A DNA stretch of 44,732 nt from positions 1 through 44,732 of the forward strand of contig JAAYVG010000037.1 of NCBI GenBank assembly GCA_012517285.1, read 5' to 3'. Shown piece by piece: positions 1-44,732 of this stretch. The first letter of the stretch is position 1; every line of letters starts with the position of its first letter. The translations under genes were made by a program, and so were the position numbers. The notes beneath the pieces are model-generated. The model saw only the letters and a program-made list of their open reading frames with translations. It did no database searches and had not been told where the DNA came from. This stretch comes from Elusimicrobiota bacterium (lineage in GTDB: Bacteria > Elusimicrobiota > Elusimicrobia > Elusimicrobiales > UBA9959).

Positions 1-2
1 AA

Positions 3-620
3 GTTTCAGTTCCCTTCTTATCGGGATTGCCTTTCCTACATAATAAATTAACGGAGGAGTTATGAAAAAAGAAAGTTTCAGTTCCCTTCTTATCGGGATT
101 GCCTTTCCTACCATCTATGCCAAGAAATGAGAGGTGCAAAAAATAAAAGTTTCAGTTCCCTTCTTATCGGGATTGCCTTTCCTACGGTTGAAGATTTGAA
201 AATAAAAGGGGTAAGAGACTAGTTTCAGTTCCCTTCTTATCGGGATTGCCTTTCCTACAGAGAAATCAATTGAGGAAGGAGAATTTTCTGACGTTTCAGT
301 TCCCTTCTTATCGGGATTGCCTTTCCTACTGCTAATAACCACGAAAAATAAAGAGTATACGGTGTGTTTCAGTTCCCTTCTTATCGGGATTGCCTTTCCT
401 ACTTAAAGACTCGGAGTTGTTCTTTATCACGATTCCACGTTTCAGTTCCCTTCTTATCGGGATTGCCTTTCCTACATGATACAAGGCTATCTATCTGTTT
501 GGTTATTCCAGTTTCAGTTCCCTTCTTATCGGGATTGCCTTTCCTACGAAAGTAATCTAACGCTTAGCAACGGGGTTGCTGGTGTTTCAGTTCCCTTCTT
601 ATCGGGATTGCCTTTCCTAC
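3..620 (-). CRISPR. CRISPR array, 9 repeats and 8 spacers, cut by the window edge
   Basis: Nine identical 37-bp repeats lie at 3-39, 75-111, 149-185, 222-258, 293-329, 366-402, 439-475, 511-547 and 584-620, separated by eight different spacers of 34-37 bp. The repeat begins GTTTCAGTTCCC and ends GCCTTTCCTAC on the plus strand. Read on the minus strand it ends ACTGAAAC, which resembles the 8-nt 5' handle of type I and III crRNAs, and a TCCC/GGGA pair can form a small stem. Together with the promoter at 639-667 this implies transcription right to left, with the newest spacer at 548-583. All repeats are intact, so the degenerate distal end must lie left of the window. No cas gene is visible, so the subtype is unknown. 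Confidence 0.98.
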
Positions 621-638
621 CGCATATTTTATAAGTAT

Positions 639-667
639 ATTTTAATCACTTTTTTTTGATTTGTCAA
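639..667 (-). promoter_or_regulatory. CRISPR leader promoter
   Basis: On the minus strand TTGACA (662-667) and TAAAAT (639-644) are separated by exactly 17 bp, a near-consensus sigma-70 promoter. The expected start, around position 632, is only about 12 bases before the first repeat. The surrounding AT-rich stretch 621-690 is the probable leader. Confidence 0.75.
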
Positions 668-720
668 GGTTTTTTTCTCAACCCCAAATTCCGCAAAACC
701 CTCGCATAGGTTTGAGAAAC

Positions 721-747
721 CGAAAGTAACCGCGGCGGTTACTTTCG
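721..747 (-). terminator. Hairpin directly after etfA, probable terminator
   Basis: CGAAAGTAACCG and CGGTTACTTTCG form a perfect 12-bp stem with a 3-base loop, starting one base beyond the etfA stop codon. The tail on the minus strand is GTTTCT, a weak T-run. It would separate the etf transcript from the CRISPR leader, which lies downstream in the same direction. Confidence 0.6.
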
Positions 748-748
748 T

Positions 749-1648
749 TTATTCAAAAAGGCGGGAAATGACTTTTTTATAGTCCTCGCATATGAAGTAG
801 TCGGAGTATTTTTTTATCGGGGCATTAGGGTTTGTGTTTATTGATATTATCTTTTTTGCTTTTTCAACCCCTTTTATGTGATACTCCTTTCCTGATATAC
901 CTATTGCAATGTAGAGTTTTGGTGAGATTATCTTTCCTGTTATGCCAATCTGGTAATCACTATCCTTTATCCCCTCGTGTATGAGGGGCCTTGAATATCC
1001 AATGGATGCGTTTATCTTTTTAGCAAATTCTTCTATCAGTTTTATGTCCTCTCTCCTTACACCTCTTCCTATACCTATAACCTTTTCTGCCTTTTCTAAT
1101 AGTACAAAAGAATCACTCTTCTCATACTTGAGCAATCTTATTCTTGTATCATCCTCAATTTCAAATTCTTTTAAGGTTTTATTAGTATTTGTTTCGTTTT
1201 CTGATGACTCGTTCATCATTTTGTTGAATGTTATTACCTTTATCTCTGATTTTGAGTAAAGTTTTGCCACAACGCTTCCACCGTAGGCATATTTTGTTGC
1301 ACATATCCTTCCATTCTCCATCATTATGTCGTTGCAGTCTGTAAGTATTCCGAGTGAAAGCTCTGATGATAGCCTTGCAGCAAGGTTTTTCATATCGGAG
1401 CCATAAGGGAATGCTATTATCTCTGGTTTTATTTCTAATATTATTTCCCTTATTTTTTTTGTTATTTCAGTATTAAACAGTGTATCAGTTTTTATGATGT
1501 ATGAGGGGTTAAATTTATTCTCATATTTTTGATTTTTTTCAACTATTTCAATAGAAATCACATCTGTTTTAAATCTTTCTTCAAGTATCTTTTTTATTGA
1601 GATGAAATCGTCTATCTGTTCTTTTTTAAATACTATAATGCTATTCAT
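749..1648 (-). CDS. etfA: Electron transfer flavoprotein, alpha subunit
   Basis: This is the FAD-binding alpha subunit of the EtfAB heterodimer, which carries electrons from flavin dehydrogenases such as acyl-CoA dehydrogenases. At 299 residues it is close to the usual length of about 310. The C-terminal third carries the FAD-domain signature: GRGVRREDIKLIEEFA, a SRPLIHEG segment, QIGITGKIISPKLYIA, GISGKEYHI and NTNPNAPIKKYSDYFI. The N-terminal half is weakly conserved and lysine-rich. It starts inside the end of etfB (8-bp overlap), which indicates translational coupling. The likely client in this window is the acyl-CoA dehydrogenase at 34090-35304, but that link is inferred from function only. 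Confidence 0.93.
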   Translation of the reverse strand: MNSIIVFKKEQIDDFISIKKILEERFKTDVISIEIVEKNQKYENKFNPSYIIKTDTLFNTEITKKIREIILEIKPEIIAFPYGSDMKNLAARLSSELSLGILTDCNDIMMENGRICATKYAYGGSVVAKLYSKSEIKVITFNKMMNESSENETNTNKTLKEFEIEDDTRIRLLKYEKSDSFVLLEKAEKVIGIGRGVRREDIKLIEEFAKKINASIGYSRPLIHEGIKDSDYQIGITGKIISPKLYIAIGISGKEYHIKGVEKAKKIISINTNPNAPIKKYSDYFICEDYKKVISRLFE

Positions 1649-2420
1649 ATATAACCTTTTTTATTTCCGATAGTTCATTTTCATCATTTATGTTTAAAGT
1701 CTTAGTGTTTCTTGTCTGTTCTGTTTTGAGTTCTTTAAGGTCTATAACCTCTGTTGGACTCTCCTTTAAGCCATCAAAGTTTTCTATATCAAAGTCTCTG
1801 AGTGAAAATATAACAGGCTTAAAATTTTTTGATTTTAATCTGTTTTTTATTGATATTATCCTGAGCAAAATGGCTGATACATCAAAGGATATGACACATG
1901 GTTTTTTTATTTCAATCTCCATTTTTTCTGATGAGTTTTCTTTTTTAACAATGATGGAATCATTATTGTTTATTTCTACAGTTTTTGCTGATGTTAGGGA
2001 TGGTATTTGAAGGTTTGAGGCTATCTCTGATGGGACAACCGATGTCTCTCCATCACTTGATTTTAAACCGCAAAAAACTATGAAGTCATCATCTGATATT
2101 ATTTTTTTTATTCCGAGAGATAGTATTTTTGAGGTTATAAAGGCATCAGAGCCTTTTAAATTTGGGTCTGTTATTATAAATCCGTTATCAGCCCCCTTTG
2201 AGATGGAGTATTTTATCAACTCCTCTGATTGAGGCGGTCCCATTGTTAAAGTTATGACCTCTGATTGAGTTTTATCCTTTATAAGAAGTGCATTTTCTAA
2301 AGCATATTCATCGTATATGTTTGTTGCAAGTTTTATGTTTTCCCTTATAAGGTTGCCTTTGGAGTCAAATCTTATATCCTCTTCCTCAGGAACCTGTTTA
2401 AGGCAGACTATTATCTTCAT
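1641..2420 (-). CDS. etfB: Electron transfer flavoprotein, beta subunit
   Basis: Partner of EtfA. The 259-residue protein opens with the typical MKIIVCLKQVPEEEDIRFD and contains NIYDEYALENALLIKD, TLTMGPPQSEELIKY and SKGADNGFII, all conserved EtfB landmarks. The AMP/flavin loop reads CGLKSSDGETSVVPSEIA where many EtfB proteins have an IDGDTAQVGP-like sequence, so the loop is recognisable but diverged. The start codon overlaps the purA stop by 4 bp (ATGA), so purA, etfB and etfA appear to be one translationally coupled unit. Pairing adenylosuccinate synthetase with ETF has no obvious pathway logic. Confidence 0.93.
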   Translation of the reverse strand: MKIIVCLKQVPEEEDIRFDSKGNLIRENIKLATNIYDEYALENALLIKDKTQSEVITLTMGPPQSEELIKYSISKGADNGFIITDPNLKGSDAFITSKILSLGIKKIISDDDFIVFCGLKSSDGETSVVPSEIASNLQIPSLTSAKTVEINNNDSIIVKKENSSEKMEIEIKKPCVISFDVSAILLRIISIKNRLKSKNFKPVIFSLRDFDIENFDGLKESPTEVIDLKELKTEQTRNTKTLNINDENELSEIKKVIYE

Positions 2421-3439
2421 TTTCTCAAATCCATTATATCTTCGGTATTTGGGCCAACAGATACAAGTGAGAGCTCGGGATATGGATAAACCTTCTTTAA
2501 TTTTTCTACTGTTTCAAGAAATTTTTTTGATTCGCTGGTATCTGCTTCATCAAGATTTGATATTTTTTTGCCATTTAAAAGAAGGTCAAAGTGGGTTACT
2601 GCAATCTTTGTTGCAGAGTTTATCATAATTGCTTTTTTTACTGAGTCAAATTCAAACCTTCCTATCCTTCTTAACCTTTTTGAAACACTCCCAACCTCTC
2701 TTCCCTCACTGTGATATTTTTCAAGCTCGGACTCATCAAATATCTCATCTTCAAGTGGACCAGGACCCACTCGTGATACATATGGTTTCATCACAGCATA
2801 AACATCATTAACAGATTTCGGTCCAACTCCAGCCTCAGCAGCAAATGTTGAGGCTGTTGTGTCCCTTGATGTGGTGTATGGATACTCGCCGTGTAATAGT
2901 GAGAGTTTAAAGCCTTGAGTTCCTTCTATCATAACCTTTTTTTCCTTTGATATCTCTGTGTTTAAAAGCTCTGGAACATCCTTTATGTATTGTGAAAGCT
3001 CTTTAAAGTCCTTTGCAAATTTTATATCCCTTCGCTCTATCCTTTCCCTTACAGCAACACCAAGCCCTGTTCCAACACTTCCTATCTTTGTCATCATATA
3101 GCTATTGCTACGCTCCTCATTTCTTTGTTCCTCTGTTACAACAACACAGTGTGGGTCTATTATTATTCTGTTTTCTGTTTCAGTTTCTTTTATCTCTTTT
3201 AAAAGCCAGTCAAGTATAACATATGTCCCTGCTGAGAGAACAAGCTTTGTGGTCGGGTTTACAAACCCTGCAGGTATTGATTTTAATGGAAATATCTTTC
3301 CTTTGTAAAAAACGGTATGGCCTGCGTTTGGGCCACCAACCTTAACACAATAGTCATATCTATCCTTTATAGCAAGATATGCTGCAATCTTCCCCTTTCC
3401 CTCATCACCACCCTGTGTCCCAACAATTATATCAACCAT
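2417..3439 (-). CDS. purA: Adenylosuccinate synthetase, short archaeal-type form
   Basis: PurA joins IMP and aspartate using GTP, the first step from IMP to AMP. The GTP-binding loop GTQGGDEGKGK is at residues 7-17, followed by GGPNAGHTV, IGSVGTGLG, the VMIEGTQGFKLSLLHG segment and TTSRDTTAS. At 340 residues it is much shorter than the usual bacterial enzyme of about 430 and matches the compact layout of archaeal PurA proteins of about 340 residues. A strong GGAGG precedes the ATG. It follows purB across a heptamer repeat tract and overlaps etfB by 4 bp. The family call is firm; transfer from an archaeal-type lineage is inferred. Confidence 0.93.
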   Translation of the reverse strand: MVDIIVGTQGGDEGKGKIAAYLAIKDRYDYCVKVGGPNAGHTVFYKGKIFPLKSIPAGFVNPTTKLVLSAGTYVILDWLLKEIKETETENRIIIDPHCVVVTEEQRNEERSNSYMMTKIGSVGTGLGVAVRERIERRDIKFAKDFKELSQYIKDVPELLNTEISKEKKVMIEGTQGFKLSLLHGEYPYTTSRDTTASTFAAEAGVGPKSVNDVYAVMKPYVSRVGPGPLEDEIFDESELEKYHSEGREVGSVSKRLRRIGRFEFDSVKKAIMINSATKIAVTHFDLLLNGKKISNLDEADTSESKKFLETVEKLKKVYPYPELSLVSVGPNTEDIMDLRK

Positions 3440-3457
3440 TAATCCTCCAGTAAAAAA

Positions 3458-3547
3458 CAGAAGTCAGAAGACAGATGACAGAAAACAGAAGTCAGATGTC
3501 AGAAATCAGAAAGAACAAGTCAGAAAAGCAACTCACTCTTCTGACTT
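3458..3547. repeat. Degenerate heptamer tract between purB and purA
   Basis: Ten consecutive 7-bp units run from 3458 to about 3528, all variants of CAGAAGT, CAGATGA or CAGAAAA, with one decayed unit at 3514-3520. An inverted piece at 3537-3547 is the perfect 11-base reverse complement of 3461-3471, so the transcript could fold back. The tract ends one base before the purB stop codon at 3548-3550. Confidence 0.9.
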
Positions 3548-4957
3548 TTAATTTTTTATTTTAGTCTTCTTTGCAAGCATTGATGCGATGCCAGTATATG
3601 GCAATGATACAGCTTTTTGTATTTCTTTCTTTATCTTTTCATTTATCTGAAGCCTGTCTATGAAATTTTCTATCTCTTTTTTTGTTATCCTGTGGCCTCT
3701 TGTCAAATCCTTCATCATCTCATAAGCATTTTTGATCCCATACTTCCTTAAAATTGTCTGTATTGCTTCAGCATAAACCTCAGGATGCTCATCAACAATT
3801 CTTACTGCCCTCAACTCGTCTAATGTTATCTTTGACATACCCGTTATAAATGAGTCGTATGCTAATATGCTGTGGCCAAATGCAACACCAATGTTTCTTT
3901 CAACAGTTGAGTCTGTAAGATCCCGTTGTAGCCTTGATACTGGAAATTTTGACGAAAAGAATTCAAGCATTGAGTTTGCAAACTGAAGATTTCCCTCAGA
4001 GTTTTCAAAGTTTATCGGGTTTATTTTGTGCGGCATTGTTGATGATCCAATCTCACCATCAACAGGCCTGAGTATTATCAGATCATCGCTTATGTATCTC
4101 CAGATATCCTGACAGAGCCCAATAAGTATGCTGTTTAGATGTCTTATTCTGTCAAAGAGCTCTATCCATGAGTCATGGCTTTCTATCTGGGTTGTGTATA
4201 AATTTATTTCAAGGTTGTAATTGAATTGAGTGTTTATGTGTTTTATAAACCTTGATGAAAAATCTGTCCAGTCAATATCAGGAAATGCTGAAACAAATGA
4301 GTTATAGTTTCCAACAGCACCGTTTAACTTTACCATTATTCTGTGATCTTTTATAAAATCATTCTGCCTTTTTATCCTTTCATAAAAGTTTCGCATCTCC
4401 TTACCAAATGTTGTAGGCGATGCTATCTGGCCATGAGTTCTTGCCGGGAAAACGGATGAAGCGTGCTTTACCGACAATTCCATAAGTATTTTTAAAATCT
4501 TTTCTGTTTCTTTGAGGAACACATCCATTATAAAACCTGAGATCATAAGAGAATAAGCAATGTTGTTTGTATCCTCTGATGTAAGACCGAAGTGTATAAG
4601 CTCTAAATTGTTCTTTATTTTATTTTCAAATGTTTTTTTTAAATAGTATTCCACAGCCTTTACATCATGGTTTGTTGGCTTTATCTTACCATCCCCCTGA
4701 AACTCTATCTTTTTTACCTCAAAAGCATTTTTATCCTTAAGATTATATATTTCTCTGATATACTCTGTTTCTTTTTTAGAAAGCTGTTTTAAAGGATAAC
4801 CTTTTGATTTAAGATATAAGATAAGAAATATAAAATACTCACACTCAACCATTATCCTGTGATTTATAAGTGCTGACTCGGAAAAATAATCCCTCAACGG
4901 CTCAACCTTTGAGTGATACCTTCCATCAAGCGGTGATATGGCATAGAGTTTTTCCAT
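3548..4957 (-). CDS. purB: Adenylosuccinate lyase
   Basis: PurB removes fumarate from adenylosuccinate and from SAICAR, acting twice in purine synthesis. The fumarase-superfamily signature GSSTMPHKINPINFENSEGN is clear, with LTSEDTNN, ARTHGQIASPTTFGKE and PVSRLQRDLTDSTV, the pattern of the E. coli-like long class. I start it at MEKLYAISPLDGRY (469 residues), the normal PurB N-terminus; an in-frame ATG 24 bases upstream would add eight unlikely residues. A TAAAAT box lies 8 bases before this ATG. The gene sits directly before purA, so both steps from IMP to AMP are adjacent, and it follows the membrane protein at 4990-7164 closely. Confidence 0.95.
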   Translation of the reverse strand: MEKLYAISPLDGRYHSKVEPLRDYFSESALINHRIMVECEYFIFLILYLKSKGYPLKQLSKKETEYIREIYNLKDKNAFEVKKIEFQGDGKIKPTNHDVKAVEYYLKKTFENKIKNNLELIHFGLTSEDTNNIAYSLMISGFIMDVFLKETEKILKILMELSVKHASSVFPARTHGQIASPTTFGKEMRNFYERIKRQNDFIKDHRIMVKLNGAVGNYNSFVSAFPDIDWTDFSSRFIKHINTQFNYNLEINLYTTQIESHDSWIELFDRIRHLNSILIGLCQDIWRYISDDLIILRPVDGEIGSSTMPHKINPINFENSEGNLQFANSMLEFFSSKFPVSRLQRDLTDSTVERNIGVAFGHSILAYDSFITGMSKITLDELRAVRIVDEHPEVYAEAIQTILRKYGIKNAYEMMKDLTRGHRITKKEIENFIDRLQINEKIKKEIQKAVSLPYTGIASMLAKKTKIKN

Positions 4958-4965
4958 ACCTCTAT

Positions 4966-4971
4966 ATTTTA
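4966..4971 (-). promoter_or_regulatory. Possible -10 box next to the purB start
   Basis: TAAAAT, preceded by TTTTTTG, lies 8 bases before the chosen purB ATG and inside the short gap after the upstream gene. It resembles the boxes at nuoA and acpP. A GAGG directly before the ATG could still act as a ribosome-binding site, so this is the weakest case of the leaderless pattern. Confidence 0.35.
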
Positions 4972-4989
4972 CAAAAAACAAAGTTTTTG

Positions 4990-7164
4990 TTATATGTTTT
5001 TCTTTGAATATTCCCAGACCTGTCTGAGATAATTTGGAAATATTGTTTTATTTCTATCAACAATTCTGTAAAGCACCAATTTTTCTGAGTATTGGTTGGA
5101 TATGATTTTTTCATAAGTTTTTTCTTCAGATAAATGCTTGTTAAAAAAATCATCATACTTTTTCATATCCTCATCCCCCCAGTAAAATATACTGTATCCC
5201 TTCTGTGTTCTAAATGCCTCTGTGACATTAAGAAGGATATGAGTTATTCCTTTTTCTTTTAATTTTTTATACACTTCATCACCATCTTTTGAGCCAATTG
5301 TAATATCAATTAGCTGGTTTCTGTCAAAAACAGAGCTTACCTCAAAGGGTTTGTCTAAATAAAAACTTTTTGAATCACCGAGGATAAGAACCTTTTCATT
5401 TGATTTAAGGTTTTCATTTATATACTTAAAAAGTGCATATGATGGGGATGGGTACCTCGGATGTGTCTCTGAAAGATAATCATCGCGTGAGATCTCACCA
5501 TTTACAACCCTGTATCTGCCCTCACTTCGCATAAGATATATTATCCATGTTATTGAAAGGAATATGGTTAGATATGCTACAAATTTCATAAGTTTTTTTA
5601 ATATGCCACCATAAACATCATTTATATAGTATGCTGCAAGAATCGACATGGCAAAAAACGATGAGAAAAGATGTCTTATTGTAGTTGAGCTAAAAGACCA
5701 CATAATCCATGAAAATATAAAAACTATCCAGAGATATCGTATAAAATAATTTTTATTTCTTTTAAATATTGCAAGCGGAAGAATGAGTAAAAATAAAGGT
5801 GTAAAGAATTCTGAGTTTATTATCTGACCTGTTGAGATCAAAAATGGGTGTTTGAGCCAATCTGTAAAATTGAAACTGGAAAACTGTCTTACCTCTAACA
5901 TAAAATTGTTTATCTTCTCAGCATCAAGAGTGGGTATGTTTTTATTGAATATAGAAATACCAAATGGATAGAGTGGATTTGAATAGTTTATATAGTTTTT
6001 TATAAACCATGGAACTGTAAATATAGCAAAAAATACTGAAAAGATTGCTATTTCTTTTAAAAACCAATTAAATCTAAATTCCTTATCCTTTATTTTTTTA
6101 TAAACAACCACAACAAGAAATGAGATTATTATAAAGGCTGTGTTATATTTTGTTCCAAAGGCAAAACCTGAAAAGAGTCCGCACAAACCCATCCAGATAA
6201 GTTTTTTTGTATCAAGATATTTAACAGCGGAGTAGAATGCAATGATAATAAATAATGCTGCTATTATATCGCTTGCCGCAGCTTGTGAGGATTGAGCAAC
6301 ATGAAATATTGAATAAAAAATAACTGCTGAAAGAAGTGATGTCTTTGCTGAGATGTGTTTTCTAAAAAGCCAGCCAATTGATATAAAGCAAAAGACTGAG
6401 CTTATAAAGTTTATAAGAAGTGGGTTTTGTTTACCAAATGACACAAGCGAAAAAAGATATATAACTGAATGGTTCAGTGTAAGTTTTGAATAGATGTTAT
6501 AGGGCATATCCTTTATTGAACCCTCTATGAGCCAGTAGTTTGGAACTCCAAGATGATAAACAAGCGTATCATAAAAGATCTCAGGGGCCAATGACTGAAC
6601 AAGGTTTATTACAAAGATAACAAAAAATATAAAGAAAAGAAGTTTGTTTGATTTGATGTCATCCTTAAACGATAGGCTTAACTTAAACCCATTTTTATAA
6701 AGTCTGAGAAAATAGAGAAGTATTCCCACTGATAGAAAGGAAAGATACAGTGGCCTTTTAATAAATCCTGCAAATCCTGTTGCCATTGTAAAAATCGCTA
6801 TCGCACACAACCCTAAAACATATGAGGCAACAATCCCTTCCTTTTCTGGCACATCAAGCCTTAAAATTTTTACAACAAGTCTCCCCCAACCAATTACTGA
6901 GATTAAAAAAAGTATTATTTTTATTATTTCAAGTGTGTTATAAACAACTGTCTTTGTTATGTTGGATGAAAGATAGTTTGATGGGTTTATTAAATCAACA
7001 AACATCAAAAGGCTGAATGGAAACTTTGAAAAATAGGCAGAAAAAGTGAAGTATGATATAACAATAAAAACAGCAAACGCTAAGAAATAAAGTTTTTTAT
7101 TTTCTTTTTCTTTTTTTTCAACAACAAGTTCCTTTGGCTGTTTATGATTTTTTTTCTTTGACAT
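4990..7164 (-). CDS. Polytopic membrane glycosyltransferase, PMT/GT39-like
   Basis: A 724-residue protein with a lysine-rich cytoplasmic N-terminus (residues 1-24), many hydrophobic segments to about residue 540 and a soluble C-terminal domain. After an early membrane segment, PEIFYDTLVYHLGVPNYWLIEGSI matches the first periplasmic loop of bacterial GT-C enzymes related to protein O-mannosyltransferases, in which an acidic pair binds the lipid-phosphate sugar donor. GFAFGTKYNTAF and VPWFIKNYI also fit the family. The C-terminal region (NEKVLILGDSKSFYLDKPFEV) resembles the soluble tail of such proteins. It probably adds a sugar to an envelope lipid or protein. Substrate and acceptor cannot be told. 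It lies between ribE and purB. Confidence 0.7.
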   Translation of the reverse strand: MSKKKNHKQPKELVVEKKEKENKKLYFLAFAVFIVISYFTFSAYFSKFPFSLLMFVDLINPSNYLSSNITKTVVYNTLEIIKIILFLISVIGWGRLVVKILRLDVPEKEGIVASYVLGLCAIAIFTMATGFAGFIKRPLYLSFLSVGILLYFLRLYKNGFKLSLSFKDDIKSNKLLFFIFFVIFVINLVQSLAPEIFYDTLVYHLGVPNYWLIEGSIKDMPYNIYSKLTLNHSVIYLFSLVSFGKQNPLLINFISSVFCFISIGWLFRKHISAKTSLLSAVIFYSIFHVAQSSQAAASDIIAALFIIIAFYSAVKYLDTKKLIWMGLCGLFSGFAFGTKYNTAFIIISFLVVVVYKKIKDKEFRFNWFLKEIAIFSVFFAIFTVPWFIKNYINYSNPLYPFGISIFNKNIPTLDAEKINNFMLEVRQFSSFNFTDWLKHPFLISTGQIINSEFFTPLFLLILPLAIFKRNKNYFIRYLWIVFIFSWIMWSFSSTTIRHLFSSFFAMSILAAYYINDVYGGILKKLMKFVAYLTIFLSITWIIYLMRSEGRYRVVNGEISRDDYLSETHPRYPSPSYALFKYINENLKSNEKVLILGDSKSFYLDKPFEVSSVFDRNQLIDITIGSKDGDEVYKKLKEKGITHILLNVTEAFRTQKGYSIFYWGDEDMKKYDDFFNKHLSEEKTYEKIISNQYSEKLVLYRIVDRNKTIFPNYLRQVWEYSKKNI

Positions 7165-7212
7165 TTTTATTTTATTCCACTGCTTTTTTAAAATAGAAAA
7201 TATAAATATTTT

Positions 7213-7812
7213 TTATACAAACCCATTCTCTTTTAAAAAGTTCAGTGTTATTTTACTCTCATCCTTTTTCAGGTATTTTGCTATTATATCAAACTCTATG
7301 TTTACAAATCTATTTTTTTCTAATAAATTGATATTAGTGTTTTTAAACGTGTGAGGTATAACACTGACATCAAAGCTTTCTGGTTTTACATTAAACGATG
7401 TAAGGCTTATGCCGTTTACACAGACAGAACCCTTTTCAACCACATATTTAGTGTTTGAAACTGAAACGGTGATTATATATGAACCATCCAATTCTTTTAT
7501 TTTTTCAATCCTTCCAACCTCATCTATATGTCCGCTTACAATATGCCCGCCCATCCTTGAACCAAGCTTTAATGCCCTTTCAATGTTTGCAAGATCCCCC
7601 TTTTTAATGTATCTGAAGTTAGTCTTGGAGTATGTCTCTTCGCTTGTATCAAAGGATATTGTTTTTTTATCATGGTGGCCTACAGTCAGACATACCCCAT
7701 TTACTGCTATACTCTCACCATTTATAATATCATCATAAACATTTTCAATAACAATCCTGTTTTTATTTATATCAAAAATCTTTAATAAATTTTCAACAAT
7801 TCCCGTAAACAT
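7213..7812 (-). CDS. ribE: Riboflavin synthase, alpha chain
   Basis: This enzyme dismutates two molecules of 6,7-dimethyl-8-ribityllumazine to riboflavin. The 199-residue protein starts with the hallmark MFTGIVE and has two lumazine-binding barrels: the first with ESIAVNGVCLTV and GSRMGGHIVSGHIDEVG, the second with VEKGSVCVNGISLTSFNV and the VIPHTFKNTNI segment. Length is normal (about 200). The start lies one base past the ribD stop, so it is translated as the last gene of the rib operon. The E. coli homologue is called ribC, so the symbol depends on the naming scheme. Confidence 0.95.
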   Translation of the reverse strand: MFTGIVENLLKIFDINKNRIVIENVYDDIINGESIAVNGVCLTVGHHDKKTISFDTSEETYSKTNFRYIKKGDLANIERALKLGSRMGGHIVSGHIDEVGRIEKIKELDGSYIITVSVSNTKYVVEKGSVCVNGISLTSFNVKPESFDVSVIPHTFKNTNINLLEKNRFVNIEFDIIAKYLKKDESKITLNFLKENGFV

Positions 7813-7813
7813 T

Positions 7814-8917
7814 TTATATCCTCTTATATACTACCATTATATCATCTCTTATCTTTTTAATATAATCCATTTTAAGTCTCGTGCCTAAATCATCATTCCT
7901 TTTCTTTAAAGCCTTATCAATTGCACTTATACCGTCAGAGCCTATAACAAGCGGTGAGATAAAAGCAACAATCCTGTCAAAAAAACCATCAGAAACAAAG
8001 CTACCAATAGTTCTTCCACCGCCCTCAATAAGTATATGCTTTATGCCATTATCATAAAGCTTTTTTAATAAATCTTTTATATCTATTTCTCCATTATGAA
8101 AAGTTGTTTTAAGTAATATGGCATTATTAGGATATTTGCTTTTTAGAGTTTCTCTGTCTGTGGATATGAAAACTCTTCTTTTTTCTTTAAATATATTTGA
8201 TTCAGGAGATATTTTAAGATTTCTGTCTATAACACATACATCAGGTTGAACCCTAAATTTATATTCCCTAACATTCAGTAGCGGGTTATCCTTTATCACT
8301 GTGTTTGAACCTACAAGTATGCAGTCAGATTCAGATCTCAGTTTATGAGCATAAATCCTTGAATCCTTTGAAGATATCCACTTTGATTTATAGTTTCTAT
8401 CAGCTATTTTAGAATCAATTGATGAGGCAAACTTTATAGTAATATATGGTCTATTTTCTCTCATATTTTTAAAAAAAGGTTCATTCAGTTTTTCTGAAAG
8501 CTCTCTCAGAACTTCCGTTTCAACAGATATCCCATTATCCCTTAAAATCTTTATCCCCTTTCCTCTGTGAAGTGGATTTGGGTCAATGCTTCCTACAACA
8601 ACCCTTTTGATTTGTGATCTTATTATTAAATCTGTGCAGGGTGGAGTCTTGCCATATGTTGAACATGGTTCGAGTGTTACATAGAGTGTTGAGTCCTTGA
8701 GTTTATTGTTTGAAAGCTTTTTTATAGCATTTACTTCGGCATGCTCTTTGCCAAAAAATTTATGATATCCCTTTGATAAAATCTTTCCGTTCTTTACTAC
8801 CACTGCCCCAACAAGAGGATTTGGATGCGTAAGAACTCCACCTTTTTTTGCCTCTTTTATGGCAAGAGACATAAAAAATTTATCAGATTCCTTTTCAGCT
8901 GTTTTTTCTTTCTGCAT
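7814..8917 (-). CDS. ribD: Bifunctional pyrimidine deaminase/reductase of riboflavin synthesis
   Basis: RibD deaminates the pyrimidine product of GTP cyclohydrolase II and then reduces its ribosyl side chain. The 367-residue protein has the zinc deaminase domain first: HAE at 59-61 and the PC...PPC pattern with Cys85 and Cys94. The NADPH-dependent reductase domain follows from about residue 155 (YITIKFASSIDSKIADR, ILVGSNTVIKDNPLLNVR, ILIEGGGRTIGSFV). Both domains look complete. The start used gives an N-terminus before MSLAIKEAKKGG; no clear Shine-Dalgarno is visible, and an internal ATG at residue 16 is possible. A 149-bp gap with a palindromic repeat separates it from ribH. Confidence 0.95.
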   Translation of the reverse strand: MQKEKTAEKESDKFFMSLAIKEAKKGGVLTHPNPLVGAVVVKNGKILSKGYHKFFGKEHAEVNAIKKLSNNKLKDSTLYVTLEPCSTYGKTPPCTDLIIRSQIKRVVVGSIDPNPLHRGKGIKILRDNGISVETEVLRELSEKLNEPFFKNMRENRPYITIKFASSIDSKIADRNYKSKWISSKDSRIYAHKLRSESDCILVGSNTVIKDNPLLNVREYKFRVQPDVCVIDRNLKISPESNIFKEKRRVFISTDRETLKSKYPNNAILLKTTFHNGEIDIKDLLKKLYDNGIKHILIEGGGRTIGSFVSDGFFDRIVAFISPLVIGSDGISAIDKALKKRNDDLGTRLKMDYIKKIRDDIMVVYKRI

Positions 8918-8996
8918 ATATACACGAATTTTATTAATACGAAAACTCTAATAAAATATTATCTGGCAGCTAAACAATGAGATTGAACTTCTACCT

Positions 8997-9064
8997 ATCA
9001 CCAGTCACTGTTCCTCTCTGCGGCAAGCTTGCCTGCCGAAGCCGCTTCGGCGTAGGCAGGCAGG
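8997..9064. repeat. Heptamer remnant plus GC-rich palindromic element
   Basis: A short heptamer-like stretch (TCACCAG, TCACTGT) at 8998-9011 precedes a GC-rich dyad. GCCTGCC (9031-9037) pairs with GGCAGGC (9055-9061), and a perfect inner palindrome GCCGAAGC-C-GCTTCGGC spans 9035-9051. The element ends a few bases before the ribH stop (9067-9069). It is a second copy of the palindrome at 10880-10913. As RNA it would form a strong hairpin after ribH. Confidence 0.85.
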
Positions 9065-9066
9065 AA

Positions 9067-9528
9067 CTATTTTATCTTTTCTATAAGGTTTGCCATCTCA
9101 AGCGATGTCATTGCAGCATCAAAGCCCTTATTTCCATGCTTTGTCCCTGCTCTTTCTATTGCCTGTTCTAAGCTGTCAGCCGTTATCACTCCAAATGATA
9201 CAGGAACTTCGTTTTCCATTGAAACCATAGCAATTCCCTTTGCCGTCTCACTTGCTATATAATCAAAATGCGGTGTATCACCCTTTATTATTGCTCCAAG
9301 TGCAATTATCCCGTTATAATTTTTTTTGCTGAGTTTTTTTGCAATCAGAGAAATTTCAAAAGCACCCGGAACCCAGAAAACATCAATATTATTATCATCT
9401 ACACTGTGTCTCTTTAAACAATCAACCGCACCATCAAGAAGCTTCTGTGATAAAAAGCTATTGAACCTTGATATCACAATAGCAAACTTTAAACCTTCGC
9501 CGTTTAATTTTCCTTCCATAACCTTCAT
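9067..9528 (-). CDS. ribH: 6,7-dimethyl-8-ribityllumazine synthase
   Basis: RibH condenses the ribityl pyrimidine with the four-carbon unit made by the RibB activity, giving the substrate of riboflavin synthase. The 153-residue protein has the family landmarks in order: FAIVISRFNSFLSQKLLDGAVDCL, VFWVPGAFEISLIAKKL, IIALGAIIKGDTPHFDYIASETAKGI, VPVSFGVITADSLEQAIERAGTKHGNKGFDAAMTSLEMANL. The histidine of TPHFDYI is the expected catalytic base. A strong AAGGAGG precedes the ATG. It starts 9 bases after the ribBA stop, consistent with one operon in the order ribBA-ribH-ribD-ribE. Confidence 0.96.
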   Translation of the reverse strand: MKVMEGKLNGEGLKFAIVISRFNSFLSQKLLDGAVDCLKRHSVDDNNIDVFWVPGAFEISLIAKKLSKKNYNGIIALGAIIKGDTPHFDYIASETAKGIAMVSMENEVPVSFGVITADSLEQAIERAGTKHGNKGFDAAMTSLEMANLIEKIK

Positions 9529-9537
9529 CGCTCCTCC

Positions 9538-10734
9538 TTAAATAAAATGCCCCATCTTTATTTTTTTTGTAAGAAGATATTTTTTATTGTATCTGTTAGG
9601 CTTTATTTTTATAGGAAGCCTGCCTGTAACCTCAAGCCCGTATCCCTTAAGCCCTATTATTTTTTTGGGATTGTTTGTGAGAAGTATCATCCTTCTTATT
9701 CCTATGTCCTTTAATATCTGAGCACCTATTCCATAGTCTCTAAGATCCGCCTTAAATCCTAACTTATGATTTGCTTCAACCGTATCATAACCATTTTCTT
9801 GGAGATGATATGCCTTTATCTTGTTGCCAAGTCCTATTCCCCTTCCCTCCTGCCTCATATAAAGTAAAACTCCTTTTTGAGCCTTTCCTATCATTTCAAG
9901 TGCTTTTTCCAACTGTGGGCCACAGTCACACCTGAGTGAACCTAAAACATCACCTGTTAGGCACTCTGAATGAACCCTCACCATAACCTCTTCATCCTTT
10001 TTTATTCTTCCTTTTATGAGTGCTACGTGCTCCTTGTTGGTTATTAACTCTTTGTAAACTCTTATATCAAAATTACCAAACCTTGTGGGAAGCTTCGCAG
10101 TTGAAACAAGCTTGACCATATTCTCATTTCTTCTTCTGTATTCTATTATTTTTTCTATCGAGGTAATCTTCAGTCCGTATTTTTTTGAAAATTCAATCAG
10201 GTCATCAATCCTTGCCATACGCCCATCTTCTTTCATAATCTCGCATATGACAGCAACTGGTGCAAGCCCTGATAACTTCATAAGATCCACCGCTGCCTCA
10301 GTATGACCTGCCCTTACAAGCACTCCACCATCTCTTGCGAGAAGTGGAAACATATGACCTGGTTTTGTAAAATCTGATGCCTTTGCTTTTGAGTTTGCAA
10401 GAAGCCTTATTGTCTCTGCCCTGTCCTCAGCGGATATCCCTGTGGTTGTTTTGTTCTTTGCATCAACACTTATGAGCCAGTTGGTTTTGTAAGGATCAGA
10501 ATTTGCCTTATCCATAGGATAAAGGTTTAGTTTCTCTGCTATCTTCTTTGAGAGTGGAACGCAAATAAGCCCTCTCGCATTTTTTGTTATAAAATTGATT
10601 TTTTCTGCTGTGGCAAATTTTGCTGAAAGAACTATATCACCCTCATTCTCCCTTTCCTCATCATCAACAACGATGACCATTTTCCCTTTTTTTATATCAG
10701 CAATTATATCATCTATAGGATACATATCACTCAT
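9538..10734 (-). CDS. ribBA: DHBP synthase / GTP cyclohydrolase II fusion
   Basis: The bifunctional entry enzyme of riboflavin synthesis. Residues 1-200 are 3,4-dihydroxy-2-butanone-4-phosphate synthase with the acidic motif [12 protein letters not shown] at 24-35, GLICVPLS and the [14 protein letters not shown] segment. Residues from about 207 are GTP cyclohydrolase II, with the zinc site [18 protein letters not shown] and the [12 protein letters not shown]-binding motif. Length 398 is normal. It heads the rib operon. No FMN riboswitch was recognised upstream. The ATG has no Shine-Dalgarno and a TATAAT box only 6 bases before it, so the mRNA may be leaderless. Confidence 0.96.
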
Positions 10735-10740
10735 AAGTAT

Positions 10741-10746
10741 ATTATA
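10741..10746 (-). promoter_or_regulatory. -10 box 6 bases before the ribBA start
   Basis: TATAAT on the minus strand is followed by only ATACTT and then the ribBA ATG. No ribosome-binding sequence fits between. A convincing -35 is not visible 16-18 bases upstream. Transcription would begin at or within a base or two of the start codon. Confidence 0.5.
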
Positions 10747-10819
10747 TAAATATTAAAACACCAATTAATTAAAAGATATATGCAAAAAATATGGGGCATT
10801 CGGAAGATAGTAGAATGTT

Positions 10820-11032
10820 GGTTGTTTAGTTGTCTGGTTATTTAATCATCAGGATGGAAACAGATGTCAGAAGTCAGATCCTGCCTGCCGAAGCCGCTTC
10901 GGCGCAGGCAGGGACAGAAAACAGAAGACAGAAAAGCAAATTGGTTATTTAGTTATCTGGTTATTTAGTTGTTTAGGAAGAAAGGAAGAAGTTGGTTATA
11001 TAGTTGTTTAGTTATCTGGTTGTTTAGGAAAG
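10820..11032. repeat. Composite repeat: octamers, heptamers with nested palindrome, octamers
   Basis: This gap of about 309 bp between ribBA and rlmB is almost filled with repeats. Octamers GGTTGTTT, AGTTGTCT, GGTTATTT lie at 10820-10843. Heptamers (CAGATGT, CAGAAGT) lie at 10861-10879. A GC-rich dyad at 10880-10913 has 9-bp outer arms CCTGCCTGC/GCAGGCAGG and an inner 17-base palindrome. Heptamers ACAGAAA and ACAGAAG resume at 10914-10934. Four octamers follow at 10943-10974, then a GGAAGAAAGGAAGAA spacer, four more octamers at 10994-11025 and an AGGAAAG end. The periods 7 and 8 are not multiples of 3, so it is not coding. Confidence 0.9.
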
Positions 11033-11043
11033 AACCAAACATA

Positions 11044-11766
11044 TCATATTCTTCTTCTGACCTCATACATGGCAATAGCTGCTGCTATGGATGCATTAAG
11101 ACTATCGAAATCAGATATTTGAGGGATTCTCAAAACCTCATCACAGTGTTCTTTAGTCTTTAGATGAAGTCCTTCGCCCTCAGAGCCAACAACAAGAACT
11201 ATTGGAAAATTAAATTTAATACTTCTTACATCACTCCCATTCATATCAAAACCATATATCCAGAAGTTCTTTTCCTTGAGATAAATAAATGACTGATTGA
11301 GGTTCACAACCCTTACAAACTTTATTTTTTCTATTGCACCTGATGCTATCTTTTCTACCGTTGGTGTTATCTGACAGCTTCTATTCTCAGAAAAAAGTAT
11401 TGATGAAAAACCCATACATACAGCTGTTCTTATAATACTGCCAAAGTTCTGAGGATCTGTTAATGAATCTATCGCAAGCCACATAACATTTTTTTCTTTT
11501 GCATCAATGTTCAAAGCTTCATCAAGCGAGTAATAGTGGATATCATCTATCTCAATAATAACACCTTGGTGATTTGATTTGTTGGACATCTTATCCATAA
11601 GTTTTTTAGGAGCAAACTGAACATTAATCTTTTTTCGGTTTGCCATCTTTATTATATCCATAAGCTTTGAGCCTGATGTATTCTCAACTATAAGCCTGTG
11701 AATATTTCTCTTTGAATTCTTGAATGCTTCCTTTACCGTGTTTATACCATATATGTATTTTTTCAT
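11044..11766 (-). CDS. rlmB: TrmH/SpoU-family rRNA 2'-O-methyltransferase, RlmB type
   Basis: A 240-residue SPOUT methyltransferase. The N-terminal L30e-like substrate-binding domain (YIYGINTVKEAFKN, start of RlmB proteins) is followed by the three SpoU motifs: DPQNFGSIIRTA with the Asn and Arg of motif 1, LVVGSEGEGL of motif 2, and IPQISDFDSLNASIAAAIAMYE of motif 3. These form the trefoil knot binding S-adenosylmethionine. RlmB methylates G2251 of 23S rRNA; another TrmH-family RNA target cannot be excluded. Its start overlaps the pfkA stop by 4 bp, so the two genes are translationally coupled. A repeat-filled gap lies downstream. Confidence 0.88.
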   Translation of the reverse strand: MKKYIYGINTVKEAFKNSKRNIHRLIVENTSGSKLMDIIKMANRKKINVQFAPKKLMDKMSNKSNHQGVIIEIDDIHYYSLDEALNIDAKEKNVMWLAIDSLTDPQNFGSIIRTAVCMGFSSILFSENRSCQITPTVEKIASGAIEKIKFVRVVNLNQSFIYLKEKNFWIYGFDMNGSDVRSIKFNFPIVLVVGSEGEGLHLKTKEHCDEVLRIPQISDFDSLNASIAAAIAMYEVRRRI

Positions 11767-12857
11767 TCTATTTCCTTGTTGCCGAAACTCATACCAACCT
11801 TCAATGCAGTTTTAACCTCAAATGAGGATGGGTCAACCCTTTTAATATTTTCTATTGCATCCTTTAAAGGAACATCAATAAAATTTTGACCTCTTATGGC
11901 AACCATATTTCCAAACTTACCTTCCTCAAAAAGATCCATAGCCTTTGCACCGAAGCATGTTGAAAGCCATCTATCAAAAGATGTTGGTGTCCCACCCCTC
12001 TGGAGATGACCAAGAACAACAACCCTTGCCTCAAAGTCTGTGTTCTCTTCAACAGTTGACGCAATTTTATATGATACACCACCCAATCGCAGGGGATCAG
12101 TGGAATTATTTACAACCCTTCTTACGGTAAGCTCTCCACCCTTTTCCTTAGCACCCTCTGCCACAACAATGATTGAAAAAAGCTTTCCATTAGCTCTCCT
12201 TTTTCTAAGATAGGAGACTATATCCTCTGAGTTATACTCTATCTCCGGTATAAGAATCATATCACCACCACCTGCTATTGCGGATCTCAAAGCTATCCAC
12301 CCAGCATATCTTCCCATCGTTTCAACTATCAATACTCTGTCATGCGATTCAGCTGTTGTATGAACTCTGTCCACTGCTTCTGTTGCTACAGATTGGGCTG
12401 TGTCATAACCGAATGTATAATCTGTTGCTGCTAGGTCATTATCAATAGTCTTAGGAACTCCGATAACAGGAAGTCCCATCTCACTTATTTTATAAGCCAT
12501 ATTCTGAGTTCCATCACCACCAACAGTAATTAGGCAGCTCAGCTCATGCTCATCAAAAATCTCCTTTACCCTCTGAGACAGATCAGCAGGGGATTCGGAG
12601 CTACCGTACGGAGCAAGCGTATATCTGAAAGGGTTTGCTACATTGTTTGTTCCGAGTATTGTGCCTCCCTTTGCTATTATTCCCGTAACCATTCTATCAT
12701 TGATATCAATAAAATCATTTTCAATAAATCCCTTAAAACCATCATTAAAACCTATCATACGATATCCCTTTCTCAAAGCTGCTTTGGAAACGGCTCTTAT
12801 AACAGCATTAAGACCTGGACAATCACCACCACTGTTTAATATTCCTATTTTTTTCAT
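11763..12857 (-). CDS. pfkA: 6-phosphofructokinase, group III-like
   Basis: Phosphorylates fructose 6-phosphate in glycolysis. The 364-residue protein has GGDCPG at 10-15, GGDGT at 113-117, PKTIDND at 135-141 (catalytic Asp139) and MGRYAGW at 181-187. The glycine after GGD is the residue associated with ATP use, while the lysine of PKTIDND is usual in pyrophosphate enzymes and in the ATP-using long group III enzymes. I therefore predict ATP dependence, without certainty. GGAGG lies before the ATG. rlmB overlaps its end by 4 bp. The intergenic region 12858-12926 contains AT-rich promoter-like sequence. Confidence 0.94.
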   Translation of the reverse strand: MKKIGILNSGGDCPGLNAVIRAVSKAALRKGYRMIGFNDGFKGFIENDFIDINDRMVTGIIAKGGTILGTNNVANPFRYTLAPYGSSESPADLSQRVKEIFDEHELSCLITVGGDGTQNMAYKISEMGLPVIGVPKTIDNDLAATDYTFGYDTAQSVATEAVDRVHTTAESHDRVLIVETMGRYAGWIALRSAIAGGGDMILIPEIEYNSEDIVSYLRKRRANGKLFSIIVVAEGAKEKGGELTVRRVVNNSTDPLRLGGVSYKIASTVEENTDFEARVVVLGHLQRGGTPTSFDRWLSTCFGAKAMDLFEEGKFGNMVAIRGQNFIDVPLKDAIENIKRVDPSSFEVKTALKVGMSFGNKEIE

Positions 12858-12926
12858 ACATTACCTCCGATAAAAATATACAAATAAGTATTTTACAGAT
12901 TAATTATTAAAAGTTCAGATAAAATT

Positions 12927-14579
12927 CTATATGAACAATATGTTTTCTTCTCTTTCATTTGAAATTATATAAAGAAAGATTGAAACGACATGCACAGGAT
13001 TTGCAAGCCTGAAATAATCATAATCAAAATGGACCTGATAACCATTTATAGAATTTTGATCAAGAAATAAAAATCCAATCCTTTTATCATTTTCAACATA
13101 AATACTGTAATAAGATCTGCTTCTTAAAAGCTTGTTACCGAGCAATTTTACTGCTAACCATATATCAGGATGATCATCCTTTATTGTGAATATAACGCTG
13201 TCATCCTCGTTAATGCACTCCCACTGTCTTTTAAAATAGCTCCCAATCTTCCTTACTTTAAGAACATCCCTTCCCTTGTTATCCTTTGTAACAAAGCTAT
13301 TTTTCTCACCAACTACTTCACATATCGTATTTGTCTGAGAATCAGATATAACAAGTTTCTGCTTCTCCCTCTTCTTCAATACAACAGAATAGATTATGAT
13401 TGCAATGAATGGAAGCTCTATGAACGAAATGATATAATTACCAAGCGGTAGCGAAGAGACAGCAGCAGCAAAAAAACCTTCTTTAACAAACTCACCAAGA
13501 CTCCAGACTATGTGCACAACAACAATTCCAATGACACCCCACTTGTAATATTTTTTATACTCATGGTTGAAGTGTGATGAGAGGAACTGGTTATTCCTTG
13601 TTATTATCTGGGACATTGTTTCTGAAGACGTCACAAGCCTTGTTATTATAAAAGGAAAAATAAAATCTGGCGGCATCTCCTTTGGATATGGTTTTATTCT
13701 TGGATTTGAGTACTTTGAAAATCTTGATTTAAAATAGATGGTTGTTATAACATAAAGGATTAACAGTACAAGCATAAAATATTTGTTTATAGGGGTTCTT
13801 TTTATTATCTGTTTATCTGTGGACTGGTTTATAGCATTTTCAATGCTGCTGTTTATCCTTGAAAGTATTAAACTCTGAACACTTTCCTTTGGCTGTTCTT
13901 TGAGAGCCTCAGTCACAGCCTCAGTGCTGGTGATGATAGTTGAGATAGAAACATTTGACTCTGTAACTGTTGAAATTGAAGCTGATGAGACATTTACAAC
14001 AGTTTCTGTAGATGGCTCTACAATTGCTGGTTCTGTGGATTCTGTGATGGATATATACTGAACTTTTGGTTCTGGTTTTTTAACTTTTTTTGCAATAGGT
14101 TTTGGCTTTGGAGGTGGCGGTAATTCTATCTTCTCACCCGGTTTTTTGAAGTTAAAGATAAGTTTTTTTACATCTCCTTCATCAAGCCCTGATGAAAGAA
14201 AATTATATGTTACACCCTGATATGTGAAAAGTCCAACGGTATTAATTTTTTTATCAGGATAAACAAAATAATAAAATTTTGCAGCATAGTGTATGGTTGT
14301 GCTCTTTATATCACTAGGTTTAAAACCTTTATTTATTAGTGCTTCTCTCTGTTCAGCTAGTCGTGAGTTCAGATAAAAATCAGATAACTCATCCTCCAAT
14401 TTTATGAACTCAACTGTTGAACCATCTTTTTCTATTTTTAAAACAGATTGGGGATCATCACCCTTGATAACATTCCAACCATCAGCAAAATCAAAGACGA
14501 AGCTATCCACCTTGTATTCATATGAAAAAAGTCCGATGTTTATCAGCAAAAATGTCAAAAAAATAAATATTTTCTTCAT
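12927..14579 (-). CDS. Unidentified membrane protein with proline/threonine-rich linker
   Basis: I do not recognise the whole protein. From MKKIFIFLTFLLINIGLFSYEY (about 550 residues, chosen over an ATG 36 bases upstream because it makes a clean signal peptide) there is an extracytoplasmic domain of about 150 residues, a proline/lysine stretch (ELPPPPKPKPIAKKVKKPEPK), a Ser/Thr-rich linker, a membrane segment (YFMLVLLILYVITTIYF), two more hydrophobic segments, and a C-terminal domain of about 140 residues. The last part (VTKDNKGRDVLKVRKIG, FTIKDDHPDIWLAVK) faintly recalls scramblase/LURP-like beta barrels, a weak resemblance only. The linker suggests a protein spanning the periplasm or cell wall. 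It precedes pfkA by about 70 bp. Confidence 0.6.
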   Translation of the reverse strand: MKKIFIFLTFLLINIGLFSYEYKVDSFVFDFADGWNVIKGDDPQSVLKIEKDGSTVEFIKLEDELSDFYLNSRLAEQREALINKGFKPSDIKSTTIHYAAKFYYFVYPDKKINTVGLFTYQGVTYNFLSSGLDEGDVKKLIFNFKKPGEKIELPPPPKPKPIAKKVKKPEPKVQYISITESTEPAIVEPSTETVVNVSSASISTVTESNVSISTIITSTEAVTEALKEQPKESVQSLILSRINSSIENAINQSTDKQIIKRTPINKYFMLVLLILYVITTIYFKSRFSKYSNPRIKPYPKEMPPDFIFPFIITRLVTSSETMSQIITRNNQFLSSHFNHEYKKYYKWGVIGIVVVHIVWSLGEFVKEGFFAAAVSSLPLGNYIISFIELPFIAIIIYSVVLKKREKQKLVISDSQTNTICEVVGEKNSFVTKDNKGRDVLKVRKIGSYFKRQWECINEDDSVIFTIKDDHPDIWLAVKLLGNKLLRSRSYYSIYVENDKRIGFLFLDQNSINGYQVHFDYDYFRLANPVHVVSIFLYIISNEREENILFI

Positions 14580-14705
14580 AACCAGATAATCTTTTATACC
14601 GTATATATAATACATTATACCTTAATTAAAAAGCTTATAAAAGTTATTTGTGAACTACAAAAAATTAAACCTTTTTATCTGCTAACCCCCAAAAAAGATA
14701 AATCA

Positions 14706-15626
14706 TCATTCTTTTTCGTATGGGATACCATCAGCTGATGGTGACTGTGACTTTGAAAGGCTTAATGCTAAGACAATGATTGTCAGGGCATAAGGTATCA
14801 TTTGTATGAACTGAACTGGAATGTTTATACCCATTGTCTGAAGCTGGATCTGAATTGCCTCAGCAAATCCAAAAAGTAGTGATGCAATTGTTGCTAAAAG
14901 CGGATCCCATTTACCAAATATCATAGCAGCAAGAGCAATATATCCTCTTCCCCCACTCATACCATCTGTAAACTGGTGCTGATCATATGCCAGCCATACC
15001 CCACCGAGAGCAGCTAATGCCCCTGATACAAGGACTCCAATATATCTTATCTTATATACATTTATTCCAAGTGTATCAGCTGCCTCAGGGTTCTCTCCAA
15101 CAGAACGAAGTCTTAGTCCAAATGATGTTTTATAAACCGTGTAATATACTGCAAATATTAAAACTATTGTTATTATTATCAGTGGTGATGAAACTATATC
15201 GCCAATAAGCGGAATCTTTGAGAGTGGCGTGTTTATCGGTGTAATCCCCGATATCCTTGATGAGTTTGATGATGAATGAAATATAAATTTAAGGAAAAAT
15301 TTTGTCACACCAACAGCCATTATGTTCAATGCTATCCCTGAGATTATCTGATTTGCTCTGAACTTGATTGAGACATAGGCATGAAGCCACGCAAAAACTA
15401 CTCCACCGAATACACCAAAAAGAAGCCCAAGCCAAGGATTGTTTGTGTAATAGTTTCCAATCACTGAAAAGAATGCTCCTATGAGTATTAATCCTTCAAG
15501 CCCGATGTTGACAACCCCGCCTAACTCTGAAACAGTTGCCCCTAAGGCTGCAAGTATGTATGGAATTGATATTCTTATGGTCTGTGATAAAAGTGATAGC
15601 GAAAAAATCTTAAAAAAATCATCCAT
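14706..15626 (-). CDS. nupQ: Nucleoside ABC importer, permease 2
   Basis: A 306-residue inner-membrane permease of the BPD_transp_2 family, as in BMP-type nucleoside or simple-sugar importers. Conserved pieces include AALGATVSELGGVVNIGLEGLILIGAF near the N-terminus, SIKFRANQIISGIALNIMAVGVTKF, LRSVGENPEAADTLGINVYKIRYIGVLVSGALAALGG, and GGRGYIALAAMIFGKWDPLLA. It forms a heterodimer with the permease encoded just upstream, starting one base after that gene's stop. The nup symbols follow B. subtilis naming and the substrate (purine or pyrimidine nucleosides) is inferred from the BMP partner. Confidence 0.85.
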   Translation of the reverse strand: MDDFFKIFSLSLLSQTIRISIPYILAALGATVSELGGVVNIGLEGLILIGAFFSVIGNYYTNNPWLGLLFGVFGGVVFAWLHAYVSIKFRANQIISGIALNIMAVGVTKFFLKFIFHSSSNSSRISGITPINTPLSKIPLIGDIVSSPLIIITIVLIFAVYYTVYKTSFGLRLRSVGENPEAADTLGINVYKIRYIGVLVSGALAALGGVWLAYDQHQFTDGMSGGRGYIALAAMIFGKWDPLLATIASLLFGFAEAIQIQLQTMGINIPVQFIQMIPYALTIIVLALSLSKSQSPSADGIPYEKE

Positions 15627-15627
15627 A

Positions 15628-16683
15628 TTAATCTCTTATCCTGCTTAAATATTTCTTTGCAAAGATATTAGAGGAGATAACAAAAAATATCACAAGGGCC
15701 TCTAATATCTGAATTATATCCTTGGGTACAAGTGCATTTATTACAAGTGTTCCGTGTGATAAGGCACCAAAGAGCAGTGCTGAGAATATTATGCCAAAAG
15801 GATTGTTTTGTCCAACAAGTGCAACTGCTATAGCCATAAAGCCAACACCTTGAGAAAATCCTTCCTCAAAATAATGCTTGTATCCCATTATAAAATTTAT
15901 TGAGGCAAGGCCGCTAAGCCCACCTGATATAAGAAATGTAGTAAAAAGATTTCTGTTTATGTTTATTCCTGCAGTTTTTGCAGCATTTGGATTAAATCCT
16001 ACAGCCCTTGTCTCATAGCCATATGGAGTTTTTGATATAACCCACCAGCATATGACGCAGAGTAGTATTGCTATTACAAAGGACATATTTGCAGGCGAGC
16101 CCTTAAAAGCAGTGATAAAATGATCCAACCTTCCAAGAAATGCTGACGATGAAATAGACTGAGTATGAACTGTTTCAGGAAGATGAAAATGATATGTTAT
16201 GAAATAGTTTGTCAGTGCCATAGCGATGAAGTTCATCATTATTGTGGTTATAACCTCATGTGCCCCAGTTTTTACCCTGAGTATCGCAGGAATCCCTGCC
16301 CATATCGCTCCACCAACAAAAGCTGCAATAAGACATAGCGGTATGAGTACGAAACTGTTTAAATTTGTAAATGTAAATCCGACATAGGCACACAAAAAAC
16401 CACCAACTATTATCTGTCCCTCACTTCCTATATTAAAAAGCCCTGCCCTGAAACCTAATGCTATTGAAAGCCCTGCAATTATGAGCGGAGTCGCTTTGAA
16501 GATCATCTGAGCAAGTCCATAAGGATTTAAAAATATCCCCTCAAAAAGCTTAAGATAAACCTCAATTGGATTTGCACCTGCAATAACTATAAAAACAGCA
16601 CCAACAATAAATGATATTAGTATGCTTAAAAGGGTTATACTAACCTGGATAAAAAACTCTTTAAGCCAAAGTGGAAGTTTCAT
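15628..16683 (-). CDS. nupP: Nucleoside ABC importer, permease 1
   Basis: A 351-residue permease, the longer of the two subunits. Family features are NPIEVYLKLFEGIF, ATPLIIAGLSIALGFRAGLFNIGSEGQIIVGGF, LRVKTGAHEVITTIMMNFIAM, TPYGYETRAVGFNPNAAKTAGININRN and ISGGLSGLASINFIMG, followed by GVGFMAIAVALVGQNNPFGI. It begins directly at the end of the ATPase gene, so the three transport genes are read as one message. Its role is the membrane channel for substrate delivered by the lipoprotein at 18351-19361. Confidence 0.88.
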   Translation of the reverse strand: MKLPLWLKEFFIQVSITLLSILISFIVGAVFIVIAGANPIEVYLKLFEGIFLNPYGLAQMIFKATPLIIAGLSIALGFRAGLFNIGSEGQIIVGGFLCAYVGFTFTNLNSFVLIPLCLIAAFVGGAIWAGIPAILRVKTGAHEVITTIMMNFIAMALTNYFITYHFHLPETVHTQSISSSAFLGRLDHFITAFKGSPANMSFVIAILLCVICWWVISKTPYGYETRAVGFNPNAAKTAGININRNLFTTFLISGGLSGLASINFIMGYKHYFEEGFSQGVGFMAIAVALVGQNNPFGIIFSALLFGALSHGTLVINALVPKDIIQILEALVIFFVISSNIFAKKYLSRIRD

Positions 16684-18219
16684 TTAACTTGCTCCTCCCA
16701 TCATAATAAGCCCTAACTCATCCTCGTTTGTTCTGTCAGCTAAAAATATCTTTTTTACCTCGCCCCTGTATATAACGCCTATTCTATCTGAGAGTGAGAG
16801 TATCTCTGACAGATCAGCTGAGATAAGAAGTATAGCACATCCGCTATCCCTTGCTTCAATTATCTTTTTATGTATAAACTCTATAGCACCAACATCAACA
16901 CCTCTCGTTGGCTGTGAGATAAGTATAAATCTTGGTTTTTTTGAAAGCTCCCTTGCAACAACGATCTTCTGCTGGTTACCACCTGATAGCATCCTTGCTT
17001 TGAGTGACGACTTTGGTGGATATATAAGATAATCATTTATCATCTTTGAAGCAAACTCTTCAACCCTCTTAAAATTTATATTAAAGCTGTTTGAAAAAAC
17101 TTTTTCTCTATGCCTTCCTAATATCATATTCTCTGATACCGTAAAATCAAGAACAAGTCCATCCTTGTGCCTGTCCTCAGGTATATGAGCAAGCCCGATG
17201 TCAAACATCTTTTTAGGTGTTGTTCTTTTAAAATCTATATCCTTTCCAAAGATTTTGAACTGTCCAGAAACTGGTTTTCTAAGCCCTGCTATCGTTTCTA
17301 TCAACTCACTCTGACCATTTCCCTCAACCCCTGCTATGCCAAATATCTCACCTTTTTTTATATCAAGCGATAAATTATTGACCGCAGTATGTCCCTTGGA
17401 CGATAAAACTGATAAATTTTTTATTAAAACAACAGTCTCAGTTTTATTGATCTCATCCTCAGTTTTAACAGTTTTTGAGACCTTGAAAAGAACAGGCCTT
17501 CCAACCATAAGCTTTGCAATCTCGGCCTCATCAGTTTTTGATGTTTCAAGCCTTCCAACGGTTTTTCCCTGCCTCATAACGGTTATGTTGTTTGAAATCT
17601 CAAGAACCTCTTTAAGTTTGTGAGTTATAAGTATTATTGTTTTTCCATCAGATGAAAGCTTTTTCATTATATCAAAAAAGTATTTTGTTTCCTGAGGAGT
17701 AAGAACTGCTGTTGGTTCATCAAATATCAGTATCTCTGCATCCCGATATAAAAGCTTTAAGATCTCAAGCCGCTGTTGCTCACCAACACCCAGTGTTGAA
17801 ACCTTGGCAAAAGGATCAAGCGAAAGATTGAACTTTTCAACAAGCTTTTTTACCTCTGCATTGGTCCTTTCATAATCAACAATAAATCCGTTTTTGGTTA
17901 TCTCCTTTCCTAAGACCACATTCTCACTCACAGTAAGTGTTTTGACAAGCATAAAATGCTGATGCACCATACCTATCTTTAAGTCAATTGCATCCTTTGA
18001 CGAATGGATTTTTACTTCTTTTCCTCTTATTTTTATTGTTCCAGAGTCTGGGGTGTAGAGTCCGTAGAGAATTTTCATAAGAGTAGTTTTCCCAGCACCG
18101 TTTTCACCAACAAGGGCATGTATCTCCCCTTTTTTAACAAAAAGCTCGGCATTATCATTTGCCAAAAGCTGACCGAATCTCTTTGTTATTCCCTTCAACT
18201 CTATCTCAAAATTTTCCAT
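16684..18219 (-). CDS. nupO: Nucleoside ABC importer, tandem ATPase
   Basis: A 511-residue protein with two ABC domains. The first has Walker A GENGAGKTT at 38-46, the Q-loop MVHQHFMLV, the signature LGVGEQQRLEILK and Walker B ILIFDEPTAVLTPQE. The second has a diverged Walker A (GVEGNGQSE), signature LSGGNQQKIVVARELSKKP and ISQPTRGVDVGA. A degenerate second P-loop is usual in this family (RbsA/NupO type), so only one site is fully catalytic. It energises import by the two permeases that follow. A heptamer repeat tract separates it from the binding-protein gene, so expression may differ from bmpA. Confidence 0.92.
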   Translation of the reverse strand: MENFEIELKGITKRFGQLLANDNAELFVKKGEIHALVGENGAGKTTLMKILYGLYTPDSGTIKIRGKEVKIHSSKDAIDLKIGMVHQHFMLVKTLTVSENVVLGKEITKNGFIVDYERTNAEVKKLVEKFNLSLDPFAKVSTLGVGEQQRLEILKLLYRDAEILIFDEPTAVLTPQETKYFFDIMKKLSSDGKTIILITHKLKEVLEISNNITVMRQGKTVGRLETSKTDEAEIAKLMVGRPVLFKVSKTVKTEDEINKTETVVLIKNLSVLSSKGHTAVNNLSLDIKKGEIFGIAGVEGNGQSELIETIAGLRKPVSGQFKIFGKDIDFKRTTPKKMFDIGLAHIPEDRHKDGLVLDFTVSENMILGRHREKVFSNSFNINFKRVEEFASKMINDYLIYPPKSSLKARMLSGGNQQKIVVARELSKKPRFILISQPTRGVDVGAIEFIHKKIIEARDSGCAILLISADLSEILSLSDRIGVIYRGEVKKIFLADRTNEDELGLIMMGGAS

Positions 18220-18260
18220 TTAAAATCCTTTTTAACTTATTTCCTGCTTTTTGCCTTTTC

Positions 18261-18353
18261 CTGTCACTGTTTTTGCTGTCCTCTGCTTTCTGACATCTGT
18301 CTTCTGTCCTCTGTCTTCTCTTTACTGATCACTGTCCACTGTTCACTGTTTCA
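18261..18353. repeat. Heptamer tract at the 3' end of bmpA
   Basis: About a dozen 7-bp units run from 18276 to 18345: CTGTCCT, CTGCTTT, CTGACAT and CTGTCTT types, then CTGATCA, CTGTCCA and CTGTTCA. Looser units lie at 18261-18275 and 18346-18353. The last unit contains the bmpA stop codon (18351-18353), so the repeat reaches into the gene end. The unit order closely follows the tract at 43120-43189. Confidence 0.92.
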
Positions 18354-19361
18354 CACAGAAGGAACCTTTATCCTTCCCTCTATTATCATCTTTTTAAGCT
18401 CTTCAACCTTATTTATAACTGTCTGTGGTATTAAATCTTTGTTATGCTCATCATAAACATAACCAACGCCGCCCTCTTTGAGCCCAAACTCTTTAAGCCC
18501 ACCCTTAAAACTCCCTTTAAGATAATCCTCAACTGTTTCATAAACTGCCACATCAACATTCTTGACCATTGATGTGAGTATGTATCCCGGTGCTTCATAA
18601 TACTGATCCGAGTCAACTCCTATGGCATAAATCTTTTTATCCCTTGCAGCCTCAAAGACTCCAAGCCCAGTTGAGCCTGATGCATGAAATATTATATCTG
18701 CTCCCTTACTTATTTGTGAAAGCGATATCTCTTTACCCTTAGCAGGATTTTTAAATGCCTCACCAGTAACTCCAGCATATCCTACAAGAACATTTATCTT
18801 TGGATTTACATAACGAGCACCAGCAAGATATCCTGCTTCAAACTTGTGAATGAGTGGCATATCCATACCACCAACAAAACCTATTGTATTTGTCTTTGTC
18901 ATGAGTGCAGCTATTGCACCGACAAGAAAACTTCCCTCCTCCTCTTTAAACTTTATTGCCAATACATTTGGAGGAATTGGTTTGTTTGGATCAACTGAAT
19001 AATCTATGCAGGCAAATTTTTTATCTGGAAAATCAATTGCAACAGTGTTTATATCATCAGTGAAAAGAAAACCTGTTCCAAATATCAGTCCGTATTTATC
19101 AGATGCTAATTGCCTTAATGCAGACTCCTTATCAGCACCTTCACCCGGTTCTATATAATCAAATTGGACATTCAGTTCCTTCTTTGCTTTTTCTATACCG
19201 TTATAAGCAGAGTCGTTAAAAGACTTATCCCCCCTTCCACCAACATCAAACACAAGTGCTATAGCAGGCCTTGTATCCTTGAGTTTATCAGTTTTTTTGC
19301 ATGAAAAAGATGGTATCATCAAAAGCAGAGTAAAAAATATTAAAATTTTATTCCTTGACAT
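18351..19361 (-). CDS. bmpA: BMP-family nucleoside-binding lipoprotein
   Basis: The substrate-binding component of the importer encoded downstream. From MSRNKILIFFTLLLMIPSFSC (336 residues) it has a lipoprotein-type signal with a relaxed lipobox ending SFSC. Mature-domain landmarks of the Bmp/PnrA family are ALVFDVGGRGDKSFNDSAYNGI, FACIDYSV, EEEGSFLVGAIAALMTKTNTIGFVGGMDMPLIHKFEAGYLAGA, and ADIIFHASGSTGLGVFEAA followed by AIGVDSDQ. I reject an upstream ATG at 19442 because it adds 27 residues before the signal peptide. There is no Shine-Dalgarno, and a TATACT box lies 7 bases before this ATG. The stop codon lies inside a heptamer tract. Confidence 0.93.
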   Translation of the reverse strand: MSRNKILIFFTLLLMIPSFSCKKTDKLKDTRPAIALVFDVGGRGDKSFNDSAYNGIEKAKKELNVQFDYIEPGEGADKESALRQLASDKYGLIFGTGFLFTDDINTVAIDFPDKKFACIDYSVDPNKPIPPNVLAIKFKEEEGSFLVGAIAALMTKTNTIGFVGGMDMPLIHKFEAGYLAGARYVNPKINVLVGYAGVTGEAFKNPAKGKEISLSQISKGADIIFHASGSTGLGVFEAARDKKIYAIGVDSDQYYEAPGYILTSMVKNVDVAVYETVEDYLKGSFKGGLKEFGLKEGGVGYVYDEHNKDLIPQTVINKVEELKKMIIEGRIKVPSV

Positions 19362-19368
19362 CTCAAAT

Positions 19369-19396
19369 AGTATATAAAATTTAAGCCCCAACTCAA
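19369..19396 (-). promoter_or_regulatory. bmpA promoter, probably leaderless
   Basis: TTGAGT (19391-19396) and TATACT (19369-19374) are 16 bp apart on the minus strand. Only 7 bases separate the -10 from the bmpA ATG at 19361, so the transcript would start at about the start codon. Confidence 0.5.
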
Positions 19397-19454
19397 AACT
19401 CAAAAAATAAAAAATTGACAAAAAAAAGGACGGACATCTCAAAAATACCTGATT

Positions 19455-19480
19455 AGGCCGAAGCGACTTCGGCAGGCGGG
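19455..19480. repeat. Partial GC-rich palindromic element after tetR
   Basis: GCCGAAG (19457-19463) and CTTCGGC (19467-19473) form a 7-bp stem with a CGA loop, followed by AGGCGGG. This matches the core of the palindromes at 9030-9064 and 10880-10913, with only one GGCAGG-like arm left. It lies 8 bases past the tetR stop and could stop transcription before bmpA. Confidence 0.7.
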
Positions 19481-19487
19481 TAATTTT

Positions 19488-20081
19488 TTACTTCAAGCCG
19501 CGTATAAATATATCCAAGAGAAGTTCCTTCCTGTCACAGTTTGCAAGCTTTCCTTTCAAGAACAGATTGATTCCTATCCCTCTAAGTATTGAAATGGTTA
19601 TCACAGCAAGCGTCTCACAGTCTTCCTTCTTTATCTTTTTAAACTCCCCATTATTAACTCCCTCAATAAAAATCTCTTTAAGCATTTCTATTGCGGCACT
19701 GTTGTTCTCGCTCTGAATATTTTCAAGAAAATTAAGACGATTAGTTTCTGAAAAAATCACAGGATAGAGTTTTAGTTTCTCTCTAACAATGGAATCCCTC
19801 ATTTTAAAAAAAGTTCTTAATTTTTCTTCCGCTGTTTTACAATTGTTCAATGTCTTTTTTATAGCATTAATAGCATTTATACGTTCAAGTTCACAAACTG
19901 CTCTGAAAACCTCTTCCTTTGTTTTAAAGTAATAATACAGAGTGCTCTTACCCTTTCCTGCTGCAGAGGCAATATCTTCCATTGATGATTTTGCCACACC
20001 ATATTTTCTAAAAACACCAAGTGCAGCAATCAATATTTCTTCACGAGCCTTATCAATTTTTTCAGTATTTACAGTTCTCAT
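19488..20081 (-). CDS. TetR/AcrR-family transcriptional regulator
   Basis: A 197-residue repressor. The N-terminal helix-turn-helix is clear: ILIAALGVFRKYGVAKSSMEDIASAAGKGKSTLYYYFKTKEEVFRAV, residues about 17-63, with the typical TLYYYF recognition-helix end. The C-terminal domain (from about residue 70) is all-helical, not assignable to a ligand class, and ends RKELLLDIFIRGLK. Its start codon overlaps the stop of the cysteine-rich secreted protein gene (ATGA), so both are made from one mRNA. An inverted repeat at 20721-20747 over the shared promoter is the obvious operator, implying autoregulation. Confidence 0.93.
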   Translation of the reverse strand: MRTVNTEKIDKAREEILIAALGVFRKYGVAKSSMEDIASAAGKGKSTLYYYFKTKEEVFRAVCELERINAINAIKKTLNNCKTAEEKLRTFFKMRDSIVREKLKLYPVIFSETNRLNFLENIQSENNSAAIEMLKEIFIEGVNNGEFKKIKKEDCETLAVITISILRGIGINLFLKGKLANCDRKELLLDIFIRGLK

Positions 20082-20653
20082 AACTCATTATAGTTTTTCT
20101 GTATCGACCTAACACCCCTAAGCGTTTCTGCAGGCTGTTTAACATTTGCAGATTGAAGCTGATCTTTCTGTTTGTTTGTGCTATGCTGTTTTACATTTTT
20201 AGAAGGAATTTGAGGAGCATAAGGATCCCTTATACAATAACTTTTAGAATAATTAACCCTCTCCGTAGTAAAAGTCCTTCTTGATAGACAATCATATTCA
20301 TAACACTCACCTGTTTTAGAATCAGCTTCCATACAGGCTCTCCAATCGCATATATCAAAGCTTTCTGTCTCTGGTTCCTCAGCCTGACCTAAAATAAAAA
20401 TCATATTTTCACCACAGTTTACTTGTCTTGTACATCCAGTTCCAGCAGGATCTACATATTTCTTCTTCAGTGTTGAGGTGCACTCCCACTGTGAACAGTT
20501 TCCATTTGCTCCTCTCTGCACACATTCTCTTACCTGACATGTCTCCATTTCAACAGTTACTGTTGAAACCTGAACACAGCCCATACTCTGGGCATCTTGT
20601 ACAGCAGCTCCAAGCTGTGTTGCAAACATTAATGTTAATAATCTTTTTATCAT
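20078..20653 (-). CDS. Secreted cysteine-rich repeat protein, unknown function
   Basis: A 191-residue protein I do not recognise. It begins with a short signal-like segment (MIKRLLTLMFATQLGAAV). Two related cysteine motifs follow: CQVRECVQRGANGNCSQWEC (C-x4-C-x8-C-x4-C, residues about 39-58) and CDWRACMEADSKTGEC continuing to YEYDC (C-x4-C-x9-C-x4-C, about 102-122). Each is followed by a similar basic stretch (TSTLKKKYV, LSRRTFTTERV). Further cysteines lie near 26, 74, 80 and 140. The even spacing suggests disulfides in an extracytoplasmic duplicated domain or metal binding. The last 45 residues are polar and probably disordered. An AAGGAG site precedes the ATG. Co-expression with the TetR regulator suggests a regulated envelope or stress function. 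Confidence 0.7.
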   Translation of the reverse strand: MIKRLLTLMFATQLGAAVQDAQSMGCVQVSTVTVEMETCQVRECVQRGANGNCSQWECTSTLKKKYVDPAGTGCTRQVNCGENMIFILGQAEEPETESFDICDWRACMEADSKTGECYEYDCLSRRTFTTERVNYSKSYCIRDPYAPQIPSKNVKQHSTNKQKDQLQSANVKQPAETLRGVRSIQKNYNEL

Positions 20654-20720
20654 AACCGCTCCTTAAAAATCTTTTTACAACTGCTTTTAACAAATTCTTT
20701 TTTATCCTTTTATAGAACTT

Positions 20721-20747
20721 TTAGACCGATTTCGTATTTTGGTCTAA
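20721..20747. promoter_or_regulatory. Putative TetR operator
   Basis: TTAGACC (20721-20727) and GGTCTAA (20741-20747) are perfect 7-bp inverted arms separated by 13 bp. They cover the predicted transcription start of the cysteine-rich protein/tetR operon, an ideal position for repression. Confidence 0.6.
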
Positions 20748-20751
20748 TAAT

Positions 20752-20781
20752 ATTTTATCAAAAAACATTTGATTATGTCAA
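20752..20781 (-). promoter_or_regulatory. Promoter of the cysteine-rich protein/tetR operon
   Basis: TTGACA (20776-20781) and TAAAAT (20752-20757) on the minus strand are 18 bp apart. The predicted start is near 20745, inside the right arm of the inverted repeat. A leader of about 90 bases with a good ribosome-binding site follows. Confidence 0.65.
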
Positions 20782-20811
20782 GCCATTGTAATGGTCCATT
20801 TATGTGTAGAT

Positions 20812-22206
20812 TTAAATAGAATTTTTGATGAGTTCTATGATAGGGTTTGAAAGTATTCCAAGCAAAAGGGTTGCTGCTGCAGTTAAATAAATTACTGCGT
20901 AATTGCATACTGTACCCTCATAATCTCTTTTTTCCGCATCCTTCATAAAGGCCGGGATGAGTATCTTAAGATAATAATAGAGTGAGAGTGCACTTGTTAA
21001 AACAGCTATTACCACAAGCCATTTAAAGCCACCGTTTACAGCATTGTAAAATGAATAAAACTTTGCAAAAAAACCTGAAAATGGTGGAACACCGCTCAGT
21101 GAAAAGAGGAATATCAAAAGTGATATGGCAATGGATGGTTTAGAGTGATAGAGACCTTTAATGTTTTCATAGTTAAGGTCTTTAAAGTTTTTCTCTAAAA
21201 ACATAATAACTGAGAAAACTCCAATTACTGATATAGAGTATATTATTGCATAGAAATATGCCTGCCAGTTTTCTGTGCCAAGAAAGGATATGGCAATATA
21301 TCCTGCGTGAGAAATACTTGAGTAGATGATTATCTTTTTTATATCCTTTGAGTAGAGTGCTATGAGGTTAGGTATTACTATTGAAAGCACTATAAATGCA
21401 TACATGGCATAGATGACAACTGATGTTGTGTAGCTTGAAAAAAGCCTGTACAAGGCCACAACTATTGAAAGCTTTACACCGCTTATCATAAACATTGAGA
21501 CATTGGTTGGTGCCCCCCAGTAAACATCAACAGCCCATGAGTGCATAGGAACAAGTGCTAATTTGAATATGAAACCTGACATAAAAAGAAGCATTCCAAT
21601 GTTTATATAAGGGTTAGGGCCTGATATGGCAAGAGAATTTTTTATATCAACGAGGCTTAATGAGCCCAAGCCAATGTATAAAAACACAAGCGAAAGGATC
21701 ATAAAAACCGATGCAAATGAACCAAGCATAAAATATTTAAATGAGGCTTCAAGATTTTTATCATTCTTATTAAATCCTGTAAGACCATAAAGGCTCATAG
21801 AAAGAAGCTCAACAGATATGAACATATTAAAAATGTTTTGTGTGTTTATTAAAAGTATGGATGAGGTAAGGGATATAAGAAGAAGAAAGTAGTATTCACC
21901 GTATTTAAGGTTTTTGCTCATCAGGTCTGATGATGAGATTATTGATGTTATGGTTAAAAGTATTACAAATGATGTTAAAAGATTGTTTAAAACAGTCTGG
22001 GTGTATGTATCGCCAAAACTTCCATAAAATGGTGAATGTGAGAAGCTAAATGCAAAGGCAAAAAGGAGAAGGAAGATTATTATCTCGGTTATTGCTTCTG
22101 ATTTTTTCTTTGAGTAAAGCCAGTAAAAAAGCGAAAAGAATGATGAGAGTATTAATATTATCAGTGTGCCAAAAGTTGTTGAATATAGAAAGCTTTTTGA
22201 AAGCAT
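20812..22206 (-). CDS. nuoN: NADH-quinone oxidoreductase subunit N
   Basis: A 464-residue antiporter-like membrane subunit of complex I, one of three (L, M, N) that pump protons. The conserved core includes FISVELLSMSLYGLTGF with the key membrane glutamate, SFKYFMLGSFASVFMILSL, FKLALVPMHSWAVDVYWGAPTNVSMF, and SKDIKKIIIYSSISHAGYIAI with conserved lysines. Length matches NuoN (about 480). It is the last gene of the nuo operon, starting 9 bases after nuoM. Downstream, before the tetR operon promoter, only a small CCATT/AATGG hairpin is seen, so no strong terminator is evident. Confidence 0.96.
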   Translation of the reverse strand: MLSKSFLYSTTFGTLIILILSSFFSLFYWLYSKKKSEAITEIIIFLLLFAFAFSFSHSPFYGSFGDTYTQTVLNNLLTSFVILLTITSIISSSDLMSKNLKYGEYYFLLLISLTSSILLINTQNIFNMFISVELLSMSLYGLTGFNKNDKNLEASFKYFMLGSFASVFMILSLVFLYIGLGSLSLVDIKNSLAISGPNPYINIGMLLFMSGFIFKLALVPMHSWAVDVYWGAPTNVSMFMISGVKLSIVVALYRLFSSYTTSVVIYAMYAFIVLSIVIPNLIALYSKDIKKIIIYSSISHAGYIAISFLGTENWQAYFYAIIYSISVIGVFSVIMFLEKNFKDLNYENIKGLYHSKPSIAISLLIFLFSLSGVPPFSGFFAKFYSFYNAVNGGFKWLVVIAVLTSALSLYYYLKILIPAFMKDAEKRDYEGTVCNYAVIYLTAAATLLLGILSNPIIELIKNSI

Positions 22207-22215
22207 CTTTTCTCC

Positions 22216-23667
22216 TTACTTTAAAAAACTTGAAACAAAAACCTGTATCTTTGAAAGAAAAATATTTGGAAATACTCCTATCCAGAATATCATTATAACC
22301 ACAGGTATGAGATATAACCATTCTCTTATGGTTAAGTCTAAAATCTTTTTGTTCTCATCCTTTTCAATTTTTCCAAAAAATATCTTTTCATATGCCATAA
22401 GCATATAAACCGCTCCTAATATAACACCTGATATGGCAAGGATGGTTAGTATTCTATGCGATTTAAATGAGCCCAAAAATATCAGTATCTCACCGACAAA
22501 TCCATTGGTTGATGGAACTGCAATTGATGAGAGTGTTACTATCATAAAAAATGTGGCTATGAAAGGAACTGTTTTAAATATACCGCCGTAGTTTTCCATA
22601 AGTCTTGTGTGTGTTCTTTCATAGAGTATTCCTATCATAAGGAAGAGTCCGCCTGTTGATATGCCGTGGTTTATCATCTGAAGTATTGCTCCGCTTAAAG
22701 CTTCAGGGTTGAATGAAAAAACTCCTAAAACTATAAGCCCCATATGAGCCACTGATGAGTATGCAACAAGCTTTTTTATGTCCTTTTGAACCCATGCCAT
22801 AAGTGAGGCATATATAACACCAAAGACTCCAACAGCACTTATGTATGGTGCTATCTGATGGGAAAGGGTTGGGAACATCGGTATGAGAAATCTAATATAT
22901 CCATAAACACCCATCTTTAAAAGAACACCTGCAAGTATGACGCTTACAGCGGTAGGGGCTTCAACATGGGCATCTGGCAGCCATGTGTGCAAGGGAAAGA
23001 GTGGAATTTTTACGGCAAATGCTATTAGAAATGAAATAAAAACAAAGATCTGAGTCTTTCCAATAAGTGTATTTTTATAAAAATCAAATATTTCAAATGA
23101 GTTTATACCGCTGTTTTTAAGGTTTATGTATGTAAAAATTATTCCCGCTAACATAAGAAGGCTTGCAGCCATAGTATATATGAAGAACTTTATTGTTGCA
23201 TATATCCTATTCTCCCCTCCCCACATACCTATCAAGAAATACATCGGAACAAGCATCGCTTCCCAGAATATATAGAAAAGAAATGTATCAAGTGAAACAA
23301 AAACACCTATTATCGCTGACTGAAGTATCAGAAGCCATATGTAATATTTTTTTATATCCTTTTTTATGTAGTTGTATGATGAAAGTATTGAAACAGGCAT
23401 AATAAAGTTTGTCAACAGTATCATGAGTAGTGATAGCGTGTCAGCACCAACATAGTAGTGAATGTTCAGTGCCTTAATCCACATATACTTTTCTGTGAAA
23501 TTAAAGCCCTTTGATGAATCAAAGTTTATAAACATTATCACTGATATTATAAAAACTATGAGTGATGATATAAAGGATATATATTTGACTGACTTATCGT
23601 TTCTTAAAAAAAGAATTATAAAGGCAGCAATCAAAGGGATTGATATTATAAGTGTTATTGGCATCAT
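22216..23667 (-). CDS. nuoM: NADH-quinone oxidoreductase subunit M
   Basis: A 483-residue proton-pumping antiporter-like subunit. It shows FYIFWEAMLVPMYFLIGMWGG with the essential transmembrane glutamate, KIPLFPLHTWLPDAHVEAPTAVSVILAGVLLKMG, a typical NuoM block, and QKDIKKLVAYSSVAHMGLIVLG, in which lysines of the half-channel are present. About 14 membrane helices are expected. Its start overlaps the nuoL stop by 4 bp. An incomplete proton channel is not suggested by any missing key residue I can see. Confidence 0.97.
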   Translation of the reverse strand: MMPITLIISIPLIAAFIILFLRNDKSVKYISFISSLIVFIISVIMFINFDSSKGFNFTEKYMWIKALNIHYYVGADTLSLLMILLTNFIMPVSILSSYNYIKKDIKKYYIWLLILQSAIIGVFVSLDTFLFYIFWEAMLVPMYFLIGMWGGENRIYATIKFFIYTMAASLLMLAGIIFTYINLKNSGINSFEIFDFYKNTLIGKTQIFVFISFLIAFAVKIPLFPLHTWLPDAHVEAPTAVSVILAGVLLKMGVYGYIRFLIPMFPTLSHQIAPYISAVGVFGVIYASLMAWVQKDIKKLVAYSSVAHMGLIVLGVFSFNPEALSGAILQMINHGISTGGLFLMIGILYERTHTRLMENYGGIFKTVPFIATFFMIVTLSSIAVPSTNGFVGEILIFLGSFKSHRILTILAISGVILGAVYMLMAYEKIFFGKIEKDENKKILDLTIREWLYLIPVVIMIFWIGVFPNIFLSKIQVFVSSFLK

Positions 23668-25610
23668 ATGTATTTCATAATCTCCGTAAAAGCAAAAACA
23701 ATATTTGAATAGATCCAGTAAATAAGATTTAAAAGAGGAACTGATGAGAGATAAACCAGAAGAATTATCGCAGTTCCAAACAACATATAGACTGCATATA
23801 TCTGAGCATTTCCATTCTGTGATATGGCTGAGACTCTCCCCCCTTGATAAAATGCTCTTGCAGTTCCCTCAACAAGAGTTCTGTCAATTATGACACGATC
23901 TATAATATTAAATGTTGTTTTTGATATCCAGCCAAGCGGCCTTATTATGAGAAAATCATATATTTCATCGACATAAAACTTGTCATATACTATTTTGTGC
24001 AACCAGCTTAAGCTTGTGGATAAGAAATCCGAAATTCTGTCTACTGTTAACACAAAGCCACAGATTATTCCAAGAAGCGAAAGGACTACTGGGGTGTATT
24101 TAACAGTCAGTGGAAGAAACTCTTCTGTTCTGTTGACACCAGCAAAAGATATGAATCCATTTATAAAAAATCCTGAGATAATTGCTAATATTGCTAATAT
24201 GTATAGGGGAATGGTCATAACAGAGGTTGGTCTGTGGGGATGAAGCTCTTTTTTAGATTCTTTTATAAATGCTATATTGAACATCCTTGTCATATAGAAT
24301 GCTGTTAAAAATGCTGTTACAACTGCGACAAGCCATATTCCTTTATGCCCGCTTAAATAAAGGTTTTCTATTATGAAATCCTTGCTGAAGTATCCGCTTA
24401 AAAATGGAAATCCACTTATGCTCAGCCAACCGACTCCCATAACTATAAAGATATTTTTTAGCTTTTTGTTGAGGCTTCCCATATTGAATATATCCTGTTC
24501 GTTTGAAAGTGCGTGTATGACTGCACCAGCAGATAAAAACATAAGGGCCTTAAAAAATGCATGGGTTACAAGGTGAAATATTCCACCTATGTATATGCCA
24601 CCAGCAACACCCATAAACATATAGCCTAACTGGCTTATCGTTGAGTATGCCAATATCTTTTTTATATCCCTCTGTGTTATTGCTATTATTGCTGAAAAAA
24701 TTGCAGTGAATGCGCTTATGTAGAGTATGAAGTTGAGTGCAGATACGGATGCAGAATATACAGGTATAAGTCTCGCCACGAGATAAACACCTGCTGTAAC
24801 CATTGTAGCCGCATGGATTAGTGCAGATACTGGTGTCGGGCCTGCCATAGCATCAGGTAGCCAGACATACAAAGGAAACTGTGCAGATTTGCCTGTTGCA
24901 CCAATAAACAAAAGTATAGCAATAAGTGTTAATGATGAAACACCAAAAATTGATGTGTTATAAAAAAGAGAAACATTTGAGTTTATCGTATTGAAATCAA
25001 GATTATAAAACCCATTTGATGAGAGAATGTAATATATAACAACCATACCTGCTATAAAAAAAGCATCACCAACCCTGTTTGTTATGAATGCTTTCTTGCC
25101 AGCCTTTGAGTTGTTTATGTTTTCATACCAAAAGCCTATTAGAAGATAAGAGCATAGTCCCACTCCCTCCCAGCCAACAAATAGAAGAAGTATGTTGTTT
25201 GCAAGAACAAGCACAAGCATAAAAAAGACAAAGAGATTAAGATATGAAAAAAATCTCTTGAAATCGCTATCATCATCCATATATCCTATTGAGTATATGT
25301 GAATGAGAAAGCTAACTCCGCTTACGACAAGTGACATAATGGCTGAAAGCCTATCAAAGACAAAGGCAATGTTTATGTTAAGGTTTGTGATGTTCATCCA
25401 ATTGAAAACAACGTCTGATATTGCTGTATCAGATGGCATCGCTTTAAGTCTAAAAAATAATATACAAGAAAAAACAAATGAAAGCAGTACTGCAAGTGAA
25501 GCAATTATAGAAACTAAATACTTTTTTATAAACCTTGAAAAAAGAAAGTTAATAATAAAACCTGCAAGCGGAGCAAATACTATCCATCTCACAAGCGATG
25601 AACTTGTCAT
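23664..25610 (-). CDS. nuoL: NADH-quinone oxidoreductase subunit L
   Basis: A 648-residue distal proton-pumping subunit with about 16 membrane helices. NuoL hallmarks are LLLFVGWEGVGLCSYLLIGFWYE, NRVGDAFFIAG, KSAQFPLYVWLPDAMAGPTPVSALIHAATMVTAGVYLVARL and ITQRDIKKILAYSTISQLGYMFMGV. The C-terminal region (residues about 530-620, YDKFYVDEIYDFLIIRPLGW) corresponds to the lateral helix that runs along the membrane arm. Full length, with 4-bp overlaps with nuoK and nuoM. Confidence 0.97.
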   Translation of the reverse strand: MTSSSLVRWIVFAPLAGFIINFLFSRFIKKYLVSIIASLAVLLSFVFSCILFFRLKAMPSDTAISDVVFNWMNITNLNINIAFVFDRLSAIMSLVVSGVSFLIHIYSIGYMDDDSDFKRFFSYLNLFVFFMLVLVLANNILLLFVGWEGVGLCSYLLIGFWYENINNSKAGKKAFITNRVGDAFFIAGMVVIYYILSSNGFYNLDFNTINSNVSLFYNTSIFGVSSLTLIAILLFIGATGKSAQFPLYVWLPDAMAGPTPVSALIHAATMVTAGVYLVARLIPVYSASVSALNFILYISAFTAIFSAIIAITQRDIKKILAYSTISQLGYMFMGVAGGIYIGGIFHLVTHAFFKALMFLSAGAVIHALSNEQDIFNMGSLNKKLKNIFIVMGVGWLSISGFPFLSGYFSKDFIIENLYLSGHKGIWLVAVVTAFLTAFYMTRMFNIAFIKESKKELHPHRPTSVMTIPLYILAILAIISGFFINGFISFAGVNRTEEFLPLTVKYTPVVLSLLGIICGFVLTVDRISDFLSTSLSWLHKIVYDKFYVDEIYDFLIIRPLGWISKTTFNIIDRVIIDRTLVEGTARAFYQGGRVSAISQNGNAQIYAVYMLFGTAIILLVYLSSVPLLNLIYWIYSNIVFAFTEIMKYI

Positions 25611-25912
25611 TTAAATATCTCCTTTATGTTTGAAAGTTTTTTTACATCAAGTGTTTTCATTCTTTTTGCTATGACTATTATCAGTGCAAGACCTATGGCA
25701 GCCTCTGCTGCAGTTATCGCAAATATTATCATAACCCAAACCGGAGGAAAAAAAGAATATTTTATCCACACAAGGTTGGCTATCGCAATGTTTAAGGCGT
25801 TTACCATAAGCTCTATTCCCATAAGCATTATTATTATATTTGTTGTTTTAAAAAATACAACCATTGACATAAAGAAAAGTATAAAGCTAAATATCATAAA
25901 TTCAAATTTCAT
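25607..25912 (-). CDS. nuoK: NADH-quinone oxidoreductase subunit K
   Basis: A small subunit of about 101 residues with three membrane helices. ELMVNALNIAIANL carries the conserved glutamate of helix 2, and FAITAAEAAIGLALIIVIAKR is the typical third helix. I start at the ATG before KFEFMIFS, 8 bases after the AAGGAG site; GTG and ATG codons just upstream are too close to it. The gene overlaps the end of nuoJ by about 11 bp. Confidence 0.95.
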   Translation of the reverse strand: MKFEFMIFSFILFFMSMVVFFKTTNIIIMLMGIELMVNALNIAIANLVWIKYSFFPPVWVMIIFAITAAEAAIGLALIIVIAKRMKTLDVKKLSNIKEIFK

Positions 25913-26402
25913 TATCATCACTCCTTAAAAAATTATAAACCACAACAACAGCAACAAAAAGCAGCAGTGAAGAGAGTATTAGCTGAAACGAATATGTTGT
26001 AAAAAATGTTATTGCCACATCCTTAAAAGAAACGATCTGTCTTGTAAACTCTAATGGTGAGTATGCAACGAGGGAACAAAGAGCTAATGCAAAAATAGCA
26101 AAAAATCCACAAACAGAAAGCACAGCTATTATGTTTATGTACGGGAATTTATCCTTTTTATCATTCACCCTTCCTATAACATTTATAGCAGTTACAAAAA
26201 GGATCATCATGGCACCAGTATAGATTATTATTTGGAAAACTCCTAAAAATGGCATATCCATAATAAAATACATAACCCCTGTCAAAAGAAAGACAACAAG
26301 CATAGAAAGTATGCTTCTAAATATATCCCTTGAAATTATTATATAAAGCATTGCTAAAAGTATGAGAAAAGCAACACCATAGAATGATATCATCTCAATC
26401 AT
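25902..26402 (-). CDS. nuoJ: NADH-quinone oxidoreductase subunit J
   Basis: A 166-residue membrane subunit with about five helices. RDIFRSILSMLVVFLLTGVMYFIMDMPFLGVFQIIIYTGAMMILFVTAINVIG includes the pi-bulge helix of NuoJ (QIIIYTGAMMILFVTAINV) that couples quinone chemistry to pumping. Length is typical. It overlaps nuoI by 8 bp and nuoK by about 11 bp, a tightly coupled part of the operon. Confidence 0.95.
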   Translation of the reverse strand: MIEMISFYGVAFLILLAMLYIIISRDIFRSILSMLVVFLLTGVMYFIMDMPFLGVFQIIIYTGAMMILFVTAINVIGRVNDKKDKFPYINIIAVLSVCGFFAIFALALCSLVAYSPLEFTRQIVSFKDVAITFFTTYSFQLILSSLLLFVAVVVVYNFLRSDDNEI

Positions 26403-26970
26403 TTTTATCCTCTAAGTATTTGTTGGCTAATCTATTTGCTGCACCTGATTTTGATATGGTCTCATGAGGTAAATGCCTAAATAGTTCATTCTTTGTTAAA
26501 AACAGTCCACCATTTTTATAATTTCTAAACCTATCATAGCTTCCACCAACAATCTCCCCTGTGTCCATAGATATGGCATCCTCAGGGCAAGCCTCAACAC
26601 ACAGTCCACACATAACACATTTTGACATGTCTATATTAAAAACCTTCGGATATTTCTCAACATAGTTTTCTGTCTCATCAGCCTCTATGTAAATGCACTT
26701 TGACGGGCATATTGTTGCACACATCATACAGGCGACACACTTTGGGCTTCCGTCCTTTCTTAACTTTATTCTGTGAAGTGATTTAAGCTTGGCATTTCCA
26801 ATAAGTGGAAGGTTTTCCTCTGGATAACTTACTGTTATGATCCTTGAAGGGAAAAACAAATTTATAAAAAAATGCCTCATCGTTACAACAAGTCCTTTTA
26901 CTATCTCAACAATATATATACTCTCCCAGAAGTTAAGTTTTTTTTCATCCAATTTTTTTGTTCTTATCAT
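26395..26970 (-). CDS. nuoI: NADH-quinone oxidoreductase subunit I, 8Fe ferredoxin-like
   Basis: A 191-residue peripheral-arm subunit binding the two 4Fe-4S clusters N6a and N6b. The two motifs are CVACMMCATICP and CVMCGLCVEACP, each CxxCxxCxxxCP. The amphipathic N-terminus (LVVTMRHFFINLFFPSRIITVSYPEE) is the normal membrane anchor of NuoI. EDAISMDTGEIVG follows the second cluster. It starts one base after nuoH and passes electrons from NuoG to NuoB. Confidence 0.97.
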   Translation of the reverse strand: MIRTKKLDEKKLNFWESIYIVEIVKGLVVTMRHFFINLFFPSRIITVSYPEENLPLIGNAKLKSLHRIKLRKDGSPKCVACMMCATICPSKCIYIEADETENYVEKYPKVFNIDMSKCVMCGLCVEACPEDAISMDTGEIVGGSYDRFRNYKNGGLFLTKNELFRHLPHETISKSGAANRLANKYLEDKND

Positions 26971-26971
26971 A

Positions 26972-28105
26972 TCAAAACGCTCTCACAAAAAAGGCTGTCA
27001 CAACAAGGTTCAAAACAGAAATCGGCATAAGGTATTTCCAGCAAAGCTTTGTTATGTGATCATATCTAAACCTTGGCAGTGTCCATCTTATGAATATAAA
27101 AATACAAGAAAAAACAACCGTTTTTACAGAAATGCTTAAGAGTTCAAGGATTACTTTTATATAGTGATTGACAGGTATTGAAATATTTCCAAGCGTAAAG
27201 CCAGAGTCCGAAAGATAAGGGACCTGCCAGCCACCAAAGAAAAATATTGATATGAGCATTGAGAAAAGAACTATCTCAATATATTCCCCAAACATAAAAC
27301 CAGCAAACCTCATAGAGCTATGCTCAACAAAATATCCTATTATCTCACTCTCACCCTCAACAACATCAAACGGTGCCCTTTTGCTTTCAACAAGGGCAGC
27401 CGTAAAAAATATCAAAAATGAAAGTGGTTGAAGAATTATCCCCCATTTGGGGACAAATCCTGAGATATTTTCTCCCTGAGCTGATATAATGCCAGAAAGC
27501 GATGGGCTTGAGTATATCATTATCACAGGAAGTATTGATAATACCATCACAACCTCATAGGAGATCATCTGAGCCTGTGCCCTTATTGAACCCAACAATC
27601 CCCAGTTGTTACCAGATGTAAATCCTGCTAAAAATGCCCCATAAACTGCAAGCGATGAAAAAGCAAAGATCAAAAAAACTGAAAGGTTGGAATCTATTAT
27701 CTCAAACCTTGCAGTGTATCCAAATATGTTTATATAATTTCCAAAGGGAATGAATGCGAAGACGAAAAGTATAGGAACAAGTGATATTATAGGGGCAAGT
27801 GTAAAGAGTATCTTGTTTGCATTTTTAGGCATAAAATCTTCTTTCATTATCATCTTTATTCCATCGGCCACAACATGGAAAAGCCCCCAGAGTGTAAAGC
27901 CAAGTATATATGCTCTGTTCGGTCCAACTCTGTCCTGCATAAGAGCACTGAGTTTCCTTTCGCCCACGGTAAGAACTCCTGCAAGTGTCATAACTGCACC
28001 GTATAAGATTCCTATTTTTACAAATGTTTCAATAAGATAAAATATCTGTGGTTTATAGATTATAAAATACTGAATTAAATCTGATTTGATAATATCTAAA
28101 CTCAT
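26972..28105 (-). CDS. nuoH: NADH-quinone oxidoreductase subunit H
   Basis: A 377-residue membrane subunit that forms the quinone-access chamber with NuoB and NuoD. Landmarks are GERKLSALMQDRVGPNRA, the invariant loop after helix 1, FMPKNANKILFTLAPIISLVP, GLLGSIRAQAQMISYEV, and ESKRAPFDVVEGESEIIGYFVEHSSMRFAGFMFGEY with its cluster of acidic residues. IRWTLPRFRYDHITKLCWKYLMP closes the protein. Full length; it overlaps nuoG by 4 bp. Confidence 0.97.
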   Translation of the reverse strand: MSLDIIKSDLIQYFIIYKPQIFYLIETFVKIGILYGAVMTLAGVLTVGERKLSALMQDRVGPNRAYILGFTLWGLFHVVADGIKMIMKEDFMPKNANKILFTLAPIISLVPILFVFAFIPFGNYINIFGYTARFEIIDSNLSVFLIFAFSSLAVYGAFLAGFTSGNNWGLLGSIRAQAQMISYEVVMVLSILPVIMIYSSPSLSGIISAQGENISGFVPKWGIILQPLSFLIFFTAALVESKRAPFDVVEGESEIIGYFVEHSSMRFAGFMFGEYIEIVLFSMLISIFFFGGWQVPYLSDSGFTLGNISIPVNHYIKVILELLSISVKTVVFSCIFIFIRWTLPRFRYDHITKLCWKYLMPISVLNLVVTAFFVRAF

Positions 28106-29553
28106 TGTCCTTCTTCCTTATACTTTAAATCCTTTATAATACCTTTGAAATTAAAATCTGGATAAACCGCAAAGAGATGTGATACCTCCATAAGAAAATG
28201 ATGAAGATCAAATGTGTTTTCTGGTGAGTTTACAACCTTTGCTGTTTTTCTGAGGTATCCCTGCCAATTGATAAAGCTTCCATCAGTTTCAAAGTATGTT
28301 TTTAACGCAATAAGGCAAGGGTAGCTGCTCTTTTTGTATGAAAACAGTATCGTTTTTACAAGACTTATTCTGAGATTCTTTATATCCTCATAAAAACCTA
28401 TCACAATATCATACTCAGCATACTCTGATATATCCTTTATACCGTATTTTTTAACCAAAAGCTTTATCCCGTTTGAGTTTGGGGACTTATCAGAGTTTAT
28501 CAATATTCCATCCTCTATTTTCTGCTGATTACTTTCAATTGAAAAAATATATGGAGTTTTTAATACATTCTTGGCAAGATATATAAGTGAAATATTATCC
28601 TCTATTGATAAATAGTTTGATAAAACAACTGCTATTCTGAGCTTATCATCCATTGCCTTTGATAGTTTGTTAAAGACCTGCTTTACAGTCTGTCTTTTAT
28701 TATACTCAGTCCCATTTATCATTGAATGTGTTAACCTTTCAGAGGAGTTAACTATCTTATAGTTCATTCTTCCATCATCACACATCCATGTGTTTGTGTA
28801 AATATTTGGTTCAGGTGTTATCCTGTATATTGTGTTGTTGTTATGCCAGATATTTATCTTACATCCAGTAGCACAGAGTGTACATATGGACTTTGTAGTT
28901 TGAAGCATATAAACTCTTTGTTTGAATCTAAAATCCTTTGAGGTGAATGCTCCAACTGGGCATATGTCAGCTATGTTTAATGAATATTTGTTTGTGACCC
29001 CTTTTTCTGGACTTATATCAATAAATGCTCTATCCCCTCTTGAGTTTACAAAAAGCTCATCAGTTTTAGTAACCTCATTTGAAAACCTGACACATCTTGT
29101 GCAAAGTATGCATCGCTCATTATCAAGCACAAGATATTTCCCCACCTCCCTTCTTTTTTGCTTTTGATTCTTGTTTTCTAATTTGAATCTGCTTTTTCTG
29201 AGTCCGTAGGTAAAATAGTAATCCTGAAGGAAGCATTCCCCAACCTGATCGCATATAGAACAGTCAAGCGGATGATTTATTAAAAGAAACTCAAGCACAT
29301 CCTTTCTTGCCTTCCTCACTTTTTCTGAATCAGTTTTAACAACCATACCCTCTGATGCTATTGTTGAACATGCCGTCTGAAGCTTTGGCATCTTTTCTAT
29401 CTCAACAAGACACATTCTGCAGTTTCCTGCAACCGAGAGTGAGGGATGATAGCAATACCTTGGTATATATATACCGTTTCTCTCGCATACATTAAGTATG
29501 CTTTCTCCATCGTTTGCTATCAAGTCCTTTCCATCAACATTTATCTTTGGCAT
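28102..29553 (-). CDS. nuoG: NADH-quinone oxidoreductase subunit G, short form
   Basis: The large iron-sulfur subunit of the NADH module. Residues 1-75 hold the 2Fe-2S ferredoxin domain with Cys34, Cys45, Cys48 and Cys62. HPLDCSICDQVGEC gives the His-Cys3 cluster, and ERCILCTRCVRF with DICPVGA gives the next 4Fe-4S cluster. CTLCATGC and a later MCDDGR provide the four cysteines of the extra N7-type cluster. The molybdopterin-oxidoreductase-like part that follows is only about 240 residues, so the total is 483 against 700-900 in many bacteria. The reading frame is clean and overlaps both neighbours, so this looks like natural shortening and not a frameshift. Confidence 0.93.
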   Translation of the reverse strand: MPKINVDGKDLIANDGESILNVCERNGIYIPRYCYHPSLSVAGNCRMCLVEIEKMPKLQTACSTIASEGMVVKTDSEKVRKARKDVLEFLLINHPLDCSICDQVGECFLQDYYFTYGLRKSRFKLENKNQKQKRREVGKYLVLDNERCILCTRCVRFSNEVTKTDELFVNSRGDRAFIDISPEKGVTNKYSLNIADICPVGAFTSKDFRFKQRVYMLQTTKSICTLCATGCKINIWHNNNTIYRITPEPNIYTNTWMCDDGRMNYKIVNSSERLTHSMINGTEYNKRQTVKQVFNKLSKAMDDKLRIAVVLSNYLSIEDNISLIYLAKNVLKTPYIFSIESNQQKIEDGILINSDKSPNSNGIKLLVKKYGIKDISEYAEYDIVIGFYEDIKNLRISLVKTILFSYKKSSYPCLIALKTYFETDGSFINWQGYLRKTAKVVNSPENTFDLHHFLMEVSHLFAVYPDFNFKGIIKDLKYKEEGQ

Positions 29554-30788
29554 ATTTCACAGCTTCCTTCAATGTGTTTATCAAACTCATTTCTAAACTT
29601 TTTAACAAAACTCATAACAGGCATAGAAAGTGCATCAGCAAGAGGGCATATGGTTCTGCCCATCATATTCTCGGCTATCTCATAAAGCAAATCTATATCC
29701 TTTTCCTTGCATTTGCCTGATAATATTTCTGAAAGTAATTTATATATCCAACCTGTTCCTTCCCTGCATGGAGTGCACTGTCCACAGGACTCATGGTGAT
29801 AAAACCTCGCAAGTATATACAATGCCTCAACCATACACTGATTATCACCGATTATTATCATCCCACCAGAGCCCAACATAGTTCCAGCCTGAGAAAGCGA
29901 CTCATAATCAAGGTTTACTTTCATAGCCTCATCAGCGGTTATAACAGGAACAGATGAACCGCCAACTATTACAGCCTTAAGCTTTACACCATCCTTCATA
30001 CCCATAAGGTAATTTTCAAGAAAATCTTTAAAGGAAAGTCCTAATTCTATTTCATAAACACCGGGCTTATTAACCGGACCACTGACAGAAAAGAGCTTTG
30101 TCCCACTGCTCTTTTCTTTGCCTATCCTTGAATACTTCTCACCGCCCATAATCATTATATATGGGACAGCTGCAAGTGTCTCAACATTGTTTATCACGGT
30201 TGGCGACGAAAACAATCCTTTCGTTGCAGGAAATGGTGGCTTTATTCTTGGCTTTCCCTGTTTACCCTCTATGGATTCAAGAAGTGCTGTTTCTTCTCCG
30301 CATATATAAGCACCTGCTCCTCTCACAACCGTTATGTCAAAATCAAATCCAGAGTTTAAAATATTTTTTCCTAAATATCCGCTTTCCTTAGCCTCATAAA
30401 TAGTTTTTTCAATTATCCTTGCTTCCCTTACAAACTCACCCCTTATATATATGTAACCCTTTGTCGCTCCAATTGCATAACCTGCTATTATCATCCCTTC
30501 TATTATTGAGTGAGGGTTTTTGTGTATTATCTCCCTATCCTTAAATGTTCCCGGCTCACTCTCGTCGGAGTTACAAACGACATACTTCTGACTTTTATCC
30601 TTGGGTATAAATGACCATTTCAATCCTGTTGGGAATCCTGCGCCACCACGCCCTCTTAAATTTGATTTTTTCACCTCATCAATAACAGATTGAGGAGTCA
30701 TAGTCAGTGCTTTTTTAATAGCATTGTATCCGCCATTTGTTATATATGTTTTTATATCAAAAAGTTCTTTCTCAAGTATTATTTTCAT
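29541..30788 (-). CDS. nuoF: NADH-quinone oxidoreductase subunit F
   Basis: A 415-residue subunit that binds NADH, FMN and one 4Fe-4S cluster. The NADH/FMN glycine-rich loop GRGGAGFPTG is at 46-55, CNSDESEPGTFKDREI follows, and RGAGAYICGEETALLESIEG is the second nucleotide motif. The cluster is bound by SCGQCTPCREGTG and a later TICPLADA cysteine. Its end overlaps nuoG by 13 bp. Because E, F and G are all present, electrons are expected to enter from NADH and not only from ferredoxin. Confidence 0.97.
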   Translation of the reverse strand: MKIILEKELFDIKTYITNGGYNAIKKALTMTPQSVIDEVKKSNLRGRGGAGFPTGLKWSFIPKDKSQKYVVCNSDESEPGTFKDREIIHKNPHSIIEGMIIAGYAIGATKGYIYIRGEFVREARIIEKTIYEAKESGYLGKNILNSGFDFDITVVRGAGAYICGEETALLESIEGKQGKPRIKPPFPATKGLFSSPTVINNVETLAAVPYIMIMGGEKYSRIGKEKSSGTKLFSVSGPVNKPGVYEIELGLSFKDFLENYLMGMKDGVKLKAVIVGGSSVPVITADEAMKVNLDYESLSQAGTMLGSGGMIIIGDNQCMVEALYILARFYHHESCGQCTPCREGTGWIYKLLSEILSGKCKEKDIDLLYEIAENMMGRTICPLADALSMPVMSFVKKFRNEFDKHIEGSCEICQR

Positions 30789-31258
30789 TACTCTTTCCTT
30801 AACTTATCAATAAGCTCGCGAAGCTTTTTCTCATCCATATTTTCATAGTATGTATCGTTTATCATAACAACAGGGGAAGATCCACATGCCCCAAGACACT
30901 CAACCGTTGTATAGCTGAAAAGCCCATCATCGCTTACCTCATGCTCATTTATCTTAAGGTTTTCTTTTATAAAATTTATTATATTCCTTGCTCCTGACAT
31001 ACTGCAGGAAAGGTTTCTGCAAACCTGTATGTGGTACTTCCCTGTTTTTTTCTGGTTGAACATTGTATAAAATGTTAAAACTGATTTTATCCTTGAATAA
31101 GGCATATCTATTAGAGATGAAAGCTCTGATATATCACCATCGCTTATATAATTGTTTTCCTTCTGTATCTCATAGAGAAGCGATATCAATGCAGATTCTT
31201 TTTTTTCAAATTTTTCAACTATGCTTTTATAATTTTTTTTAATTTTTTCACCCAACAT
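30788..31258 (-). CDS. nuoE: NADH-quinone oxidoreductase subunit E
   Basis: A thioredoxin-fold subunit with a 2Fe-2S cluster (N1a). The ligands are CRNLSCSMSG (C-x4-C) and VECLGACGSSP (C-x3-C). The helical N-terminus ISLLYEIQKENNYISDGDISELSSLIDMP and VLTFYTMFNQKKTGKYHI are typical. I start at MLGEKIKK (156 residues), 7 bases after GGAG and almost touching the nuoD stop; a GTG 21 bases upstream is less likely. It ends on the first base of nuoF. Confidence 0.95.
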   Translation of the reverse strand: MLGEKIKKNYKSIVEKFEKKESALISLLYEIQKENNYISDGDISELSSLIDMPYSRIKSVLTFYTMFNQKKTGKYHIQVCRNLSCSMSGARNIINFIKENLKINEHEVSDDGLFSYTTVECLGACGSSPVVMINDTYYENMDEKKLRELIDKLRKE

Positions 31259-31259
31259 A

Positions 31260-32456
31260 TCATCTCTCCAACTCGCCACCTATCATATTTATCTGACCGA
31301 ATGTCGCTACAATATCAGCAATATATCCACCATTTATAAGTCGTGGTAATGCTCCTGTTACAGGAAAGCATGGTGGCCTTACCTTAACCCTCCATGGCTT
31401 ATGAGTTCCATCAGAAACTATATAATAACCTAACTCACCATTTGCCCCTTCAACTGCAAAATATATCTCCCCCTTAGGAGTTTTTGGTCCTTCAAATGTA
31501 AGTTTGAAGTGTGAGATAAGCCCTTCTATTGAACCATAAACCTCATCCTTTTGGGGTAATCTTACGCTGTAATCATCAACATCAATCGGGCCATCAGGAA
31601 GCTGGAGAAGAGCCTGCTCTATTATTTTTCTACTCTGGTTTATCTCCTCCATCCTCACAAGAAATCTTGCATAGTTATCACCACCGTCAGCTACAGGGAT
31701 CTCAAAATCAAATCTGTCGTAAACAAGATAAGGAGAATACTTCCTTACATCATAATCAATTCCAACAGACCTTATAAGAGGTCCAGTAAACCCGTATGAA
31801 ACAGCATCCTCTCTTGTTATTTTTCCTGTATCCTTAAGCCTATCGTAAAATATTCTGTTCCTCTCAAGAAGCTTCCTTGTGTCTGAGAGGTAGGAATCAA
31901 CCTTTTTAAGTGCGTTTTTTGTAAACTCAATGAAATCAGGAGTGAGATCAAAGCTTGTCCCACCTATTCTGAAGTAGTTTGGTGTAACCCTTCCACCGCT
32001 TGCCATATCACCTGACTGATATAATAACTCTCTCGCATTTATCAAATAAAAATAAGGAGTAAAAGCACCCAACTCCATTGCATTTGCTGCTATACAGGTG
32101 AGGTGATCAGTCATCCTCGATATCTCACTCATAATAACTCTTATATACTTTGCCCTTTCAGGAAGCTCTACCCCCATCATCTTTTCAACAGCCATAACAA
32201 AGCCAACCTCATTTATAAATGGGGAGACATAATTAAGCCTGTCAGTGTATGGAATTATCTGGTTGTAGTTTGAATTTTCGCAAGTTTTTTCAAAGCCTCT
32301 GTGTAGGTATCCTATCTCAACCTCACTGTTCACAACCCTTTCTCCCTCAACTGTAAGTATTATCCTCACAATTCCATGCATTGCAGGATGTGATGGTCCC
32401 ATATTCAAAACAAGCCTACCATCCTCAAGCTTTGTAATATTGTTCTCAAGGCTCAT
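31260..32456 (-). CDS. nuoD: NADH-quinone oxidoreductase subunit D
   Basis: A 398-residue 49-kDa-type subunit forming the quinone site with NuoB. Landmarks include NMGPSHPAMHGIVRIILTVEGE, EIGYLHRGFEK, NYNQIIPYTDRLNYVSPF, MSEISRMTDHLTCIAANAMELGAFTPYFY, and VEGANGELGYYIVSDGTHKPWRVKVRPP. The conserved His of the SHPAMHG loop and the Tyr in the NYNQ/YTDRLNY region needed for quinone reduction are present. The N-terminus is complete. NuoC and NuoD are separate genes here, not the fused NuoCD of enterobacteria. Confidence 0.97.
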   Translation of the reverse strand: MSLENNITKLEDGRLVLNMGPSHPAMHGIVRIILTVEGERVVNSEVEIGYLHRGFEKTCENSNYNQIIPYTDRLNYVSPFINEVGFVMAVEKMMGVELPERAKYIRVIMSEISRMTDHLTCIAANAMELGAFTPYFYLINARELLYQSGDMASGGRVTPNYFRIGGTSFDLTPDFIEFTKNALKKVDSYLSDTRKLLERNRIFYDRLKDTGKITREDAVSYGFTGPLIRSVGIDYDVRKYSPYLVYDRFDFEIPVADGGDNYARFLVRMEEINQSRKIIEQALLQLPDGPIDVDDYSVRLPQKDEVYGSIEGLISHFKLTFEGPKTPKGEIYFAVEGANGELGYYIVSDGTHKPWRVKVRPPCFPVTGALPRLINGGYIADIVATFGQINMIGGELER

Positions 32457-32968
32457 TCTTCCTCTTCATTCTTACCGACGTCCCTTAGATTTATTCTTGG
32501 CTGCCTTTTTTTAAAGGGGTAATCCTTTCTCAAAGGATGGCCAACAAATTCATCATACATGAGTATCCTTTTAAGGTTTGGATGATTTATAAATTTTATA
32601 CCAAACATATCATAAACCTCTCGCTCGTGCCAATCAGCAGAGTGATACAATGAGGTTATTGAATTGACTGTTAAATCCTTTTCATCAACCAGAGTTTTTA
32701 TGATCAGTCTTTTATTGTTCTTATATGAAAAAAGATTATAAACAATCTCAAACCTTGTTTCATCATTTCTATCAGGATATCCTTTATAATCAACAGCGGT
32801 TACATCCATAAGAAAATCAAAACTTTGTTCATCCTTTAAAAATTTTATTACATCAAAGACATCCTCTTTTCTTATAACAATTGTTTCATTGTCATAAAAA
32901 ACAGAAGACGATAAAATTGATTTTTCAAATTTTTCTTTTATTATGCCAGCTAATTCCATTATTTTCAT
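32453..32968 (-). CDS. nuoC: NADH-quinone oxidoreductase subunit C
   Basis: A 171-residue 30-kDa-type subunit of the peripheral arm. FDFLMDVTAVDYKGYPDRNDETRFEIVYNLFSYKNNKRLIIKTLVDE is followed by the family signature ADWHEREVYDMFGIKFINHPNLKRILM, and GHPLRKDYPFKKRQPRIN closes the domain. Overlaps of 4 bp with nuoB and nuoD indicate coupled translation. Confidence 0.96.
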   Translation of the reverse strand: MKIMELAGIIKEKFEKSILSSSVFYDNETIVIRKEDVFDVIKFLKDEQSFDFLMDVTAVDYKGYPDRNDETRFEIVYNLFSYKNNKRLIIKTLVDEKDLTVNSITSLYHSADWHEREVYDMFGIKFINHPNLKRILMYDEFVGHPLRKDYPFKKRQPRINLRDVGKNEEEE

Positions 32969-33438
32969 TTTATAAGCTTTTCTCTCTGAACATGCTCCTG
33001 AAGCTTTATCAAAGCATCAAGCACAGCCTTTGGTCTCGGCGGACATCCCGGTATATAAACATCAACAGGAATTATCTTATCAATACCATCAACAACAGCA
33101 TAGTTATCATAAAACCCACCGCTTGTTGCACATGCTCCAAAAGACAAAACCCACTTTGGTTCAACCATCTGCTCATATGTCATCCTTAAAACAGGTGCTA
33201 ATTTCTGATTTACTGTTCCTACAACAAAAAGCACATCAGCCTGTCTCGGCGAAAACCTCGGGAACTCTGCGCCAAACCTTGCTATATCATATGTTGAAGC
33301 AAACGTGCTCATAAACTCCATACCGCAGCAAGCAGTAACAAAAGGATAGTCAAAAAAAGAAAACTTTCTTGCCCAGTTTATAACATACTCCATCTTTGAT
33401 GTTGCCCAGCTTTTACCAAATATTGTTTCTAATCCCAT
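32965..33438 (-). CDS. nuoB: NADH-quinone oxidoreductase subunit B
   Basis: A 157-residue subunit that holds cluster N2, the last electron carrier before quinone. The tandem cysteines Cys37-Cys38 in TACCGMEFM, FGACATSGGFYDNYAVV and VYIPGCPPRPKAVLDAL provide the four ligands. PRFSPRQADVLFVVGTVNQKLAPVLRMTYEQM is the conserved core. The start overlaps the end of nuoA by 10 bp. Confidence 0.97.
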   Translation of the reverse strand: MGLETIFGKSWATSKMEYVINWARKFSFFDYPFVTACCGMEFMSTFASTYDIARFGAEFPRFSPRQADVLFVVGTVNQKLAPVLRMTYEQMVEPKWVLSFGACATSGGFYDNYAVVDGIDKIIPVDVYIPGCPPRPKAVLDALIKLQEHVQREKLIK

Positions 33439-33779
33439 TTTAAAGCTCCTCTTTTAATGACATAAAAAATAAGCACAAGGAATATTAAAATAAACACAAA
33501 CCCTGATATAAAAGCAGCCTGAGGAATTTCTCTTATATAAGATGCCCATGGATAGAGATAAATTATTTCTATATCAAAGACAAGAAAAAGAACAGCAACC
33601 CTGTAAAAATTTATGCTTATAGTTTTTGTTGGCTTCTGTGCCTGAGGCATACCGCACTCAAAGTTTTCAGACTTTATAGGAGTTTTGACCTTTGGGCCAA
33701 ATATAAACGAGAGGGCTATCATCCCCCCTGCTATTGCAACTGCAACAATAAACATTAAAAAAACCACAAAAAAATTCAT
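33429..33779 (-). CDS. nuoA: NADH-quinone oxidoreductase subunit A
   Basis: A three-helix membrane subunit and the first gene of the 14-gene nuo operon. ENFECGMPQAQ, the conserved loop with an exposed cysteine, and FYRVAVLFLVFDIEIIYLYPWA, with the membrane acidic residues, are diagnostic. I start at ATG 33779 (116 residues, MNFFVVFLMFIVAVAIAGG); a TTG 15 bases upstream would overlap the TATAAT box. No Shine-Dalgarno precedes this ATG, and the box ends 6 bases before it. Confidence 0.94.
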   Translation of the reverse strand: MNFFVVFLMFIVAVAIAGGMIALSFIFGPKVKTPIKSENFECGMPQAQKPTKTISINFYRVAVLFLVFDIEIIYLYPWASYIREIPQAAFISGFVFILIFLVLIFYVIKRGALKWD

Positions 33780-33785
33780 AAAAAT

Positions 33786-33791
33786 ATTATA
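33786..33791 (-). promoter_or_regulatory. -10 box 6 bases before the nuoA start
   Basis: TATAAT, preceded by TTTTTTG, ends 6 bases before the nuoA ATG. No good -35 is seen at 16-18 bp. If used, the nuo operon mRNA would begin at or next to its first codon. Confidence 0.5.
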
Positions 33792-33829
33792 CAAAAAATA
33801 TTAATTAAAAAATTTTAGAAATGATTTAA

Positions 33830-34029
33830 GGACACTGAAAAAGTGGTCTGGTTGTTTGGTTATTTAGGAAGAGTAGAAGTAACCGCGTAGGTCGATTTTG
33901 GAAAAAAACTTAATGGAATTTGCTAACAATACTTTAAAAAAACTTGCAGTTTTGTTTGATATAAATTCTTAAACTTCTTATATAATTTTTTATTTATAAG
34001 ATTTTCCGCCGTTAGGCTTTTTCACTGCC
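33830..34029. mobile_element. Possible 200-bp miniature inverted-repeat remnant with octamers inside
   Basis: The 295-bp gap between the acyl-CoA dehydrogenase and nuoA contains GGACACTGAAAAAG at 33830-33843 and, inverted at the other end, CTTTTTCACTGCC at 34017-34029, which reads GGCAGTGAAAAAG on the other strand. These look like imperfect terminal inverted repeats. No target duplication or coding capacity is visible. Two octamers GGTTGTTT and GGTTATTT (33850-33865) with the AGGAAGAG end motif lie near the left end. The rest is AT-rich with nothing recognised. Confidence 0.35.
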
Positions 34030-34089
34030 ACCCGAGAATGGTAATTTTCTGATTTAGCAAACTTTTCAATCATCTATTCTTCTTTTCTA

Positions 34090-35304
34090 TCAGTTTTCTT
34101 TTATTATCTGAGCGGCTATCTCATTTTTCTGGATGTTGTTGGAACCCTCGTATATCTGGGTTACCTTTGCATCCCTCATAAATTTTTCAAGCCCGAAGCT
34201 TCTCATGTATCCCATACCACCACAAAGTGTCACACACTGTTGTGTTATGTCAAATGCAGTATCAGATGCATAAAGCTTTATCATTGCAGAGTATTTTGTC
34301 CATCTTGTTCGTGATATCTTTTTTATTTCATCCCTCACTGCAGTCTTGTTTTTTACTGCGTTTTCAAATGCCTTTATATATGTTTCATCCATTTTTATCA
34401 CTGTTGAATATAAAAGAGCCTTACTAGCCTCAAGCCTTGCCGACATATCTGCTATGCTGTGACTTACTGATTGGAATGATATGACAGACTGGCCAAATTG
34501 TTTCCTTTCCTTTAAATATTTTATTGTAAGTGACAAAGCACCTTCAGCAATACCTATCGATTGAGCAGCAACGCCAGGCCTTGAGTAATCAAATGTTTCT
34601 TGAAGTATAAAAAGTCCAAAGCCCTCAGGGCCAAGCATATTTTCCTTATGAACTCTCATATCCTCAAAGAATAGCTCTGTGGTCGGGTTTGATCTTATTC
34701 CCAACTTTTTTTCTTTTTTGCCGATTCTAAATCCCAGTGTATCTTTATCAACGAAAAAGCAACTTATTCCCCTTGCTCCCTTTTCTGGTGCAGTTTTTGC
34801 AAATATGACATATATATCCGATATATTTCCTGATGAACAAAAGTGTTTCATCCCGTTTATTGTATAAAAATCGCCATCCTTTTTTGCAGATGTTGTTATC
34901 GCCGTGGCATCAGAACCAGCATCTGGCTCTGTTAAGGCAAATGCTGCAACCCTATTCCCTGATGTAAGGTGTGGAAAAAGTCTTTTTCTCTGTTCATCGT
35001 TTGCATAGAGTATAAGAGGTATTGAACCCAGTGCTGATGTTGCGGGAAGAAGTGCAAGTGAACCGTCAACCCTTGAAAGCTCTTCTATACACAGACAGAG
35101 TCCGGTAAGACCTGCATTTATTCCACCGTATTCCTCAGGGTATATTATTGAATAAAAGCCTGATTCTTTGTAGCTTGAAGCAAGCTTGGCTGGAAATTCT
35201 TCTTTCTCATCATACTCTGATGAGAGTGGCTTTAAAATCTTCTCAGCAAAATCCCTTGAAAGATTGATTATCTCTTTCTGTGTATCAGTAAAATTAAAAA
35301 GCAT
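34090..35304 (-). CDS. Acyl-CoA dehydrogenase
   Basis: A flavoprotein that oxidises acyl-CoA to enoyl-CoA and passes electrons to ETF. From MLFNFTDTQKEI (404 residues) it has the two family signatures: AFALTEPDAGSDATAITTSAKKDGD with ITTSA near the FAD, and QCVTLCGGMGYMRSFGLEKFMRDAKVTQIYEGSNNIQKNEIA near the C-terminus. The YEG in the last segment is where the catalytic glutamate lies in short/medium-chain enzymes. A near-perfect GGAGGTGAT precedes the chosen ATG; an earlier start at 35343 would overlap rnc. The substrate chain length or branching cannot be read from the sequence. It follows the lipid genes, and EtfAB is encoded at the other end of the window. Confidence 0.94.
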   Translation of the reverse strand: MLFNFTDTQKEIINLSRDFAEKILKPLSSEYDEKEEFPAKLASSYKESGFYSIIYPEEYGGINAGLTGLCLCIEELSRVDGSLALLPATSALGSIPLILYANDEQRKRLFPHLTSGNRVAAFALTEPDAGSDATAITTSAKKDGDFYTINGMKHFCSSGNISDIYVIFAKTAPEKGARGISCFFVDKDTLGFRIGKKEKKLGIRSNPTTELFFEDMRVHKENMLGPEGFGLFILQETFDYSRPGVAAQSIGIAEGALSLTIKYLKERKQFGQSVISFQSVSHSIADMSARLEASKALLYSTVIKMDETYIKAFENAVKNKTAVRDEIKKISRTRWTKYSAMIKLYASDTAFDITQQCVTLCGGMGYMRSFGLEKFMRDAKVTQIYEGSNNIQKNEIAAQIIKEN

Positions 35305-35314
35305 ATCACCTCCA

Positions 35315-36022
35315 TCAGTGTTTATCATCGCTGTTTGAAACATTATTTACGGATATATTTAAAATCTCTATCGCCTTTTTTGCGGCATCCTGTTCTGCCT
35401 CTTTTTTGCTTTTTCCTTCGCCGACTGATATTTCTTTGTGGTTTATATTCAATGAAACAATAAACTTTTTTTCATGGTCAGGTCCTACCTGAGAAACTAT
35501 TTTATAGTATGGAAGTGCTTTGTATTTTTTCTGGCAATACTCCTGTATATCAGATTTATAATCCAGAGCAAGGGAAAAGTCACTTTCTATTAAAAATTTT
35601 TCTATCAGTTTCTTTGATTCATCAAAGGCACCATCTAAATACATTGCCCCGATAATAGCCTCAAAGGCATTTGCCGATATCTGAGGCTTTGCCCTTCCAC
35701 CGCTTTGGACCTCACCAAATGATAATTTTACATACTTATCAAGATCCAGTTTTTTTGCCCATCTATAAAGATTTTTTGACGAGACAAGATATGATTTAAG
35801 CTTTGATAGATATCCCTCATCCCTATCGGAAAACTTTCTTACAAGGTATTCTGCAACAATAAGACCTACAACACTATCCCCAAGAAATTCAAGCCTTTCA
35901 TTGTCATAGAGGATTCTTCTTTCAACAGAATAAGATTTATGAGTCAAAGCACCATCAAGAAGCTTCTTTTCCTTAAAAGAATAACCTATCTTGGCCTCTA
36001 ACTCTGTATAATCCGAAAACAT
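35315..36022 (-). CDS. rnc: Ribonuclease III
   Basis: A 235-residue double-strand-specific endoribonuclease that processes rRNA precursors and structured mRNAs. The signature NERLEFLGDS is at 41-50, with the metal-binding acidic residues; FEAIIGAMYLDGAFDES holds the second acidic pair. The C-terminal double-stranded RNA-binding domain begins at about residue 155 (DIQEYCQKKYKALPYYKIVSQVGPDHEKKFIVSL, GEGKSKKEAEQDAAKKA). It lies just after acpP, the common bacterial acpP-rnc neighbourhood, although the usual fabF is missing between them. Confidence 0.96.
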   Translation of the reverse strand: MFSDYTELEAKIGYSFKEKKLLDGALTHKSYSVERRILYDNERLEFLGDSVVGLIVAEYLVRKFSDRDEGYLSKLKSYLVSSKNLYRWAKKLDLDKYVKLSFGEVQSGGRAKPQISANAFEAIIGAMYLDGAFDESKKLIEKFLIESDFSLALDYKSDIQEYCQKKYKALPYYKIVSQVGPDHEKKFIVSLNINHKEISVGEGKSKKEAEQDAAKKAIEILNISVNNVSNSDDKH

Positions 36023-36028
36023 TAAATT

Positions 36029-36280
36029 TTACTTTGAAATTTTATTTGATATATAGTCCACTGCCTCACCAACAGTTTTTATCTTCTGAGCATCCTCATC
36101 AGGTATCTCAACATCAAACTTTGTTTCCATTGACATAACCAGCTCTACTATATCAAGGGAGTCAGCGCCTAAATCATCCACAAACTTTGAATCTTCTTTT
36201 ATCTCTTTCATATCAACCGAGAGTGATTCAGATATCAGCTTCTTTATCTCATCCGATATGTTTTCTCTTGTCATTGCCAT
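36029..36280 (-). CDS. acpP: Acyl carrier protein
   Basis: An 83-residue acidic carrier of growing acyl chains. DDLGADSLDIVELVMSMETKFDVEIPDEDAQKIKTVGEAVDYI is the classic core, and Ser41 in the DSL motif is the phosphopantetheine attachment site. The gene has its own GGAGG and a TATAAT box about 29 bases upstream, so it may be expressed more strongly than its neighbours. It lies between fabG and rnc. Confidence 0.97.
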   Translation of the reverse strand: MAMTRENISDEIKKLISESLSVDMKEIKEDSKFVDDLGADSLDIVELVMSMETKFDVEIPDEDAQKIKTVGEAVDYISNKISK

Positions 36281-36314
36281 TTTATTTCCTCCATTTCAAA
36301 AACTCTAAAGTATT

Positions 36315-36320
36315 ATTATA
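36315..36320 (-). promoter_or_regulatory. Putative internal promoter for acpP
   Basis: TATAAT, preceded by TTTTTTTTG, lies in the 58-bp gap between fabG and acpP, about 34 bases before the ATG, followed by a normal leader with GGAGG. The same TTTTTTG-TATAAT context occurs before nuoA. The -35 region is weak. Confidence 0.4.
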
Positions 36321-36338
36321 CAAAAAAAATTATTAATA

Positions 36339-37082
36339 TCACATATATAATCCACCATTGACACCTATAACCTGACCAGTTATATATGAGGCGGAATCAG
36401 ATGCAAGAAATACCGCTGCATCAGCAACATCACGAGGCAACCCTAATCTTTCAAGCGGTATCTGAGAAATTATCTGCTGCTTTGATTTTTCATCTAATTT
36501 ATCTGTCATCTTCGTCTGAATAAAACCTGGAGCTATAGCGTTTACAGTTACATTTCTCCTTGCAAATTCCCTTGCAAGTGATTTTGTAAGACCAATAAGT
36601 CCTGCCTTTGATGCTGAATAGTTTGCCTGACCGGCCTGTCCGCTCTGCCCAACAACTGATGCGATATTTATTATCCTTCCGTATCTCTGTTTTGACATAT
36701 AAATAAAAACATTTTTTGACATCAGAAACGGACCCTTTAAATTGACTGATATAACATCATCAAAATCTTTTTCCTTCATTCTCAGAACAAGGTTATCTCT
36801 CGTTATACCTGCATTGTTGACAAGCACATCTATTCTTCCAAACTCATCCATAGCTTTTTTGACAGCATTTATACATTCCTCTTCAACACTAACATCATGC
36901 TTAAAACCAACTGCCTTAACAGAATATTTTTTGGAGATCTCATCAGCAATCAAATTTATATTTTCATTCAGATCACTCATTAAAAGATTTGAACCTAACT
37001 CAGCAAATCTCTCAGCCATGGATTTACCTATACCATCAGCTGAACCTGTTATTAATATCACTTTATTTTCAAAGCCAGTCAT
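36339..37082 (-). CDS. fabG: 3-oxoacyl-ACP reductase
   Basis: An NADPH-dependent reductase of the fatty-acid elongation cycle. The 247-residue protein is a classical short-chain dehydrogenase: TGSADGIG at 12-19 binds the cofactor, NNAG follows, and the catalytic Ser, Tyr and Lys are in INIASVVGQSG and the ANYSASKAGLIG block. GFIQTKMTDKL and YITGQVIGVNGGLYM are typical of FabG. It overlaps the plsX stop by 4 bp. fabH and fabD, which usually lie between plsX and fabG, are absent here. Confidence 0.95.
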   Translation of the reverse strand: MTGFENKVILITGSADGIGKSMAERFAELGSNLLMSDLNENINLIADEISKKYSVKAVGFKHDVSVEEECINAVKKAMDEFGRIDVLVNNAGITRDNLVLRMKEKDFDDVISVNLKGPFLMSKNVFIYMSKQRYGRIINIASVVGQSGQAGQANYSASKAGLIGLTKSLAREFARRNVTVNAIAPGFIQTKMTDKLDEKSKQQIISQIPLERLGLPRDVADAAVFLASDSASYITGQVIGVNGGLYM

Positions 37083-38119
37083 TCAGCAACCCCACCAAGA
37101 TTTGTCATTTTTGAAACTTCAATGTTTTTTTCTATCTCAAATTTTATCTTCTCTATAAGATTCTGTGAAACAACATTCTTTGCATTTTTTATGGCAGCAA
37201 ATATCGCCTTTGATGTCGTCCTGCCATGACCAACAAGCACTATACCGTTTATTCCAAGCAGAGGCACAGCACCAAGCTCATCAGGATTTGTTTTTTTAAT
37301 AAGGTCATCAAATATTTTTTTCATAAGGAAAGCACCAATCTTATATATAATTTTTTTGCTTATTCCCTTTTTTACAGAATGAAGTATAAACCTTGAAAGC
37401 CCTTCTGAAAGCTTAAGAACAACATTGCCTGTAAAGCCGTCAGTAACAACAACATCAACAAGATGGGCAGGTATATCTCTACCCTCAACAGGGCCATAAA
37501 ACCTTATCTGATTGCAGCTCTTTAAAAGAGGAATTGTTTCTAGGACAAGACTGTTCCCCTTTGTTTCTTCCTCACCTATTGAAAGAATGCCAACCTTTGG
37601 CTCCGATATACCAAAAATATTTTTCATATAAACAGAGCCCATTATAGCAAACTGCAAGAGATGATATGGCCTTGAATCCATATTTGCACCTGCATCAAGG
37701 ACAAGAGAAAAACCCTTTTCTGTAGGATAAGGTATTGCCAATGCCGGTCTTGAAATACCTTTTATCCTTCCTATCTTTAAAAGTGATGCAACCATTATTG
37801 CCCCAGAGTTACCAGCAGAAATAAAGGCATCAGCCTTTTTATCCGCTACAAGCTCAGCACCTATCATAATGGAGGAGTTGGGTTTGTTTTTACACTCTTC
37901 CACTGGCTCCTTTGACATTTCTATTATCTCAGGACAATGCTGAATAGTTATTTTTGATGGGATATGCTTCAAACCTAATCTTTTAAACTCATCCCTTATC
38001 TCATCTTCCCTGCCAGCAAGGATTATATCAACACCAAGCTTGTTCACAGCATCAACAGATGCCTGAACATTTGGTTTTAAACCAAAATCTCCACCGTGAG
38101 CATCCACTATTATTTTCAT
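37079..38119 (-). CDS. plsX: Phosphate acyltransferase
   Basis: PlsX converts acyl-ACP to acyl-phosphate for phospholipid synthesis. The 346-residue protein begins MKIIVDAHGGDFGLKPNVQASV, close to the usual MGGD start, and contains ISAGNSGAIMVASLLKIGRIKGISRPALA, VLDAGANMDSRPYHLLQFAIMGSVYM, LSIGEEETKGN, and VVVTDGFTGNVVLKLSEG, all family landmarks. It follows rpmF by 29 bp, the widespread DUF177-rpmF-plsX order, and is translationally coupled to fabG. Confidence 0.96.
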   Translation of the reverse strand: MKIIVDAHGGDFGLKPNVQASVDAVNKLGVDIILAGREDEIRDEFKRLGLKHIPSKITIQHCPEIIEMSKEPVEECKNKPNSSIMIGAELVADKKADAFISAGNSGAIMVASLLKIGRIKGISRPALAIPYPTEKGFSLVLDAGANMDSRPYHLLQFAIMGSVYMKNIFGISEPKVGILSIGEEETKGNSLVLETIPLLKSCNQIRFYGPVEGRDIPAHLVDVVVTDGFTGNVVLKLSEGLSRFILHSVKKGISKKIIYKIGAFLMKKIFDDLIKKTNPDELGAVPLLGINGIVLVGHGRTTSKAIFAAIKNAKNVVSQNLIEKIKFEIEKNIEVSKMTNLGGVAE

Positions 38120-38148
38120 ATTTTTATAGCTTAAAGATAAAAATTATA

Positions 38149-38361
38149 TTATTTGTTTTCTTCTTGCCCTTTTGAACCTTTTTCCTTCTTTGCTATAACT
38201 ATCTTGCCCTTGTAATATCCGCAATTAGGACAAACCATATGAGGTCTCTTCAAAGCACCACAGTTAGGACAGACCGAAAGATTTACGATATCAAGTCTTG
38301 AATTCTGATATCTCCTTTTATCTCTTCTTGCCCTTGTATGTTTTCTCTTTGGATTTGGCAT
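38149..38361 (-). CDS. rpmF: 50S ribosomal protein L32
   Basis: A 70-residue basic ribosomal protein. MPNPKRKHTRARRDKRR is the standard start, and Cys31, Cys34, Cys44 and Cys47 (CPNCG twice) form a zinc ribbon, so this is the zinc-binding C+ form. A clear AAGGAG precedes the ATG. The gene begins 44 bp inside the upstream DUF177 gene, an unusually long overlap in a different frame. The lysine- and glutamate-rich tail (AKKEKGSKGQEENK) extends beyond the usual end. Confidence 0.96.
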   Translation of the reverse strand: MPNPKRKHTRARRDKRRYQNSRLDIVNLSVCPNCGALKRPHMVCPNCGYYKGKIVIAKKEKGSKGQEENK

Positions 38362-38776
38362 AATTATCTCCTTCTTTATTATTAACTTCTATTTTATCAA
38401 AATTATTGATATTTGTTCTACACTGCTTGGAGCATAGAGGTTTCATCGGCTCGCTCAGTGTAAGGGTTTCTCTGACAAGTGAGTTTATATCTATACACTC
38501 ATCATCCTGACTGTAAGATTCTGAGAAATCCTCTTTAAGAACTGTTTCAAAAGGCTCAGCACACCTCGAACATATTTCAGTTACCCTGCTGAGAGTACTT
38601 CCATTAAGAAGAATTAAATTTTTATACAATGAGAAATTAACGGTAACAGTTATATCTTTTGTGATCACCATATCACTGAAGCAATCCTTAAAACTATTTG
38701 GATCAATCATAAACGAGTCAGTATATCTGACTGAGTTTATAATATCCTTTACATAAAATTTCAATTTATCTTTCAT
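38318..38776 (-). CDS. DUF177/YceD-family protein
   Basis: A 152-residue protein of the DUF177 family, found next to rpmF in most bacteria and linked to 23S rRNA accumulation in E. coli and plants. The pattern ICSRCAEPFETVLKEDFSESY, then DINSLVRETLTLSEPMKPLCSKQC is typical: a CxxC pair, the conserved VRE, LxxPxxPLC and further cysteines that may bind zinc. The last 14 codons are lysine-rich and overlap rpmF. It overlaps the preceding glycosyltransferase by 11 bp. Confidence 0.85.
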   Translation of the reverse strand: MKDKLKFYVKDIINSVRYTDSFMIDPNSFKDCFSDMVITKDITVTVNFSLYKNLILLNGSTLSRVTEICSRCAEPFETVLKEDFSESYSQDDECIDINSLVRETLTLSEPMKPLCSKQCRTNINNFDKIEVNNKEGDNYAKSKEKTYKGKKR

Positions 38777-39698
38777 CTGTTTTCTCTTTTATATAGTAAT
38801 CACTCTTTCCTGAAGAATAATAAATTCTCGTGAGCATCTCAGCTATCACTCCAATAAGACCTAAAAGAACTCCTATTATGGAAAGGAATATTGCCACGAT
38901 AAAAAGTGGCTGATCCTTCACAAATATATGATTATACCATTTATTGTATATCGTAATCAAAAAAAATATTGCAGAAATAAATATTGAGCAGAATGAAAAA
39001 ACGCCAAAAAAGTACACTGGCTTTGTCATGAAGTTTCCCATAAACTTGACAACCATAAGATCAAGAAGAACCTTGAAAACCCTCATAATTCCGTATTTTG
39101 ATTTTCCCTTTGTTCTTGGCCTATGGTTGACCTCAACCTCTATTATATCTGCCCCGGCATATCCACACATTGCGGGAATAAATCTGTGCATCTCACCATA
39201 AAGGTCAATCTTAGCAAGTATATCCTTCCTGTATGCTTTTAATGAACAACCATAATCATTAAGCTTTATCCCTGTAACCCATGAGATAAGCCAGTTTGCT
39301 ATTCTTGATGGTATTACCCTCGTAAAAAACGGATCCTTCCTGTTCTTTCTCCAACCATTGACCAGATCATATCCCTCATCAATCTTTTTTAAAAGCATAG
39401 GGATATCATTTGGATCGTTTTGAAGATCTCCGTCCATGGTTATTATAATATCTCCCTTTGCTTCCTTTATCCCCGCTTTCATAGCAGCAGTCTGACCAAA
39501 GTTTCTTGCAAACCTTATTCCTTTAACTCTACTGTCATTTTTTGAAATATCCTTTATAACATTCCAGCTTTTATCAGTGCTACCATCATCAATAAAAATC
39601 AGTTCAAACTCTTTAATAGCTGATAATATTTCAATATAAAGCTCTTTTATGTTCTTTTCTTCATTATACACTGGGACTATGATTGAAATGTTTCTCAT
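38766..39698 (-). CDS. Family 2 glycosyltransferase, membrane-anchored (GtrB/ArnC-like)
   Basis: A 310-residue GT-A enzyme that probably moves a sugar from a nucleotide donor to undecaprenyl phosphate. The N-terminal domain starts ISIIVPVYNEEKNIKELY, has FIDDGSTDKSW and the metal-binding DGDLQNDP. RNFGQTAAMKAGIKEAKGDIIITMDGD and KLNDYGCSLKAYRKD are typical of dolichyl-phosphate-sugar synthase relatives. Two C-terminal membrane helices (about 225-250 and 265-290) are the usual anchor. Its 4-bp overlap with the next glycosyltransferase suggests a common pathway. A lipid-linked sugar made here could serve the GT-C enzyme at 4990-7164, which is inference. Confidence 0.9.
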   Translation of the reverse strand: MRNISIIVPVYNEEKNIKELYIEILSAIKEFELIFIDDGSTDKSWNVIKDISKNDSRVKGIRFARNFGQTAAMKAGIKEAKGDIIITMDGDLQNDPNDIPMLLKKIDEGYDLVNGWRKNRKDPFFTRVIPSRIANWLISWVTGIKLNDYGCSLKAYRKDILAKIDLYGEMHRFIPAMCGYAGADIIEVEVNHRPRTKGKSKYGIMRVFKVLLDLMVVKFMGNFMTKPVYFFGVFSFCSIFISAIFFLITIYNKWYNHIFVKDQPLFIVAIFLSIIGVLLGLIGVIAEMLTRIYYSSGKSDYYIKEKTDER

Positions 39699-40837
39699 AA
39701 AATAATTTTCCTGTAAAGCTCTTCCTGTTCTTTAACCATAAAATCTATATCAAACTCAGAAAGGTCAGTATTTAACACGCCTTCTTTTAATGTGTTAAAT
39801 AATATTTTATTATTAATTAATTCTTTAATCAATTCTGACATCATAGCTGTGTCCTTCTGATCAACAATAAAACCATTTTTTTTATTTAGTATCAGATCGT
39901 TTACGCCATCAGTCCTATAACAGACAGGCACACTCCCAGATGACATAGCCTCAACAAGACTTCTCGGAAGTCCTTCCCAAAGTGATGTAAGAATGAATAT
40001 ATCACCAGAAAGATGTAGTAAAGAACTATCCTCTATCCAACCTGTAAAAAAACATCTATTTGATATGCCCAATTCCCTTGCCTTATTTCTGTAATGCTCA
40101 ATTTTCTCACCACCTCCACCATATATAAAATATACATCAAAGTTTTCTTTTATCACTTTGTTAGCTACTTCTATAAAATCATCAGGATTTTTTTGAGGCT
40201 TGAGATTTGCAACGGTATATACTATTATACGTAAATCCTTTTTTTCTATTCCAAGTTTTTTAATATATTCATAATTCTTTTCTTTTTTAAACCTTGACAT
40301 CTTTATTCCACTTCTTATCACTCGGTAATTATTATTCTTTAGTATTTTATATTTGAGTGCAGTTTTAAGATTATCATTTGAGACAAATATTATAAAATCA
40401 GTAAAAAGGGAAGATATTCTTTCAAGAAATATATAAAGCCATCTGATATAAAATTTTTGAAAATCATTAAACCCAAAGCCATGATATGTGTGAACTATTT
40501 TTTTAACACCTGATAAAAAGCCAGCTGCTCTTGCAATAATTCCAGCCTTTGAAGAATGGGTATGAATTATATCAGGCTTTATCTTTCTCAACAAAAAAAA
40601 TATCTTTAAAAATGCAGCAAGATCATTGAACGGTGAAATCTCTCTTCTAAGCTCTTTTATAAAAAAAGTTTTTACACCAGATTTTCTTGCCCTCTCATCA
40701 AGCATCCCCCCCATGCCTGAAACAAGTATGACATCAAATATGTTTTTATCCATATTTTCTACAGTATAGAGTGTGTTCTCCTGAGCACCACCCAACTCCA
40801 ACTTTGTTATTATATGGACAACAGATATTTTTTTCAT
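39695..40837 (-). CDS. Family 4 glycosyltransferase
   Basis: A 380-residue GT-B retaining glycosyltransferase, cytoplasmic or membrane-associated. The N-terminal acceptor domain begins VVHIITKLELGGAQENTLYTVE and includes DIIHTHSSKAGIIARAAG. The C-terminal donor domain has NLKPQKNPDDFIEVANKV, GGGGEKIEHYR, FTGWIEDSSLL and the EX7E-type motif EGLPRSLVEAMSSGSVPVCYRTDG. These match capsule and exopolysaccharide glycosyltransferases of the GT4 family. Sugar specificity is unknown. It starts on the last base of the TPR/SpoIID gene. Confidence 0.92.
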   Translation of the reverse strand: MKKISVVHIITKLELGGAQENTLYTVENMDKNIFDVILVSGMGGMLDERARKSGVKTFFIKELRREISPFNDLAAFLKIFFLLRKIKPDIIHTHSSKAGIIARAAGFLSGVKKIVHTYHGFGFNDFQKFYIRWLYIFLERISSLFTDFIIFVSNDNLKTALKYKILKNNNYRVIRSGIKMSRFKKEKNYEYIKKLGIEKKDLRIIVYTVANLKPQKNPDDFIEVANKVIKENFDVYFIYGGGGEKIEHYRNKARELGISNRCFFTGWIEDSSLLHLSGDIFILTSLWEGLPRSLVEAMSSGSVPVCYRTDGVNDLILNKKNGFIVDQKDTAMMSELIKELINNKILFNTLKEGVLNTDLSEFDIDFMVKEQEELYRKIIL

Positions 40838-42849
40838 CAGTTTTTTATCACGGCATCAGGGAAATAATGCTTTAATATATCCTTATACTTATACCCCATA
40901 TTTTTTGCTAAATAATTTGCCCCGTACAGACACATCCCATTGAAATCACCAGTACCCACCCCTCTTATTATAAAAAAATCAGGGAAACTTCCATCCATCA
41001 CAGGCCTTATATAAAAAAGATTTGATCTCATTGTCCCAGCAGATAAAATCTTTCTGACATCCTCCTCACCATCTATTTCAACAGTTCCAGCTGTCCCATC
41101 TATTTTTATGGACTTCACAACCCCGAAGTCGTCTCTCTTTAAAACAATTATATTTTTTATTCTTCCAATCTTATAAGAACTGTTAAGCCTTTTTTCTATC
41201 CATTCGGGCCTCAAGATAAGAGCCCATGCAATATCAGCAATACGAGTTTTATCCTCAGGCATTGAATACGGCTTTGACTTAAAAAAATCAAAGTTTATCC
41301 ATTTAAAAAGTGTGAATGGGGTCAATTTATCAGGTTTTAACGAGCCATCATCAACACCAGAATATGTCTTTCCAGCAGCATTAAGAGAATATGAAGCGTT
41401 ATAGGTATCTGAAGACTTTGATAAAAGCAATTCATTTTCAGTAAGATTTGATGCAGAGATATAATCTGTATTTTCATACTCCAGTCCATTAAACTTAAAC
41501 ATTTTATCGCTGTCAGGAATATCAAACAATTTTTCTGGATTTATCTTTTTAAAAAGTCCTGTTCTTACAACAATGGCAAGAGCCTTTAAATATTCATCTC
41601 CATCCTTGGGCCCTTGAACCGCTGAGATATATGCAGGAAGTATATGCTCAATGTAGGTATGATTTATCAAACTCATTCCAGCAGTTGAGAGAAAAACCTC
41701 CAGACTGTTTGATACTTCCTTATCACTTTTATTAACCCCTGAAAATCCTGAGATAACAGATGGATTTTTTATCAGTATAATCCCATTTTTTTCTTTAAGC
41801 TTTATTTCAAAGTCAGACCTCGTAGAATAGAGCTTTGATTGAAGGTTATCGATCAACTCACAAATATTTTTTGATTCAGTATATTTTAACATATAGCGAA
41901 CATTTTTTTTACCATTCAATGAAATCCTTCCAAGATTTTTATCATATATTTCAAAATCAGAGTTGGATACGAAATAAAACGATCTCAGAGATGATAATTT
42001 TCCAGTTTCATCTGAATATAACCCTATTCTAAAAGGAATTGTGGCCTTTCTATTGACAAGAGGTTCAGTATGAGCAAGACCATCAAGTCTAGACCAGTAA
42101 AATATCTGATCAGCATCCTTATTAATTCTTTTAATAAGTTTTTCTGCTTTTTTTGAAAAATCAGAATTTTTAGTATCTATTTCTTTAAGCGTAAAATAAG
42201 ATTGCCACGCAGGCAGATAATTGTCTGTATCATAATACATATCTGCAAGCTCTATAAGTGCCTCAATATTGCGAGGATCATATGTCAGTGAATCCCTTAA
42301 AAAGCTTATAGCCTCCCTTTCCTTTTTTAGGCCAGTATATATATGAGCCATAACATAACTTGATAAAGGGAGCATTGGTGGATATGATTTATAAACGGTT
42401 TTTAACTCCTCACCAGCTTTATTGTAATCCTTCATCTTCACTTCAATCAAAGCTCTGAGAAACCTTGAGAAAAAAATTAGATCATCATCAGCAGTAATGG
42501 TAAAAAGATTATCAAATGAATCAGCTGAAGCCTGATATCTATTTAATGAATAGAATGAAAATGACCTTTCAAACTCCAGATAAGGATTATTTTTAATTGC
42601 ATCAATCTTATTTAAATATTCTACTGCAGTGGAGTTTTGAGCAGTTTCATTAAGCAAGACAACGAGATCCTGACCGGCTTTTAAATTCAAAACTGGATCA
42701 GTTGATTTATCAACTATATAGCGAAGATTTTTTATTGTTTCCAAGACCATACCGTTTTTCCAGCTCTGAATAGAACTGTTGTATATTTCCTCAAAATTAT
42801 CAGAAGCAAAAAGGTTTGAAATAAATAAAAACAATAAAAGTTTTACCAT
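40837..42849 (-). CDS. TPR protein with SpoIID/LytB-like C-terminal domain
   Basis: A 670-residue exported protein. After a short signal peptide (MVKLLLFLFISNLFAS) come TPR-like helical repeats to about residue 225 (DPVLNLKAGQDLVVLLNE, YNKAGEELKTVYKSY, DPRNIEALIELADMYYDTDNYLPAWQSYF). The C-terminal half resembles SpoIID: YIEHILPAYISAVQGPKDGDEYLKALAIVVRTGLF, SIKIDGTAGTVEIDGEEDVRKIL, and GVGTGDFNGMCLYGANYLAKNMGYKYKDILKHYFPDA. SpoIID cuts glycan strands of peptidoglycan, but the usual catalytic glutamate position appears to be Tyr (PAY) and the GHG motif reads GTG, so this copy may not be catalytic. I start at the second ATG because the first overlaps the TATAAT box. Confidence 0.75.
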   Translation of the reverse strand: MVKLLLFLFISNLFASDNFEEIYNSSIQSWKNGMVLETIKNLRYIVDKSTDPVLNLKAGQDLVVLLNETAQNSTAVEYLNKIDAIKNNPYLEFERSFSFYSLNRYQASADSFDNLFTITADDDLIFFSRFLRALIEVKMKDYNKAGEELKTVYKSYPPMLPLSSYVMAHIYTGLKKEREAISFLRDSLTYDPRNIEALIELADMYYDTDNYLPAWQSYFTLKEIDTKNSDFSKKAEKLIKRINKDADQIFYWSRLDGLAHTEPLVNRKATIPFRIGLYSDETGKLSSLRSFYFVSNSDFEIYDKNLGRISLNGKKNVRYMLKYTESKNICELIDNLQSKLYSTRSDFEIKLKEKNGIILIKNPSVISGFSGVNKSDKEVSNSLEVFLSTAGMSLINHTYIEHILPAYISAVQGPKDGDEYLKALAIVVRTGLFKKINPEKLFDIPDSDKMFKFNGLEYENTDYISASNLTENELLLSKSSDTYNASYSLNAAGKTYSGVDDGSLKPDKLTPFTLFKWINFDFFKSKPYSMPEDKTRIADIAWALILRPEWIEKRLNSSYKIGRIKNIIVLKRDDFGVVKSIKIDGTAGTVEIDGEEDVRKILSAGTMRSNLFYIRPVMDGSFPDFFIIRGVGTGDFNGMCLYGANYLAKNMGYKYKDILKHYFPDAVIKN

Positions 42850-42856
42850 AACTAAC

Positions 42857-42862
42857 ATTATA
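42857..42862 (-). promoter_or_regulatory. -10 box 7 bases before the TPR/SpoIID gene start
   Basis: TATAAT is followed by GTTAGTT and then ATG 42849. The earlier in-frame ATG (42858) lies partly inside the box itself. No Shine-Dalgarno and no clear -35 are visible. Confidence 0.45.
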
Positions 42863-42915
42863 ACAATTTAATGAAATGGATTTTTGGGTTATTCGTAAAC
42901 AGGGTTCACTAAAAA

Positions 42916-42990
42916 GGTTATTTAGTTATCTGGGAAGAAAGGGGAAATTAGTTATTTGGTTATTTAGTTATCTGGTTGTTTGGGAAGAAC
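42916..42990. repeat. Octamer tract with GGAAGAAAGG spacer
   Basis: Octamers GGTTATTT and AGTTATCT (42916-42931) are followed by a GGGAAGAAAGGGG spacer (42932-42949), four more octamers (42950-42981: AGTTATTT, GGTTATTT, AGTTATCT, GGTTGTTT) and a GGGAAGAAC end. The arrangement of octamers, purine spacer, four octamers and GGAAG end repeats that at 10943-11032. Confidence 0.9.
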
Positions 42991-43020
42991 AAATTAGTTG
43001 TAAAGAAATCACTCTTTATC

Positions 43021-43189
43021 TGCCTTCTGTCCCTGCCTGCCTAGAGAAACTATGGCAGATTATATGTGTTAAATTAATGCTGACTACAAGTCCTTAACAC
43101 ATTGCAGTGGTCGCAGTCTCTGCTTTCTGACATCTGTCCTCTGTTTTGTCTTTTCTGATCACTGTCCACTGACCACTGATCACTATTTT
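43021..43189. repeat. Decayed palindrome, 9-bp dyad and heptamer tract
   Basis: A CTGCCTT heptamer and CTGTCCCTGCCTGCC lead into a short hairpin (CTGCCTAG...CTATGGCAG, about 43034-43058), matching the flank of the palindrome at 10880-10913 but without its inner core. Next, ATGTGTTAA (43064-43072) and TTAACACAT (43094-43102) form a perfect 9-bp dyad. Ten consecutive heptamers then fill 43120-43189, beginning CTGCTTT, CTGACAT, CTGTCCT and ending CTGATCA, CTATTTT. Confidence 0.88.
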
Positions 43190-43212
43190 GATGGAGATTT
43201 GTCGTTTTCTTC

Positions 43213-43236
43213 TTAACCTTAATCTCAATCTTAACC
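43213..43236. repeat. Hexamer tract TTAACC/TTAATC
   Basis: Four successive 6-bp units, TTAACC, TTAATC, TCAATC and TTAACC. It is the third short period (after 8 and 7) in the same gap. The rest of the 517-bp gap 42859-43375 holds only AT-rich sequence and the palindrome at 43305-43334. Confidence 0.7.
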
Positions 43237-43304
43237 TGTAGTTACATTATCCTAAACCTCCACCGTTATACTTCTTCAGTGCCTCATAAATATATCACTT
43301 TTAT

Positions 43305-43334
43305 TATTCTCTAATTCTGCAGAATTAGAGAATA
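43305..43334. repeat. Perfect 30-bp palindrome centred on CTGCAG
   Basis: TATTCTCTAATTCTG is followed at once by its exact reverse complement, so each strand can form a 15-bp hairpin with no fixed loop. It lies about 40 bp past the DUF2335 stop and may act as a terminator, a protein-binding dyad or a repeat. The flanking AT-rich sequence gives no clear T-run. Confidence 0.8.
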
Positions 43335-43375
43335 TAAATAGTCATTATGTATTTTTAATTTTTAAGATGGGATAT

Positions 43376-43783
43376 TTATTGTTTGTTTTCCAAATCTTTT
43401 TTTTGTTTTGTTTTACCGTTTATAAAGGCATATACCAATGAAATAAGAGTGCCACCAACCATTATTGAGCCAGCCCAATCATGATCTTTTAAAATACATA
43501 TAGTTCCACATACAATCATAATTAGAGCTATAACAAAAGCAAAGATCTGACCTCGTTTACTTTCACTTATCTGTTCATGTATCGCAAAATTTTCTAATTC
43601 TATCCTGTGTGCATTTTGATTTTCTGCCATTTTTAAAATTCTTTCTGGTGCATCAGGAATGACATTTTTATATTTCTCAAGTTCGGCAGCAGGAGGAATT
43701 GGTCCGGAATAATGAGATGTAACCATTATTCTACTCTGTTCTGGAATTTTATTTTGACTGTCAGGTAATTTGTTATTTCCCAT
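43376..43783 (-). CDS. DUF2335-family membrane protein
   Basis: A 135-residue protein with the features of DUF2335: a polar N-terminus, YSGPIPPAAELEKYKNVIPDAPERILKMAENQNAHRIELE, then ISESKRGQIFAFVIALIMIVCGTICI and a second membrane segment (AGSIMVGGTLISLVYAFINGK), ending in a basic tail. Function of the family is unknown. I start at ATG 43783; a TTG 21 bases upstream is also possible and is better placed relative to a GGAA. The start lies inside the end of the small gene 43773-43991, so the two are coupled. A perfect 30-bp palindrome lies downstream. Confidence 0.75.
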   Translation of the reverse strand: MGNNKLPDSQNKIPEQSRIMVTSHYSGPIPPAAELEKYKNVIPDAPERILKMAENQNAHRIELENFAIHEQISESKRGQIFAFVIALIMIVCGTICILKDHDWAGSIMVGGTLISLVYAFINGKTKQKKDLENKQ

Positions 43784-43991
43784 ATTCCTGTTTAAATTTT
43801 TCAATAGATTCCGCTATATCATTTCCAACCATACCCCAATCATTTTCCAATGCTTTTGTATCTGCTTCTAAATCTGACTCAGAAGTATTAAATTCGAAAT
43901 AGTTACCACCAATATTTAAAACACTTCCTATACCTTCAGTAAATCCGATGTTTGGGAACAAAAAATCTGTTCTGAATTTTCTTCTTTCCAC
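43773..43991 (-). CDS. Small acidic protein, unknown
   Basis: A 72-residue protein starting at GTG with a strong GGAGG 4 bases upstream. RTDFLFPNIGFTEGIGSVLNIGGNYFEFNTS is hydrophobic-aromatic and the second half (ESDLEADTKALENDWGMVGNDIAESIEKFKQEYGK) is acidic and helical. I do not recognise a named family, although the pattern looks like a folded conserved domain and not a chance frame. It is coupled to the DUF2335 gene by an 11- to 32-bp overlap, so the two products may act together. Confidence 0.7.
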   Translation of the reverse strand: MERRKFRTDFLFPNIGFTEGIGSVLNIGGNYFEFNTSESDLEADTKALENDWGMVGNDIAESIEKFKQEYGK

Positions 43992-44013
43992 ACATCCTCC
44001 TTGTCTCTTAATA

Positions 44014-44019
44014 ATTATA
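44014..44019 (-). promoter_or_regulatory. Possible -10 box for the small gene/DUF2335 pair
   Basis: TATAAT on the minus strand lies about 22 bases before the GTG start at 43991, leaving room for a short leader with AAGGAGG. The -35 region is not convincing. The 110-bp gap 43992-44101 is otherwise AT-rich. Confidence 0.35.
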
Positions 44020-44101
44020 GTTTACAACATAAATATCATTCTTTCAAGAGAAAATAATTATTTTTATAATTCAATGTTGTATTATTTGCTGTTCTCTATT
44101 C

Positions 44102-44440
44102 TTATAAGACGCCTTCAACATGTATTTCCCAATAAACTTCATCATTTGGGACAGTAGAATCTAATATTATTCCAATTTTTAAATTAGGTAATAATATTAT
44201 TTCATTCTGGCTCAGATTGAAATTAGATCGTATTTTACTTGGCCAATTTGATATATCTTTCATTCTTTCTGGGTTTATTCTACAAATATATCCTGATTGT
44301 TTTTGTTCAGTTGATCTTGGTTCGGAACCAAATATTCTCTCCAAGTTTCTCAATAATTCGCTATATGATCTAACAAACTCCTCCCAAGTAAAGTTATCAC
44401 CTATTTTAACTTTTACTGGTTCATAAGTTATTATTTCCAT
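44102..44440 (-). CDS. Hypothetical protein
   Basis: A 112-residue soluble protein with no signal peptide or membrane segment. It starts MEIITYEPVKVKIGDNFTWEEFVRSYSELLRNLERIFG and contains a central WPSKIRSNFNLSQNEIILLPNLKIGII segment and an acidic end (PNDEVYWEIHVEGVL). The mix of alternating hydrophobic residues suggests an alpha/beta fold. I do not recognise a family. Only a weak GAG lies before the ATG. It belongs to the island of unknown small genes at the right end and has no informative neighbours. Confidence 0.6.
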   Translation of the reverse strand: MEIITYEPVKVKIGDNFTWEEFVRSYSELLRNLERIFGSEPRSTEQKQSGYICRINPERMKDISNWPSKIRSNFNLSQNEIILLPNLKIGIILDSTVPNDEVYWEIHVEGVL

Positions 44441-44467
44441 AATTTCTCATTTTTATTTAAAGAAAAT

Positions 44468-44599
44468 TCAGTTCTGATTATTATTTATTTCTCTTATATA
44501 ATCCTCAGCCAATTTTTTGTTTGTTGCTGCTGTAAAAGCGTTTTCTAATATAGGAATGAGCCTGAAATAAGTATTTTGAGCAAGTCACGTTTTTTTGAA
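44468..44599 (-). pseudogene. Broken C-terminal part of an unknown gene
   Basis: The frame encoding LAQNTYFRLIPILENAFTAA and then TNKKLAEDYIREINNNQN looks like a genuine helical protein end, but it has no start codon and is preceded by an in-frame UGA at 44585-44587. It is in the same frame as the partial gene to its right, which ends at another UGA (44600-44602). The simplest reading is one ancestral gene broken by two nonsense codons. An alternative is a separate 32-residue ORF from ATG 44603, which has a good GGAGG but an unconvincing sequence. Confidence 0.4.
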
Positions 44600-44732
44600 T
44601 CATTTTCCTCCTTTATAATATTTTAACCAATTTTCATCCAAGATATTAGCAAATAATGTATCTTTGGCTTCTTGCATCATCTTTGCAAACTCATTATCAC
44701 TGTGCTTCATAGCAATATTATCAAGGATGTTG
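44600..44732 (-). CDS. Partial hypothetical protein, C-terminal 43 residues
   Basis: An open frame runs from the window edge to UGA at 44600-44602. It encodes NILDNIAMKHSDNEFAKMMQ, then EAKDTLFANILDENWLKYYK and a short GGK end. It is helical and charged, without a recognisable family. The frame continues beyond the stop into the fragment at 44468-44599, so this may be the front of a degraded gene. Confidence 0.45.
   Translation of the reverse strand, partial: NILDNIAMKHSDNEFAKMMQEAKDTLFANILDENWLKYYKGGK

Follow-up and report, generated by a model that had tools for sequence, protein, structure and literature searches.

The STRR sequences of cyanobacteria are tandem arrays of heptamers with a single period. 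Interspersed arrays of 7- or 8-bp units, in Geobacter, Beggiatoaceae and cyanobacteria, and MITEs with internal tandem repeats, exemplified by BrickBuilt, are both known already. BrickBuilt of Porphyromonas gingivalis is a MITE with 19 copies, one 23-nt repeat period and an IS5-type terminal inverted repeat (TIR), GAGACCTTTGCA (PMC4596501). In Geobacter metallireducens, the "global regulator binding sites" of classes 1-4 are arrays of an octamer (GTTGCTYN) or a heptamer (MTYCTGA), and they were suggested to be sites for IHF/HU (PMC2700814). Heptamers of the sequence TAACTGA occur in Beggiatoaceae, cyanobacteria and Bacteroidetes, and to the author of that study no mechanism of transfer was evident (PMC4679880). 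Finally, REP/BIME are high-copy intergenic palindromes that form mosaics (PMC2817692).

Here we report on a stack of short repeats within 44,732 nucleotides of contig JAAYVG010000037.1 from an Elusimicrobiota bacterium, the whole of which is referred to as the window. The stack spans about 42902-43285, and the start of the next gene follows 44 bp downstream. The initial annotation took it for a free-standing intergenic composite made up of octamers, a GC-rich half-palindrome, a dyad, heptamers, hexamers and a perfect 30-bp palindrome, and all of these pieces are indeed present (Table 1). Their density is above chance: two-unit octamers are found 12 times in the window versus 0.00 in shuffles, and four-unit CTGNNNN arrays 11 times versus 0.01, which rules out chance periodicity as the source of the arrays. 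The stack is not free-standing, however, being enclosed by a pair of TIRs that had been missed and that delimit a 383-bp element (42903-43285). No protein-coding gene was recognised between the TIRs, and an Rfam scan of the whole window at the gathering cut-off gave no match. The ten heptamers described as CTGnnnn hold as ten in-register units, but CTG is the start of only eight, the other two beginning with GTC and CTA.

Table 1. Positions of the element, its parts and related repeats in the window
Feature	Position	Strand	Remark
Heptamer array without recognisable TIR	3458-3536	-	
Related composite without recognisable TIR	10821-11028	+	octamer, 20-mer, heptamer, GC palindrome, heptamer, octamers
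Heptamer array without recognisable TIR	18276-18350	+	
Second TIR-bounded member, chimera	33829-34031	+	left end of octamer type, right end of compact-MITE type
Probable decayed left target-site duplication, TAAACA	42896-42901	none	5/6 positions as in TAAATA at 43287-43292
Left TIR, GGTTCACTAAAAAGG	42903-42917	+	2 mismatches to the genome-wide family consensus GGKKCACTGAAAAAG
Octamer tracts, RGTTRTYT units	42917-42982	+	exact at 42917-42932 (pair GTTATTTA-GTTATCTG) and 42951-42982 (four units)
Conserved 39-bp module (AAAGAAATCACTCTTTATCTGCC...)	43002-43040	+	L068 100%, L045 95% identity
GC-rich palindrome, surviving half CCTGCCTGCC	43032-43041	+	intact copies elsewhere read CCTGCCTGCGCCGAAGCGGCTTCGGCAGGCAGG
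Dyad module inserted in GC palindrome	43045-43113	+	9-bp arms ATGTGTTAA (43064-43072) and TTAACACAT (43094-43102)
Heptamer array, ten in-register CTGnnnn-type units	43120-43189	+	eight start with CTG, one with GTC, one with CTA
Conserved non-repeat motif GATGGAGATTTGTCGTTTTCTTCTTAACC	43190-43218	+	23 copies in fetched loci
Hexamer array, CTTAAY/CTCAAT	43212-43235	+	CTTAAC-CTTAAT-CTCAAT-CTTAAC
TIR-proximal segment CTAAACCTCCACCGTTAT	43252-43269	-	common to compact MITEs
Right TIR, GAGGCACTGAAGAAG on minus strand	43271-43285	-	2 mismatches to the consensus
Probable right target-site duplication, TAAATA	43287-43292	none	the family's commonest exact duplication
Perfect 30-bp palindrome, outside the element	43305-43334	none	separate 14-copy repeat

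The 30-bp palindrome does not belong to the stack as had been supposed. It lies beyond the right TIR and recurs elsewhere in unrelated flanks, and a single continuous element that includes it was rejected on these grounds. One such palindrome is present in the window versus none in shuffles, and its sequence ATTCTCTAATTCTGCAGAATTAGAGAAT (28-30 bp) occurs at 14 sites (the window and L301-L314), 11 of which are identical over 28 bp and several of which have unrelated flanks. It had no match at up to three mismatches in 40 relatives; the same-genus species carries two copies of an asymmetric variant, ATTCTCTAATTCTGCAGAATATTGGAAT. ATTCTCTAATTCTGCAGAATTAGAGAAT is a candidate protein-binding or hairpin site under constraint.

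As anticipated by the initial annotation, there are other copies in the genome, locus DNA giving 82 matches within its own 1.96-Mb draft. The TIRs were recognised from about 35 of these matches that were read with their flanks, many of which lie between inverted copies of GGKKCACTGAAAAAG. The 15-bp consensus GGKKCACTGAAAAAG occurs at about 195 genome sites at up to two mismatches versus 25 for the reversed control, often as head-to-head pairs 100-345 bp apart. Genome-wide counts of this kind come from pattern searches and targeted stretches of a draft genome in which several loci were picked for resemblance to the query, and the copies are related by descent, so that the numbers are not independent and are inflated. 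Contigs C11, C18, C25, C43 and C45 (G000) end about 120-145 bp inside compact MITEs, and copy numbers from the draft are therefore probably underestimates in that respect. Exact 6-7 bp target duplications adjoining the GGG were seen for 17 of 40 TIR pairs in fetched DNA, with TAAATA the most frequent, whereas permuted right flanks gave a mean of 2.7 and a maximum of 7 in 2000 runs. Among pairs with perfect TIRs the proportion is 12 of 17. Nearly all exact duplications belong to compact MITEs and none to composite copies whose flanks were compared, and the composites are therefore probably older. At the level of the family, the elements are non-coding, short (383 bp for the window copy, where MITEs measure 50-1000 bp), present in many copies and have both terminal inverted repeats and target-site duplication, the features by which a MITE is recognised; in the window copy itself the duplication agrees at only 5 of 6 positions (TAAACA/TAAATA). 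Within this MITE family, the copy in the window is both composite and degenerate, and given its mutated TIRs and the loss of its left hairpin arm it is probably an immobile relic.

From what is established for MITEs, TIRs combined with target duplication would be the marks of non-autonomous DDE transposition. No autonomous relative with matching TIRs was found among the PF13751 and PF01609 proteins or the fetched TIR loci of the draft genome. An IS1182-type (PF13751) transposase, considered as the mobiliser, is absent from the genome; the single DDE_Tnp_1 (PF01609) protein has no matching TIR nearby; and a 5.3-kb TIR pair on contig 25, considered as an autonomous element, contains ORFs that resemble ordinary cellular genes and no transposase. 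Further families of compact MITEs, whose ends (GGGGCACTGAAAAAG/GGTCTGCTGAAAAAG; GGTTCACTGAAAAAG/GGATTCCCTGAAAAAG) are related to these, are present in other genera of the family (G025, G013; L138, L144, L151, L154, L157).

Annotated loci show a recurrent order and polarity of parts: a TIR, octamers, 20-mers (TCATCRRGATGWARACRGAT), octamers, CAGAAG-type heptamers, the 39-bp module and the GC palindrome, followed by an optional dyad module, CTG-type heptamers, the conserved motif ending in TTAACC, hexamers, the TIR-proximal segment and an inverted TIR. A same-strand TIR lies no more than 60 bp from 12 of 60 octamer arrays, and at ten of these the junction is fixed and exact (0 for the control pattern); the remaining 48 have no TIR in the 60 bp upstream. 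An inverted TIR follows the conserved G motif in 13 of 22 cases, compared with 2 for the control. Incomplete and chimeric copies are common. Locus L044 has one composite-type and one compact-type end, and its chimeric ends, like those of the second TIR-bounded member in the window, reflect exchange between subtypes. Modules are also found outside intact elements, and many arrays lie away from TIRs: heptamers occur alone at L064, L291, L292 and L297, octamers with the 20-mer at L290 and L299, and the dyad module without other modules at L046. In many copies, inverted heptamers flank the core; none of the 57 octamer arrays of this genome has an inverted partner. At L282 (G000:C51), heptamer arrays at 40-115, 420-490 and 2110-2395 run in frame in a large polyketide/fatty-acid-synthase-like gene, one of them with a palindrome, and apparently form inter-domain linkers (KTEDRRQKSEVRGQKTED). 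Positions 1-620 of the window hold a CRISPR-like array with the repeat TTTCAGTTCCCTTCTTATCGGGATTGCCTTTCCTAC and a period of about 73.

Across 23 copies with differing numbers of units, successive CTG spacings equal 7 bp in 75 of about 97 instances, and 87 of 121 CTGs stay in phase with a fixed motif downstream. Exact spacing and kept phase indicate that change has been mostly by whole units, and the observation that the units keep an exact length is borne out. It had been read as an argument for selection on spacing or for templated addition. However, the stack is the interior of a TIR-bounded element, and as this was copied, much of the order and register that the copies share was handed down with it, so that there is no need to invoke direct selection on spacing at every locus. 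Identical neighbouring units are rare in this genome, both for octamers (1 of 82, versus 16.4 expected) and for heptamers (3 of 119, versus 12.5 expected); pooled over other octamer-bearing genomes, such neighbours exceed expectation. Their rarity here would most simply be read as slippage by which identical units are preferentially lost when adjacent, and templating is not demanded. Folded as DNA, eight of nine composites form better hairpins than shuffles (z -2.0 to -5.9), and a separate folding of two of these gave z -7.5 and -5.4. The exception is the window copy, which folds no better than shuffles (z -0.35 and -0.2). Compact MITEs fold strongly (z -6 to -8).

Three-unit octamer arrays number 95 in this genome, compared with none in 60 relatives, among them the same-genus species; heptamer arrays number 47 here and 0-11 elsewhere. 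Of 235 genomes of the class, only this one (45) and a member of genus g10 (11) have the exact TIR together with TCTATTTG (up to one mismatch). At up to three mismatches, 24 sites in g10 were read and divided by eye into 12 compact MITEs, 11 composites and one unrelated site. Arrays of the g10 composites begin directly after the TIR-proximal TCTATTTG, and their units are octamers (CACARGAR), heptamers (GTCGGAA/GTCAGGA), 9-mers such as CAATGAACG and GC palindromes (CCCCGCGGAAGCGGGG), with pyrimidine-rich heptamers also in some. Their autocorrelation peaks at lags 7 (z 16), 14 (z 15) and 8 (z 7.7), a set that the compact copies lack. The two lineages thus have the same ends and stacks of the same kind, built from different units. 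The origin of the arrays can thus be put to the test by setting compact against composite copies of one element family.

The neighbouring gene had been annotated as TPR/SpoIID. Pfam supports TPR repeats alone, below cut-off, and detected no SpoIID domain. The gene is conserved in the same-genus species at 55% identity and its upstream neighbourhood differs; because of this upstream rearrangement in the sister species, no empty orthologous site could be aligned. A search of GTDB contigs with the neighbouring protein for relatives returned nothing.

In a GTDB-wide scan for four-unit octamers, the matches listed include Prevotella, Flavobacteriales, Acidobacteria and others. Among the matches listed, 53 of 130 arrays in other phyla are accompanied by an inverted partner no more than 150 bp away, and the arrangement is the same each time. 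Interspersed hairpins whose arms are degenerate GTTRTYTR octamers, 2-15 units long, were observed at L165-L238 (Prevotella CALZJQ and JALFOF; Acidobacteria nzgw76); those of one Prevotella genome share a conserved loop of about 27 bp (e.g. TATTCGCAAATGAGAAAAGCTATCAAC) and differ in the length of their arms. The Flavobacteriales genome JALWFE (L192, L227) has a GTTATTTG/GTTATCTG octamer tract followed directly by GTCGGAT/GTCCGGT heptamers, so that the 8-then-7 stacking recurs in a different phylum. Small intergenic hairpins were also seen with hexamer arms (GATTAAGATTGAG...CTTAATCTTAATC) in genus g5 (L009, L027), where they stand alone, and with heptamer arms (CAGTGGT...ACCACTG) in g9 (L011) and g11 (L013).

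Taken together, we consider it probable, at roughly 70%, that the stack goes back to an old copy of a composite MITE that has since decayed, and represents the interior of a non-coding mobile element spread many times through the genome. Such an element, roughly 200-400 bp long and with GGKKCACTGAAAAAG as its TIRs, would be cut at its ends by a DDE-type transposase acting in trans and would insert at T/A-rich sites with a 6-7 bp target duplication. Its interior would consist of short-period tracts chained in fixed order around a palindromic core, with two inverted heptamer tracts flanking the core of intact copies and predicted to form a long hairpin. Whole units may be gained or lost between copies by slippage or unequal recombination, the register being kept, and identical neighbours would be rare because they are preferentially lost. 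One may instead regard each tract as an independent interspersed repeat or hairpin element that settled in tolerant intergenic gaps, much like REP/BIME, with the TIRs as one more insertion. Modules found on their own agree with this, as do the g5 hexamers, which form a small stand-alone hairpin, and the GTTRTYTR octamers of other phyla, which form stand-alone hairpins with loops of their own. Nevertheless, independent insertion predicts variable order, whereas TIR-bounded copies keep a constant order and orientation and an exact TIR-octamer junction, and we regard this explanation as unlikely.

The arrays could also be kept as regulatory or nucleoid sites, at which a DNA-bending protein of the IHF/HU type would putatively bind at fixed spacing, by analogy with the proposal for G. 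metallireducens. Exact unit length, intergenic positions and the near-identical heptamer consensus MTYCTGA in that species (PMC2700814) fit the idea, which is nonetheless very unlikely, given that octamers are missing from the 60 relatives, the sister species among them, that positions track mobile elements, that unit sequence differs between genera and that heptamer arrays also serve as linkers inside the polyketide-type synthase gene. Hardly any more weight can be given to a dedicated mechanism that would use a template to write units of 7 or 8 bp, some of their positions being two-state, beside a MITE end; indeed we rate it as slightly the more improbable. The two-state positions (GTTRTYTR), the avoidance of identical neighbours and the octamer-then-heptamer stacks with other units in g10 and in one Flavobacteriales genome would suit it, but no candidate enzyme or template was found, the same statistics can be obtained from slippage, mutation and copying, and other genomes show no neighbour avoidance. 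A broader and still doubtful suggestion, somewhat less plausible than independent insertion, is that the element ends serve as a scaffold for stacks that run from 8-mers through 7-mers and a GC palindrome to further arrays, and that such stacks arise time and again, independently and with different units in each lineage, by an undescribed process that fixes unit length and leaves certain positions two-state. If that were true, carriers of this kind could account for the puzzling occurrence of heptamer and octamer arrays across phyla, and repeated origin on the same scaffold would point to an unrecognised bacterial way of building degenerate micro-repeats.

Returning to the composite MITE, we found no description in the open-access literature of TIR-bounded stacks of several short periods recurring with different units, in keeping with the initial view that the composite is unusual, and nothing on the unit sequences themselves. 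The likeness to STRR, heptamer tandem arrays too but of a single period, is loose. BrickBuilt MITEs stand closer, as do the arrays of octamers and heptamers that are paired in G. metallireducens. Like BrickBuilt (PMC4596501), the present family has TIRs, no transposase, degenerate tandem repeats in variable number and predicted long stem-loops, and intact TIRs or target duplications are often missing. Unlike BrickBuilt, with its 23-nt internal repeat and GAGACCTTTGCA ends, it has periods of 6, 7, 8 and 20 bp together with palindromes in a fixed order; its TIR is unrelated, and its duplication measures 6-7 bp. The Geobacter sites (PMC2700814) are likewise interspersed short tandem arrays, there in inverted pairs at variable distance, and their heptamer MTYCTGA is close to the CTGAMTY units of this genome, but they are single-period and not described as TIR-bounded composites. 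With REP/BIME (PMC2817692) the family has in common its high-copy intergenic palindromes that form mosaics, and it differs from them in its transposon-like TIR ends with target duplication. The TAACTGA repeats (PMC4679880) are also intergenic heptamer arrays with a patchy distribution across phyla, but consist of one exact heptamer without TIRs, whereas here a mobile carrier is visible. Reports of interspersed 7-8 bp arrays are scattered over several phyla, and horizontal spread has been suspected without a known vehicle; in this genome a vehicle can be seen, a MITE with clear ends and target duplications.
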